Of a stretch of 46,238 nt of DNA, positions 1 to 46,238 are shown piece after piece. The stretch spans positions 1 through 46,238 of the forward strand of contig NZ_JNKW01000015.1 of the NCBI RefSeq assembly GCF_000702205.1, read 5' to 3'. The number at the start of each line of letters is the position of its first letter. Within the stretch, counting starts at the first letter, position 1. A model generated the notes under the pieces. That model had not been told where the DNA came from. It saw nothing but the letters and a program-made list of their open reading frames with translations, and did not search any database. This stretch comes from Lachnospira multipara LB2003. GTDB lineage: Bacteria > Bacillota > Clostridia > Lachnospirales > Lachnospiraceae. The position numbers and the translations under genes were made by a program.

Positions 1-1
1 G

Positions 2-235
2 CATAAGATAAGGACAATTTACTGGAAACAATGGAAGAAGGTTAAAACGAAATTCAAGGAACTCAAAAAGTTAGGCGTGGAAGAAGAAAAAGCGTGGATA
101 TGCGCAAACATGCGAAATGGCAACTGGTATTGTGGTAGTTATTTTGTATTACAGACTGCGTTTAACAACAAGAAACTCCGTGAACTTGGATACCCAACAT
201 TCACAGAGTTTTATTTGAAAATATGTGAAAACTAG
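2..235 (+). CDS. ltrA-like: Group II intron reverse transcriptase/maturase, C-terminal fragment
   Basis: This is an open frame running in from the window edge and ending at a TAG; 77 residues are visible. The sequence has the C-terminal maturase signature of bacterial group II intron proteins: W-K-K-V-K-T near the start, A-W-I-C-A-N-M-R in the middle, and L-G-Y-P-T-F-T-E-F near the end. The family protein is about 400-600 residues, so the RT domain lies outside the window. The protein would help its own intron splice and move. It is followed directly by intron domains V and VI, the usual order for these elements. The 5' end is cut by the window edge, so whether the full gene is intact cannot be told. 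Confidence 0.85.
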   Translation, partial: HKIRTIYWKQWKKVKTKFKELKKLGVEEEKAWICANMRNGNWYCGSYFVLQTAFNNKKLRELGYPTFTEFYLKICEN

Positions 236-309
236 AGAAGCGCCGTATACGGAACCGTACGTACGGTGCTGTGGGAGGTCGGTAGATAAAATAATTATCT
301 ACCTCCTAC
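236..309 (+). mobile_element. Group II intron 3' end, domains V and VI
   Basis: Just after the maturase stop, AGCGCCGTA pairs with TACGGTGCT (one G-U), enclosing an inner stem-loop; this is the domain V hairpin with an AGC at its base. It is followed by a second hairpin built on GGTAGATA/TATCTACC, as expected for domain VI, and the intron probably ends at the CCTAC near 309. The exact 3' splice junction is inferred, not proven. The sequence after 309 belongs to the terminator of the neighbouring lepB. Confidence 0.75.
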
Positions 310-312
310 CCG

Positions 313-352
313 ATTAAAAAAAAATTCCCTTTATTAAAAGGGAATTTTTTGT
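313..352. terminator. Bidirectional Rho-independent terminator
   Basis: AAATTCCCTTT and AAAGGGAATTT form a stem with a four-base loop, with an A-run on the left and a T-run on the right. It would end lepB transcription on the minus strand and any intron transcription on the plus strand. Confidence 0.75.
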
Positions 353-354
353 GT

Positions 355-1062
355 TTATTTAAATGTGTTAAATGTTGGCTTTTTTGTTATGCCATTGAAA
401 TACTTAAAGATAACTTTTGCAAGGATCTTATCTTTATGTACAAAGTGAGTTGTTTGCCAATATCTTGAATCAAAGGAACTATTTCTATTATCACCCATAA
501 CAAAATAACAATCCTCTGGAACTAAGAAAGTCTGACTTGTTCCATTATCAACCATAGGTTCTTTAATATAGTCTTCACTTAATTCTACTTCATTTACATA
601 AACCTTGCCGCCACTAATAACAACCACATCGCCAGGTGTACCAATTACACGCTTGACATAGTTATCCTTCTCATTATCAGGAAATTTAAAAATAATAATA
701 TCTCCTCTTTGTGGTTCTGAGAATAGGTAAGATAGTCTAAATCCGATTAATCTATCATTTATATTGATTGTGGATTCCATAGAACCTGTAGGAACCTGAG
801 CGTTTATAATGATAAATCTTGTTATTACTAGTGCTATAAGAGCAGCAATTACAAGAATCTTAATGTAGCTTAGGATTTCTTTAGCTATAGCGCGTCCTAA
901 ATTTTTGTGTTTTGCCTGTTCTGGTTTCTTAGCATTATCGTCGTCATAGTCATCGTCTTCGTCTACATAGATGTCATCTAGTATTTCCACCCCATCATCT
1001 TCATCTGTGAGAAAATCCTCCACATATTCCTCATCATAGTTTTGCTTGTAACTTCTTGCCAT
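355..1062 (-). CDS. lepB: Type I signal peptidase
   Basis: Membrane-anchored serine protease that removes signal peptides from secreted proteins at the outer face of the membrane. Visible family boxes: P-T-G-S-M-E-S with nucleophile Ser94, Y-V-K-R-V-I-G with general-base Lys137, and G-D-N-R-N-S-S-F-D-S-R near the C-terminus. A single membrane segment lies at about 66-87. The protein is 235 residues, longer than a minimal Gram-positive enzyme because residues 1-50 are a very acidic, poorly ordered cytoplasmic tail dominated by Asp and Glu. AGAGG lies upstream of the chosen ATG. The gene sits 114 bases downstream of htpG, with a hairpin between them. Confidence 0.93.
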   Translation of the reverse strand: MARSYKQNYDEEYVEDFLTDEDDGVEILDDIYVDEDDDYDDDNAKKPEQAKHKNLGRAIAKEILSYIKILVIAALIALVITRFIIINAQVPTGSMESTININDRLIGFRLSYLFSEPQRGDIIIFKFPDNEKDNYVKRVIGTPGDVVVISGGKVYVNEVELSEDYIKEPMVDNGTSQTFLVPEDCYFVMGDNRNSSFDSRYWQTTHFVHKDKILAKVIFKYFNGITKKPTFNTFK

Positions 1063-1101
1063 GTAAGTACCTCTATAGTAGTTTATTGTTGATTTAACTA
1101 A

Positions 1102-1160
1102 AAAAGCTAGTTAATCGGACATTAAGAAACCTTGTATATCACGAAATCAACTAGCTTTAT
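1102..1160 (-). terminator. Possible htpG terminator (long-loop stem)
   Basis: AAAGCTAGTT at the left and AACTAGCTTT at the right are inverted repeats about 34 bases apart, just 3' of htpG on the minus strand and followed by a T-rich stretch. The long loop makes it a weaker terminator than others in the window. Confidence 0.45.
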
Positions 1161-1176
1161 TTTACGTTAAATAATT

Positions 1177-3168
1177 TTATTTGGCAAGTAATTGCATAAT
1201 TTGATTACTTCTTTGAATGAATCTAGTCATAGCTTCTGGCTGAAGTGGTTGGTGAGCTAGAAGAGCTAAGTCATAGATTTGAGTACTAAAGAGTGCTGTG
1301 TTCTCATTATCAGGATTATCAATAATGTATTTAACAAGCTTGTTATTAGCATTAAGAACTAATGTCTGACCATTAGCACCAAACATAGAAGGATCCATGT
1401 TTGCCATACCATACATCTTCATCATATCCTGCATACGTCTATCCTGCTCAGATAAAGTAATGATTGAAGAGATGTTCTCATCCTTAAGTTTTGTAACGTT
1501 TACATTTAACTTATCGTTATTTAAGGCCTTTTTAAAGATATCGCTAAGTTTTTCCTTAAGGTCTTTTAATTCATCTTCATTTACATCTTCCTTGAAGCTG
1601 TCATCAATTTCTGAATCTACACGGACAAACTTAAGATTTTCGTTCTTGCTCTCAAGAGTCTGAATAAATGGTTGATCAATTCTATTATCAAGAATTAGGG
1701 CATCAATCTTATCAGCCTTAAACATGTTGATATACTGGCTCTGTTCCTGAGTATCAGTAACGTAGTAAATTGTATTTTCGTGTTTTTCCTTATTTACTTC
1801 AAGTTCTTCTTTTAATGTAACATACTTATTATCTAAGTTCTTAAAGATGATATAGTCATTCATCTTTTCTGCGAATTTTTCATCCTTTAAGCAACCGTAC
1901 TTAATAAATGGATTGATATCATCCCAGTATTTTTCATAGTTTTCTCTGTCTGTCTTGCACATACCAGATAATTTATCAGCAACCTTCTTAGTGATATAAT
2001 CGCTGATTTTCTTAACAAAACCGTCATTTTGAAGTGCTGAACGAGAAACGTTAAGAGGTAAGTCTGGACAATCAATAACACCCTTTAATAAGAGAAGGAA
2101 TTCAGGAATAACTTCTTTGATGTTATCAGCAACGAAAACCTGGTTGTTATATAGCTTAATTGTACCTTCAGCTGATTCATATTCCATATTTAGCTTAGGG
2201 AAGTAAAGAATACCCTTTAAGTTAAATGGATAGTCCATATTAAGGTGAATCCAGAAGAGAGGTTCTTTATAATCCTTAAATACTCTATGGTAGAATTCAA
2301 TGTAATCTTCCTTAGAACATTCGTTAGGATGCTTTGTCCATAGTGGATGAATGTTATTAATAGCTTCTGGACGCTTATTTATTGTAACCATTTTCTTAGC
2401 TGGTTCTTTTTCAACAGTTTTCTTCTCACCGTTTTCTTCAACTTCTTCAGTAACAGCATCCTTAGTAAAACGCTTAACTACAACATCTTTTTCCTGTAAT
2501 TCTTCTTCAGGAATATCAACAGTTTTTGGCTCTTCATCAGTATTTTCCATAAAGATTTCAACTGGCATGAATGAGCAATACTTTTCAAGAACTTCTCTTG
2601 CCTTGTATTCGTTACAGAATTCATAAGCGTTCTCATTTAAGTAAAGAGTAATTGAAGTACCTATTTCTGTCTTCTTTGATTCTGACATGTCGTATTCTGT
2701 TCCGCCATCGCATTCCCAGTGAACAGCCTTAGAATCTTTTTTATAAGATAATGTATCAATAGTAACTCTATCAGCTACCATAAATGCTGAGTAGAAACCT
2801 AAACCAAAGTGTCCAATAATCTGGTCATCATTAGTCTTATCCTTGTACTGTTCAAGGAAAGCTTCAGCGCCAGAAAAAGCAATCTGGTTTATATATTCAT
2901 TAACTTCTTCACTTGTCATACCAAGACCATTATCAACAATAGTAATTGTCTTATTCTTAGGGCTAAGTAATACCTTTACCTTGTATTCAACATCATCTGG
3001 CTCTTCATATTCACCAATAAGAGCTAACTTCTTTAATTTAGTGATTGCATCACAAGCATTAGAGATTAATTCTCTGTAAAAAATATCATGATCAGAATAC
3101 ATCCATTTTTTAATTATTGGGAAGATGTTCTGAGAGTTAATAGATAAACTACCATGTTCTTTTGCCAT
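1177..3168 (-). CDS. htpG: Hsp90-family chaperone HtpG
   Basis: ATP-dependent cytosolic chaperone. The N-terminal GHKL ATPase motifs are clear: E-L-I-S-N-A-C-D-A, D-N-G-L-G-M, G-H-F-G-L-G-F-Y-S and G-T-S-I-T-L. A charged, Glu/Lys-rich stretch at about 215-262 links this to the middle domain, which contains N-V-S-R-S-A-L-Q-N. At 663 residues it is somewhat longer than E. coli HtpG, mainly through that linker. The start ATG is preceded by an AGGAG-type site. A perfect CIRCE operator lies about 120 bases upstream, so HrcA repression is expected. Confidence 0.96.
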   Translation of the reverse strand: MAKEHGSLSINSQNIFPIIKKWMYSDHDIFYRELISNACDAITKLKKLALIGEYEEPDDVEYKVKVLLSPKNKTITIVDNGLGMTSEEVNEYINQIAFSGAEAFLEQYKDKTNDDQIIGHFGLGFYSAFMVADRVTIDTLSYKKDSKAVHWECDGGTEYDMSESKKTEIGTSITLYLNENAYEFCNEYKAREVLEKYCSFMPVEIFMENTDEEPKTVDIPEEELQEKDVVVKRFTKDAVTEEVEENGEKKTVEKEPAKKMVTINKRPEAINNIHPLWTKHPNECSKEDYIEFYHRVFKDYKEPLFWIHLNMDYPFNLKGILYFPKLNMEYESAEGTIKLYNNQVFVADNIKEVIPEFLLLLKGVIDCPDLPLNVSRSALQNDGFVKKISDYITKKVADKLSGMCKTDRENYEKYWDDINPFIKYGCLKDEKFAEKMNDYIIFKNLDNKYVTLKEELEVNKEKHENTIYYVTDTQEQSQYINMFKADKIDALILDNRIDQPFIQTLESKNENLKFVRVDSEIDDSFKEDVNEDELKDLKEKLSDIFKKALNNDKLNVNVTKLKDENISSIITLSEQDRRMQDMMKMYGMANMDPSMFGANGQTLVLNANNKLVKYIIDNPDNENTALFSTQIYDLALLAHQPLQPEAMTRFIQRSNQIMQLLAK

Positions 3169-3290
3169 TTTAAAACACTCCTTTAGTAAATTTATTTTTA
3201 GAATCGCAAAGCGATTTATAGCTTTAATAAAGCATTGGCACTGCCAACAAAATATACTTTAAACTTTTAATGACGAGAAGTCAATAAAAA

Positions 3291-3317
3291 TTAGCACTCA
3301 AATTAAATGAGTGCTAA
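3291..3317. promoter_or_regulatory. CIRCE operator (HrcA site)
   Basis: The sequence reads TTAGCACTC, nine bases, GAGTGCTAA: an exact match to the CIRCE consensus including spacer length. It lies in the gap between divergent htpG and the LytTR regulator. By established knowledge HrcA binds here to repress heat-shock genes; from position it most likely controls htpG. Confidence 0.93.
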
Positions 3318-3379
3318 TAAAATTTTTATAAACTTTCCCATAGACTAGCTATAGTTATTGTAGATATATTTAAAACTAG

Positions 3380-3388
3380 TGTTATAAT
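3380..3388 (+). promoter_or_regulatory. Extended -10 promoter for the LytTR/GHKL operon
   Basis: TGTTATAAT is a perfect extended -10 box (TGn plus TATAAT), 45 bases before the regulator start. The -35 region is poor (TTGTAG at a 19-base spacing), which fits an activator-dependent promoter. Confidence 0.5.
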
Positions 3389-3432
3389 ATTGGATAGACT
3401 GTAAAGTTGAATTTAGGAATAGGAGATATTTG

Positions 3433-4170
3433 ATGAGGTTAGCTCTTTTAGATGATGATGAAAGCATACTTAAGGAAGTAAGACAAAGACTAGAATGCAT
3501 GACTGAAACAATTGAAACGGATTATTTTTCTACAAGTACATCACTTTTAAATACCATCAAAAAGAATGGCACAAATTACTATGATTTATTAATATTAGAT
3601 CACATAATGCCGGATATAAATGGCCTGGATTTGGCCCATATGTTAAGAGATGATGGATATACTGGATTGATTGCCTTTTTAACATGTGAAGATGGAATTA
3701 TTGATGATACATTTAGGGTGTTGCCATTTAGATTCCTAAGAAAACCAATTGATACAGATAGATTTGATGAAACTATATTATCTGCCATCAAAAAAATTAA
3801 TAAGAATAGGCTAATACAGGTTCCAATCTCATCCGCTGATTTTGAAATTGTGAAGATGAATGACATTCTATTGCTTGAAGGAGGTCACAGAAAAACTAAA
3901 ATAATAACAAAGGATAAGGATATAATTAGTACAAGGATTATGTCAGAATGGTTAAAACATTTTGAAAGCGAAGATATAGGATGTTTTGTAAGGGTTAGCA
4001 AAAGCTACGTTGTAAATCTAGAGCATGTAAAAAGTTACACAAAGGTTTACAGGGGAGGTTTTATTAGATTAGATATGGATAATTTAGAAGTTGAAGTGGG
4101 AAATTCTTATTGGAATAGATTTATTGAAAAGATGAATTTCTATAGCTTAAGCAATAAAGTTACCATATAA
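3433..4170 (+). CDS. LytTR-family response regulator
   Basis: Cytoplasmic DNA-binding response regulator. An N-terminal receiver domain (about 1-125) has the acidic pair D8/D9 and phospho-acceptor D56 in L-I-L-D-H-I-M-P-D, plus the conserved Lys in L-R-K-P. The C-terminal half (about 135-240) is a LytTR domain with F-V-R-V-S-K-S-Y-V-V-N-L. I start at ATG 3433, seven bases after GGAG; the in-frame TTG at 3430 is too close to the RBS. It is followed after 41 bases by its likely cognate kinase. The pair has the domain make-up of AgrA/AgrC and related peptide-sensing systems; its target genes are not evident from the sequence. Confidence 0.88.
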   Translation: MRLALLDDDESILKEVRQRLECMTETIETDYFSTSTSLLNTIKKNGTNYYDLLILDHIMPDINGLDLAHMLRDDGYTGLIAFLTCEDGIIDDTFRVLPFRFLRKPIDTDRFDETILSAIKKINKNRLIQVPISSADFEIVKMNDILLLEGGHRKTKIITKDKDIISTRIMSEWLKHFESEDIGCFVRVSKSYVVNLEHVKSYTKVYRGGFIRLDMDNLEVEVGNSYWNRFIEKMNFYSLSNKVTI

Positions 4171-4211
4171 AGTAGGCAGTAATGTTCTAACTAAAAAAGG
4201 GAGTTATATAT

Positions 4212-5537
4212 ATGTTAGATATGGTTTTAAAAATATTAGTTGAATCAAGTTTTTTGTGTTTGGAATACATTCAAACTTACCTAATTACGAAGGGGCTTTT
4301 TGACTTAAAATTAAGAAAAAAACACTTTCTTTCTTTGATAGCTTTGGGATTAATTGGCGTAATAAGTGCACTTTTCTTTGATGAGGTCACAATAGATGTT
4401 ATCCATATTTTAATTCCACCGATTTTTCTTATAGTAAATGTTTTGGATAAAAAAGACATAAAAAGGATACTTTTTTCTGCAATGATTTATAATGTATTAG
4501 ATACATTAGTAACTATTGTAATAAATTTTTTTGTACCGGCAATGCAAGGGGATGCAATAATTCAAACAATTAATGACATGTTATTTGAATTATGTATGAT
4601 GATTGTTGTTATGCTTTTTTATATCCTTGTTTGTAAAAAAAGAAATTCTCTTAAGGAAATTCATATGGGAAGATACCTTAGTTTCTATTCAATGATAGGT
4701 TTTGCAATTATGATAAATGCTTGTATAGCAGTCCTTTATTTTACAGATTACAAGATGGAATTAAATAAGATAATAGCAGTTCTTATTCTTTCAACAGCGA
4801 TAATATTAATTACCCTGATTCTTCTTACAATTAATGTTTTTCAAATTGATAAGCTACAAGATGATATTTCACTTTATAACAGAATGGTTTATAACCAGGT
4901 TGAGTATTATAAGGTATTAGAGGAAAAAGATAGGGCAACAAAGGCTTTTAGACATGATATAAGAAAGCATTTGTTTTGCATGAAGCACTTAAGTGATACT
5001 AATGATTATGAACAGTTAAATGAATATATTGGCGGCTTATGTGAAAACGTAACAGAGATTTCACCACTTATTAATACGGGTAATGGTCTAATATCTTCAA
5101 TTATTACAGAAGAAATTAGACAATATCCAAATCTTAAAATTAAATGTGTTGGACACTTACCTTCGGATATGGGAATATCAAATATCGATTTATGTACGAT
5201 TTTTTACAATCTGTTTCAAAATTCCTGTGAGGCAGGAGCAAAATTTGTTGAAGGTCTTACAAAGGAGAATCGAGAAAAAGATTTGAAAAAAATGGACTTC
5301 GATGTTTATGTAGAGATGTCAATTACTAATATGAATAAGATAATTACTATAAAAAATAAGAGAATAAATCCGCCAAAAAAGAATTTTAGAGGATTTATTT
5401 CATCTAAAAAGGAAAGTGGACATGGAATTGGAATGGTTAATGTCCTCTTTACCATAGATAAGATTAATGGATCGATTATTACATCAGATGATGGTTATTT
5501 ATATACAACTGAGGTAATAATACCTAATAATAATTAA
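4212..5537 (+). CDS. AgrC-like GHKL sensor histidine kinase
   Basis: Polytopic membrane sensor kinase. About six hydrophobic segments fill residues 1-212; a short coiled region follows, then the phospho-acceptor motif F-R-H-D-I-R-K-H with His248, then a GHKL ATPase domain with N-box L-F-Q-N-S-C-E-A-G and G-box G-H-G-I-G-M-V-N-V. This is the AgrC/ComD/quorum-sensor layout (HPK10 type), usually sensing a peptide. GGGAG lies before the ATG. It is followed 13 bases later by a gene for a 17-residue peptide. No AgrB-type protease or AgrD propeptide gene is nearby. Confidence 0.87.
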   Translation: MLDMVLKILVESSFLCLEYIQTYLITKGLFDLKLRKKHFLSLIALGLIGVISALFFDEVTIDVIHILIPPIFLIVNVLDKKDIKRILFSAMIYNVLDTLVTIVINFFVPAMQGDAIIQTINDMLFELCMMIVVMLFYILVCKKRNSLKEIHMGRYLSFYSMIGFAIMINACIAVLYFTDYKMELNKIIAVLILSTAIILITLILLTINVFQIDKLQDDISLYNRMVYNQVEYYKVLEEKDRATKAFRHDIRKHLFCMKHLSDTNDYEQLNEYIGGLCENVTEISPLINTGNGLISSIITEEIRQYPNLKIKCVGHLPSDMGISNIDLCTIFYNLFQNSCEAGAKFVEGLTKENREKDLKKMDFDVYVEMSITNMNKIITIKNKRINPPKKNFRGFISSKKESGHGIGMVNVLFTIDKINGSIITSDDGYLYTTEVIIPNNN

Positions 5538-5550
5538 GGAGGCGATAGAT

Positions 5551-5604
5551 ATGTTAACAGGAGGTTATTTATTTGATCTTGTCAAGAAAATCATGGGAAA
5601 GTAG
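5551..5604 (+). CDS. 17-residue amphipathic peptide, candidate signal or effector
   Basis: The reading frame MLTGGYLFDLVKKIMGK is preceded by a near-ideal AAGGAGG site that starts right after the kinase stop codon, with an eight-base spacer to ATG. Residues 6-17 would form a short cationic amphipathic helix (hydrophobic L, F, L, V, I, M on one side; D, K, K, K on the other). There is no Cys, so it is not a classic AgrD-type thiolactone precursor, and no leader peptide. It resembles phenol-soluble modulins or delta-hemolysin in general character only. Translation is well supported by the RBS; the role is inference from its place behind a peptide-sensor-type kinase. Confidence 0.6.
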   Translation: MLTGGYLFDLVKKIMGK

Positions 5605-5864
5605 GATCAAAGAAAAAGAGTGAAAATCTAAATTGTATACAATGTATCAAGTTGCGGTTTTTGTGTCCTAAGATGCATTGTAAAGACAACGGCAAATATA
5701 TACAATAATATTGTTGAATGAATTGCTTCACATTTTCAGTTCATAAACAATTTGTCTCTAGTCGTTCATGGAGACACCAGTTAATTTCGCGTTATGTACA
5801 CCCTAGATTCTTGTTTGTTGTTGTCTGAAACCGAATACAAATAAAGATAGCATAATGCCAAAAA
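5605..5864 (+). other. Non-coding 3' tail of the kinase/peptide operon
   Basis: About 260 bases without a credible gene. They contain the 12-base palindrome ATTGTATACAAT near 5634, a CAATAATATTG palindrome near 5704, and a hairpin with stem TGTCTC (5753-5758) and GAGACA (5771-5776). Short ATG frames (9-11 codons) have no RBS. With the terminator at 5865 this could be a structured 3' UTR or small RNA. Confidence 0.4.
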
Positions 5865-5887
5865 AAGCAGGTATTTATACCTGCTTT
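5865..5887. terminator. Bidirectional terminator
   Basis: AAGCAGGTA and TACCTGCTT form a perfect stem with a TTTA loop, flanked by an A-run and a T-run. It serves the peptide operon on the plus strand and the DUF5721-like gene on the minus strand. Confidence 0.85.
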
Positions 5888-5889
5888 TT

Positions 5890-6387
5890 CTAGTTTTGTG
5901 TATATGAAATTTTACATGCATCAAATGTATTTAAAAGGTAGTTATCAAAGGCTTTCTCCAAAGTCTTATCTAATGTAAATACCTTTAGTGATGTACCAGT
6001 TATAATTGTTACTTGATCGTCTTTATAATTTATATTAATAAACAATCCATCAATATCTTCTAATGCTAAATCAATATTATTATCTTTTATTAGCTTAGCT
6101 GTTGCAGTTTCTGAAAGGGCGAATATTATTTTTAAACTAGTTGGAACCTTGCTTCCCTTGATTAGATTAAAAGCATGAGGCCTTTGACTTTTCCATGTCA
6201 TATAAATTCTATTTCCAATTTCTTGTAATTCTTCTGAATTATAAAAAGAAGGATTAATTCTACCATCGATTGTATAACTACAAGCTGTTTGGAATGTGGC
6301 TTCGGATAATAATAGATTATCAAAGGTCTCATTAACTAATAGCTTATTCATAAAATCGGCTGTGTTATTAATTGTTAGTGATATCAT
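5890..6387 (-). CDS. DUF5721-like protein of unknown function
   Basis: A 165-residue soluble protein without signal peptide or membrane segment. It resembles the clostridial DUF5721 family in its overall pattern: an N-terminal D-F-M-N-K-L-L, a central R-P-H-A-F-N-L-I-K-G, and C-terminal G-T-S-L-K-V-F-T-L-D-K. The family's function is not known to me. It lies 27 bases downstream of the radical SAM gene and is probably co-transcribed with it and with tRNA-Thr. The family assignment is from memory of the pattern and is moderate. Confidence 0.65.
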   Translation of the reverse strand: MISLTINNTADFMNKLLVNETFDNLLLSEATFQTACSYTIDGRINPSFYNSEELQEIGNRIYMTWKSQRPHAFNLIKGSKVPTSLKIIFALSETATAKLIKDNNIDLALEDIDGLFININYKDDQVTIITGTSLKVFTLDKTLEKAFDNYLLNTFDACKISYTQN

Positions 6388-6414
6388 ATATTAAATCTCC
6401 ATTGTGTTCTTTTA

Positions 6415-7356
6415 CTATTTTTTTAAAATACCAGTAAAGTCAAAGTCAGGAATAAAACTTTCCTTTGCAACCCTTCCGTCCTGGGTAAATCCATTAATGA
6501 CTCCTAAATCAATTGCAAAGTCTACAACCTTCTTATATTCATAGCTTGTAAGCTTTCTATGCAGTAATTTGTGATCCTTTACCTGTGGAAGAGGAGTGTA
6601 TTGGTTCATAATGCTTATATAGACATTATCTTTATAAGTCTCATATAGATACTTAACTACAGCAATAGAATCATTACTTGTTCCTGGTAAACAAAGGTGT
6701 CTTACAATAATTCCGGATTTCATTAGCTCGTAATCAATCTTTAAATTATTATCTGCATTAAATTTATCAGTTTCTTCCTTAGTAAAAAATCTAGCCTTAC
6801 CTACTTGTCTATACATTTCCTCAAGGGCGCGACTTGCAACTTCAAAATAATCAGGAGCACTAGAATACTCCTTTGCAATATTGTTATCAACATATTTAAA
6901 ATCGGGAAGATAAACATCAACTAAGCCACAAAGGTCTTTAAGGGTGTTAACATTTTCATAGGAACTAGTATTGTAAACAATAGGAATAACAAGTCCCTTC
7001 GATTTAGCTAACTCTAAAGCCTTGATAATTTCATAAGTAAAGTGAGTTGGTGTAACAAGGTTTATGTTATTAGCGCCACTTTCCTGCAATCTTAGAAAAA
7101 TATCAGAAAGTTCTGTGTTAGTTAATTTAATTCCCTTGTTGTTAGCAGCTATATCAAAATTTTGGCAAAATATACAGCGCATATTACAACCGGAAAAAAA
7201 TACGGCACCACTTCCGCTAGTGCCTGAAATACATGGTTCTTCCCAAAAATGAAGAGCAGCACGTGCTGCTCTTATTGAATTATCTGATTTGCAATATCCA
7301 ATATTCTCTTGTCTATTTATATTACAGCCTCTAGGGCAGATGTTACATTTATTCAT
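6415..7356 (-). CDS. PflX-like radical SAM protein
   Basis: The 313-residue protein starts M-N-K-C-N-I-C-P-R-G-C, a Cys-rich N-terminus, followed by the radical SAM cluster motif in C-N-M-R-C-I-F-C (CxxxCxxC) at about 57-64, and later G-T-S-N-D-S. This matches the PflX group (COG1313), related to pyruvate formate-lyase activating enzymes; the substrate is unknown. The frame stays open upstream as far as 7473, but that would run through a repeat element and into tRNA-Thr, so I take the ATG at 7356, where the family consensus begins. The RBS is weak (TAGGT). Confidence 0.82.
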   Translation of the reverse strand: MNKCNICPRGCNINRQENIGYCKSDNSIRAARAALHFWEEPCISGTSGSGAVFFSGCNMRCIFCQNFDIAANNKGIKLTNTELSDIFLRLQESGANNINLVTPTHFTYEIIKALELAKSKGLVIPIVYNTSSYENVNTLKDLCGLVDVYLPDFKYVDNNIAKEYSSAPDYFEVASRALEEMYRQVGKARFFTKEETDKFNADNNLKIDYELMKSGIIVRHLCLPGTSNDSIAVVKYLYETYKDNVYISIMNQYTPLPQVKDHKLLHRKLTSYEYKKVVDFAIDLGVINGFTQDGRVAKESFIPDFDFTGILKK

Positions 7357-7372
7357 AAAAATACCTACAAAT

Positions 7373-7446
7373 GAACCACAGGGATGAGATGCATCTAACG
7401 ATGCGGCCCTGTGGCTACATAGCAATTTACTTCGTAAATTGCTACA
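7373..7446 (-). repeat. Structured repeat element, copy A
   Basis: Read on the minus strand: hairpin 1 (AGCAATTTAC, GAA loop, GTAAATTGCT), linker ATGTAG, then hairpin 2 with outer stem CCACAGGG/CCCTGTGG, inner stem GCATC/GATGC, and TTC at the end. Copy B at 40869-40938 has the same plan with paired base changes, so the structure rather than the sequence is kept. It lies between tRNA-Thr and the radical SAM gene. Confidence 0.75.
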
Positions 7447-7449
7447 GAG

Positions 7450-7521
<72 letters not shown>

Positions 7522-7547
7522 GAGTTGTGCATTGCACAAACAATTTT

Positions 7548-7576
7548 AATATAATTCTAAAAAAATATAATGTCAA
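7548..7576 (-). promoter_or_regulatory. Promoter of tRNA-Thr
   Basis: On the minus strand TTGACA, 17 bases, TATATT. The -35 is perfect. A 15-base palindrome, TTGTGCA-T-TGCACAA, sits between the promoter and the tRNA. It likely drives tRNA-Thr and may read into the radical SAM and DUF5721-like genes. Confidence 0.75.
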
Positions 7577-7593
7577 GTTATTACATAAACTAA

Positions 7594-8580
7594 TTAAAAA
7601 GAAATATCCACTTCACTTAAAAATCTCTTTTTTAATTCTATAATTATTTCATTTAATTCAGTGCTACCCATTTCTTTACATTTAAATGGAATAAAACCGC
7701 CTGCCATATTATCATGACCTCCGCCACTTCCTATTTGATTTAGGGCATTATTGGTTATTTGACCGGCACGGTAATTTGAATTACTTCTTGTGGATAATTT
7801 AACACCGTCGCTTTTTACAGAATAAATAACTGCAAGCTCTATACCATTGAGGGTTATAAGAAAGTCTGCAATATTGGCAATAAGTGCATCAGGGCAATTT
7901 TTTCCAGCATCAGCAAAACAAACGCTTTTATAAATATCTATACTTGAAATAGCAATGGAATAGGCCTTTAAATCGCTCATTTCCATGGTTGAACTATCAA
8001 GGTCATAAAGGATATTATTATCTGCAAGGGCATGAAGTTTATAGAACATATCCATATCTAAATCACTTACGCCACGTTTCATATCTGCTGTATCAACCTT
8101 AATTCCATAAAGAAGAGCAGTAGCCACATTCATTGGTATTTCTATATTATTCTCTACATAGTAAGATGCAATAATAGAAGCACAAGCACCAACATCTGGT
8201 CTAATATCCGAAAATTGATAAGTATCATCAACATAAATAGGATGGTGGTCAATACAAATAATTTCGTTACCATTCATAGTAACAATATTGGCATTACCGC
8301 GTTGTGCATCAACAATTATTATTTCATCATCCTGCTTTAATTCACTATTAGTGTCATATTCAATCACGTTAATTCCTAATTTTCTAACCATCTTAGATGT
8401 AACAGTCTTATCAATAGATCCTTTATAAATAATCTCGGCTGTAATACCCCTAATTCCAAGTAAGACAGAAAGAGCGTATGCACTAGCAATAGCATCAGGA
8501 TCAGGAAAATTGTGAGTTTGAATATATACTTTATTATTGTTTACCTTAGAAATAATTTTGTCCAAATTAGTCATTATCAT
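7594..8580 (-). CDS. nrnA-like: DHH-family phosphoesterase, NrnA-like
   Basis: Cytosolic metal-dependent phosphoesterase. It has the DHH-domain motifs F-P-D-P-D-A-I-A-S-A-Y, I-I-V-D-A-Q-R and C-I-D-H-H-P in the N-terminal half, and the DHHA1 signature G-S-G-G-G-H-D-N-M-A-G-G near the C-terminus. The 328-residue length and layout fit NrnA-type oligoribonuclease/pAp phosphatases. I start at ATG 8580, six bases after AGGAG; a second ATG lies two codons on. It stands alone, divergent from the symporter operon. Exact substrate (nanoRNA, pAp or a cyclic dinucleotide product) cannot be told from motifs alone. Confidence 0.85.
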   Translation of the reverse strand: MIMTNLDKIISKVNNNKVYIQTHNFPDPDAIASAYALSVLLGIRGITAEIIYKGSIDKTVTSKMVRKLGINVIEYDTNSELKQDDEIIIVDAQRGNANIVTMNGNEIICIDHHPIYVDDTYQFSDIRPDVGACASIIASYYVENNIEIPMNVATALLYGIKVDTADMKRGVSDLDMDMFYKLHALADNNILYDLDSSTMEMSDLKAYSIAISSIDIYKSVCFADAGKNCPDALIANIADFLITLNGIELAVIYSVKSDGVKLSTRSNSNYRAGQITNNALNQIGSGGGHDNMAGGFIPFKCKEMGSTELNEIIIELKKRFLSEVDISF

Positions 8581-8752
8581 TATATACTCCTATTAGTTTT
8601 TTGATTTGACTTTATTAATAATCCCCTTTAAGTACTCGTTCCTCTTAAAGGCTTACAATTAACTACCCTAGATAAAATAAATCGCGTAAAGTAAACCTAA
8701 GTTTATATCATATATTATAACGTAAATTTTCACAAGGTTAAACATATATTTT

Positions 8753-8781
8753 TTTACTCGTTAAAATATGCAAAATATAAT
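8753..8781 (+). promoter_or_regulatory. Promoter of the symporter/GH13-like operon
   Basis: TTTACT, 17 bases, TATAAT, 43 bases before the symporter ATG. The remaining divergent gap (8581-8752) is AT-rich and holds no other recognised site. Confidence 0.6.
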
Positions 8782-8824
8782 ATAATATTCATAGAAAAAA
8801 AAATTAAGTATAGATGGTAGTGCG

Positions 8825-10276
8825 ATGGATAATAAAGAAACAAATATAATTGAAAAAGAAAGAGCAAAAATGTGGCAAATAGCATTTTTTAGCTTAAATA
8901 ATACTTCTACAAATCTCTTCCTTGCTATGATGGGTTATGTCTCATATTATGCCAATGGCGTAGCAGGGCTTGGAGTTGTGCTTATTTCCTTTATAATTAC
9001 AGGAATGAGAATTTTTGATGGGGTTACAGACCCAATTATTGGCTATTTTATAGATAAGACCAATGGAAGGTTTGGTAAATTTAGACCATATATTTTTCTT
9101 GGATATTTATTTATGAGCATAAGTTCTTTGGTTTTATTTTTTACAACAGATCTAGTGCCAAGGGGGATAAGACCGATTTATTTTATAGTGGTTTATTCAA
9201 TTTATATCATTGGATATACCTTTCAAACTGCAGTTGTAAAATCCGGACAATCTGTAATCACAACGGATGTGAATCAAAGACCTTTTATAACATTTTTTGA
9301 TTCCACATTTATAATGTTAGCACATGGAGTTGTAGCTTTTTATGTATCTGTGTATTTAATTGGAAAATATAAAAGCTTTACAAGTAAGGCTCTTTTTTCT
9401 GAATTTGTAATTACAGTTGTTATAGTGTCAGGAATTTGTTCAATTTTAGCAATGATAGGAATATGGGAAAAGGATAGGCCAAAGTATTTTAGACTATCAC
9501 AGGATAAGAAGGTTAGGATACACTTTAAGGATTATTTTACAATTTTAAAGCATAATAAACCTATTAGAATGCTTGTAATTGCAGCAGCTTCTAATAAATT
9601 TGCCCAAATGGTTTATGGAAATGCAGTTGTTCCTGTTATGCTTTTTGGTATTTTAATGAAAAATTACCCATTGGCAGGCTTAATTGGCGTAATTATTGGA
9701 TTTCCTAATTTGGGAATAATTTATTTAGGAATTACTTTTGCCAAAAAACATGGTCAGAAAAATGCATTAATTTTTTCTACAATTTTGGCTATTTTTTTCC
9801 AAACAATTTTTATGCTATTAATGTTATTTACTGACTTAACTAAGGTATCACTTACTCATATCAATGTTATTACTGTAGTGTTTTTACTTGTATTTATGCT
9901 ATTAAATGGTGTAAAATCAATATCTAATAATATAGTAGTTCCTATGATTGCTGATTGTACGGATTATGAATACACAATCAGTGGTTTTTTTGTGCCAGGA
10001 ATTATGGGAGCGTTATTTTCTTTTGTTGATAAGACTTTTTCAGCATTAGCCACAGGATTTGTGGGACTTTGCTTGTCGTTTATTGGATTTAAGGAAGTTT
10101 TCCCACAGGTTGAAGATGCGTTAACGCCGCAATTAAAGGGCATGACGGTTTTTTTCTATTGTATAATTCCAATGATTGGATGGTTAATAACACTTTTTAT
10201 CATGCGCTACTATAAATTAGATAAAAAGACTATGCAGGGCTTATATAGGGAAAGACCAAACAAGGAAAACAGTTAA
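8825..10276 (+). CDS. GPH-family (MelB-like) sugar symporter
   Basis: A 483-residue polytopic membrane protein with about twelve hydrophobic segments. The early motif D-G-V-T-D-P-I-I-G-Y, followed by D-K-T-N-G-R-F-G-K-F-R-P-Y, is the signature of glycoside-pentoside-hexuronide:cation symporters within the MFS. It would import a sugar or glycoside with Na+ or H+. A mid-protein cytoplasmic loop carries I-W-E-K-D-R-P-K-Y-F, and D-C-T-D-Y-E lies later as in the family. It is first in an operon with a degenerate GH13 protein 16 bases downstream, which suggests an alpha-glucan-related substrate, but this is inference. The RBS is weak. Confidence 0.85.
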   Translation: MDNKETNIIEKERAKMWQIAFFSLNNTSTNLFLAMMGYVSYYANGVAGLGVVLISFIITGMRIFDGVTDPIIGYFIDKTNGRFGKFRPYIFLGYLFMSISSLVLFFTTDLVPRGIRPIYFIVVYSIYIIGYTFQTAVVKSGQSVITTDVNQRPFITFFDSTFIMLAHGVVAFYVSVYLIGKYKSFTSKALFSEFVITVVIVSGICSILAMIGIWEKDRPKYFRLSQDKKVRIHFKDYFTILKHNKPIRMLVIAAASNKFAQMVYGNAVVPVMLFGILMKNYPLAGLIGVIIGFPNLGIIYLGITFAKKHGQKNALIFSTILAIFFQTIFMLLMLFTDLTKVSLTHINVITVVFLLVFMLLNGVKSISNNIVVPMIADCTDYEYTISGFFVPGIMGALFSFVDKTFSALATGFVGLCLSFIGFKEVFPQVEDALTPQLKGMTVFFYCIIPMIGWLITLFIMRYYKLDKKTMQGLYRERPNKENS

Positions 10277-10292
10277 TATAAGGGAGATAAAG

Positions 10293-12155
10293 ATGCAGAT
10301 TAAAATAGGTAATCCTAATATAATGGGATGTAATGTAATAAATGGTGAATATAATTTTAGTATCTGTAGTGCGTCTAATAATGTGGTATTGTGCTTATAT
10401 AGTGAGAAGAAAAAGCATGCTAAATATAGAATTGTTCTAGATGAAGATAAGAGATTTGGAGATGTTTATTCAGTAAGCATTAGTGATGTTGACTTAACAA
10501 ATTTCTATTATGCTTACGAAATAGATAAGCATCCATATATAGATCCATACGCTAAAGAGATAACTGATTGTACCTGCTTTGGTAAGAAAAGCAGAGAAGA
10601 TGTATATTTATCACCAATTAGCGTGGCAGAGTTTGACTGGCAAGGTGATAAACCCCTTAATTTAGATTATAGTGATTGTATATTTTATAAGTTAAATGTT
10701 AGAGGATTTACAAAATCAAAGACTTCTAAGGTTAAGGAAAGAGGTACATTTAAAGGAATTATAGAAAAAATTCCATACCTTAAGGAATTAGGAATTACAA
10801 CATTAGAATTAATGCCAGCTTATGAATATGATGAAATTGGACGTTTTTCTCAATTAAAGGAAGATGGTATTTTATCAAGATATGGCGTGGACGCTAGATA
10901 TATAAATGGTGAAAAAACATGTGCTCCTAATTTTTGGGGATATACAAGAGGATTTTATTTTGCTCCAAAGGCAAGCTTTAGTTCAGTTGTAAGTGGCAAG
11001 GATTCTAATAAGGACTATAGTCTTGAATTTAAGGAAATGGTAAGGGAATTACATAAAGCTGGAATTGAAGTTTGTATGGAAATGTTTTTTGATAAGGAGA
11101 CAGTAAGTCTTTGCCTTGATTGTGTGAGATTCTGGGTAAGAGAGTATCACATTGATGGAGTGCATTTATATGGTGATGAAACAATTCTAAAGACAGTTGC
11201 AGCTGATCCATTTTTATCAAAAACAAAAATAATAACAATATTCTGGGATGGAAAAAAAGGGACATATAAACATATGGCAAATTATAATAATGATTTCCAG
11301 AATATTGCAAGACAGTTACTTAAAGGGGACGAAAACCAATTAATGGCATTTATGAATGCAAGTAAGAATAATCCTACTAATAGTGCTGTGATTAACTATA
11401 TTACTAATAATAACGGTTTCACACTTTATGATTTGGTAAGTTATGATAGAAAGCATAATGAACTTAATGGTGAGAATAATAGAGATGGCGAGAACTTTAA
11501 TTATAGCTGGAACTGCGGTGAAGAAGGCCAAACCAAAAAAAGAAAAATCATTGATTTAAGAGTTAAGCAGATAAAAAATGCCCTAACAATGGTTTTATTA
11601 TCATCAGGAACACCTTTAATTTTAAGTGGAGATGAATTTGGTAATTCTCAGGAAGGCAATAATAATCCATATTGCATAGATAGTGAGATTTCTTGGGTTA
11701 CATGGAAAGATAATGTTAATTCAAAGAAGATTTTTGAATGGACTAAGGAACTTATACATTTAAGAAAAAAATATAAGATATTACATCTATCCAAACCGCT
11801 TACAATGAGTGATGGCTTACAGGTAGGTTTCCCTGATTTATCATATCATGGAAGCAATGCCTGGTTTGCTCCAACAGAGAATTTTATAAGACATGTGGGA
11901 ATGATGTATTCTGCAAATCACGGAGAGGCAGGAGTTAATAAGCTTATATATGTGGCCTATAATATGCATTGGGAAGAACATGATTTAGCCCTTCCTAAGA
12001 TAGATGGTGGCAAGGGTTGGAGTATTTATCTTTGTTCAGCAGCTAAGAAAGAAAAAGCAGTTATTAGCGAAGATGGAAGAAGTGTAAAATTATCACCAAG
12101 ATCAGTTAGTATCTTGATAGGTGATTATAAGCCAGGAAAAGGAAAGAATAAATGA
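10293..12155 (+). CDS. GlgX/isoamylase-like GH13 protein, catalytic residues lost
   Basis: The 620-residue protein has the layout of glycogen debranching enzymes: an N-terminal CBM48-like domain (about 1-110), a GH13 barrel and a C-terminal beta domain. The GlgX-specific block G-E-N-N-R-D-G followed by N-Y-S-W-N-C-G, and L-S-G-D-E-F-G, are preserved. Every catalytic region is degenerate. Region I reads M-E-M-F-F-D-K instead of D-V-V-F-N-H; region II I-D-G-V-H-L-Y instead of V-D-G-F-R-F-D (nucleophile Asp replaced by Tyr293); region III has Ile316 where the acid Glu should be; region IV has N373-N374 for His-Asp. About 40-50 residues between regions I and II are also missing. The frame is intact, so it is probably a binding or regulatory pseudoenzyme. 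Confidence 0.85.
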   Translation: MQIKIGNPNIMGCNVINGEYNFSICSASNNVVLCLYSEKKKHAKYRIVLDEDKRFGDVYSVSISDVDLTNFYYAYEIDKHPYIDPYAKEITDCTCFGKKSREDVYLSPISVAEFDWQGDKPLNLDYSDCIFYKLNVRGFTKSKTSKVKERGTFKGIIEKIPYLKELGITTLELMPAYEYDEIGRFSQLKEDGILSRYGVDARYINGEKTCAPNFWGYTRGFYFAPKASFSSVVSGKDSNKDYSLEFKEMVRELHKAGIEVCMEMFFDKETVSLCLDCVRFWVREYHIDGVHLYGDETILKTVAADPFLSKTKIITIFWDGKKGTYKHMANYNNDFQNIARQLLKGDENQLMAFMNASKNNPTNSAVINYITNNNGFTLYDLVSYDRKHNELNGENNRDGENFNYSWNCGEEGQTKKRKIIDLRVKQIKNALTMVLLSSGTPLILSGDEFGNSQEGNNNPYCIDSEISWVTWKDNVNSKKIFEWTKELIHLRKKYKILHLSKPLTMSDGLQVGFPDLSYHGSNAWFAPTENFIRHVGMMYSANHGEAGVNKLIYVAYNMHWEEHDLALPKIDGGKGWSIYLCSAAKKEKAVISEDGRSVKLSPRSVSILIGDYKPGKGKNK

Positions 12156-13045
12156 ACATTAATAAATTAAAAGACGTAAAAGAAGAGTTTAAGGGATACA
12201 AGGAAATCCTTGATTCTGGAGATTTTGAAAAGGCATATGATATGCTTGATAAAATTCTAAAAAAAGTGGAAGATAGTTTGGATGAAAGAAGAGCAGCATA
12301 TGTTAATTCAGATGGAACTGTAAATTTAACTAAGGATGAGAAGGGCGATATTTATATGAGCCTTAATCATATAATGGAATATTATTTGTATGAGGTTTAT
12401 TTTGAACCAGATGCCGATGTAAAAACCCTTGATATTCCAATTGGCGAATATTATAGAACTTTTGGCGAACTATGCCAGAACATGGGAAAATATAAGGCAG
12501 CAAAGGATGCATATATGAAGGCTCTAAGCTGGAACCCTGTGGATTTAGATTCTTACCTTGGTTTAGCAGAAAGTTACAAGTATCAGAATATGATGAATAG
12601 ATATTTAGAAGTTACAAGACAGGCATATAGATATTGCTGTACTAGAGCTACTATGGCAAGATACTATAGAAATATGGCTTTTTATTATCTTTCAAACTAT
12701 AAGCCAGAGATTGCAAGGGATGCATATCAGTACGCTAATGTTTACTATCATACAGATAATGCAGACTCAGAATTAAAATATATTGAAAGCGCAATAAATG
12801 AAAAAACACCTGATATAGATATTAGACGTATTCAGAAAGTCTTTACAGAGGAAGGTATAGAGCCAGGTCCAGATTCTAAGACAATAGGAATTATTTATAG
12901 AGTTGGTGAACTTATGATGGAAGATAGGGAATATAAGCTTGCTAGGGACTGTTTCTCAATTTGCTATGATATTACAAGGGAAGCAGGCTTAGAAAAAATT
13001 TTAGATGAATTAGAAAAAGCGATAAAGGATAATGGTAATGAATAA
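12152..13045 (+). CDS. TPR-repeat protein of unknown function
   Basis: A soluble, mainly helical 297-residue protein with tetratricopeptide-like repeats; the clearest is at about 100-150 (G-E-L-C-Q-N-M-G-K-Y-K-A-A-K-D-A-Y-M-K-A-L), with others around residues 18-40 and 250-290. There is no signal peptide or enzyme motif. Its ATG overlaps the stop of the GH13-like gene (ATGA), so translation is coupled, and it overlaps the next gene at its 3' end. A scaffold or partner role for the GH13-like protein is inference from this coupling. Confidence 0.75.
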   Translation: MNINKLKDVKEEFKGYKEILDSGDFEKAYDMLDKILKKVEDSLDERRAAYVNSDGTVNLTKDEKGDIYMSLNHIMEYYLYEVYFEPDADVKTLDIPIGEYYRTFGELCQNMGKYKAAKDAYMKALSWNPVDLDSYLGLAESYKYQNMMNRYLEVTRQAYRYCCTRATMARYYRNMAFYYLSNYKPEIARDAYQYANVYYHTDNADSELKYIESAINEKTPDIDIRRIQKVFTEEGIEPGPDSKTIGIIYRVGELMMEDREYKLARDCFSICYDITREAGLEKILDELEKAIKDNGNE

Positions 13046-13667
13046 ATACGACGGCTTAATTTTTGATTTAGATGGAACAATGTGGGATTCGACAGAACCA
13101 ATAGTTGAGGCTTGGAACATTATTTTACAAAAACATCCTGAAATAAAAAGAGATCCAATTGTAAAATCTGACTTAACTGATTGCATGGGAAAGACAATGT
13201 ATACTATTGCAGCTATGCTATTTCCTAATGAAGAGGAGTCTGTAAGAAATGGACTTATGGATGAGCTTTGTTTATATGAGAATGAGTATTTAGCTAAAGT
13301 TGGTGGAAAGCTATATGATAAGCTTGAAACAACACTTAGTGAACTTTCAAAAAAATACACATTATATATTGTAAGTAATTGTCAGGATGGTTATATTGAG
13401 GCTTTTTTAAAGGCACATAACCTATCAGATTTATTTAAAGACACAGAATGTTGGGGAAGAACCTTTGTAACTAAGGGTGAGACTAACAAAATTCTAATTA
13501 AGAGAAATAATCTACAAAATCCAATTTATATTGGAGATACACAAGGTGATAAACAGTCAGCAATAGATGCAGGAATTGACTTTGTATTTGCAAGTTATGG
13601 CTTTGGAAATGTGGATGAATATACATACAAAATAGAAAAATTTAGTGATTTATTAGACATTTTATAA
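13038..13667 (+). CDS. HAD-family phosphatase
   Basis: A 209-residue HAD-like hydrolase. Motif I is D-L-D-G-T (about 8-12), motif II V-S-N, motif III a Lys in T-K-G-E-T-N-K, and motif IV I-G-D-T-Q-G-D. It is close to the beta-phosphoglucomutase/Gph branch, acting on a small phosphate ester in the cytosol. I start at ATG 13038, eight bases after AAAGGA; an in-frame ATG at 13032 is only two bases from that site. It overlaps the TPR gene and closes the operon. The context suggests a sugar phosphate substrate. Confidence 0.83.
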   Translation: MNKYDGLIFDLDGTMWDSTEPIVEAWNIILQKHPEIKRDPIVKSDLTDCMGKTMYTIAAMLFPNEEESVRNGLMDELCLYENEYLAKVGGKLYDKLETTLSELSKKYTLYIVSNCQDGYIEAFLKAHNLSDLFKDTECWGRTFVTKGETNKILIKRNNLQNPIYIGDTQGDKQSAIDAGIDFVFASYGFGNVDEYTYKIEKFSDLLDIL

Positions 13668-13700
13668 AGAAGAAACTATAAAGAAGGAATCTATAAAGAA

Positions 13701-13735
13701 GAAGGAATCTAACTTAAAACTAGTTAGATTCCTTC
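13701..13735. terminator. Strong bidirectional terminator
   Basis: GAAGGAATCTAACT (13701-13714) pairs perfectly with AGTTAGATTCCTTC (13722-13735). It separates the convergent HAD gene and the small membrane protein gene. Imperfect direct repeats of TATAAAGAAGGAATC lie just upstream. Confidence 0.85.
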
Positions 13736-13736
13736 T

Positions 13737-13967
13737 TCAAATTAGCGATTTAAGTGTTGTGAAAAGTTCTGGAATTGAATTATATATGTTTTGATAGAGC
13801 TTAATTACAGCACCTTCTGGTGAAAAAATATAATCAATGGCGCTAAAATCATTAAATACAAAACAATATATAATACCAATTATTATTACACAGGCAACAA
13901 TTTTGATTGCTAGTCTAATTAGTGTAACAACAAAACCAACAAAAGGAAGAGATCTTAAAACCCTCAT
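13737..13967 (-). CDS. Small membrane protein of unknown function
   Basis: A 76-residue protein with one long hydrophobic segment (about 8-43, rich in V, I, L), preceded by Arg residues, and an amphipathic C-terminal third. I do not recognise the family. It is encoded alone on the minus strand between two plus-strand units, with an RBS-like AGAGG upstream (complement of CCTCT) and its own terminator. The hydrophobic stretch could form one long or two short helices. Confidence 0.6.
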   Translation of the reverse strand: MRVLRSLPFVGFVVTLIRLAIKIVACVIIIGIIYCFVFNDFSAIDYIFSPEGAVIKLYQNIYNSIPELFTTLKSLI

Positions 13968-14079
13968 AAAAAACCTCTAAAGGTATCATTTGCCTCCCGT
14001 GATTGCCTTTCTATATGTAGTGTTCACAACTTTAATCTAACTTTATTTTACATCCAAAAAATGAAAAATAAAAGATTTA

Positions 14080-14107
14080 TTGTTATTTTTTTTATTTGTG
14101 ATAAGAT
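14080..14107 (+). promoter_or_regulatory. Possible promoter of the UPF0340 gene
   Basis: TTGTTA, 16 bases, TAAGAT, followed by an AAGGAGG site before the coding region. Confidence 0.45.
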
Positions 14108-14143
14108 ACTTTTTAGAATAAAAAAAGGAGGAAAGAACATTTT

Positions 14144-14731
14144 TTGTTCGAAGAAAAAATGGCAGCAGGAATATCAAATGAAAAATATAATCATATAGAT
14201 GAAATTAAAAATGAAGTAAGGGAAATTCTTGAGGATTTAATAGCCCAGGCAAAACCAATGGAAGGTGATGTATTAGTTGTTGGATGCTCATCAAGTGAGG
14301 TTAACGCTCATAAACTTGGTACTTTTTCTAGTGAAGAAATCGGACAGGCTCTTTTTGAAGAAATAAGTAAGGTGGCTAGTGAACATAAACTTTATGTGGC
14401 AGCCCAGTGTTGTGAACACTTAAATAGATGCTTATGTGTTGAAAGAGAGTTAGCTATAAAAAGAGGTCTTGAAATTGTCAGTGTAGTTCCAAAACTTAAG
14501 GCTGGTGGCTCATTTGCAACTGCAGCATATAAGAATATGGACAATCCTGTTATGGTAGAGACAATAAAGGCTGAACTTGGAATGGATATTGGCGATACTT
14601 TAATTGGTATGCATTTAAGAGCAGTAGCTGTTCCTGTTAGAACTAAGATTAACACAGTAGGTAATGCCCACGTAGTCTGCGCTAGAACAAGACCTAAGTA
14701 TATTGGTGGAGAAAGAGCAGAATATATTTAA
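14144..14731 (+). CDS. UPF0340 (YwlG/DUF436) family protein
   Basis: A 195-residue cytosolic protein. The pattern G-C-S-S-S-E-V (about 47-53), A-A-Q-C-C-E-H-L-N-R-C and the C-terminal C-A-R-T-R-P-K-Y-I-G-G-E-R-A-E are those of the UPF0340/TIGR01440 family (YwlG in Bacillus), whose biochemical role is unknown to me. The start is taken as TTG at 14144, twelve bases after AGGAGG; the next ATG (14159) is 27 bases away and would leave the RBS unused. It precedes the trp leader and has a separate transcript. Confidence 0.82.
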   Translation: MFEEKMAAGISNEKYNHIDEIKNEVREILEDLIAQAKPMEGDVLVVGCSSSEVNAHKLGTFSSEEIGQALFEEISKVASEHKLYVAAQCCEHLNRCLCVERELAIKRGLEIVSVVPKLKAGGSFATAAYKNMDNPVMVETIKAELGMDIGDTLIGMHLRAVAVPVRTKINTVGNAHVVCARTRPKYIGGERAEYI

Positions 14732-14739
14732 ATTTTTGC

Positions 14740-14768
14740 TTGACTAAAGCGTTAAAGCGTGATAGTAT
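14740..14768 (+). promoter_or_regulatory. trp operon promoter with tandem octamer in the spacer
   Basis: TTGACT, 17 bases, TAGTAT. The spacer contains TAAAGCGT twice in direct tandem. The T-box leader starts about 25 bases later. Confidence 0.65.
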
Positions 14769-14790
14769 ATCAATAATTTAATAAATAAAA

Positions 14791-15099
14791 AGTCGATGAA
14801 CAGAAGTAGTACTTATTTGGAAGGTACATCACAGAGAGTCAGGGGCGGTGGAATCCTGATATGGAAATCTATAAGGAATGGATCTGGGAGATGCTTTGGT
14901 GAAATTTTTAGTAGCTAAAGACGTGACCTCACGTTACAGAGGAAGGATATTATATGTATCTGATAAGAGTGATTTATAAGTGGCTAATTTTATAAATTGG
15001 TCACTTTTTTTATTAGAGAATTCTAATAATGAATCAAAAAAAGGGTGGCACCACGATAATTCGTCCCTGGTAGGCTTTTAGCCTATCAGGGACTTTTTT
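14791..15099 (+). promoter_or_regulatory. T-box leader (tryptophan) with terminator
   Basis: Stem I begins near AGAGAGTCAGGGG and has the distal GGTGGAA. A UGG (Trp) triplet stands at 14879-14881 in the specifier region (GGAATGGATC). The T-box sequence AGGGTGGCACCACG is at 15042-15055. The terminator GTCCCTGGTAGGC/GCCTATCAGGGAC with a T-run is at 15063-15099. Uncharged tRNA-Trp should favour read-through into trpE. Confidence 0.93.
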
Positions 15100-15115
15100 C
15101 ATGAAAGGAAGGAAA

Positions 15116-16558
15116 ATGAAGAAGATTTATAAGGTTTATAAGAAAACAGTAAGTGTTGTTGATGAATCACCAATTAGCCTATTTAACGGGATTTTTAAAA
15201 ATAAAATAGGCTTCTTACTTGAGAGTAAGGAAAGAAACGAAGGACAATTTAGCATTATGGGGGTTGATCCTGTAGAACTTATTAGCTCTAATGATGAGGG
15301 AATTCTAATAAAAAGACTAGGTAAAACTGGCAAATATGAATCTAGTGAAGTAAGAAAGGGAAATCCAAAGGATTGCCTAAGGGATTACATGTCAGAATTT
15401 GAAATTGAAAAGGTAGACTATAATCTTAGCTTTTTAGGAGGATTTACAGGTTCCTTTGGATATGATTTTGCAGGCTTTGTAGAAAAATTACCTCATAGAA
15501 AAAAGAATACTGATACTGATATTTCACCAATTCAGTTAATGCTTATTTTAAAGTTTATTGTAATTGATCATGAAGCAGGAACCTTAAGTGCAGTAATTCT
15601 TTATGAGGATGATAAAGATGAGGCTGCCCTAAAAAAAGAGGCTAATGAACTTATAGACTTAGCAAGAGCTGGGGCTATTAAAGAAGAGGATAATAAGAAT
15701 GAATGTGAATTAGACCTAGATGGGGTGATTGTAGAAAAGTCAGATAGCCTAGAGTCTTATACAAGAAAAGTTAATAAGATTAAGGATTATGTAAAAAAAG
15801 GACATATATTCCAAACAGTTTTATCTCAGAAATGGACTATAGAGACTAAGAAGTCTGGATTTGATCTATATAAGTCCCTTAGACAGACTAATCCATCACC
15901 ATATCTTTATTATTACAATTTTGGGGATTTTGAAATCATTGGAAGTTCACCTGAATTGTTAGTTAAAAAAATCGATGACACAATTACAACCTGTCCTATA
16001 GCAGGAACAAGAAAAAGAGGAAAAACCAAAATAGAAGATCATGAGTTGGAAATGGAATTGTTGTCTGATGAAAAGGAAAGGGCAGAACATGTAATGCTTG
16101 TGGACCTAGCAAGAAATGATATGGGAAGAGTAAGTAAGATAGGCAGTGTAAGGGTAAGTCAGTTTATGAAGGTACAAAGGTATTCCCAGGTGATGCACTT
16201 GGTTTCTTTAGTTGAGGGTAGGAAAGAAAAAGACATAAATCCAATTGATTTAGTTGCCACATTTTTACCCGCAGGAACCTTATCAGGTGCACCAAAGATT
16301 CGTGCCATGGAAATAATAGATGAGCTAGAAGATGTAAATAGAGGACTATATGGCGGTGCCACAGGCTTTATAAGTTTTGATGGTAATGTGAATTTCTGTA
16401 TAACCATAAGAACTATGATAAAGACAGGAAATTTAGTTTTTCTACAGGCAGGCGCAGGAATTGTAGCAGATTCAATTCCAGAAAATGAGTATAAGGAATG
16501 TAAGAATAAAGTAATGGCTTTGGCTAAGACATTAGTAAAGGAGGAAGATTTAAAATGA
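15116..16558 (+). CDS. trpE: Anthranilate synthase component I
   Basis: Converts chorismate to anthranilate with ammonia from TrpG; first step of tryptophan synthesis. Family motifs: L-L-E-S in the N-terminal domain (the tryptophan feedback site), P-I-A-G-T-R-K-R-G, L-V-D-L-A-R-N-D, and A-G-T-L-S-G-A-P-K. The length (about 480 residues) is normal. I start at ATG 15116, behind AAGGAAGG; an in-frame ATG at 15101 lies at the base of the terminator and lacks an RBS. It overlaps trpG by four bases. Confidence 0.96.
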   Translation: MKKIYKVYKKTVSVVDESPISLFNGIFKNKIGFLLESKERNEGQFSIMGVDPVELISSNDEGILIKRLGKTGKYESSEVRKGNPKDCLRDYMSEFEIEKVDYNLSFLGGFTGSFGYDFAGFVEKLPHRKKNTDTDISPIQLMLILKFIVIDHEAGTLSAVILYEDDKDEAALKKEANELIDLARAGAIKEEDNKNECELDLDGVIVEKSDSLESYTRKVNKIKDYVKKGHIFQTVLSQKWTIETKKSGFDLYKSLRQTNPSPYLYYYNFGDFEIIGSSPELLVKKIDDTITTCPIAGTRKRGKTKIEDHELEMELLSDEKERAEHVMLVDLARNDMGRVSKIGSVRVSQFMKVQRYSQVMHLVSLVEGRKEKDINPIDLVATFLPAGTLSGAPKIRAMEIIDELEDVNRGLYGGATGFISFDGNVNFCITIRTMIKTGNLVFLQAGAGIVADSIPENEYKECKNKVMALAKTLVKEEDLK

Positions 16559-17127
16559 TTCTTTTAATTGATAACTATGATTCTTTTACATATAACCTAT
16601 ATCAATTTATAGGGATTTTTGAAAGTAATATTAAGGTGTATAGAAATGACGAGATAACTATTGAACAAATAGAAAAATTAAATCCTGATGCTATTGTAAT
16701 TAGCCCAGGACCTAAGGGACCAAAGGAAGCTGGAATATGTGTTGAAGTAATTAGACATTTTGCAAAGACAAAACCAATACTTGGAATTTGTCTTGGACAT
16801 CAGTGCATAGGAGAGGCTTTTGGGGGCGAAATAGTTGCAGCTAAAACTATAATGCATGGTAAGCAATCCACAATAACTACAAATGACAGTAGATTATTTA
16901 GAGGTTTAAAGAAGGAATTTAAGGTAGCTAGATATCATTCTCTTGCTATAAAAAAAGAGACAATGCCAAAGGATTTAGAAGTAACAGCCCTTTCAGAGGA
17001 TGGCGAGGTAATGTCTGTTAAATTAAAGAACTCTAGAGTGTATGGAGTTCAGTTCCATCCAGAGTCCATTTATACAGAATATGGTAAAAAAATTATAGAA
17101 AATTTTCTTATGGAGGCAAATATATGA
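16555..17127 (+). CDS. trpG: Anthranilate synthase glutamine amidotransferase
   Basis: Class I glutamine amidotransferase subunit that hydrolyses glutamine and passes ammonia to TrpE. The catalytic triad is visible: Cys79 in G-I-C-L-G-H-Q, and His168/Glu170 in Q-F-H-P-E-S. At 190 residues it is a free-standing TrpG, with no fused anthranilate phosphoribosyltransferase (TrpD) domain. AGGAGG inside trpE serves as RBS. Start and stop overlap with the neighbours (ATGA), indicating coupled translation. Confidence 0.95.
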   Translation: MILLIDNYDSFTYNLYQFIGIFESNIKVYRNDEITIEQIEKLNPDAIVISPGPKGPKEAGICVEVIRHFAKTKPILGICLGHQCIGEAFGGEIVAAKTIMHGKQSTITTNDSRLFRGLKKEFKVARYHSLAIKKETMPKDLEVTALSEDGEVMSVKLKNSRVYGVQFHPESIYTEYGKKIIENFLMEANI

Positions 17128-17921
17128 TTCTAGATAAAATTGTAGAGGATAAAAAAGAAAGATTAGAAGCAGATAAAAGGGCAGTTCCTCTTGAATCCTT
17201 AAAGGAGGCTGTTAAAAAAATAAAGGAAGATAAGCATGATTTTTACAAGGCCCTATCAGGCAATGATTTGTCTGTTATTGCAGAATTTAAGAATGCCTCA
17301 CCTAGTCATGGAAATATGGATAACAAATTAGACTTAGATAAAAGAATAAGTCAGTATAGCAAATGTGCCAATGCAATTTCTTGCTTAACAGAAGAAAAAC
17401 ACTTTAAAGGTAGCAAGGAATATCTTATGAGTATTAGAAAAATCACAGATTTACCAATACTTAGAAAGGATTTTATTATTGATCCATATCAAGTTTATGA
17501 AGCTAAGCTAATAGGGGCAGATGCTATATTGCTAATAGCGGCAATTCTTGATGACAGGAAATTTAAGGAGCTTTATGACTTAGCGGTAAGCTTAAATTTA
17601 GATGTGCTATGCGAGGTTCATACATTAGATGAATTAAAGCGAATGCTTAATTTAGGCGTGAAGATAATTGGTATAAATAATCGTAACTTATATGATTTTA
17701 CTATAGATCTAGAGACTACGATTAAACTATCAGAATATGCTTTAGATAAGAAAAGTAAAGATACTCTTCTTGTAACAGAAAGTGGAATTACAAAGTTATC
17801 TGATATTAAGCATTTAAGAAAGTCAAAGGTAAATGCCCTTTTAGTGGGAACGGTTCTTATGGAATCAGATAATCCAGAGGGGCTTATAACTGATTTTAAG
17901 GAGGAGTTTAGGGGTGAATAG
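17124..17921 (+). CDS. trpC: Indole-3-glycerol phosphate synthase
   Basis: TIM-barrel enzyme that closes the indole ring from CdRP. Motifs: I-A-E-F-K-N-A-S-P-S-H-G near residue 51, L-R-K-D-F-I-I-D at about 112, G-I-N-N-R-N-L near 190, and a C-terminal V-T-E-S-G-I. Length (265) is normal. It follows trpG with a four-base overlap; no trpD lies between them, although TrpD makes the precursor of its substrate. Confidence 0.95.
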   Translation: MILDKIVEDKKERLEADKRAVPLESLKEAVKKIKEDKHDFYKALSGNDLSVIAEFKNASPSHGNMDNKLDLDKRISQYSKCANAISCLTEEKHFKGSKEYLMSIRKITDLPILRKDFIIDPYQVYEAKLIGADAILLIAAILDDRKFKELYDLAVSLNLDVLCEVHTLDELKRMLNLGVKIIGINNRNLYDFTIDLETTIKLSEYALDKKSKDTLLVTESGITKLSDIKHLRKSKVNALLVGTVLMESDNPEGLITDFKEEFRGE

Positions 17922-18555
17922 ACCAGAGATAAAAATATGTGGACTTACCCTGGATACGGATATTGATGCAGTAATTGAGAATAAGGTTGATTATGCAGGT
18001 TTTGTGCTTTTTTTTAAAGAAAGCAAAAGATATATAGATATAGATTTGGCTACTAGCTTAATGAAAAAATTACAGAAAAATCACATTAAAACTGTGGCTG
18101 TTACTGTTTCACCAACAATTAATCAAGTGGAATTAATAAATAGGGCGGGTTTTGATTATATTCAAATTCATGGGAGTTTAACTAAAGAAGTTATAGAAAA
18201 AATTCGTATTCCCATAATACTTGCTGTTAACGTTAAAGGTGGAGAAGTAGCTGATTTACATAAGGCAAGTAAAGAATATCAAAGTAAGATTTATGCATAT
18301 CTTTTTGATGGGGTAAAGTCAGGAAGCGGACAAAGCTTTAACTGGGATTTAATAGATGATTTTGATATAGGGAATAAGAAATTATTCTTATCAGGTGGAT
18401 TAAATGAGGACAATGTAGAATCTGCTATAAGAAAAGTTAATCCTGATGTGGTGGATGTAAGCTCTGGAGTGGAGTATGAAGACAAAAGAAAAGGTAAGGA
18501 TAAGGAAAAAATAGATAGATTTTGTAAATGTGTAAGAAAGGTAAATGGTGACTAG
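17914..18555 (+). CDS. trpF: Phosphoribosylanthranilate isomerase
   Basis: Small TIM-barrel isomerase that makes CdRP from phosphoribosylanthranilate. The N-terminal K-I-C-G-L with catalytic Cys, Y-A-G-F-V-L-F, Y-I-Q-I-H-G and the final L-S-G-G-L phosphate-binding motif are all present. 213 residues is typical. It starts with GTG at 17914; AAGGAGGAG inside trpC is its RBS, so the eight-base overlap is deliberate. Confidence 0.94.
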
Positions 18556-19744
18556 AATGAATATGGAAAAATATTATGGAAAATTTGGCGGACAGTATGT
18601 ATCAGAATCTCTTATGAATACATTAGATGAGCTAACAAAAGCTTTTGAAGAGGCTATAAATGACAAGGCTTTTATGGATGAATATAGATATTATCTTAAA
18701 CAATACGTTGGAAGAGAGACTCCTCTTTATTTGGCTAAGAATTTATCTAATAAGTATGGAGCTAAGATTTATTTAAAAAGAGAGGATTTAAATCACACTG
18801 GAGCTCATAAGATAAATAATGTTATTGGTCAGATTTTGCTTGCTAAAAGAATGGGCAAGACAAAGGTAATAGCTGAGACAGGTGCTGGTCAGCATGGAGT
18901 AGCAACAGCCACAGGCGCTGCACTTTTTGGAATGGAATGTACTGTTTACATGGGAGAGGAAGATATTAAAAGACAGGCCCTTAACGTGTTTAGAATGAAG
19001 CTTTTAGGAGCTAAGGTAGAGGCAGTAAAGACAGGAAGTAAAACCTTAAAGGATGCCACAAATGAGGCTATTAGAACATGGGCTAAAAGGGCAGAGGATA
19101 CTTTTTATATTATTGGTTCTGCAGTTGGCCCATATCCATATCCAAGAATGGTAAAGGAATTTCAAAAAGTTATTTCAATAGAAGCTAAAAGACAAATCTT
19201 AGAACAGGAACATGCACTTCCTGACGCAGTAGTTGCCTGTGTTGGTGGTGGTTCAAATTCTATTGGAATGTTTGCTGATTTTATAGATGAGAAAAATGTG
19301 AAATTAATAGGTGTGGAGGCTGCAGGACTTGGCATTGAAACAGGAAAACATGCATCAGCAATGTCAGAAGGAAAAATGGGTGTCTTACATGGAATGAGAA
19401 CATATTTATTACAGGATGATGATGGCAATATTAAGCTTGCCCATTCAATTTCTGCAGGACTTGACTATCCTGGAGTAGGCCCAGAACATGCATATTTACG
19501 AGATACTAAAAGGGTTGAATATGTGTCTATTAGAGATGATGAATGTATGAATGCCTTAATGGAGTTAAATAAATTAGAGGGTATATTACCTGCAATTGAA
19601 AGTGCTCATGCCCTTGCTCATACCCTTAAAATCGCCCAGAATGAAATGAAGGGTAAGACTATAATAGTTTGCCTATCAGGAAGAGGAGACAAGGATATAG
19701 ACACTATAAGCAAGTATTTTAATGGTGAAGAGACTAATAAGTAA
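18545..19744 (+). CDS. trpB: Tryptophan synthase beta subunit
   Basis: PLP enzyme that joins indole and serine. The PLP lysine is Lys89 in [17 protein letters not shown] and G-G-G-S-N-S-I-G-M are intact, as in TrpB1. Length 399 is normal. ATG 18545 overlaps trpF by eleven bases after an AAAGG; ATGs at 18557 and 18563 are also possible starts and match the family N-terminus slightly better. Confidence 0.95.
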
Positions 19745-19790
19745 TAAAGTGCCATTAAAAATAAAAACAGTAAATTAAGGAGAGAAGCAA

Positions 19791-20585
19791 ATGTTAGTAA
19801 ATAGAATTGAAGAGAAGATAGACAAGCTAAAAAGAGAAGGTAAAAAAGCCTTTATAACATACATGACAGCTGGCCTACCAGACTATAACACAACTAAGAA
19901 TATTATAAGAACAAGTATGGAAGCAGGACTTGATTGCATGGAAATTGGAATTCCTTTTTCTGATCCTGTGGCAGATGGAAACGTTATACAGGATGCATCC
20001 TTTAGAGCAATTAATAATGGAGCAACTCTAGAAAAAACCTTTGTGATGATGAAAGAAATTAGAGATGAGGCAATAGAATTACCAATTGTTTTTATGATGT
20101 ATTATAATCAAATCTATAATTATGGCATAGAAAAATTTGTAAAAAGATGCATTGAATGTGGTGTTGATGGCCTTATAATTCCAGATCTTCCATTTGAGGA
20201 ACAGGACGAATTAAGAACTGAACTAAATGGACATGAGGGCGCACCTATATTAATTCAGCTTGTATCTCCTGTATCAAAATCACGAATTGAAAAAATTGTT
20301 AAAGACGCAAGAGGCTTTATTTATGCAGTTTCCCAAATGGGTGTTACAGGAAATGAGAATAGTTTCCACAACGAAATTAAAAATTATCTATGTGAGGTTA
20401 AGGAAAAAACAGACATTCCAGTTATGCTAGGTTTTGGTATAGGAAGTGCCAAGGATGTTGAGTTTATAAAGTCACAAATTGATGGAGCTATTGTTGGTTC
20501 CCACTTTATAAGGCTAATGGAAGACAGTAATTTTGATATGAATATATGTGCTAACTACATTAAAGAGTTTAAAAATGAATTATAA
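19791..20585 (+). CDS. trpA: Tryptophan synthase alpha subunit
   Basis: TIM-barrel lyase that releases indole from indole-3-glycerol phosphate and channels it to TrpB. M-E-I-G-I-P-F-S-D-P-V-A-D-G contains the catalytic Glu, and the second acid is in L-I-I-P-D-L-P. G-F-G-I-G binds phosphate. The gene is last in the operon, 46 bases after trpB with its own AGGAGAG site. No clear terminator follows. Confidence 0.95.
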   Translation: MLVNRIEEKIDKLKREGKKAFITYMTAGLPDYNTTKNIIRTSMEAGLDCMEIGIPFSDPVADGNVIQDASFRAINNGATLEKTFVMMKEIRDEAIELPIVFMMYYNQIYNYGIEKFVKRCIECGVDGLIIPDLPFEEQDELRTELNGHEGAPILIQLVSPVSKSRIEKIVKDARGFIYAVSQMGVTGNENSFHNEIKNYLCEVKEKTDIPVMLGFGIGSAKDVEFIKSQIDGAIVGSHFIRLMEDSNFDMNICANYIKEFKNEL

Positions 20586-20785
20586 ATTTAGGATTGAAAT
20601 AAAAAGACTATGAAAAAAAGAGACATATTTTGTGGTTAATACTTGATTTATGAAATAATTAGTATTATTATATTTTTATATTTTGATAAAATAAATTATC
20701 TTAATAAAAAATACCAATAAAGAAAAGCAAATCTTGCTAGCTATTGACAGATATCACAAAAATATAAATAATATCTAAACTAGAG

Positions 20786-20814
20786 TTGACTTAATCAGTA
20801 GTTTAGAGTATAGT
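20786..20814 (+). promoter_or_regulatory. Promoter of the HPr-like gene
   Basis: TTGACT, 17 bases, TATAGT. It ends the 260-base gap after trpA, which is otherwise AT-rich with no recognised element. Confidence 0.7.
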
Positions 20815-20859
20815 CGTATTTGGATTTTTTAAATTTTTTAAGGTTAGGTGGAGTTTGAC

Positions 20860-21108
20860 ATGAAAGAAAATGTTTTAGTCGGCGACATTGATAAAATGCA
20901 CAAGAATCCTATAGCTGAATTAGTTCAGGCAGCATGTGCATTTAATAGTCACATTGAAATTATTACTGAGGGCAAGAGTATTAACGCTAAGAGTCTTATG
21001 GGTATTATGGCTTTTGGATTAAAGCCAGGAATTGAAGTTGTTATTTCGGCTGAAGGTGATGATGAATCACAGGCAGTTGAATCAATAAAGAAATTTTTAG
21101 CATGTTAA
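20860..21108 (+). CDS. HPr-like phosphocarrier with altered active site
   Basis: An 82-residue HPr-fold protein. In PTS HPr the active site is G-L-H-A-R-P-A; here it reads K-M-H-K-N-P-I, keeping the phosphorylatable His (residue 14) but replacing the conserved Arg by Asn. The regulatory serine region is kept as N-A-K-S-L-M-G-I-M. The start is ATG 20860, seven bases after GGTGGAG; the upstream GTG would put the RBS inside the gene. No EI or EII gene is near. It may be a regulatory paralogue rather than the main sugar-PTS HPr. Confidence 0.8.
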   Translation: MKENVLVGDIDKMHKNPIAELVQAACAFNSHIEIITEGKSINAKSLMGIMAFGLKPGIEVVISAEGDDESQAVESIKKFLAC

Positions 21109-21130
21109 TGACAAAGAGGAGGTAGAAAAC

Positions 21131-21526
21131 ATGGCAACAACAGCAACAAGCAGTGTTTTTGGTACTAAGACAGCAGATGTAAAGGTTGAAGCTAAGGAGA
21201 TTAAGGCTACTACAGCTAAGAAGGCTACAACAAAGGAAACAGCTGCAAAGAAGGCTACAAAGAAGGCTACAACTAAGACAACAACTACAAAGTCAGTAGC
21301 AGCTAAGCCTTCAACAACAACCGCAAAAAAGACTGTAAAGAAGGAATTATTTGTTCAATACTTAAATCAGCAGGTTGAGCTTGAATCATTAGAAGGTAAG
21401 GTATTAGAAGACCTTCAGAATCAGGGAATTACAGCTAACGATCTTAAGCTCTATTTAAAGCCAGAAGATAACGCTTGCTACTATGTAGCTAACGGTAACA
21501 TAGCTGGTAAAGTAGATTTATTCTAA
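21131..21526 (+). CDS. DUF6465-like protein with Lys/Ala/Thr-rich tail
   Basis: A 131-residue protein in two parts. Residues about 17-70 are low complexity with repeated K-K-A-T and T-K-T units, like a histone H1 or bacterial HU-type tail, and likely bind nucleic acid or another polyanion. Residues 71-131 form a small folded domain ending K-P-E-D-N-A-C-Y-Y-V-A-N-G, the pattern I recall for DUF6465 of Lachnospiraceae. It follows the HPr-like gene by 22 bases with an AGGAGG site. Function is unknown. Confidence 0.65.
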   Translation: MATTATSSVFGTKTADVKVEAKEIKATTAKKATTKETAAKKATKKATTKTTTTKSVAAKPSTTTAKKTVKKELFVQYLNQQVELESLEGKVLEDLQNQGITANDLKLYLKPEDNACYYVANGNIAGKVDLF

Positions 21527-21584
21527 TTAGAATATTTTTAAATAATAATAGAATAGAATTGATACAAATAAATTGTTCGGAAGC

Positions 21585-21616
21585 AAGTGCCTCAGTAATT
21601 GAGGCACTTTTATTTT
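21585..21616 (+). terminator. Rho-independent terminator
   Basis: AAGTGCCTCA pairs with TGAGGCACTT around a GTAAT loop, followed by a T-rich run. Confidence 0.87.
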
Positions 21617-21699
21617 TTGCTTTGAAAAAAACTATCAAGTGTTGTATAATTAAAATGTTGACTTATGGATTTTGTTGGTCCTAGATTTGGAGGAATTAT

Positions 21700-22197
21700 A
21701 TGTTTGAAGTTGAAGATAAGGTTTGTTATGGCGTAGTAGGAGTTTGTCAGATTGAGCAAATTGCTACACCTCCAATTAAAGGCGTCGAAGGTGATTATTA
21801 TTTCCTACAGCCTGTTTATGATAGTAAGGGTATTATTTATTGTCCAGTTAAGAACACTAAGGTGGCAATGAGAAACATCATTACTAAGGCTGAATGTAAG
21901 AAGTTAATTGAACGTGCGAAGAATTGCAAGAAGGACCCACTTCTTAATGAGAAAGTTACACCAATGCAATATGATGAGATGGTTAAGTCTCAAGATACAT
22001 TACAGTTAATGCATCTTATAAGAGCTCTTTATAATATTAAGAATGAAAGAGCTAAGGATTTAAGAAAGATGAAGTCAGCAGACAGCAGAATGTTAGTTGC
22101 AGCAAGAAAGCTTCTATATGGTGAAATTGCAGTAGTAACTGATTCTGATTTTGATGATGTATCAGAAATATTAGATGCCTACCTATCAATTGAATAA
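21700..22197 (+). CDS. CarD-family transcription regulator
   Basis: A 165-residue protein whose first 60 residues match the CarD/CdnL-TRCF RNA polymerase interaction domain (F-E-V-E-D-K-V-C-Y-G-V-V-G-V-C, then Y-Y-F-L-Q-P-V). The rest is helical, as in CarD, where it contacts promoter DNA beside sigma. It is expected to modulate transcription initiation broadly. A GGAGG site precedes the ATG. It is flanked by terminators on both sides and stands alone. Confidence 0.87.
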   Translation: MFEVEDKVCYGVVGVCQIEQIATPPIKGVEGDYYFLQPVYDSKGIIYCPVKNTKVAMRNIITKAECKKLIERAKNCKKDPLLNEKVTPMQYDEMVKSQDTLQLMHLIRALYNIKNERAKDLRKMKSADSRMLVAARKLLYGEIAVVTDSDFDDVSEILDAYLSIE

Positions 22198-22208
22198 TTG
22201 TTATTTAT

Positions 22209-22245
22209 GATGCAGGAAGTTTTATACTTCTTGCATCCATTTCAT
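22209..22245 (+). terminator. Terminator after the CarD-like gene
   Basis: GATGCAGGAAGT pairs with ACTTCTTGCATC (one G-T) around TTTAT, followed by a broken T-rich stretch. Confidence 0.7.
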
Positions 22246-22278
22246 TTTAAGGGAAAGGATTTACATTAGGGATTATTT

Positions 22279-23619
22279 ATGAAAGATTTAACGAAAGGAA
22301 GCATAGTTAAGCTTATTATTAGCTTTGCAGTACCAGTGTTTTTTAGTATGCTTCTTCAAATGACTTATAATTTAGTTGATACTAAGATTATAGGATATGT
22401 ACTTGGAGAATCCAGCCTTGCAGCTGTTGGTTCAACTAATTCCCTTAATACCATGATTGTAGGATTTCTTAATGGATTGACTAATGGTTTTGCAGTTATT
22501 GCAGCATGGTATTTTGGAGCAAAGGATATTAAGAATTTAAAGAGAACAGTAGCAAGTTCGCTGCGATTAGGAATTATAATTTCTTGTATTTTAACAGTTC
22601 TTGTTCTTATTTTTTTAAGACCACTTCTAAAGATTTTAAATACTCCAGATGATTTATTAACAGAAAGCTATAATTATATTTTTATTATATTTTTAGGCAT
22701 GACTTTACTTATGCTATATAACGTGTGCGCTGCCTTACTTAGAGCTATCGGTGATTCAATAACACCACTTTTATTTTTGATTTTTTCTGTAACCCTTAAT
22801 ATATTTGCAGATCTATTCTTTATGAAGGTTGTTAAATTTGGCGTTAGAGGTGCAGCTATTGCCACTATTCTTTCGCAAGGTATTGCATTTGTACTTTGCG
22901 GAATTTATATGCTTATGAAATATGATATCTTAAGAGTTAGTAGAAAAGACTTTGAGATAAGCAAGGATTTAGATGGAAAATTATTATCAACAGGCCTTTC
23001 AATGGGCTTTATGAACTCTCTTATTAATATTGGTAGTGTAACAATGCAAAGCGCAATTAATTCCTTTGGACAAAACATCATTCTTGCCCATACAACTGCA
23101 AGAAGACTTACAGAATTATTTATGATGATGTTTACAGTTCTTGGTCAGACAATGGCTACATTTTGCGGACAAAATCTTGGAGCAGGATGCTATAAAAGAA
23201 TTGTAAAGGGATTAAAACTTGCAATTTTACTAGGTTGGATTTGGTGTGTATTTATAGTTATTCTTACATACACTTGTGTGCCGATCTTTGTTAGGATTTT
23301 AATAAGTTCGGATAATAAAGAGGTAATAGATACAGCGACTCTTTATTTAAGAGTAGATACTTTGCTTTATTTTGTAACAGCTATGATTACTATAACAAGG
23401 AATGCCTTACAAGGCCTTGGAGATAAGATAACACCTATTATTTCAAGTAGTATTGAATTAATAGGAAAAATTATTCTTACATTCACTCTTATTAGAGTTT
23501 GTGGATATTGGGGCGTTATTTTAACAGAGCCTATTGTATGGGTTTTAATGGTTATTCCTCTTATAGTACAGGCGGTTAGATTATGTAGAAAATATAATAA
23601 AATGGGCGAGAAAAACTAG
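22279..23619 (+). CDS. MATE-family efflux transporter
   Basis: A 446-residue membrane protein with about twelve hydrophobic segments in two related halves. The N-terminal G-S-I-V-K-L-I-I-S-F-A-V-P-V-F-F-S, V-D-T-K-I-I-G and V-G-S-T-N-S-L are typical of MATE exporters, and G-Q-N-L-G-A-G-C marks the second half. It would expel cationic drugs or metabolites using Na+ or H+. It has no partner genes that hint at a substrate. Confidence 0.87.
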   Translation: MKDLTKGSIVKLIISFAVPVFFSMLLQMTYNLVDTKIIGYVLGESSLAAVGSTNSLNTMIVGFLNGLTNGFAVIAAWYFGAKDIKNLKRTVASSLRLGIIISCILTVLVLIFLRPLLKILNTPDDLLTESYNYIFIIFLGMTLLMLYNVCAALLRAIGDSITPLLFLIFSVTLNIFADLFFMKVVKFGVRGAAIATILSQGIAFVLCGIYMLMKYDILRVSRKDFEISKDLDGKLLSTGLSMGFMNSLINIGSVTMQSAINSFGQNIILAHTTARRLTELFMMMFTVLGQTMATFCGQNLGAGCYKRIVKGLKLAILLGWIWCVFIVILTYTCVPIFVRILISSDNKEVIDTATLYLRVDTLLYFVTAMITITRNALQGLGDKITPIISSSIELIGKIILTFTLIRVCGYWGVILTEPIVWVLMVIPLIVQAVRLCRKYNKMGEKN

Positions 23620-23637
23620 CTTTTAGGTGGATTGTTC

Positions 23638-23666
23638 TTGTTTTAGTACAATTTATATGTTATGAT
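23638..23666 (+). promoter_or_regulatory. Promoter of the FAD/Fe-S oxidoreductase
   Basis: TTGTTT, 17 bases, TATGAT. A perfect 18-base palindrome begins five bases after the -10 box, over the likely start of transcription. Confidence 0.6.
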
Positions 23667-23670
23667 TTAA

Positions 23671-23688
23671 TTGATAATAAGTTATCAA
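23671..23688. promoter_or_regulatory. Palindromic operator, Rex-like
   Basis: TTGATAA-TAAG-TTATCAA is a perfect inverted repeat with a four-base centre. The layout equals the redox repressor Rex site (TTGTTAA-N4-TTAACAA) with one symmetric change. Location at the start of transcription favours repression. The identity of the regulator is inferred. Confidence 0.5.
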
Positions 23689-23701
23689 TAAGATAACAAC
23701 T

Positions 23702-23744
23702 GCGGTCGTGAATCTAATTAGAAATAAATTAGAAAGATGACCGC
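23702..23744 (+). other. Hairpin in the oxidoreductase 5' leader
   Basis: GCGGTC (23702-23707) pairs with GACCGC (23739-23744) and, inside, TCTAATT with AATTAGA. Only four Ts follow, so it may be a weak terminator or an mRNA-stabilising stem. Confidence 0.5.
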
Positions 23745-23813
23745 TTTTGCGGGGTAAACGGAAACTATAAATTAATAAGTAGTTTCTTGACAATTGTAAA
23801 ATGGGAGGTTTTT

Positions 23814-26582
23814 ATGGCTAGCGTAACAGATGAATTTAAAAATCCACATCCGGAATTGCCAAAAAGGGAGGCAATTCTTAAGCTAGGAAAGTATATTACG
23901 GATAGGATTCCTGTAAAGCTTGGAATGCACAAGCTTACTATGGATGATCCGGAATATTGGGGACTTAATGCAATTTGTCCAACAGATGAAATGGCTGAAG
24001 TTGCAATGAAGATGGGGCTTAGAAAGCCAAGAACTCTTAAAGAGATGGTTAAAAGAACTGGTCTTGAAGAGGCTTATCTTGAAGATTTATTAAATCAAAT
24101 GGCTGTTAATGGACTTATTGAATACAATTTTGAAAATGAAAGACATGAAAAACAATATGTCTTACCTATGTTTGTGCCAGGTAGTGGTGAATTTTCTAAT
24201 ATGAATGGGGATTTATTAGAGAAAAATCCAGAGCTTGGACGATTCTTTGAACGAATGACATTCCTACCACTTACTAAGGTAACAGCAATGGTGCCACCTG
24301 GAGGTGCAGGTATTGGTATGCACGTTATTCCTGTGGAGAAGGCTATTGAAATGGATAATACATCTATTCCTATTGAGCATATTTCTCATTGGCTTGATAA
24401 ATATGAAGGAAAGTATGCAGCAAGTCCATGTTCATGTCGTAGATCAAGAAAGACCTTTGATGAGGGTTGCGGTGATGATCCAGCTGACTGGTGTATAGCA
24501 GTTGGTGATATGGCTGATTATGTTGTAGAAACTAATAAGGGCGGAAGATATATTACGAAGGAAGAGGCATTAGAAATTTTTAAACAGGCAGAAGATAATG
24601 GTTTTGTTCATCAGATAACTAATATTGATGGTGAAGATAAGATTTTTGCCATATGTAATTGTAATGTTAATGTCTGTCATGCCCTTCGTACATCTCAGCT
24701 TTTTAATACACCTAATATGTCGCGTTCTGCTTATGTTGCAAGGGTTAGTGCTAAGGATTGCGTAGCTTGTGGCAGATGCGTGGAATACTGTCCTGCTGGA
24801 GCTGTTAAGCTAGGACAGAAACTATGCAAGGCAGATGGTAGTGAAGTAACATATCCTAAGACATTACTTCCATCAGAGGCAAAATGGGGCCCACATAGAT
24901 GGACTGAGGATTATAGAGATAAGAATAGAATTAATTGTTATGACACAGGTACTGCACCTTGTAAGACAGCTTGTCCAGCACATATTGCTGTTCAGGGCTA
25001 TTTAAAAATGGCAGCACAGGGAAGATATACAGACGCCCTTGCCCTTATTAAGAAGGAAAATCCATTTCCTGCAGTATGTGGTCATGTATGTAATAGAAGA
25101 TGTGAAGATGCATGTACAAGAGGTACGATTGATAGCGCAATTGCAATAGATGAAGTAAAGAAATTTATTGCAATGAAGGATTTAGATGCAAGTACTCGTT
25201 ATATTCCTAAGAAAGTAGTGCCAGCAACTAAGGGCTATTTTGCAGAAAAAGTTGCAATTATTGGTGCTGGCCCTGCAGGTTTATCTTGTGCATTCTATTT
25301 GGCAGAGAAAGGCTATTCACCAACAGTTTTTGAAAAAAATGAACGTGCTGGTGGTATGTTAGTTTATGGAATCCCATCCTTTAAGCTTGAAAAAAATGTG
25401 GTTGAGGCAGAAATTGAAGTGATTAAGGAAATGGGAGTAGAGATAAAGACTGGTGTTGAAGTTGGTAAGGATATAACAATTCCTAAATTAAGAGAAGAAG
25501 GCTATAAAGCATTCTATATTGCAATTGGATGTCAGGGCTCAAGAAAGCTAGGAATCCCAGGGGAAGATGCTAAGAATGTATATGCTGCAGTTGATTTTTT
25601 AAAGGAAGCAGCAGCTAAGGAAAGCTTTGACATTGAAGGCGATGTGGTAGTAATCGGTGGTGGTAATGTTGCCATTGATGTTGCTAGAACAAGCATTAGA
25701 TGTGCAGATGTTAATGTATCAATGTATTGCCTTGAAGATAGAGACAATATGCCAGCTTCTAATGAGGAGATTGAAGAAGCTCTTGATGAAGGAATTAAGA
25801 TAAATCCAAGTTATGGTCCTAAGGAAATTCTAAAGGATGAGAATGGCAAGGTCTGCGGAATTATTCTAAAAAAATGTGTATCAGTTAAGGATGAAAATGG
25901 CAAATTTAATCCTAAATATGATGAGAATGATACAATTAAGGTGGATTGTAAACATCTTGTATTAAGTATTGGTCAAAGCACAATTTGGGGCGATTTACTT
26001 AAAGGCACTAAGGTAGAGATTGATGGAGTTAGAGTTAAGGCAGATAAGATTTCTTATCAGACAACTGATCCAGATATTTTTATTGGTGGTGATGTTTATA
26101 CAGGACCTAAGTTTGCAATTGATGCAATAGCAGCAGGTAAAGAGGCTGCAATTTCAATTCATAGATTTGTTCAGCCACATACAAGCATGACAATAGGTCG
26201 AAACCTTAAACAGTTCATTGAGCTAAATAAAGAGGATATTAGAGTAGAAAATTATGATACAAGTAGTAGACAAATTCCAGGATTTAATGAAAAAATAGAC
26301 CATAGAAGATCCTTTAGAGATGCAAAATTAGTATTTACAGAAGAACAGGTTAAGGCTGAAACTGCAAGATGTTTAGGCTGTGGAGCTTCTGTTGTAGACA
26401 CTAATAAGTGTATTGGATGTGGAGTATGTACAACTAAGTGCGAATTTGATGCAATTAAGCTCTATAGAGAAAATCCTGAATGTTCAACAATGGTTAAATC
26501 AGAGGATAAATTAAAGGCAATCCTCCCATATGCAGCAAAACAGGCAATTCATATTAAGTTTAAGAAAAATAAGGAAAAGTAA
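23814..26582 (+). CDS. FAD-dependent oxidoreductase with Fe-S domains (GltD-like)
   Basis: A 922-residue modular redox protein. Residues 1-300 carry a helical domain with two Cys clusters (S-P-C-S-C-R-R at about 204, C-N-C-N-V-N-V-C at about 281). A ferredoxin-like cluster C-V-A-C-G-R-C-V-E-Y-C-P follows at 316. From about 375 it is GltD-like: C-x2-3-C pairs (A-P-C-K-T-A-C-P, V-C-N-R-R-C-E-D-A-C), FAD site I-I-G-A-G-P-A-G near 482 and NAD(P) site V-I-G-G-G-N-V-A near 640. It ends with C-I-G-C-G-V-C-T-T-K-C. It probably moves electrons between NAD(P)H and ferredoxin-type carriers; the true acceptor is unknown. Start is ATG 23814 after GGGAGG. Confidence 0.82.
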   Translation: MASVTDEFKNPHPELPKREAILKLGKYITDRIPVKLGMHKLTMDDPEYWGLNAICPTDEMAEVAMKMGLRKPRTLKEMVKRTGLEEAYLEDLLNQMAVNGLIEYNFENERHEKQYVLPMFVPGSGEFSNMNGDLLEKNPELGRFFERMTFLPLTKVTAMVPPGGAGIGMHVIPVEKAIEMDNTSIPIEHISHWLDKYEGKYAASPCSCRRSRKTFDEGCGDDPADWCIAVGDMADYVVETNKGGRYITKEEALEIFKQAEDNGFVHQITNIDGEDKIFAICNCNVNVCHALRTSQLFNTPNMSRSAYVARVSAKDCVACGRCVEYCPAGAVKLGQKLCKADGSEVTYPKTLLPSEAKWGPHRWTEDYRDKNRINCYDTGTAPCKTACPAHIAVQGYLKMAAQGRYTDALALIKKENPFPAVCGHVCNRRCEDACTRGTIDSAIAIDEVKKFIAMKDLDASTRYIPKKVVPATKGYFAEKVAIIGAGPAGLSCAFYLAEKGYSPTVFEKNERAGGMLVYGIPSFKLEKNVVEAEIEVIKEMGVEIKTGVEVGKDITIPKLREEGYKAFYIAIGCQGSRKLGIPGEDAKNVYAAVDFLKEAAAKESFDIEGDVVVIGGGNVAIDVARTSIRCADVNVSMYCLEDRDNMPASNEEIEEALDEGIKINPSYGPKEILKDENGKVCGIILKKCVSVKDENGKFNPKYDENDTIKVDCKHLVLSIGQSTIWGDLLKGTKVEIDGVRVKADKISYQTTDPDIFIGGDVYTGPKFAIDAIAAGKEAAISIHRFVQPHTSMTIGRNLKQFIELNKEDIRVENYDTSSRQIPGFNEKIDHRRSFRDAKLVFTEEQVKAETARCLGCGASVVDTNKCIGCGVCTTKCEFDAIKLYRENPECSTMVKSEDKLKAILPYAAKQAIHIKFKKNKEK

Positions 26583-26602
26583 ATTAGGCTTATATGTATT
26601 AA

Positions 26603-26630
26603 TGGGGCGTTTAAAAACGCCCCAAATTTT
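26603..26630 (+). terminator. Intra-operon hairpin/attenuator
   Basis: TGGGGCGTTT and AAACGCCCCA form a perfect ten-base-pair stem with an AA loop, followed by AAATTTT. It lies between the oxidoreductase and hypA and would lower expression of the latter. Confidence 0.7.
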
Positions 26631-26648
26631 ACTAGGAGGGATAGTCTT

Positions 26649-26993
26649 ATGCATGAACTTGGGGTTGTATTTAAGATAATAAAGGATTTAGAGGAAGTTG
26701 CAAAAGAAAATGATATTGAAATAATTGACTCAGTTACGATAGAATTAGGAGAGGTTTCTACAGTAATTCCTGATTACTTAACAGATTGTTGGAAATGGGC
26801 AACTAAAAGGACAACAATTCTTTCTACTGCACCCTTAATAATTGAGAGAATTCCAGCTATAACTTATTGCAGGAGCTGTAAAGGTGAATATGAAACTGTG
26901 AAGTATGGAAAGACCTGTCCTTATTGTAAGAGTGATGATACCTTCCTTTTACAAGGCAGCGAATTTAAGATAAAGGAAATAGAAGCCGTATAA
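26649..26993 (+). CDS. hypA: HypA/HybF-family nickel metallochaperone
   Basis: A 114-residue protein with the nickel-binding M-H-E-L N-terminus and a zinc ribbon (C-R-S-C at about 78, C-P-Y-C at about 98). HypA delivers nickel to [NiFe] hydrogenase with HypB. No hypB or [NiFe] hydrogenase gene is in the window. It follows the Fe-S oxidoreductase by 66 bases, separated by a hairpin, so a redox-linked role in this locus is possible but not shown. Confidence 0.85.
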   Translation: MHELGVVFKIIKDLEEVAKENDIEIIDSVTIELGEVSTVIPDYLTDCWKWATKRTTILSTAPLIIERIPAITYCRSCKGEYETVKYGKTCPYCKSDDTFLLQGSEFKIKEIEAV

Positions 26994-27013
26994 AATAAAA
27001 AGAAGGTTGAATT

Positions 27014-27592
27014 ATGTCAGATGTTATCATAAGAGAGGCAAAACTAGAAGATGTTAAGGACTTAGTTGATATTTATGCTTATTATGTTAAAGATACAGCT
27101 ATTACTTTTGAATATGAAGTTCCTAGCTTAGAGGAATTTAGTGAAAGAATGAGACATATAAAGGAAAAGTATCCTTATTTTGTAATAGAAGAAAATGGAC
27201 AAATACTAGGATATTCTTATGCCCATGAATACTATGGCAGGGCTGCCTATGATTGGTGTGTTGAAATGACCATTTATTTACGTAAGGATGCTAAGGGCAG
27301 GGGACTTGGAAAGCTTCTTTATACTAAGATGGAGCAAGCTTTAAAAATGATGAATATTAAGAATTTGTATTCTTGTATAGCAACAGTTAATAGAGAATGT
27401 CCATTTTTAACAAATGCATCTGTTTATTTTCATAAGGCTTTAGGCTTTAAGAAATGTGCACAATTTGACTCCTGTGGTTATAAATTTGGCCAGTGGTTTG
27501 ATATGATTTGGATGGTAAAAATTATAGGAGACCATGAAAAAAATCCACAAAAAGTTAAGAAATTTTCTGAATTAATTGACTTCGACTTTTAA
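27014..27592 (+). CDS. GNAT N-acetyltransferase (phosphinothricin-type)
   Basis: A 192-residue GNAT enzyme. The acetyl-CoA motif A appears as R-K-D-A-K-G-R-G-L-G-K-L-L (about 93-105), and V-Y-F-H-K-A-L-G-F-K (about 138) is motif B. The N-terminal I-R-E-A-K-L-E-D and Y-A-Y-Y-V-K-D-T-A-I-T-F-E are those of the Pat/MnaT subfamily, which acetylate phosphinothricin, methionine sulfoximine or sulfone. The native substrate is not predictable. It follows hypA by 20 bases. Confidence 0.85.
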   Translation: MSDVIIREAKLEDVKDLVDIYAYYVKDTAITFEYEVPSLEEFSERMRHIKEKYPYFVIEENGQILGYSYAHEYYGRAAYDWCVEMTIYLRKDAKGRGLGKLLYTKMEQALKMMNIKNLYSCIATVNRECPFLTNASVYFHKALGFKKCAQFDSCGYKFGQWFDMIWMVKIIGDHEKNPQKVKKFSELIDFDF

Positions 27593-27593
27593 T

Positions 27594-27721
27594 GGTGTTA
27601 ATCTTAAATGGCTAAAAGGAAATATCTAATCATTGGGGACACCACCTTGATTAGTTAATGTAAGGCGTCATAAAGACTTTAGTAAAGTTTATTCTTTACT
27701 TTTCTTTATGACGTCTTTTTT
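27594..27721 (+). promoter_or_regulatory. Structured thiS leader: pseudoknot hairpin plus terminator
   Basis: Hairpin CTAATCA/TGATTAG (27626-27654) carries ACACC in its loop (27639-27643), which can pair with GGTGT at 27594-27598 to form an H-type pseudoknot. A terminator stem GGCGTCATAAAG/CTTTATGACGTC (27664-27715) with inner stem AGTAAAG/CTTTACT and a T-run follows. None of the conserved blocks of the TPP riboswitch is visible. The layout is that of an attenuating riboswitch. A thiS-associated RNA motif has been described; whether this is it was not tested. Confidence 0.6.
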
Positions 27722-27758
27722 TATTGCTTTTTCTTTTTATAAAAAATAAGGAGGATAT

Positions 27759-27953
27759 ATGGTTAAGGTTAATGGAGTTAATATGGATGTAGATGAACAG
27801 ATTGCATTTGATGTGGTTAGTTCATTAGGTTTCAAGGAAAATACATATGTTTTAGAACTTAATGAGGAAATTCTAAAAAAAGACTCTTATAAATCAACAA
27901 TACTACATAGTGGCGATGTATTAGAAGTTGTGTCATTTATGGGTGGGGGCTGA
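27759..27953 (+). CDS. thiS: Sulfur carrier protein ThiS
   Basis: A 64-residue beta-grasp protein ending in V-V-S-F-M-G-G-G. The terminal Gly-Gly is adenylated and thiocarboxylated so the protein can donate sulfur for the thiazole ring of thiamine. The AAGGAGG site is strong. It is the first gene of thiSGHE. The enzyme that usually adenylates it, ThiF, is not encoded here. Confidence 0.9.
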   Translation: MVKVNGVNMDVDEQIAFDVVSSLGFKENTYVLELNEEILKKDSYKSTILHSGDVLEVVSFMGGG

Positions 27954-28039
27954 TTTTTATTTGTTTAGATGTGAATGTATTTTTTGAAAACTAAATATAA
28001 GAAATAACTAAATGTAAGAAATTTGGGAGGAAAACAAAA

Positions 28040-28807
28040 GTGGAAGATAAATTAATACTTGGTGGACGAGAATTTAATTCTAGATTTATTCTTGGTTCAG
28101 GTAAATATAACTTAGATTTAATTAAGGCAGCAGTTGAGAATGCAGGAGCAGAAATTATAACACTTGCTGTAAGAAGAGCTAATACTAAGGACTCAGAAAA
28201 TATTATGGATTTTATTCCAAAAAACGTTACTCTCTTACCTAATACTTCAGGGGCTAGAGATGCTAAGGAAGCTGTAAGAATTGCTCATCTATCTAGAGAA
28301 CTTGGTGGAGGAGATTTTGTAAAGGTTGAAATTATGAAGGATTCAAAATACCTTCTTCCAGATAATGTGGAAACAATTAAGGCCACAGAAATTCTAGCAA
28401 AGGAAGGCTTTGTTGTACTTCCATATATGTATCCTGATTTATATAGTGCTAGAGATTTGGCTAATGCTGGAGCTGCAGCTATTATGCCTCTTGCAGCACC
28501 AATTGGCTCTAATAAAGGTTTAACAACAAAGGATTTTATTCAGATTATTATTGATGAGGTTGATTTACCAGTTATTGTGGATGCAGGAATTGGTAAGCCA
28601 TCAGAAGCTTGTGCAGCTATGGAAATGGGTGCAGCAGCAATTATGTGTAATACAGCAATTGCAACAGCTAAGGATATTCCTGTAATGGCTAATGCATTTA
28701 AGCTTGCTATTGAAGCTGGTAGAAAGGCTTATCTTGCAGGTTTAGGAAGAGTTCTTGCTCGTGGTAGTGAAAGTATGGATCCTTTAACAGGATTTTTAAG
28801 AAATTAG
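28040..28807 (+). CDS. thiG: Thiazole synthase ThiG
   Basis: TIM-barrel enzyme that forms thiazole phosphate from DXP, ThiS thiocarboxylate and dehydroglycine. Diagnostic stretches are [24 protein letters not shown] and D-A-G-I-G-K-P-S. 255 residues is normal. The start is GTG 28040, after GGGAGG. It lies 86 bases downstream of thiS. Confidence 0.95.
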
Positions 28808-28819
28808 AGGTGTTACTAG

Positions 28820-30109
28820 ATGGAAAATTCATTTTTAATAGATTCTGATAAATTAAGTGCTGCAGCATTAAAAAGAAAACATGAAATTGAGAATGATAAA
28901 AGTGTTAGAATTAATCACATGGAATTTTTGCCTAATATGGATAAATTAGACAATGATATTTACGATAAATTAGTTGCTGCAAGCACAGGAGTTGATTGGA
29001 ACTCATATACTAAGGACGATGTGCTAAGAGCTCTAAGAAGTGAAACACTTACAATTGATGATTTTAAGGCATTACTTTCTCCTGCTGCAAAGCCATATAT
29101 TGAGGAAATGGCAAAAAGAGCTAAGATTGAGACAAGTAAGCATTTTGGCAATACAGTTTATCTTTTTACACCTTTATATATTGCTAATTATTGTGATAAT
29201 TACTGCGTTTATTGCGGATTTAACTGTTATAACGATATAAAAAGAAAAAAGATGAATTTTGAAGAAATAAGACATGAAATGGAAATTATTTCGAAGTCAG
29301 GTATTGAAGAAATTCTTATTTTAACAGGAGAATCACCAGTTTATAGTGACATTAAATATATTGGTGAAGCTTGTAAAATGGCTAGGGAATATTTTAAAAA
29401 TGTTGGCCTTGAGATTTATCCATGTAATATTAAGGATTATAAGTATTTGCATGAATGTGGTGCTGATTATGTTACTGTTTTTCAGGAGACTTATAACTCT
29501 GATAAATATGAGACCCTACATTTACTTGGTAATAAAAGAATATTCCCTTATAGATTTCAGGCTCAAGAAAGAGCAATTCTTGGTGGCATGAGAGGCGTGG
29601 CATTCTCAGCACTTTTAGGACTTACTAATTTTAGAGATGATGCTCTAGCTTCTGCACTTCACCTTTATTTCCTTGCAAGAAAGTATCCACAGGTGGAATA
29701 TTCCCTATCATGTCCTAGACTTCGTCCTATTGTAAATAATGATAAGATTAATCCCCTAGATGTACATGAGACAGAATTGTGTCAGATTTTATGCGCATAT
29801 AGAATTTTTCTTCCTTACGTTGGAATTACAGTGTCTTCAAGAGAAGAAAAACACTTCCGTGATGGAATAGCCAAGATTTGTGCAACTAAGATTTCTGCTG
29901 GAGTTTCTACAGGAATTGGTGATCATGAGGAAAAATATGAGGCCTATGATTCTAATATGGATAAAGAAAGCCTTACAAAGGAATTAGAAAATGATGAATG
30001 CGGAGATGAGCAGTTTGATATAGCTGATAAGCGTAGCTTTGATCAGATGTATAAGGATATGTCTGATGAAGGACTTCAACCTGTTCTAAATGATTACGTT
30101 TATGTATAA
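28820..30109 (+). CDS. thiH: Radical SAM 2-iminoacetate synthase ThiH
   Basis: Cleaves tyrosine to dehydroglycine for thiazole synthesis; the anaerobic alternative to ThiO. The [4Fe-4S]/SAM motif is C-D-N-Y-C-V-Y-C (CxxxCxxC), about residue 127, preceded by V-Y-L-F-T-P-L-Y-I-A-N. The C-terminal B-A-T-S-like region contains S-A-G-V-S-T-G-I-G-D-H. At 429 residues it is slightly longer than E. coli ThiH. It follows thiG by 12 bases and overlaps thiE. Confidence 0.94.
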   Translation: MENSFLIDSDKLSAAALKRKHEIENDKSVRINHMEFLPNMDKLDNDIYDKLVAASTGVDWNSYTKDDVLRALRSETLTIDDFKALLSPAAKPYIEEMAKRAKIETSKHFGNTVYLFTPLYIANYCDNYCVYCGFNCYNDIKRKKMNFEEIRHEMEIISKSGIEEILILTGESPVYSDIKYIGEACKMAREYFKNVGLEIYPCNIKDYKYLHECGADYVTVFQETYNSDKYETLHLLGNKRIFPYRFQAQERAILGGMRGVAFSALLGLTNFRDDALASALHLYFLARKYPQVEYSLSCPRLRPIVNNDKINPLDVHETELCQILCAYRIFLPYVGITVSSREEKHFRDGIAKICATKISAGVSTGIGDHEEKYEAYDSNMDKESLTKELENDECGDEQFDIADKRSFDQMYKDMSDEGLQPVLNDYVYV

Positions 30110-30671
30110 GAAAATTTGTGTAACTAATAGACATTTAGTTAATGGAGATTACTTTGAACAAATTAGACATGTAATGACTTGTAATAATAAAGCTGATTAT
30201 TTAATTGTTAGGGAAAAAGATCTTTCACCATTGGAATATGAAGATATATTAAAGGGAATTATATCCCTTGATATTAATAGAGATTGTATTATTGCACACA
30301 ATTTTATTGATGTTGCTAGAAATCTTAATATAAATAATATTCACTTGCCATTTAATAAATTCATAGAAAATGGTGGTAAGAAGGGAAATTTAAGGGACTT
30401 TAGGGCAGTTGGCACTAGTGTTCATAGCCTTGATGATTGTATGAAAGCGCAAGAACTTGGTGTAGATTATTTAATAGCAGGTCATATTTTTACAACTGAT
30501 TGTAAGAAAGGGTTAGAACCTAGAGGTGTCTCATTTTTACAAGAAATATGTGCTAATTCTACTGTAGCAGTTTTTGCTATTGGAGGAATTGATTTTAATA
30601 ATGCAAAGGAATGCATAAATGCTGGTGCTAGTGGAGTTTGTTTAATGTCTACTTATATGAGGCTTAATTAA
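30102..30671 (+). CDS. thiE: Thiamine phosphate synthase, ThiE/TenI type
   Basis: TIM-barrel enzyme of about 189 residues that couples thiazole phosphate and HMP-PP. Seen: Y-L-I-V-R-E-K-D-L, G-T-S-V-H-S, Y-L-I-A-G-H-I-F-T-T, and F-A-I-G-G-I at the phosphate site. These suit ThiE or the related TenI; the operon favours a thiazole-branch role. The start is taken as ATG 30102, overlapping thiH; an in-frame ATG at 30090 is the alternative. Neither has a strong RBS, so translation is probably coupled. Confidence 0.83.
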   Translation: MYKKICVTNRHLVNGDYFEQIRHVMTCNNKADYLIVREKDLSPLEYEDILKGIISLDINRDCIIAHNFIDVARNLNINNIHLPFNKFIENGGKKGNLRDFRAVGTSVHSLDDCMKAQELGVDYLIAGHIFTTDCKKGLEPRGVSFLQEICANSTVAVFAIGGIDFNNAKECINAGASGVCLMSTYMRLN

Positions 30672-30676
30672 AATAA

Positions 30677-30720
30677 AAGAAGTGAAATCTGTAAATTGAT
30701 ATAGATTTCACTTCTTTTTT
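30677..30720 (+). terminator. Terminator of the thi operon
   Basis: AAGAAGTGAAATCT pairs with AGATTTCACTTCTT around a 12-base loop, followed by a T-run. Confidence 0.88.
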
Positions 30721-30772
30721 GGATTAAATTTATAAATTTTAAGCAAACAATTAAAATACACTTTGCTATTTT

Positions 30773-31879
30773 TTATTCAAATGGGAATTTATAAGGAAGA
30801 TTATATGTATCTCGTATTTTTATAAATTCCTTCTGAACAGCTTCTCCTACAGGTACGCCCTTATCTTTTCTCTCTAACCAAGTTAGATATTCTTTTTCAC
30901 CAGCTGTATAGATTCTATCCTGTCCTGGTGCTTTTTGGGATTCTCTTAACTCCTTTAAAATACTAGTTGTAATCTTCTTAAATTTATCAACTCCACAGAA
31001 GAAATCAGGATTAAGGACTATAAAGAAATGTCCTAGATGATATGGCTGTTTATTGCCATTTTCATCAAGACCTGATAATGCCTTTAAAAAGCTTCCTCCA
31101 GCAAGGGCAGCAGAGAGTATTTCAACTATTGTGGCATAGCCATAGCCTTTATAGCCAGCAAGGGTATCCCCTATTCCACCTAGTGGGGCAAGGGCTGCAT
31201 TACCACTTGTTAAGTCCTTTAAAATCTGTTTGCTGTCAGTTTGTGGCTTTCCATCTCGTCCAATTACCATACCTTCTGGTGTGTCTTTTCCTGATCTTGC
31301 ATAGTATTCGATTTTTCCTCTTTGTGTAATTGATGTGGCACAATCAAGAACAAATGGGAATTCTTCATTGGTTGGCATAGCAAAAGTTAGTGGATTAGTT
31401 CCAAGCATATTTTCTACACCAAATGTTGGTGCAATAGATGGTCTTGCATTAGTTCCTGTAATTCCAATCATATCAGCCTTTGATGCCATCATTGTCCAAT
31501 ATCCTGCAATTCCGTAGTGTGTTGAATTTTTAATTGCACCTGCGGCCATGCCATATTCTTTAGCTTTTTCAATTAGACTTGTCATCATTTTATGACTTGC
31601 CACCATTCCCATACCATCGTGGGCATCTGCAACAATTGTAGTCTTAGTCTCTTTTAGAATTTCATAATCAGTTACAGGTTTTTGAATACCTGCGTTAATC
31701 CTATCAATATAAATAGGTTTAAAACGGTTACATCCATGACTTTCAATTCCTCGTCTGTCGCTTTCAAGTAATACATCAGCGCAGATTTTAGCGTCATCAC
31801 GTGGCACCCCCACAGCCACAAAGGAATCTACCATAAAGTTTTCAATTAGATCCCAAGAAACATAAGGTCTTGTTTCCAT
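30773..31879 (-). CDS. Ldh2/Mdh2-family NAD(P)-dependent oxidoreductase
   Basis: A 368-residue cytosolic dehydrogenase of the malate/L-lactate type 2 family, which also includes ureidoglycolate dehydrogenase and 2,3-diketogulonate reductase. Family marks: E-S-H-G near residue 48 (R-R-G-I-E-S-H-G), S-T-H-Y-G-I-A-G-Y with the catalytic His, G-T-N-P-L-T-F-A-M-P, and A-G-Y-K-G-Y-G near 230. GGAGG lies before ATG. It is alone on the minus strand, so the 2-hydroxyacid substrate cannot be read from context. Confidence 0.88.
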   Translation of the reverse strand: METRPYVSWDLIENFMVDSFVAVGVPRDDAKICADVLLESDRRGIESHGCNRFKPIYIDRINAGIQKPVTDYEILKETKTTIVADAHDGMGMVASHKMMTSLIEKAKEYGMAAGAIKNSTHYGIAGYWTMMASKADMIGITGTNARPSIAPTFGVENMLGTNPLTFAMPTNEEFPFVLDCATSITQRGKIEYYARSGKDTPEGMVIGRDGKPQTDSKQILKDLTSGNAALAPLGGIGDTLAGYKGYGYATIVEILSAALAGGSFLKALSGLDENGNKQPYHLGHFFIVLNPDFFCGVDKFKKITTSILKELRESQKAPGQDRIYTAGEKEYLTWLERKDKGVPVGEAVQKEFIKIRDTYNLPYKFPFE

Positions 31880-31972
31880 TTTGTAAAAACCTCCTCAAAA
31901 TAAATTGTATTTAGTTGTAAATTTAAGTTAGTTTAAGTATAACATAATATGATTATTATTGCATTAATAAAC

Positions 31973-32002
31973 TTGCAGAAATACTACATTTTTATATATA
32001 AT
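31973..32002 (+). promoter_or_regulatory. Promoter of the SGNH hydrolase gene
   Basis: TTGCAG, 18 bases, TATAAT, 22 bases before the ATG and its GAGAGG site. Confidence 0.6.
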
Positions 32003-32024
32003 AGACTATAAAGAGAGGTATATT

Positions 32025-33254
32025 ATGAATAAACTAATTAGAGTATTGATTAACATATTTTTGTTGATTGTAATAACCGTTTCCTTTGTGGGATGTATTC
32101 TAATCCAAAGAAATGCTGATAAGGTTTCTGGTGGAGATTTAGATTCAATACCAAAGGTTAAATATAGAAATAATAATTATTATTACAATGCCGATGAAGA
32201 ATGTGATGATGGCTTAACTAGAGCTATAACAGGGGATGTTACGACTTATGATGGTGAGAAGAGAAACATTTCTTTTTGGGGTGACTCTATGACAGAAGGT
32301 GTAGGTAGAGAAATCGGAGGATATGTGCCATTTGAAGATTCCTATATTAATATTACAGACCTTTCAAGCCCAGATGTAGTCGGATTTTTAACTGGAATAA
32401 ATGTATATAATATGGGTTGTTCAGGAGAAAACTCCTTAGAGATTGCCACAAGAGAAGGTGGAATTCCTATGTATCTTAAAAATGATGTGGTAATTCTAGA
32501 TAAGCCAGTAAAGGTGGACTTTATTACAGAAGATGAGAATTATGTTATGATGGATGATTTTAATGGATATGGTGGTTCAAGTTATATGTATGAATCAGAC
32601 ATTGTATACATTGATGGCAATAGGTTTAAAATTATTTATGATGAAACTGGACAGACATATATTACTCGTTTTTATGGCTTAGATGATAATTATTCTTATC
32701 TATATAAGGGACTTTCCCTTGGCGAACAGATGAATATGTATAAAAGTTCTATTTATCTAAAAAAAGGTAGTATTGTAAAGACAGCCGCAGCCTATGAACA
32801 CAAGGATGATATTCTTGTTATTGAAGTAGGTAGTAATGGTGGCTGGGATGATTATGATGATTTAATTGCCCAAATTGATGCCATGCTTTTAGTTAATGAC
32901 ACTCAGTATTATATAATTGTTGGAGATACAGACAATCCAGGAGAAAGTATTGCAGAATGGTGGGAATCTAGTGTGGATGAACTTGGAAGACCTAGAGGTC
33001 TTACTAATACAGAATGGGAGAATGCATTAGAGGAAGCCTATGGAGACCATTTTTTAAATACAAGATTATATATGATTTTGCATGGCCTAAAGGATTGTGG
33101 CATTGAAGAAACAGCAGTTGATAAGGAAGGCTATAAGTATGGAAAAATTTCTGATAGCTTAAGATATGATTGGACTCATTTTAATGCATTTGGTTATTAT
33201 AGTAAGGCCATTGCTATTTATAAAAAGGGCGTTAGCCTTGGTTATTGGCAATAG
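32025..33254 (+). CDS. Membrane-anchored or secreted SGNH/GDSL hydrolase
   Basis: Extracellular esterase-type enzyme of 409 residues. A hydrophobic N-terminal segment (about 5-27) contains F-V-G-C, a poor lipobox because of Phe at -3, so it may be a lipoprotein or an uncleaved anchor. SGNH blocks: G-D-S-M-T-E-G with nucleophile Ser87; Y-N-M-G-C-S-G-E-N with the Gly; V-G-S-N-G-G with the Asn; and Y-D-W-T-H with Asp382/His385. A beta-rich insertion lies at about 160-250. It may de-esterify a surface glycan, but the substrate is unknown. Confidence 0.8.
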   Translation: MNKLIRVLINIFLLIVITVSFVGCILIQRNADKVSGGDLDSIPKVKYRNNNYYYNADEECDDGLTRAITGDVTTYDGEKRNISFWGDSMTEGVGREIGGYVPFEDSYINITDLSSPDVVGFLTGINVYNMGCSGENSLEIATREGGIPMYLKNDVVILDKPVKVDFITEDENYVMMDDFNGYGGSSYMYESDIVYIDGNRFKIIYDETGQTYITRFYGLDDNYSYLYKGLSLGEQMNMYKSSIYLKKGSIVKTAAAYEHKDDILVIEVGSNGGWDDYDDLIAQIDAMLLVNDTQYYIIVGDTDNPGESIAEWWESSVDELGRPRGLTNTEWENALEEAYGDHFLNTRLYMILHGLKDCGIEETAVDKEGYKYGKISDSLRYDWTHFNAFGYYSKAIAIYKKGVSLGYWQ

Positions 33255-33328
33255 CATAGGAAAAATAAACTTGATTTTTTACTTATGGCATATTATTATT
33301 AAAAAGTACATATTTTAGAACAAGTTTC

Positions 33329-33356
33329 TTGTATGTATCAATTTAATATATATGCT
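33329..33356 (+). promoter_or_regulatory. Promoter before the valS T-box
   Basis: TTGTAT, 16 bases, TATGCT, directly ahead of the T-box stem I. Confidence 0.45.
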
Positions 33357-33360
33357 ATAA

Positions 33361-33622
33361 GAAAGAGGAGTAAGCTAACTAGTAGCCAGCAGAGAGAAAT
33401 ATCCATATTGGCTGGAAGATATTTTTGGTAAAGATTAGTGGAAGGTAGCTTTCTTGCAGTAAGACCGAGAACCTTTTAGTCTAGGGAATAGATATATTTT
33501 CTAAAGACTAATTGACTTAAGTCTTACCGGGAATTCCCGTTATAGAATTAAATGAGTATAATCAAAGGTGGTACCGCGTTTAATACGCCCTTTGCGAGCA
33601 ATGCCCGCAGAGGGCGTTTTCT
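33361..33622 (+). promoter_or_regulatory. T-box leader (valine) with terminator
   Basis: AGCAGAGAGAAA marks stem I, whose base AAGCTA pairs with TAGCTT. The T-box AAGGTGGTACCGCG is at 33565-33578. The terminator ACGCCCT/AGGGCGT with T-rich tail is at 33584-33622. A GTA triplet (Val) lies where the specifier is expected (GAAGGTAGC), but I cannot fix its frame with certainty; the valine assignment rests mainly on valS downstream. Confidence 0.9.
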
Positions 33623-33679
33623 TATTGTAATTAGATAAATCTAAATTACAGACTATACTAATTTATGAAGGAGTAAGAT

Positions 33680-36322
33680 ATGAGTAAAGAATTAGCAAAG
33701 ACATATAACCCTGCTGAGATCGAAGATAGAACATATCAGAAGTGGTTAGATAAGAAGTATTTCCATGCAGAAGTTGATAGGAGCAAAAAGCCATTTACAA
33801 TTGTAATGCCACCTCCAAATATTACAGGTAAGTTACATATGGGTCATGCCCTTGATAATACTATGCAGGATATCTTAATCAGATTTAAGAGAATGCAGGG
33901 ATATGAAGCTTTATGGGTACCTGGTACTGATCATGCTTCAATTTCAACAGAAGTTAAGGTTACTAATGCTTTAAAGGATGAGGGAATTGATAAGCACGAA
34001 CTTGGTAGAGAAGGTTTCCTAAAAAGAACTTGGGAATGGAAGAAAGAATACGGCGGAACAATTACTAGCCAGTTAAAGAAAATTGGTTCTTCATGTGACT
34101 GGGATAGAGAAAGATTCACAATGGATGAAGGTTGCTCTAATGCAGTTCAGGAAGTATTCATTAAGTTATATGAAAAAGGCCTTATTTATAAGGGCTCTAG
34201 AATTATTAACTGGTGTCCAGTATGTAATACATCAATTTCAGATGCTGAAGTTGAACATGAAGAGCAGGCAGGACATTTCTGGCATATTAACTACCCTGTA
34301 GTTGGTGAAGATAGATGTGTTGAAATTGCAACAACAAGACCTGAAACACTTCTTGGTGATAGCGCATTAGCTGTTAATCCTAAGGATGAAAGATATACAG
34401 ATCTTGTAGGTAAGGAAGTTAAGCTTCCACTTACAGATAGAACAATTCCTATTATTGCAGATGAATATGTTGATATGGAATTTGGTACTGGTGTTGTTAA
34501 GATTACTCCAGCTCATGACCCTAACGATTTTGAAGTTGGTAAAAGACACAATTTACCAGAAATCAATATCCTTAATGATGATGCTACAATTAAGGTTGAA
34601 GGCAAATATAAGGGTATGGATAGATACGAAGCTAGAAAGGCTATGGTTGCTGATTTAGAGGCAGAGGGTCTTTTAGTTAGAGTTGAAGATCATGTACATA
34701 ACGTTGGTACTCATGATAGATGTAAGACTACTGTTGAGCCTATGATTAAGCAGCAGTGGTTCGTTAAGATGGATGACCTTATTAAGCCAGCTGTTAAGGC
34801 TGTTAAGGAAGGGGACATCGAATTAATTCCAGCTTCAATGGATAAGACATTCTATAACTGGACAGATAATATTAAGGATTGGTGTATTTCAAGACAGTTA
34901 TGGTGGGGTCATAGAATTCCTGCTTACTACTGTGATGAATGCGGCGAAATGGTAGTTTCTAAGGAAAAAGTTTGCACTTGTCCTAAGTGTGGTGGCAAAA
35001 TGACCCAAGATCCTGATACACTTGATACATGGTTCTCATCAGCACTTTGGCCTTTCTCAACTCTTGGTTGGCCAGAAAAGACAGAAGAGCTTGATTATTT
35101 CTACCCTACTAACGTATTAGTTACAGGTTACGATATTATCTTCTTCTGGGTAATCAGAATGATTTTCTCAGGATATGAGCAGATGGGTAAGAAGCCATTT
35201 GATAAGGTATTATTCCACGGTCTTGTTCGTGATTCACAGGGTCGTAAGATGAGTAAGTCACTTGGTAACGGTGTTGATCCACTTGAAGTTATTGAAAAGT
35301 ACGGTGCTGATGCTCTTCGTTACACACTTATTACAGGTAATGCTCCTGGTAATGATATGCGTTACTACGATGAGAGAGTTGAAGCTTCTAGAAACTTTGC
35401 TAATAAGGTTTGGAACGCATCAAGATTTATCATGATGAATGACCCAGATAATAAGGTTAAGGCAGGAGATGAAATTCCAGCTAATTTAACATCAGCTGAT
35501 AAGTGGATTTTATCTAAGCTTAATAACTTAGTTACAGAAGTTACAGATAACTTAGAGAAGTATGAAATGGGTATCGCTGTTGATAAGATTAATAATTTCT
35601 TATGGGAAGAGTTCTGCGACTGGTATATTGAAATGGTTAAGCCAAGACTTTATAACGATGAAGATACAACTAAAGTTGCAGCTATCTGGACTTTAAAGAA
35701 GGTATTAATTGATGCCTTAAAGTTACTTCACCCATATATGCCATTTATTACAGAGGAAATCTTCTGCAATATTCAGGATGAAGAAGAATCTATTATGATT
35801 AGTAGCTGGCCTGTATATGATGAGAAATTTAATTTCGCTGAGGAAGAGAAGGCTATTGAGGCTATTAAGGTTGCAGTTAGAAATATCCGTAACTTAAGAG
35901 CTGAAATGAATGTTGCTCCAAGCAGAAAGGCAGCAGTTTATGTTGTATCTGAGGATGCTTGGGTTAGAGATACATTTGCAAATGCTAACGCTTTCTTTGC
36001 AACTCTTGCTTACGCTTCAGAAGTACATATTCAGGAAGATAAGACAGGAATCTCAGAGGATGCAGTATCAACAGTTATTCCAGATGCAGTAATCTACATT
36101 CCATTTGCTGAATTAGTAGATATTGATAAGGAAATCGAGAGATTATCTAAGGAAGAGAAGAAGCTTAACGGCGAAATCGCTCGTTGTAACGGTATGTTAA
36201 ATAATGAGAAGTTCGTATCTAAGGCTCCAGAAAGCAAGATCAACGAAGAGAAGGAAAAGCTTGCTAAGTATAGTGCTATGCTTGAGCAGGTTAAGGAAAG
36301 ATTAGATTCTCTTAGAAAGTAG
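33680..36322 (+). CDS. valS: Valyl-tRNA synthetase
   Basis: Class Ia synthetase of 880 residues, a normal length. The HIGH motif is in [11 protein letters not shown], the editing domain contains T-T-R-P-E-T, a Cys4 zinc site reads C-D-E-C-G...C-P-K-C-G, and KMSKS is [12 protein letters not shown]-terminal coiled coil (about 815-880, Lys/Glu rich) is the valS tRNA-binding arm. AAGGAG precedes the start. It is expressed under the T-box and may read into the following PAS gene, 15 bases away. Confidence 0.97.
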
Positions 36323-36337
36323 AAAGGTGGATTTTTT

Positions 36338-36694
36338 ATGGCAGATACAATGATAGCAGTACCTTATGTTTGTTTCTCAATTCTTATGAGAAGCGGTAGA
36401 ATATTAGATATTGATGAGAGATTTACAGATGTATTAGGATACACAGAAGATGATATTAAGGATGGTACAATTAGTTTTAAAAATCTTGTGCCAGACGTGG
36501 AATATGAAAGTCTAATTAAGGAATTTAGAGAAGGCTTTATTGAGAAGAGATATATGTGTTATCAGCATGAATTAGTTGCAAAGGATAATAGTGTTAAGAA
36601 GGTAGTATCTTTTTATAGACTAGAGAACAAACTCCTTGATGGACATAGAGTTTTAAGAGTATCTTGCGCAATGCCTGAAAATCTTAGTGAGTAA
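36338..36694 (+). CDS. Stand-alone PAS-domain protein
   Basis: A 118-residue protein that is little more than one PAS domain: I-L-M-R-S-G-R-I-L-D-I-D-E-R-F at about 15, then V-L-G-Y-T-E-D-D-I and a final sheet with V-V-S-F-Y-R-L. No kinase, HTH, GGDEF or membrane part is attached. It may sense a small ligand or bind a partner. It sits between valS and nadE with 15- and 9-base gaps, so all three are likely one transcript. Confidence 0.7.
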   Translation: MADTMIAVPYVCFSILMRSGRILDIDERFTDVLGYTEDDIKDGTISFKNLVPDVEYESLIKEFREGFIEKRYMCYQHELVAKDNSVKKVVSFYRLENKLLDGHRVLRVSCAMPENLSE

Positions 36695-36703
36695 GGAGTA
36701 TTA

Positions 36704-38671
36704 ATGAAAGACGGATTTATTAGAGTTGCAAGCATGACACCTAAAGTTACAGTAGCAGACGTTAGAGCTAATTTAGAGGAAGTTAAGGCCCTAATGAAGG
36801 AAGCTTATAAAAGGGGTGCAGCTATTGTTTCCTTTCCAGAGTTAGTATTAACTGGATATACTTGTAATGACCTATTTTTACAAAATAAGCTGATAGATGA
36901 GGCAAAAAAGGCTTTATTAGAATTAAGAGAATATTCTAATAATTTTCCAAAAACGCTTTTCTTTATTGGACTTCCTCTACAGGTAAAGTCAAAGCTTTAT
37001 AACGTAGTGGCAGCAGTAAAAGATGGAAGTGTTCACGGCTTTACAACTAAAAAGCATATTCCAAATTATGGAGAGTTTTATGAAGCTAGATGGTTTAATG
37101 CCGGTCCTGATAATGGAGAGTTTATCAGTTTTGGAGAGGATTTTGTTCCTTTGTCTAATGCTTTGTGCTATAAATTTTCGAATTTCGAGGATTTAATTGT
37201 AGGTGTTGAAATCTGTGAGGATTTATGGACGGTTAATCCACCAAGTACATCTATGGTAACTGTTCAAGGAGCTTCTTTAATTGTTAATGCTTCTGCAAGT
37301 AATGAACTTATTGGTAAGGCTAACTATAGAAAGACTCTTGTATCTAGTACTTCTGCGAGACTTCTTTGTGCTTATGTTTACACAAGCGCAGGAGAGGGCG
37401 AATCTACACAAGACATTGTATTTTCTGGACATAATATTATTGCAGAAAATGGCAGTATCTTAGCAGAATCAAAGAGATTTAGCGGAGAGAGTGTCTATGC
37501 TGATATTGATATTGAGAAGCTTGTAGCAGAAAGACGTAGAATGTCTACATATAAGGCAATGGAGGATAGAACTGCTGAATTTGCAGCTACTATTGAATTA
37601 GATGAGATTAGAGATCTTGATTTAGAACTTAATAGATATTATGATAAGGCACCTTTTGTACCTTCTAATAAAGAGGAGAGGGATGCAAGATGTGAGGAAA
37701 TATTAAATATCCAGTCTTATGGCTTAAAGAAGAGATTAGAACATACTCATTCTAAGTCAGCGGTTATTGGTATTTCTGGAGGTCTTGATTCTACACTTGC
37801 GCTTTTAGTTACTGTAAGAGCCTTTGATTTATTAGGTCTTGATAGAAAGGGCATTACATGTGTAACAATGCCTGGTTTTGGTACAACGGATAGAACTTAT
37901 TCTAATGCAGTTTTACTAACTAAGAAGTTAGGTTGTTCTTTAAGAGAAATTAGTATTGTAGATGCAGTTAGACAACATTTTAAAGATATTAATCATGATG
38001 AGTCTGTGCATGATGTGACTTATGAGAATAGTCAGGCTAGAGAACGTACACAGCTTTTAATGGATATTGCTAATCAAACAGCAGGTTTAGTAATAGGTAC
38101 AGGAGATTTATCTGAGTTAGCTCTTGGTTGGGCTACTTATAATGGCGATCATATGTCTATGTATGCTGTTAATGTATCTATACCTAAGACTTTAGTAAGA
38201 CATTTGGTTAGATTTTATGCAGATACATGTAAGGAAGAGGAGTTATCTAGAGTTTTACTTGATGTACTTGATACACCAGTTTCTCCAGAACTTTTACCAC
38301 CTACTAAGGATGGAGAGATTGCTCAAAAGACTGAGGACTTAGTTGGACCTTATGAATTACACGATTTCTTTTTATATCATATGTTAAGATTTGGTTTTAC
38401 ACCAAAGAAACTGTTTAGAATCGCTAAAATTGCCTTTAGTGAAGAAATAAGCAATAACACTTATTCGGATGCTATTATTTATAAGTGGCTTAGAACTTTT
38501 ACATGGAGATTTTTTGCTCAGCAGTTTAAGCGTTCATGTTTACCAGATGGACCAAAGGTTGGTTCAGTGGCAGTTTCACCAAGGGGAGATTTAAGAATGC
38601 CAAGTGATGCAAGCTCTAGACTTTGGATGTTAGAGCTTGACGAATTAAAGGAAGAGTTAGGCATAAAATAA
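36704..38671 (+). CDS. nadE: Glutamine-dependent NAD+ synthetase
   Basis: A 655-residue bifunctional enzyme. The N-terminal nitrilase-type glutaminase (about 1-290) has its triad Glu in F-P-E-L-V-L-T-G-Y, Lys in K-K-H-I-P-N-Y-G-E-F and Cys in V-E-I-C-E-D-L-W. The C-terminal synthetase has the ATP loop S-G-G-L-D-S-T (about 355) and G-T-G-D-L-S-E-L-A-L-G-W. It amidates nicotinate adenine dinucleotide, the last step of NAD synthesis. RBS is AAGGAG. Confidence 0.96.
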   Translation: MKDGFIRVASMTPKVTVADVRANLEEVKALMKEAYKRGAAIVSFPELVLTGYTCNDLFLQNKLIDEAKKALLELREYSNNFPKTLFFIGLPLQVKSKLYNVVAAVKDGSVHGFTTKKHIPNYGEFYEARWFNAGPDNGEFISFGEDFVPLSNALCYKFSNFEDLIVGVEICEDLWTVNPPSTSMVTVQGASLIVNASASNELIGKANYRKTLVSSTSARLLCAYVYTSAGEGESTQDIVFSGHNIIAENGSILAESKRFSGESVYADIDIEKLVAERRRMSTYKAMEDRTAEFAATIELDEIRDLDLELNRYYDKAPFVPSNKEERDARCEEILNIQSYGLKKRLEHTHSKSAVIGISGGLDSTLALLVTVRAFDLLGLDRKGITCVTMPGFGTTDRTYSNAVLLTKKLGCSLREISIVDAVRQHFKDINHDESVHDVTYENSQARERTQLLMDIANQTAGLVIGTGDLSELALGWATYNGDHMSMYAVNVSIPKTLVRHLVRFYADTCKEEELSRVLLDVLDTPVSPELLPPTKDGEIAQKTEDLVGPYELHDFFLYHMLRFGFTPKKLFRIAKIAFSEEISNNTYSDAIIYKWLRTFTWRFFAQQFKRSCLPDGPKVGSVAVSPRGDLRMPSDASSRLWMLELDELKEELGIK

Positions 38672-38689
38672 TTATGGAGGTTTCAAAAA

Positions 38690-39598
38690 ATGGGAAAGAA
38701 ACAGGAAAGTAATGACAAGACAGGAAAGGTTATTACTAAGTATGACAAGAAGGTAGCAAAAAGAAAAGCAGAAGAAAGAAAAGCAAAGAGAGCTAGTTTT
38801 ATTATTAAATTAGCAACAATTATTGTTTTAGTAGCAATAGTTTGTAGTAGCGTTATTGCCTTTTCTTTAAGATATTATCGTATTCATAACTTATTTATTA
38901 AGGTGGATAATGAAAATGTAAGTGAGATTGAATTTGATTACTATTATGGTATGACAAAGTCTACACTATTTAACACAACTCTTTATGGTGATGTTAATTA
39001 TCTTTCATATTTCACATCTTATATGGGATATGATACTGATAAGAAGGATAAGAGCCAGACATATTCTGGAGACAATACATGGTATGATTATTTTGCTAAT
39101 CAGACAGTAACTACAATGAAGGAATATAGAGCTCTTCTTAAGTTAGCAGATGAAGCTAACTATGAATATATTACTGCAGATGATGATTATAATGCATTTT
39201 TAGACGAATTACGTAGTGCAGCAGAGGCTAATGATATGTCAGTTAAGAAGTATGTTAAGCATATTTATGGCGATAATGCTACATTAGCTAATACTAAGGA
39301 TTATGTAATGGATGTATTAAAGGCTCAAAGTTACCTTGAAGTATTAAATGATAGTATTGAAGTTACTGATGCTGAAATTGATGAATATATTGCAAATCAA
39401 AAGGCAACAGGTGATGAGAACACTGAAAACGCAGATGCACAGACAGAAGAAGTCGATAGAGATCAGGTATCTGCTACAATCAGAAGCCAGAAGTATAACG
39501 AAATTGTAGATCCAGTAATGGATTCTATAAAAGTAGATAATATTAAAAATAGAATTGTAATGTACACAGAAGCAGAAACTGAAAGTGATGCACAATAA
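38690..39598 (+). CDS. Membrane-anchored SurA/PrsA N-domain-like protein
   Basis: A 302-residue protein: a very basic cytoplasmic start (1-35), one membrane helix (about 36-61), then an extracellular helical region. V-D-N-E-N-V-S-E-I-E-F-D-Y-Y-Y-G resembles the N-terminal chaperone domain of SurA/PrsA foldases. The parvulin peptidyl-prolyl isomerase domain that normally follows is not seen; the C-terminus is acidic and ends D-A-Q. It might be a chaperone without isomerase activity. It lies 18 bases after nadE and is followed by a terminator. Confidence 0.65.
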   Translation: MGKKQESNDKTGKVITKYDKKVAKRKAEERKAKRASFIIKLATIIVLVAIVCSSVIAFSLRYYRIHNLFIKVDNENVSEIEFDYYYGMTKSTLFNTTLYGDVNYLSYFTSYMGYDTDKKDKSQTYSGDNTWYDYFANQTVTTMKEYRALLKLADEANYEYITADDDYNAFLDELRSAAEANDMSVKKYVKHIYGDNATLANTKDYVMDVLKAQSYLEVLNDSIEVTDAEIDEYIANQKATGDENTENADAQTEEVDRDQVSATIRSQKYNEIVDPVMDSIKVDNIKNRIVMYTEAETESDAQ

Positions 39599-39627
39599 GT
39601 ATTAGTTTAAAAAGAAATCGTTAATTT

Positions 39628-39657
39628 GAAGGCACCCCAAGTGAGGTGCCTTCTGTT
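39628..39657 (+). terminator. Rho-independent terminator
   Basis: GAAGGCACC pairs with GGTGCCTTC, loop CCAAGTGA, with short T-tail. It ends the valS-nadE unit. Confidence 0.8.
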
Positions 39658-39690
39658 TAAATTACGAATTAGTTAATGAATGAGGTATTT

Positions 39691-40338
39691 GTGAAAGTTA
39701 GTGATATTTTTGATTATGAATATGCAATTTTTGACCTAGATGGTACTATTCTTGATTCTTCAGATGTGTGGAGTATGGTGGATGAAAAGTTTTTATCTAA
39801 GAGAGGAATTCCTGTAACTAATGATTATTTAGAGGAAATCAAGAAGCATAATTTTGAATCAGGTGCCATTTATACAGTTGAAAAATATGGACTTAAAGAA
39901 GATCCAAAGGATATTGAGAAAGAGTGGTTTGATGAGGCTTATAAGGCTTATAGAGATGATATTATATTAAAGCCTGGTGCATATAAATTCATAAAAGAAT
40001 TAGTGAATAAAAATGTTAAGTTAGCAGTTGCCACATCTTCAGATGAGATTTTATACAAAGAGTGTTTAATAAGAAATGGAGTTTATGATTTCTTTGATGC
40101 CATTGTACAAACCAAAGAGGTTAAAAGGGGAAAACAATTCCCAGATGTTTATCTTGAAGCTGCAAGAAGAATAGGTGGAGATCCTAGAAAATGCCTGGTT
40201 TTTGAAGATCTTTATATGGCCATAAGGGCAGCTAAGACAGCTGGATTTACAACTGTTGGTGTTTATGATAAGGCCAATTTAGATGATATAGATAAAATCA
40301 AAGAAATAAGTGATTTATATATTGAAGAGTACATTTAA
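39691..40338 (+). CDS. HAD-family phosphatase (beta-phosphoglucomutase-like)
   Basis: A 215-residue HAD hydrolase. Motif I is F-D-L-D-G-T-I-L-D-S, motif II A-T-S-S, motif III Lys in K-R-G-K-Q-F-P-D, motif IV V-F-E-D-L. The C-P-D-V-Y-L-E-A-like pattern places it in the PGMB/YcjU-CbbY branch. I start at GTG 39691 because GAGG lies five bases upstream; the in-frame ATG at 39676 has no RBS. Its substrate, probably a phosphosugar, is not known. It is monocistronic. Confidence 0.85.
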   Translation: MKVSDIFDYEYAIFDLDGTILDSSDVWSMVDEKFLSKRGIPVTNDYLEEIKKHNFESGAIYTVEKYGLKEDPKDIEKEWFDEAYKAYRDDIILKPGAYKFIKELVNKNVKLAVATSSDEILYKECLIRNGVYDFFDAIVQTKEVKRGKQFPDVYLEAARRIGGDPRKCLVFEDLYMAIRAAKTAGFTTVGVYDKANLDDIDKIKEISDLYIEEYI

Positions 40339-40370
40339 AATTATCATTAAATATTATCTGAATTAAAACA

Positions 40371-40399
40371 TTGTAAATGGTTTAAAATTATATTACAAT
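40371..40399 (+). promoter_or_regulatory. mscL promoter
   Basis: TTGTAA, 17 bases, TACAAT, 29 bases before mscL. Confidence 0.6.
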
Positions 40400-40428
40400 T
40401 ATTTGTAGTGAAAAAAGGGAGGTATCTT

Positions 40429-40851
40429 ATGAAGAAATTTCTAAAAGAATTCAAAGAATTCGCTCTTAAAGGAAATGTTATGGATATGGCAGTGGGTGTA
40501 ATTATTGGTGCTGCTTTCGGTAACATTGTAACTGCACTAACTAAGGATTTTATAAATCCACTTATTAATTCAATTGGTGGTGCTAATTTTGGTGGTAAGA
40601 TTCATCTTCCATGGACAGGCACAGGTGAGAATGCACAGTATCTTCTTTGGGGTGATTTTTTAACACAGGTTATTAACTTTGTTATTATGGCATTTTGTAT
40701 TTTTGTTATGGTTAAGGCAGTTAATAAGCTTATGTCTATAGGTAAGAAGGAAGAAGTTTCAGATCCTACAGAAAAGACTTGTCCATATTGCCAAAGCAAG
40801 ATTTCAATTAAGGCAACACGTTGCCCACACTGTACTTCACAGCTACAGTAA
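40429..40851 (+). CDS. mscL: Large-conductance mechanosensitive channel with zinc-ribbon tail
   Basis: A 140-residue osmotic safety valve of the cytoplasmic membrane. K-G-N-V-M-D-M-A-V-G-V-I-I-G-A-A-F-G is the MscL signature in TM1; TM2 is about 76-95 (V-I-N-F-V-I-M-A-F). The C-terminus ends in a Cys4 zinc ribbon (C-P-Y-C...C-P-H-C) instead of the simple helical bundle, a variant I recall in related clostridia. Start ATG 40429 follows GGGAGG; the upstream GTG frame has none. The structured element copy B starts one base past the stop. Confidence 0.94.
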   Translation: MKKFLKEFKEFALKGNVMDMAVGVIIGAAFGNIVTALTKDFINPLINSIGGANFGGKIHLPWTGTGENAQYLLWGDFLTQVINFVIMAFCIFVMVKAVNKLMSIGKKEEVSDPTEKTCPYCQSKISIKATRCPHCTSQLQ

Positions 40852-40970
40852 TTTAACTCAGTCGGAGTGGCAATTTCTTCTAGAAATTGCCATGTAGCCT
40901 CGCGCAGATGCCAAAGGCATTCTAATGCGCGCAGGTTCCCAGTCGGAGTACAAGCTCCGACTGAGTTAAA
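40852..40970 (+). repeat. Structured repeat element, copy B, in a 16-bp inverted repeat
   Basis: TTTAACTCAGTCGGAG (40852-40867) and CTCCGACTGAGTTAAA (40955-40970) are perfect inverted repeats around the element. Inside: hairpin 1 GGCAATTTCT/AGAAATTGCC, linker ATGTAG, hairpin 2 CC-T-CGCGCA...TGCGCG-CA-GG with inner ATGCC/GGCAT, then TTC. A second CAGTCGGAG (40940-40948) can pair with the same right arm. Compare copy A at 7373-7446. Confidence 0.8.
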
Positions 40971-41088
40971 CGCTCCGCGAGGATGCACGGATTCCTCTAG
41001 ATTTAGACCCGGATACAAGTTTTGCAAACATTGAGAATAGATTGCAAATGATGATTATGAACGCATCGTAAAGTTAAGGAGAAAAATA

Positions 41089-41126
41089 AAAAAGATAGTT
41101 ACTTACTTAAGTAACTATCTTTTTTA
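41089..41126. terminator. Bidirectional terminator
   Basis: GATAGTTACTT and AAGTAACTATC pair perfectly, with A- and T-runs on either side. It separates the mscL region from the methyltransferase leader. Confidence 0.85.
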
Positions 41127-41397
41127 TATTGTTAACAAAAGGCCTCCCAACTTTTCATCAACGTAAACTATATATACCGTGTCACGACCTTAATTTATAC
41201 ACGGGAATTTATCTTTCCAACGACTTCATGATAGCACAGAGATTTAAAAAATCACTCACTACTTAGGGGGGTATTTTTTGAAATTCTCGCTTTAATTGTA
41301 CTATTTGTTATACATTAAAACTATAGTAACAAATTTTGAAACTAGTATGATATACTCAACAAAAAGTTTTTTAAACGGGAAAAGATAGGTAGGAAAT
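41127..41397 (+). other. Leader of the methyltransferase/MTHFR gene, unassigned
   Basis: 270 bases without a gene. There is a CCGTGT/ACACGG stem near 41177-41204 and a GGGGGG run near 41264. No SAM, cobalamin or T-box riboswitch core was recognised. A -10-like TATACT lies at 41351-41356 with no good -35. Confidence 0.35.
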
Positions 41398-43170
41398 ATG
41401 AATTTAAAGGAATTTTTAAAGGATAATAGCCTTATTATGGATGGGGCTTTTGGCACTTATTATAACAGCTTATATGATAATGATGAATTGCCAGAAATTG
41501 CCAATATTCATAATAAAGAAAGGGTTATAAATATCCATAGGGAGTATATTAGGGCAGGTGCCAAACTTATTAGAACCAATACATTTGCAAGTAATAGTGT
41601 TTCTCTAGAATGTGATTTAAATGAGCTTAAGACTAATATTGTAAATGCCATAAATCTAGCTAAAATAGCAGTAGAAAAATCAAGAAAAGAAGGATTTGCA
41701 GATACTTTTATTGCAGCATCAATTGGTCCAATTCCCTTTGAGGATTTGTCTGATAGAGAGGCAATAGAAAAGGAGTATTTGTTTATTGCTAAGACCTTTG
41801 TAGAAAATGGTGTTAAGATTTTTGATTTTGAGACTTTTGATACCCTAGAGTATATAAAAGAGACTATTGATTATTTAAAGGACTACGGGGAAATAATGCT
41901 TTCTTTTTGTGTTAATCAATATGGATATAGTAATGCCGGACTTTCAGCTAAAAAGCTTTGTATGGATGCAGCAAAGTTAGAGGGTGTTGTGGCTACTGGT
42001 TTTAATTGTGGTGTGGGTCCTGGACATTTAACAGCAATTATATCTAAGATTTTTGAAAGTGTATCTATTCCTATTATGGCTTTGCCAAATGTTGGTTACC
42101 CTTCTAATGTAAGTGGAAGAATGGTTTTTGCTAATAAAAATGTGTCATATTATGCTGATAAGATGCAGGAAATTCTAAAAGAGGGTGCTAGCATTATAGG
42201 TGGTTGTTGTGGTACTTCCCCTAAACATATTGAGGCTCTAACAAAATTAGAATTTTTTAAACCAAGAAAAATAAATAAAACTGATATAGATGATAATACA
42301 GCTACTGTATCTAATAAGTCAGCCTTTTATTATAATAAGACAAGAAAATTAATTGCTGTTGAGTTAGCGCCTCCATTTGATGGGGATGATGAGAAAATAC
42401 TAGCTTCAGCTTTCGCCCTTAAGGAAAAATGCGTTGATGTTCTTACCTTTCCAGATTCACCATCAGGAAGAACAAGAACTGATTCTATTCTTATGGCAAG
42501 TAAGATAAATAGAGAGACAGGAATGTGTGTAATGCCCCATGTGTGCTGCAGAGATAAGAATGCAATTGCAATTCGTTCTCAGCTACTTGGAAGCTATATT
42601 AATGATATTAAGAATTTTCTTGTTATTACAGGAGATCCAATTCCATCAGTTGTAAGATCAAGCGTAAAATCCGTGTTTAACTTTGATTCCGTTGGCTTTA
42701 TGAATATTATAAAGGATATGAATGAGAATCAATTTAAAGATAGTGCTATGGTTTACGGTGGTGCAATTAATCAGGGAAGAAGTAACTTTAACGTGGAATT
42801 ACAAAGAGTTATAAAAAAGGTTGAGGCAGGAGCAACATTTTTCTTTACACAGCCAATTTTTTCTGATGAAGATGTTAATAGACTAGAAATTATAAAAAAA
42901 GAGGTGGGTAAAGAAGTAAAGATTTTAGCTGGAATTATGCCTTTTGTAAGTTTAAAAAATGCCACATTTATGAAAAATGAAATGGCAGGAATAAACGTAG
43001 GGGATAATGTGCTTCAAAGATATAGAGAAGATATGACTAAAGAAGAAGGGGAAAGAGTAGGTATAGAAATAGCTAGGGAAATGATTGATAAAACTAAGAA
43101 TTTTGTTGATGGCTACTATTTTAGCTTCCCATTTAACAGGGTATATTTGCTTGACGAAATTCTAAAATAA
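41398..43170 (+). CDS. Homocysteine S-methyltransferase / methylene-THF reductase fusion
   Basis: A 590-residue bifunctional protein like Bacillus YitJ. Residues 1-285 form the homocysteine methyltransferase barrel (D-G-A-F-G-T-Y, N-T-F-A-S-N-S; zinc ligands in G-F-N-C-G-V-G-P and G-G-C-C-G-T-S-P). Residues about 315-590 are a MetF-like reductase (V-E-L-A-P-P-F-D-G, L-V-I-T-G-D-P, F-F-T-Q-P-I-F). It would make methyl-THF and methylate homocysteine. The cobalamin-binding domains of MetH are absent, so a separate B12 protein or another methyl donor is needed. It is monocistronic. Confidence 0.92.
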   Translation: MNLKEFLKDNSLIMDGAFGTYYNSLYDNDELPEIANIHNKERVINIHREYIRAGAKLIRTNTFASNSVSLECDLNELKTNIVNAINLAKIAVEKSRKEGFADTFIAASIGPIPFEDLSDREAIEKEYLFIAKTFVENGVKIFDFETFDTLEYIKETIDYLKDYGEIMLSFCVNQYGYSNAGLSAKKLCMDAAKLEGVVATGFNCGVGPGHLTAIISKIFESVSIPIMALPNVGYPSNVSGRMVFANKNVSYYADKMQEILKEGASIIGGCCGTSPKHIEALTKLEFFKPRKINKTDIDDNTATVSNKSAFYYNKTRKLIAVELAPPFDGDDEKILASAFALKEKCVDVLTFPDSPSGRTRTDSILMASKINRETGMCVMPHVCCRDKNAIAIRSQLLGSYINDIKNFLVITGDPIPSVVRSSVKSVFNFDSVGFMNIIKDMNENQFKDSAMVYGGAINQGRSNFNVELQRVIKKVEAGATFFFTQPIFSDEDVNRLEIIKKEVGKEVKILAGIMPFVSLKNATFMKNEMAGINVGDNVLQRYREDMTKEEGERVGIEIAREMIDKTKNFVDGYYFSFPFNRVYLLDEILK

Positions 43171-43217
43171 AATGTACAAAAACGCAGTAATAGTGTGGGT
43201 TTGAGACAGCCTATAAA

Positions 43218-43246
43218 TTGACTAATACAATTAGTTATGATATAAT
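43218..43246 (+). promoter_or_regulatory. Near-consensus promoter
   Basis: TTGACT, 17 bases, TATAAT. It is one of the best sigma-A promoters in the window and starts a roughly 140-base leader with a small hairpin near 43331-43352 (GGCAG/CTGCTC). Confidence 0.8.
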
Positions 43247-43394
43247 GTGTAAACGTTTATGAGTGAGTTTAATTCTTTCTCCCAAAAAGAACATAGTATA
43301 TATAATACCCAATTATATATACATTTTTAGAGGGCAGTCTTTATCTGCTCTTATAAAAATTGCGCTTTTTTGCGTGTCGGAGGTTAAAGTTTTT

Positions 43395-43568
43395 ATGAAG
43401 ATGGATGAGACCCAGGTTAAACATTTTATAATTACCGAAAGAAGAAGGGGTACAACCATTGAAGAATTAGTATTTATTCTTCATGACAATGGAGTCCCAG
43501 ATTATGAAATATCGAACTTTTTAGACCTATCAATAAGATATGTTGAAGAAGTATTAAGCGATGGTTAA
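43395..43568 (+). CDS. 57-residue protein with HTH-like helices
   Basis: The frame is open from 43263, but only the part from ATG 43395 has an RBS (GGAGG, eleven bases upstream), giving 57 residues. The middle and end (T-I-E-E-L-V-F-I-L-H and E-I-S-N-F-L-D-L-S-I-R-Y-V-E-E-V-L) look like a small helix-turn-helix of the kind found in regulators. I do not recognise the family. It is followed after 50 bases by a membrane protein gene and may be co-transcribed with it. Confidence 0.6.
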   Translation: MKMDETQVKHFIITERRRGTTIEELVFILHDNGVPDYEISNFLDLSIRYVEEVLSDG

Positions 43569-43618
43569 TATCTTTGACTTCATGATATAGTAGGCATTTA
43601 TATAAAAGTGAGGTATTT

Positions 43619-44020
43619 ATGGAAATTAAAAAAATATCTATAACATCAGAAGAATCTAAAAGCTATCACAATATTATTGGCAGATTTAAAGCATTAAATT
43701 TAGTTGACTGGATAAAGGCTTATATAGTTTCTGTTTTATACACAGTAGTTATATGCGCAGCTTTTTATTTCCTTGTGAAAGAAAGTGCTATATATATGTG
43801 GCTTTTTGTACCAGTTTGGTGTAAGATAGTGATGTTTTTGGTTCTTTTATTAATTGCAGCTATTCAGCGTTCAGGCAATAAGCAGATAGCGCAGTTACTT
43901 AACAAATATTTTATTAATGACCTTAAGGAAGAATTAATTACTGGAAAGATTCAGCTTAAGAAAGTTAAGGTTGTTAAGGATAAAATATTAGTTTACTATA
44001 GAAAAGATAATTTAGATTAA
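43619..44020 (+). CDS. Two-helix membrane protein of unknown function
   Basis: A 133-residue protein with a soluble N-terminus (1-30), two hydrophobic segments (about 37-53 and 61-81) and a basic cytoplasmic tail rich in Lys. I do not recognise the family; similar small proteins occur beside housekeeping genes in clostridia. GAGG lies before the ATG. It shares a promoter with the 57-residue protein and is followed by a terminator. Confidence 0.65.
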   Translation: MEIKKISITSEESKSYHNIIGRFKALNLVDWIKAYIVSVLYTVVICAAFYFLVKESAIYMWLFVPVWCKIVMFLVLLLIAAIQRSGNKQIAQLLNKYFINDLKEELITGKIQLKKVKVVKDKILVYYRKDNLD

Positions 44021-44033
44021 ATTAGATTAAACC

Positions 44034-44068
44034 AAAAAGTGCGTGACATTTTCTGTCCGCACTTTTTG
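44034..44068 (+). terminator. Rho-independent terminator
   Basis: AAAAAGTGCG pairs perfectly with CGCACTTTTT, with a 14-base loop. Confidence 0.85.
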
Positions 44069-44095
44069 CGTGAAATAAAAAGAGGCATTTGTAAT

Positions 44096-44887
44096 ATGAA
44101 GATTGGTATCTTTGATTCAGGAATTGGCGGTTTATCTACCCTCCATCAAGCTATGATAACATTACCAGAGGTAGATTATTGTTTTTATGCAGATACAGAT
44201 CATGTTCCTTATGGTGAAAGAACTGTAGAGGAAATAAGAGGATTTGTAGATCATGCAGTAGGATTTTTAGTGGATAAGGGATGTGAAGCAATTTGTTTAG
44301 CATGTAATACAGCTACTTCAGCAGCAATTACTATGGTTAGACAAAAATATGGCATTCCAGTAATTGGAATTGAACCTGCAGTTAAGCCCGCTATTGCCCA
44401 TTGTAAGGACAAGAGAGTACTTGTAATTGCAACTCCTGTTACAGCTAAAGAGCCTAAATTACATAATCTTGTTATGAAATATGATTATGATCATAAAGTA
44501 GACATTGTTCCAATGCCTGGTTTAGTTAGACTTGCCCAAGATGGTATTTTTACAGGAGATAAGGTTTTAAATTATATACACAAAGCATTTGCAGATTTAA
44601 ATTTATCTGATTATTCAGAATTGGTGCTAGGTTGCACACATTTTAATTATTTTAAAGATACATTTGCTAAGATTTTTCCTGATGATGTGGAAATTATAGA
44701 TGGTAACTTAGGGGTTGCTAAGAATCTAAGGAATACAATTATTAATACAGGTCTTATAACTGAAGAGGAACTTAAAGGAAGAGGCAGCGTTACGTATTAT
44801 TATTCAGATCGTAAGATCGAAGATAAAGATGAATTAGAGTACATTAAAGCACTTCACCAAAGATTAGAATTAATGCTAAAGTTATAA
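44096..44887 (+). CDS. murI: Glutamate racemase
   Basis: Makes D-glutamate for peptidoglycan. The 263-residue sequence starts M-K-I-G-I-F-D-S-G-I-G-G; the two catalytic cysteines are in A-C-N-T-A-T-S (about residue 72) and G-C-T-H-F (about residue 182). An in-frame start further upstream would lie in the terminator hairpin, so I take ATG 44096 behind AGAGG. The FliB-like gene follows after 16 bases. Confidence 0.95.
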   Translation: MKIGIFDSGIGGLSTLHQAMITLPEVDYCFYADTDHVPYGERTVEEIRGFVDHAVGFLVDKGCEAICLACNTATSAAITMVRQKYGIPVIGIEPAVKPAIAHCKDKRVLVIATPVTAKEPKLHNLVMKYDYDHKVDIVPMPGLVRLAQDGIFTGDKVLNYIHKAFADLNLSDYSELVLGCTHFNYFKDTFAKIFPDDVEIIDGNLGVAKNLRNTIINTGLITEEELKGRGSVTYYYSDRKIEDKDELEYIKALHQRLELMLKL

Positions 44888-44903
44888 GAAAAGGATATTT
44901 AAT

Positions 44904-46091
44904 ATGAGATTTAGGGTTCCATTTTATTATAATGATTTTCATTGCATAACAGATAAATGTAATGATAATTGTTGCGTAGGTGGATGGGAGATAGGTATTG
45001 ATAAAGAGACATATGATAAATATATGAATCTTGAAGGAGAATTAGGAGAGGCTATAAGAAATAGCATTACTAAGAATGAAGATGGAGATTATTGTTTTAA
45101 ATTAAACAACGGACAATGTCCACATTTGCTTGATTCTGGATTATGTAGAGTTCATAGTGAACTAGGAGAAGATCATTTAGGTGTGGTTTGCTCACAGTTC
45201 CCAAGATATACAGAATATTTTGGAAATATTAAAGAGACAGGTATTGGTCTTGCTTGTGAAGAAGCTGCAAGAATTATTCTTTCTGCAACTGATGATTTTT
45301 CTTTAGTTACTAGTGAAATTGAGGAAGAGCCTGTGGAAGATAGTGAATATGATGAGACTTATGCTAATGCAATTTTTAATGCTAGAGATAAGATAATGCA
45401 TATTCTTGATATGAAGGAGCTATCTATTCATGAAAGGCTTGCAATTATTCTAGAATTATCAGATAGAATGCAGCAGTTTATTAATGACGATGACTACGAA
45501 GGTTTAGAAGAGTCAATTAAATGTTTTGATAAGGGCGATATTGAGAGCTTATTATTATCAATTAATACAATTTATGAAGATGGTGGATATGATTCATTAA
45601 CACAGACAGAGGGCATTAGAAATATTATTTATGCCTATGAAGATATGGAAGTGTTAAATGATGAATGGGAGAAAGACATTCAGGATGTTGTCTTTAAATT
45701 CCATGAAAGTCTTTCAGAAGATGAATACTTTATATATGATACAAGTTTCTTCTCACATTTAAAGGGAAGAATGGATGAATATAAAAATCTTTTGGAATAT
45801 TTTGTCTTTAGATATTTTGCTAAGGCAATTTATGATCACGATGTATTAAGTAAGGCTAAGATGCTTGTTACTCATTTCTTTATTATCAAGGAAATGGACA
45901 TGGCTAAATGGATTGATAAGGGAAGAAATTTCACATTCCAGGATCAATTAGATGTAATTCATGTCTTCTCAAGACAGGTTGAATATTCAGAAGATAATAT
46001 GGAAATATTATATGATGCATATATTTTTGATGAGATTTTTACTAAGGAGAACCTTATGGGTCTTCTATGGATTGATAGAATTTCATTGTAA
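44904..46091 (+). CDS. fliB-like: FliB-like flagellin lysine-N-methylase
   Basis: A 395-residue protein with the Cys-rich N-terminus of the FliB family: C-N-D-N-C-C-V-G-G-W (about 19-28), then C-P-H-L-L...G-L-C-R-V-H-S-E-L-G and V-C-S-Q-F-P-R. In Salmonella, FliB methylates lysines of flagellin; the cluster-binding pattern also resembles YkgJ-type proteins. No flagellar gene is in the window, so the target is open. AAGG precedes the ATG; it lies in an operon with murI. Confidence 0.83.
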   Translation: MRFRVPFYYNDFHCITDKCNDNCCVGGWEIGIDKETYDKYMNLEGELGEAIRNSITKNEDGDYCFKLNNGQCPHLLDSGLCRVHSELGEDHLGVVCSQFPRYTEYFGNIKETGIGLACEEAARIILSATDDFSLVTSEIEEEPVEDSEYDETYANAIFNARDKIMHILDMKELSIHERLAIILELSDRMQQFINDDDYEGLEESIKCFDKGDIESLLLSINTIYEDGGYDSLTQTEGIRNIIYAYEDMEVLNDEWEKDIQDVVFKFHESLSEDEYFIYDTSFFSHLKGRMDEYKNLLEYFVFRYFAKAIYDHDVLSKAKMLVTHFFIIKEMDMAKWIDKGRNFTFQDQLDVIHVFSRQVEYSEDNMEILYDAYIFDEIFTKENLMGLLWIDRISL

Positions 46092-46113
46092 TTAATAATT
46101 AATAATAAATAAT

Positions 46114-46148
46114 AAATGGCTCTCACATATTATGTGAGTGCCATTTTT
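46114..46148 (+). terminator. Terminator of murI/fliB-like operon
   Basis: AATGGC-T-CTCACAT pairs with ATGTGAG-T-GCCATT around ATT and is followed by a T-run. The group II intron starts four bases further on. Confidence 0.88.
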
Positions 46149-46151
46149 AAT

Positions 46152-46238
46152 GTGCGCCTTGCGGCGCACGTTTCTAATGGGTGAAAGTCCCTAATCCGCC
46201 CTAGTAGTGGGAAGGATACAGCCAAGACCAAGGGTGTC
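46152..46238 (+). mobile_element. Group II intron 5' end (domain I start), cut by window edge
   Basis: It starts GTGCG, the group II 5' consensus, with hairpin GTGCGCC/GGCGCAC. GGGTGAAAGTCCC and GCCAAGACCAAGGGTGTC follow, which are familiar domain I blocks of bacterial group II introns. Its place just past a terminator stem fits the known target preference of some intron classes. The rest lies beyond the window. Confidence 0.8.

Follow-up and report, generated by a model that had tools for sequence, protein, structure and literature searches.

Glycoside hydrolase family 13 (GH13) is already known to contain pseudoenzymes, namely the plant isoamylase ISA2 and the amino-acid transporter heavy chains 4F2hc and rBAT (SLC3) (PMC8537225). 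ISA2 is reported to be a non-catalytic GH13_11 paralogue that forms a complex with ISA1 and makes it more active (PMC12892837, PMC12510319); its nucleophile is always lost, it is under selection across its lineage, and it keeps the Trp pair of SBS1 and has lost SBS2. The selective retention of this dead isoamylase is stated there as not understood. For maize ISA1, debranching activity is reported to be undetectable in mutants of R504, N561, W578 and N628, and the starch content of these mutants differs among themselves and from the null, which the authors take to reveal a function beyond catalysis that is linked to glucan binding (PMC12510319). A literature search at the title and abstract level, with few subscription papers among those covered, found no description of a non-catalytic bacterial GlgX, and the available text of a 2024 review makes no mention of a family-wide bacterial GlgX pseudoenzyme or of Lachnospiraceae (PMC11046441).

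Here we analyzed a window of 46,238 nucleotides from Lachnospira multipara LB2003 (contig NZ_JNKW01000015.1), in which an initial annotation had described a GlgX-like GH13 protein with all catalytic residues replaced. This protein, referred to here as pseudo-GlgX, resembles GlgX (CAZy GH13_11; TIGR02100) in its fold and domain order, border lobe, beta-8 loop and distal sugar contacts, but differs from active GlgX in lacking the catalytic and -1 polar residues and domain B. It is comparable to ISA2 as a non-catalytic GH13_11 paralogue without a nucleophile, whereas the loss of domain B and the lack of any GlgX partner seen in the genus set it apart. The extra N-terminal beta-sandwich domain of ISA2 is also absent, as residue 2 of the pseudo-GlgX model already aligns with the N-domain of ISA1. 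Moreover, the family profile scored active ISA1 at 404 bits, TreX/GlgX at 375 bits and ISA2 at 214 bits. Since the profile is nearer to ISA1 and TreX/GlgX than to ISA2, the catalytic loss was probably independent of that in plants. The barrel of 4F2hc and rBAT is likewise non-catalytic, and 4F2hc is also reported to lack domain B, but these proteins are closer to oligo-1,6-glucosidases and alpha-glucosidases, and they are membrane-anchored and extracellular in animals (PMC8537225). The GlgX of Streptomyces venezuelae, which has the same fold, is reported to be a signal receptor regulated by c-di-GMP (PMC9530166). However, no ExR(x6)R motif occurs within residues 1-90 of the window protein, a pattern search found it in 2 of 101 relatives, and a c-di-GMP receptor of this kind was rejected.

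Pseudo-GlgX has an intact reading frame and an isoamylase fold

The pseudo-GlgX gene (10293..12155, + strand) encodes a 620-aa protein and was assigned from its open reading frame, HMM matches, alignment, AlphaFold2 model and fold match. As the initial annotation had held, the frame is unbroken, running from the ATG at 10293 to a stop codon ending at 12155, with a plausible ribosome-binding site upstream. The source genome comprises 2.58 Mb in 21 contigs, and a PLSDB search for plasmid carriage gave no match. The proposed debranching-enzyme scaffold was borne out as well. Pseudo-GlgX matched TIGR02100 with 307 bits, which does not reach the curated cut-off of 640.9, and the Pfam Alpha-amylase model with 37 bits, and BLASTP aligned it with E. 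coli GlgX at 29% identity over 597 columns (E 7e-66). The AlphaFold2 model (pTM 0.88), a structure prediction being one of the checks proposed earlier, has ISA1 and GlgX as its closest solved structures and displays the isoamylase fold, with an N-terminal beta domain, a barrel lacking domain B and a C-terminal beta domain. The pLDDT falls below 50 at loops 383-411 and 455-464. When an active GlgX was modelled as a control with the same alignment depth, the lobe was also weak (470-475 and 486-492) and the beta-8 loop was not; because of this weakness in the control lobe, the reading of the low-confidence conserved loops as a partner-binding loop was dropped. Hydropathy revealed no membrane-spanning segment in pseudo-GlgX, the highest 19-residue Kyte-Doolittle mean being 1.19, and the usual threshold for a membrane segment is about 1.6.

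Catalytic residues and two loops were lost together

Alignment with E. coli GlgX confirmed every replacement claimed by the initial annotation. In region I, N265-H266 correspond to D267-K268 (codons 267-269, 11091..11099, + strand), followed by the deletion of domain B. In region II, the former R-x-D is now H291, L292 and Y293 (codons 291-293, 11163..11171, + strand), with the nucleophile D336 replaced by Y293 and R334 by H291, so the region II Arg is gone too. The acid/base E371 is replaced by I316 (codon 316, 11238..11240, + strand), and the region IV pair H442-D443 by N373-N374 (codons 373-374, 11409..11414, + strand). The alignment is gapless through regions II and IV. The deletion claimed between regions I and II leaves 21 residues in pseudo-GlgX versus 66 in E. 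coli GlgX, where the loop forms domain B, and a second deletion, which had escaped the annotation and follows region II, leaves 23 residues versus 35 between regions II and III.

We then compared 130 aligned proteins of both kinds, of which 29 have both the nucleophile and the acid/base residue, 18 have a Glu at the acid/base column only and 83 have neither; none has the Asp nucleophile alone. Among the 101 non-active proteins, which include the window copy and its near-copies, the D336 equivalent is kept in none, and the His and Asp of region IV are both kept in eight. Both deletions are present in all 101 non-active proteins (21-22 and 22-23 residues) but in none of the 29 active-type proteins (66-67 and 35-37 residues). 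The pattern of nucleophile and deletions across the 130 proteins indicates that the loss of these residues is not due to chance. These alignments demonstrate, at the level of sequence, that the catalytic residues disappeared together with two loops from the -1 side of the cleft.

Pseudo-GlgX forms an old clade under purifying selection

Matches to pseudo-GlgX were detected in all 22 genomes of the genus, the other 21 showing 52-76% identity apart from one short fragment. In the family, 247 of 298 genomes have a match and 232 carry the pseudo type, as defined by score (best E ≤1e-127) and not by reading of the sequences; G268 (2e-125) and G145 (2e-113) are ambiguous and lie outside the 232. Profile A1, built from 26 members, matched 33 Lachnospiraceae genomes over the full length with scores of 514 bits or more. 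It gave no such match in 196 sampled genomes from the other families of the order, 36 of which have split or partial matches of at most 334 bits. In a tree of 126 rows, from which L011, L029, L030 and L107 were omitted, a single branch (SH-aLRT 100, by a quick method) separates the 28 active proteins from the 98 non-active ones. L031 is a fragment of the broken gene that also gave L030 and was kept out of the alignment; L034 and L060 are one gene, and the L060 and L159 loci are one region. The initial annotation had implied a local event. Instead, the loss is one old event common to a family-wide clade. Pseudo-GlgX belongs to an old clade of non-catalytic GlgX/isoamylase homologues that is widespread in Lachnospiraceae.

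The dN/dS comparison of orthologues proposed earlier spoke against neutral decay. Pairwise dN/dS (NG86) was 0.05-0.12 in ten of 11 pairs and saturated in one; the three closest pairs (dS 0.11-0.20) gave 0.070-0.116, and the values of five other pairs are rough, with dS above 1. Among the 150 places listed, six have one stop inside the match, and the two of these that were examined, L054 and L057, are open over 673 and 658 aa, respectively. One or two stops occur inside the profile match in about one third of the listed family matches, and in G147, G045 and G002 a shorter match is stop-free, so their stops lie at the match ends. These data show, on codon comparisons, that the reading frame is under purifying selection. 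The reading that nothing new is present, the gene being either a pseudogene in decay or an active enzyme that was misaligned, therefore has next to no probability: one broken copy in the incomplete genome G020 fits decay, but the low dN/dS, the same deletions in every relative, the carriage by 232 of 298 genomes and the gapless alignment through regions II and IV argue against it, and decay or frameshift was rejected on selection, spread and shared deletions. The earlier argument that a catalytic loss without decay implies a new role is well supported on these grounds. The G020 copy itself (C125:1949-3728; L030 and L031; genome 72% complete) lies in two frames, reflecting either a sequencing error or a true break.

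This distribution bears on how glycogen pathways are called from genomes. A published gut survey called glycogen enzymes from BLASTP hits with 20% identity across half of the length (PMC10395257). Pseudo-GlgX passes this threshold against E. coli GlgX, and Lachnospiraceae genomes may therefore be credited with a debranching enzyme that they lack.

The opposite wall of the cleft is retained

Two loops on the other side of the cleft have been retained, namely the border lobe (codons 376-412, 11418..11528, + strand; N389, E394 and W406), located by alignment and by mapping from maize ISA1 (PMC12510319), and the beta-8 loop (codons 446-471, 11628..11705, + strand), located by alignment and carrying GNNN (N456-N458) and Y460. 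Conservation is 0.80 in the pseudo versus 0.81 in the active proteins for the border lobe and 0.77 versus 0.85 for the beta-8 loop, whereas the mean over regions I-III is 0.48 versus 0.82. Residues were counted in 94 pseudo and 28 active proteins, with near-copies and partial or misaligned rows (L011, L014, L024, L027, L029, L030, L034 and L107) omitted. A set of 12 residues, made up of R340 and 11 positions within the border-lobe and beta-8 loops and picked because they looked conserved, is kept in full in 81 of the 94 pseudo proteins, and of five catalytic or -1 residues at most two are kept in any of them.

Sites described for known enzymes follow the same division. The non-catalytic sugar contacts W222, Y224, E470, N534 and Y536 of S. 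venezuelae GlgX (PMC9530166), mapped with a numbering offset of 3, correspond to W215, Y217, E394, N458 and Y460, which are kept in 94, 83 (the other 11 having Phe), 93, 94 and 93 of the 94 pseudo proteins, respectively, while its H271, D342, E378, H449 and D450 are kept in 1, 0, 18, 28 and 12. Its further sugar contact R212 falls in a variable loop of the alignment, and the W380 position is Trp in just 43 of 94. Similarly, R504, N561, W578 and N628 of maize ISA1 correspond to R340 (92/94), N389 (94/94), W406 (89/94) and N456 (94/94); the mapping was made through a rice chain offset, and identity at all four sites supports it. W578 is described as a glucan contact of the secondary site SBS2, and pseudo-GlgX thus keeps SBS2 and border-lobe residues that ISA2 is reported to lack (PMC12510319). 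Judged from the alignments, the opposite cleft wall, comprising the border lobe, the beta-8 loop and the distal sugar contacts, is kept nearly at the level of the active enzymes. As the border lobe of ISA1 is reported to be required for catalysis itself (PMC12510319) and the 12 residues were chosen as conserved, the retained block could serve folding instead.

We also considered whether the barrel has been reused as a new enzyme with another active-site set, for example H-x-D-G-x-H (H286, D288, G289 and H291), which appears very unlikely. H286, D288 and G289 do not vary among the 26 A1 rows, and H291, formerly Arg, is His in 69 of 94 proteins. However, the D-G and mostly the His are conserved in active GlgX too and therefore look structural, H291 is not universal, and the former nucleophile position holds N, Y, V, M, I and others. 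Moreover, only 16 positions combine specificity to the pseudo proteins with a conservation of 75% or more, and about half of these are conservative changes.

Since the cutting site is lost but the sugar contacts are kept in genes widespread in the family, pseudo-GlgX probably binds sugar chains and serves another purpose, and is not a failing gene. We favor, with some confidence, a non-catalytic member of the GlgX clade that binds alpha-glucan without cutting it and acts as a scaffold or sensor. The isoamylase-like fold would leave the cleft open, and alpha-1,4/1,6-glucan chains, either glycogen or maltodextrin, would be bound uncut in the cytosol at the lobe and the distal cleft, with the protein contributing to glycogen/maltodextrin metabolism as a scaffold that binds them or as a sensor. 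The glycan sensing suggested by the initial annotation thus gains indirect support from the retained contacts, with binding itself predicted. The case of ISA2 lends support, by analogy, to the notion that an inactive isoamylase may act through glucan binding and complex formation.

Glycogen enzymes in genomes carrying pseudo-GlgX

The other suggestion of the initial annotation, an allosteric partner of GlgX, fared less well. An active-GlgX motif was found in 110 of the 298 family genomes, with likely false hits in G147 and G273, likely misses in G130 and G178, and hits in 2 of 298 genomes in the backward control. Among the 232 carriers of pseudo-GlgX, the motif is present in 100 and absent in 132, and 110 have neither the motif nor a second match. 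In the genus, none of the 22 genomes has the motif and none has a second match. With no active GlgX seen in the genus and 132 of 232 carriers lacking the motif, the GlgX-partner reading is disfavored, the ISA1-ISA2 mode is not simply transferable, and the role would be played in the genus without an active GlgX.

The source genome contains an intact GlgB and a glycogen synthase (GlgA). GlgA is present in 294 of the 298 family genomes, so its co-occurrence says little and was set aside as uninformative. The PF00128 (GH13) hits of the source genome included neither a canonical GlgX nor a type I pullulanase. Two GH13 proteins have cyclomaltodextrinase/maltodextrin glucosidase as their best models, below cut-off, and one such protein of 704 aa (L003) is a candidate debranching enzyme on sequence similarity.

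Linkage to glycogen genes was sparse. Within eight open reading frames of pseudo-GlgX, a homologue of an E. coli-type Glg protein occurs in four of 93 loci and is absent in 89: GlgP at +5 in L158, GlgB at -5 in L095 and at -4 in L099, and a GlgB-like gene at +1 in L088. In this last locus, from a bin titled Oribacterium (10004-17657), pseudo-GlgX is followed by the GlgB-like gene and then by a 4-alpha-glucanotransferase; the GlgB-like protein has a long C-terminal extension and T, D and R in place of the nucleophile, acid/base and second Asp. Two dead glycogen enzymes lie next to each other in L088. The four Glg-linked loci give modest support for placing pseudo-GlgX in glycogen/maltodextrin metabolism.

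A broader version of the partner idea, in which pseudo-GlgX is the regulatory subunit of an active GH13 enzyme (GlgX, or else GlgB or another GH13 protein) as ISA2 is of ISA1, is unlikely. The precedent of ISA2 speaks for it, as do the motif in 100 of 232 carriers, at least two of which (G147 and G273) are likely false, and the GlgB-like gene directly downstream of pseudo-GlgX in L088 and GlgB four to five reading frames upstream in L095 and L099. However, the motif and second matches are missing throughout the genus, 132 carriers lack the motif and 110 of these also lack a second match, GH13 linkage is confined to 3 of 93 neighbourhoods, and the GlgB-like neighbor in L088 itself has no nucleophile.

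A second GlgB-like protein is encoded in addition to the intact GlgB in the source genome (G000:C6:62128-64575, + strand; L007/L198; 816 aa), outside the window, and by eye it has a C-terminal coiled coil. Matches to it were found in all 22 genomes of the genus. In all 19 aligned copies the region I His is Tyr or Phe, and the other catalytic losses vary. Outside the genus, the seven catalytic residues are all intact in 25 of the 30 best GlgB-like loci found across 100 sampled family genomes, and separate losses occur in L088, L212, L224 and L225. A general pairing of pseudo-GlgX with a dead GlgB is therefore unsupported, as most of these best loci are catalytically complete.

Taking up the preferred reading of a glucan-binding scaffold or sensor, we tentatively raise a bolder possibility, which we consider doubtful as a whole: that Lachnospiraceae, once and independently of plants, invented a non-catalytic isoamylase that shapes or senses stored glycogen, a counterpart of ISA2 without an active isoamylase, and that in some lineages, namely the genus of the window and L088 with its adjacent gene, it was joined by a second dead enzyme, a GlgB that has degenerated and bears a long C-terminal extension, the two together coating glycogen without enzymatic activity. 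Pseudo-GlgX is a second, apparently independent dead isoamylase, this time in bacteria, and in some genera there is no visible active partner to confound its study.

Gene neighbourhood of pseudo-GlgX

In the window, a GPH-type (MelB-like) MFS sugar symporter gene (8825..10276, + strand) ends 16 bases upstream of pseudo-GlgX. A TPR protein gene (12152..13045, + strand) overlaps the pseudo-GlgX stop by 4 bases with its start, and a HAD-family hydrolase gene (13032..13667, + strand) overlaps the TPR gene by 14 bases. These neighbors were identified from open reading frames and HMM matches, and together with pseudo-GlgX they form a probable operon in the genus. Across the 93 loci, in which those of close relatives are not independent, the symporter family is found at -1 in 15 (the genus and one other genus), the TPR protein at +1 to +3 in 21 and the HAD hydrolase at +2 or +3 in 19. 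In other clades, the neighbors are DUF5662 (29/93) and TraX (16/93), often overlapping the stop codon. In an earlier clustering, the DUF5662 and TraX clusters were found at 17 and 9 of 40 pseudo loci, respectively, versus none of 28 active-GlgX loci. As the neighbors differ by clade (GPH-TPR-HAD versus DUF5662/TraX), they were rejected as a guide to function. TraX (PF05857) and DUF5662 (PF18907) lie downstream of pseudo-GlgX in diverse Lachnospiraceae (L075, L097, L098, L105, L108 and L129).

The symporter raises the alternative that pseudo-GlgX is a protein-binding scaffold blind to glucan, for example an accessory subunit that serves the adjacent sugar transporter much as 4F2hc and rBAT serve theirs; we regard this as quite unlikely. 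The gene lies directly behind the symporter gene in the 15 loci mentioned, and 4F2hc offers a GH13-like precedent for non-catalytic use, also without domain B (PMC8537225). However, the neighbors elsewhere among the 93 loci are DUF5662, TraX or others, conservation is highest in the sugar-contact lobe, and hydropathy gives no membrane segment.

Two further features were observed in the window. A 328-aa DHH/DHHA1 phosphoesterase-like protein is encoded at 7594-8580 (- strand) and scores below cut-off to the Mn-pyrophosphatase and NrnA models. At 3430-5537 (+ strand), a LytTR response regulator is followed by a GHKL-domain sensor kinase, a pair that we take to be Agr-like.
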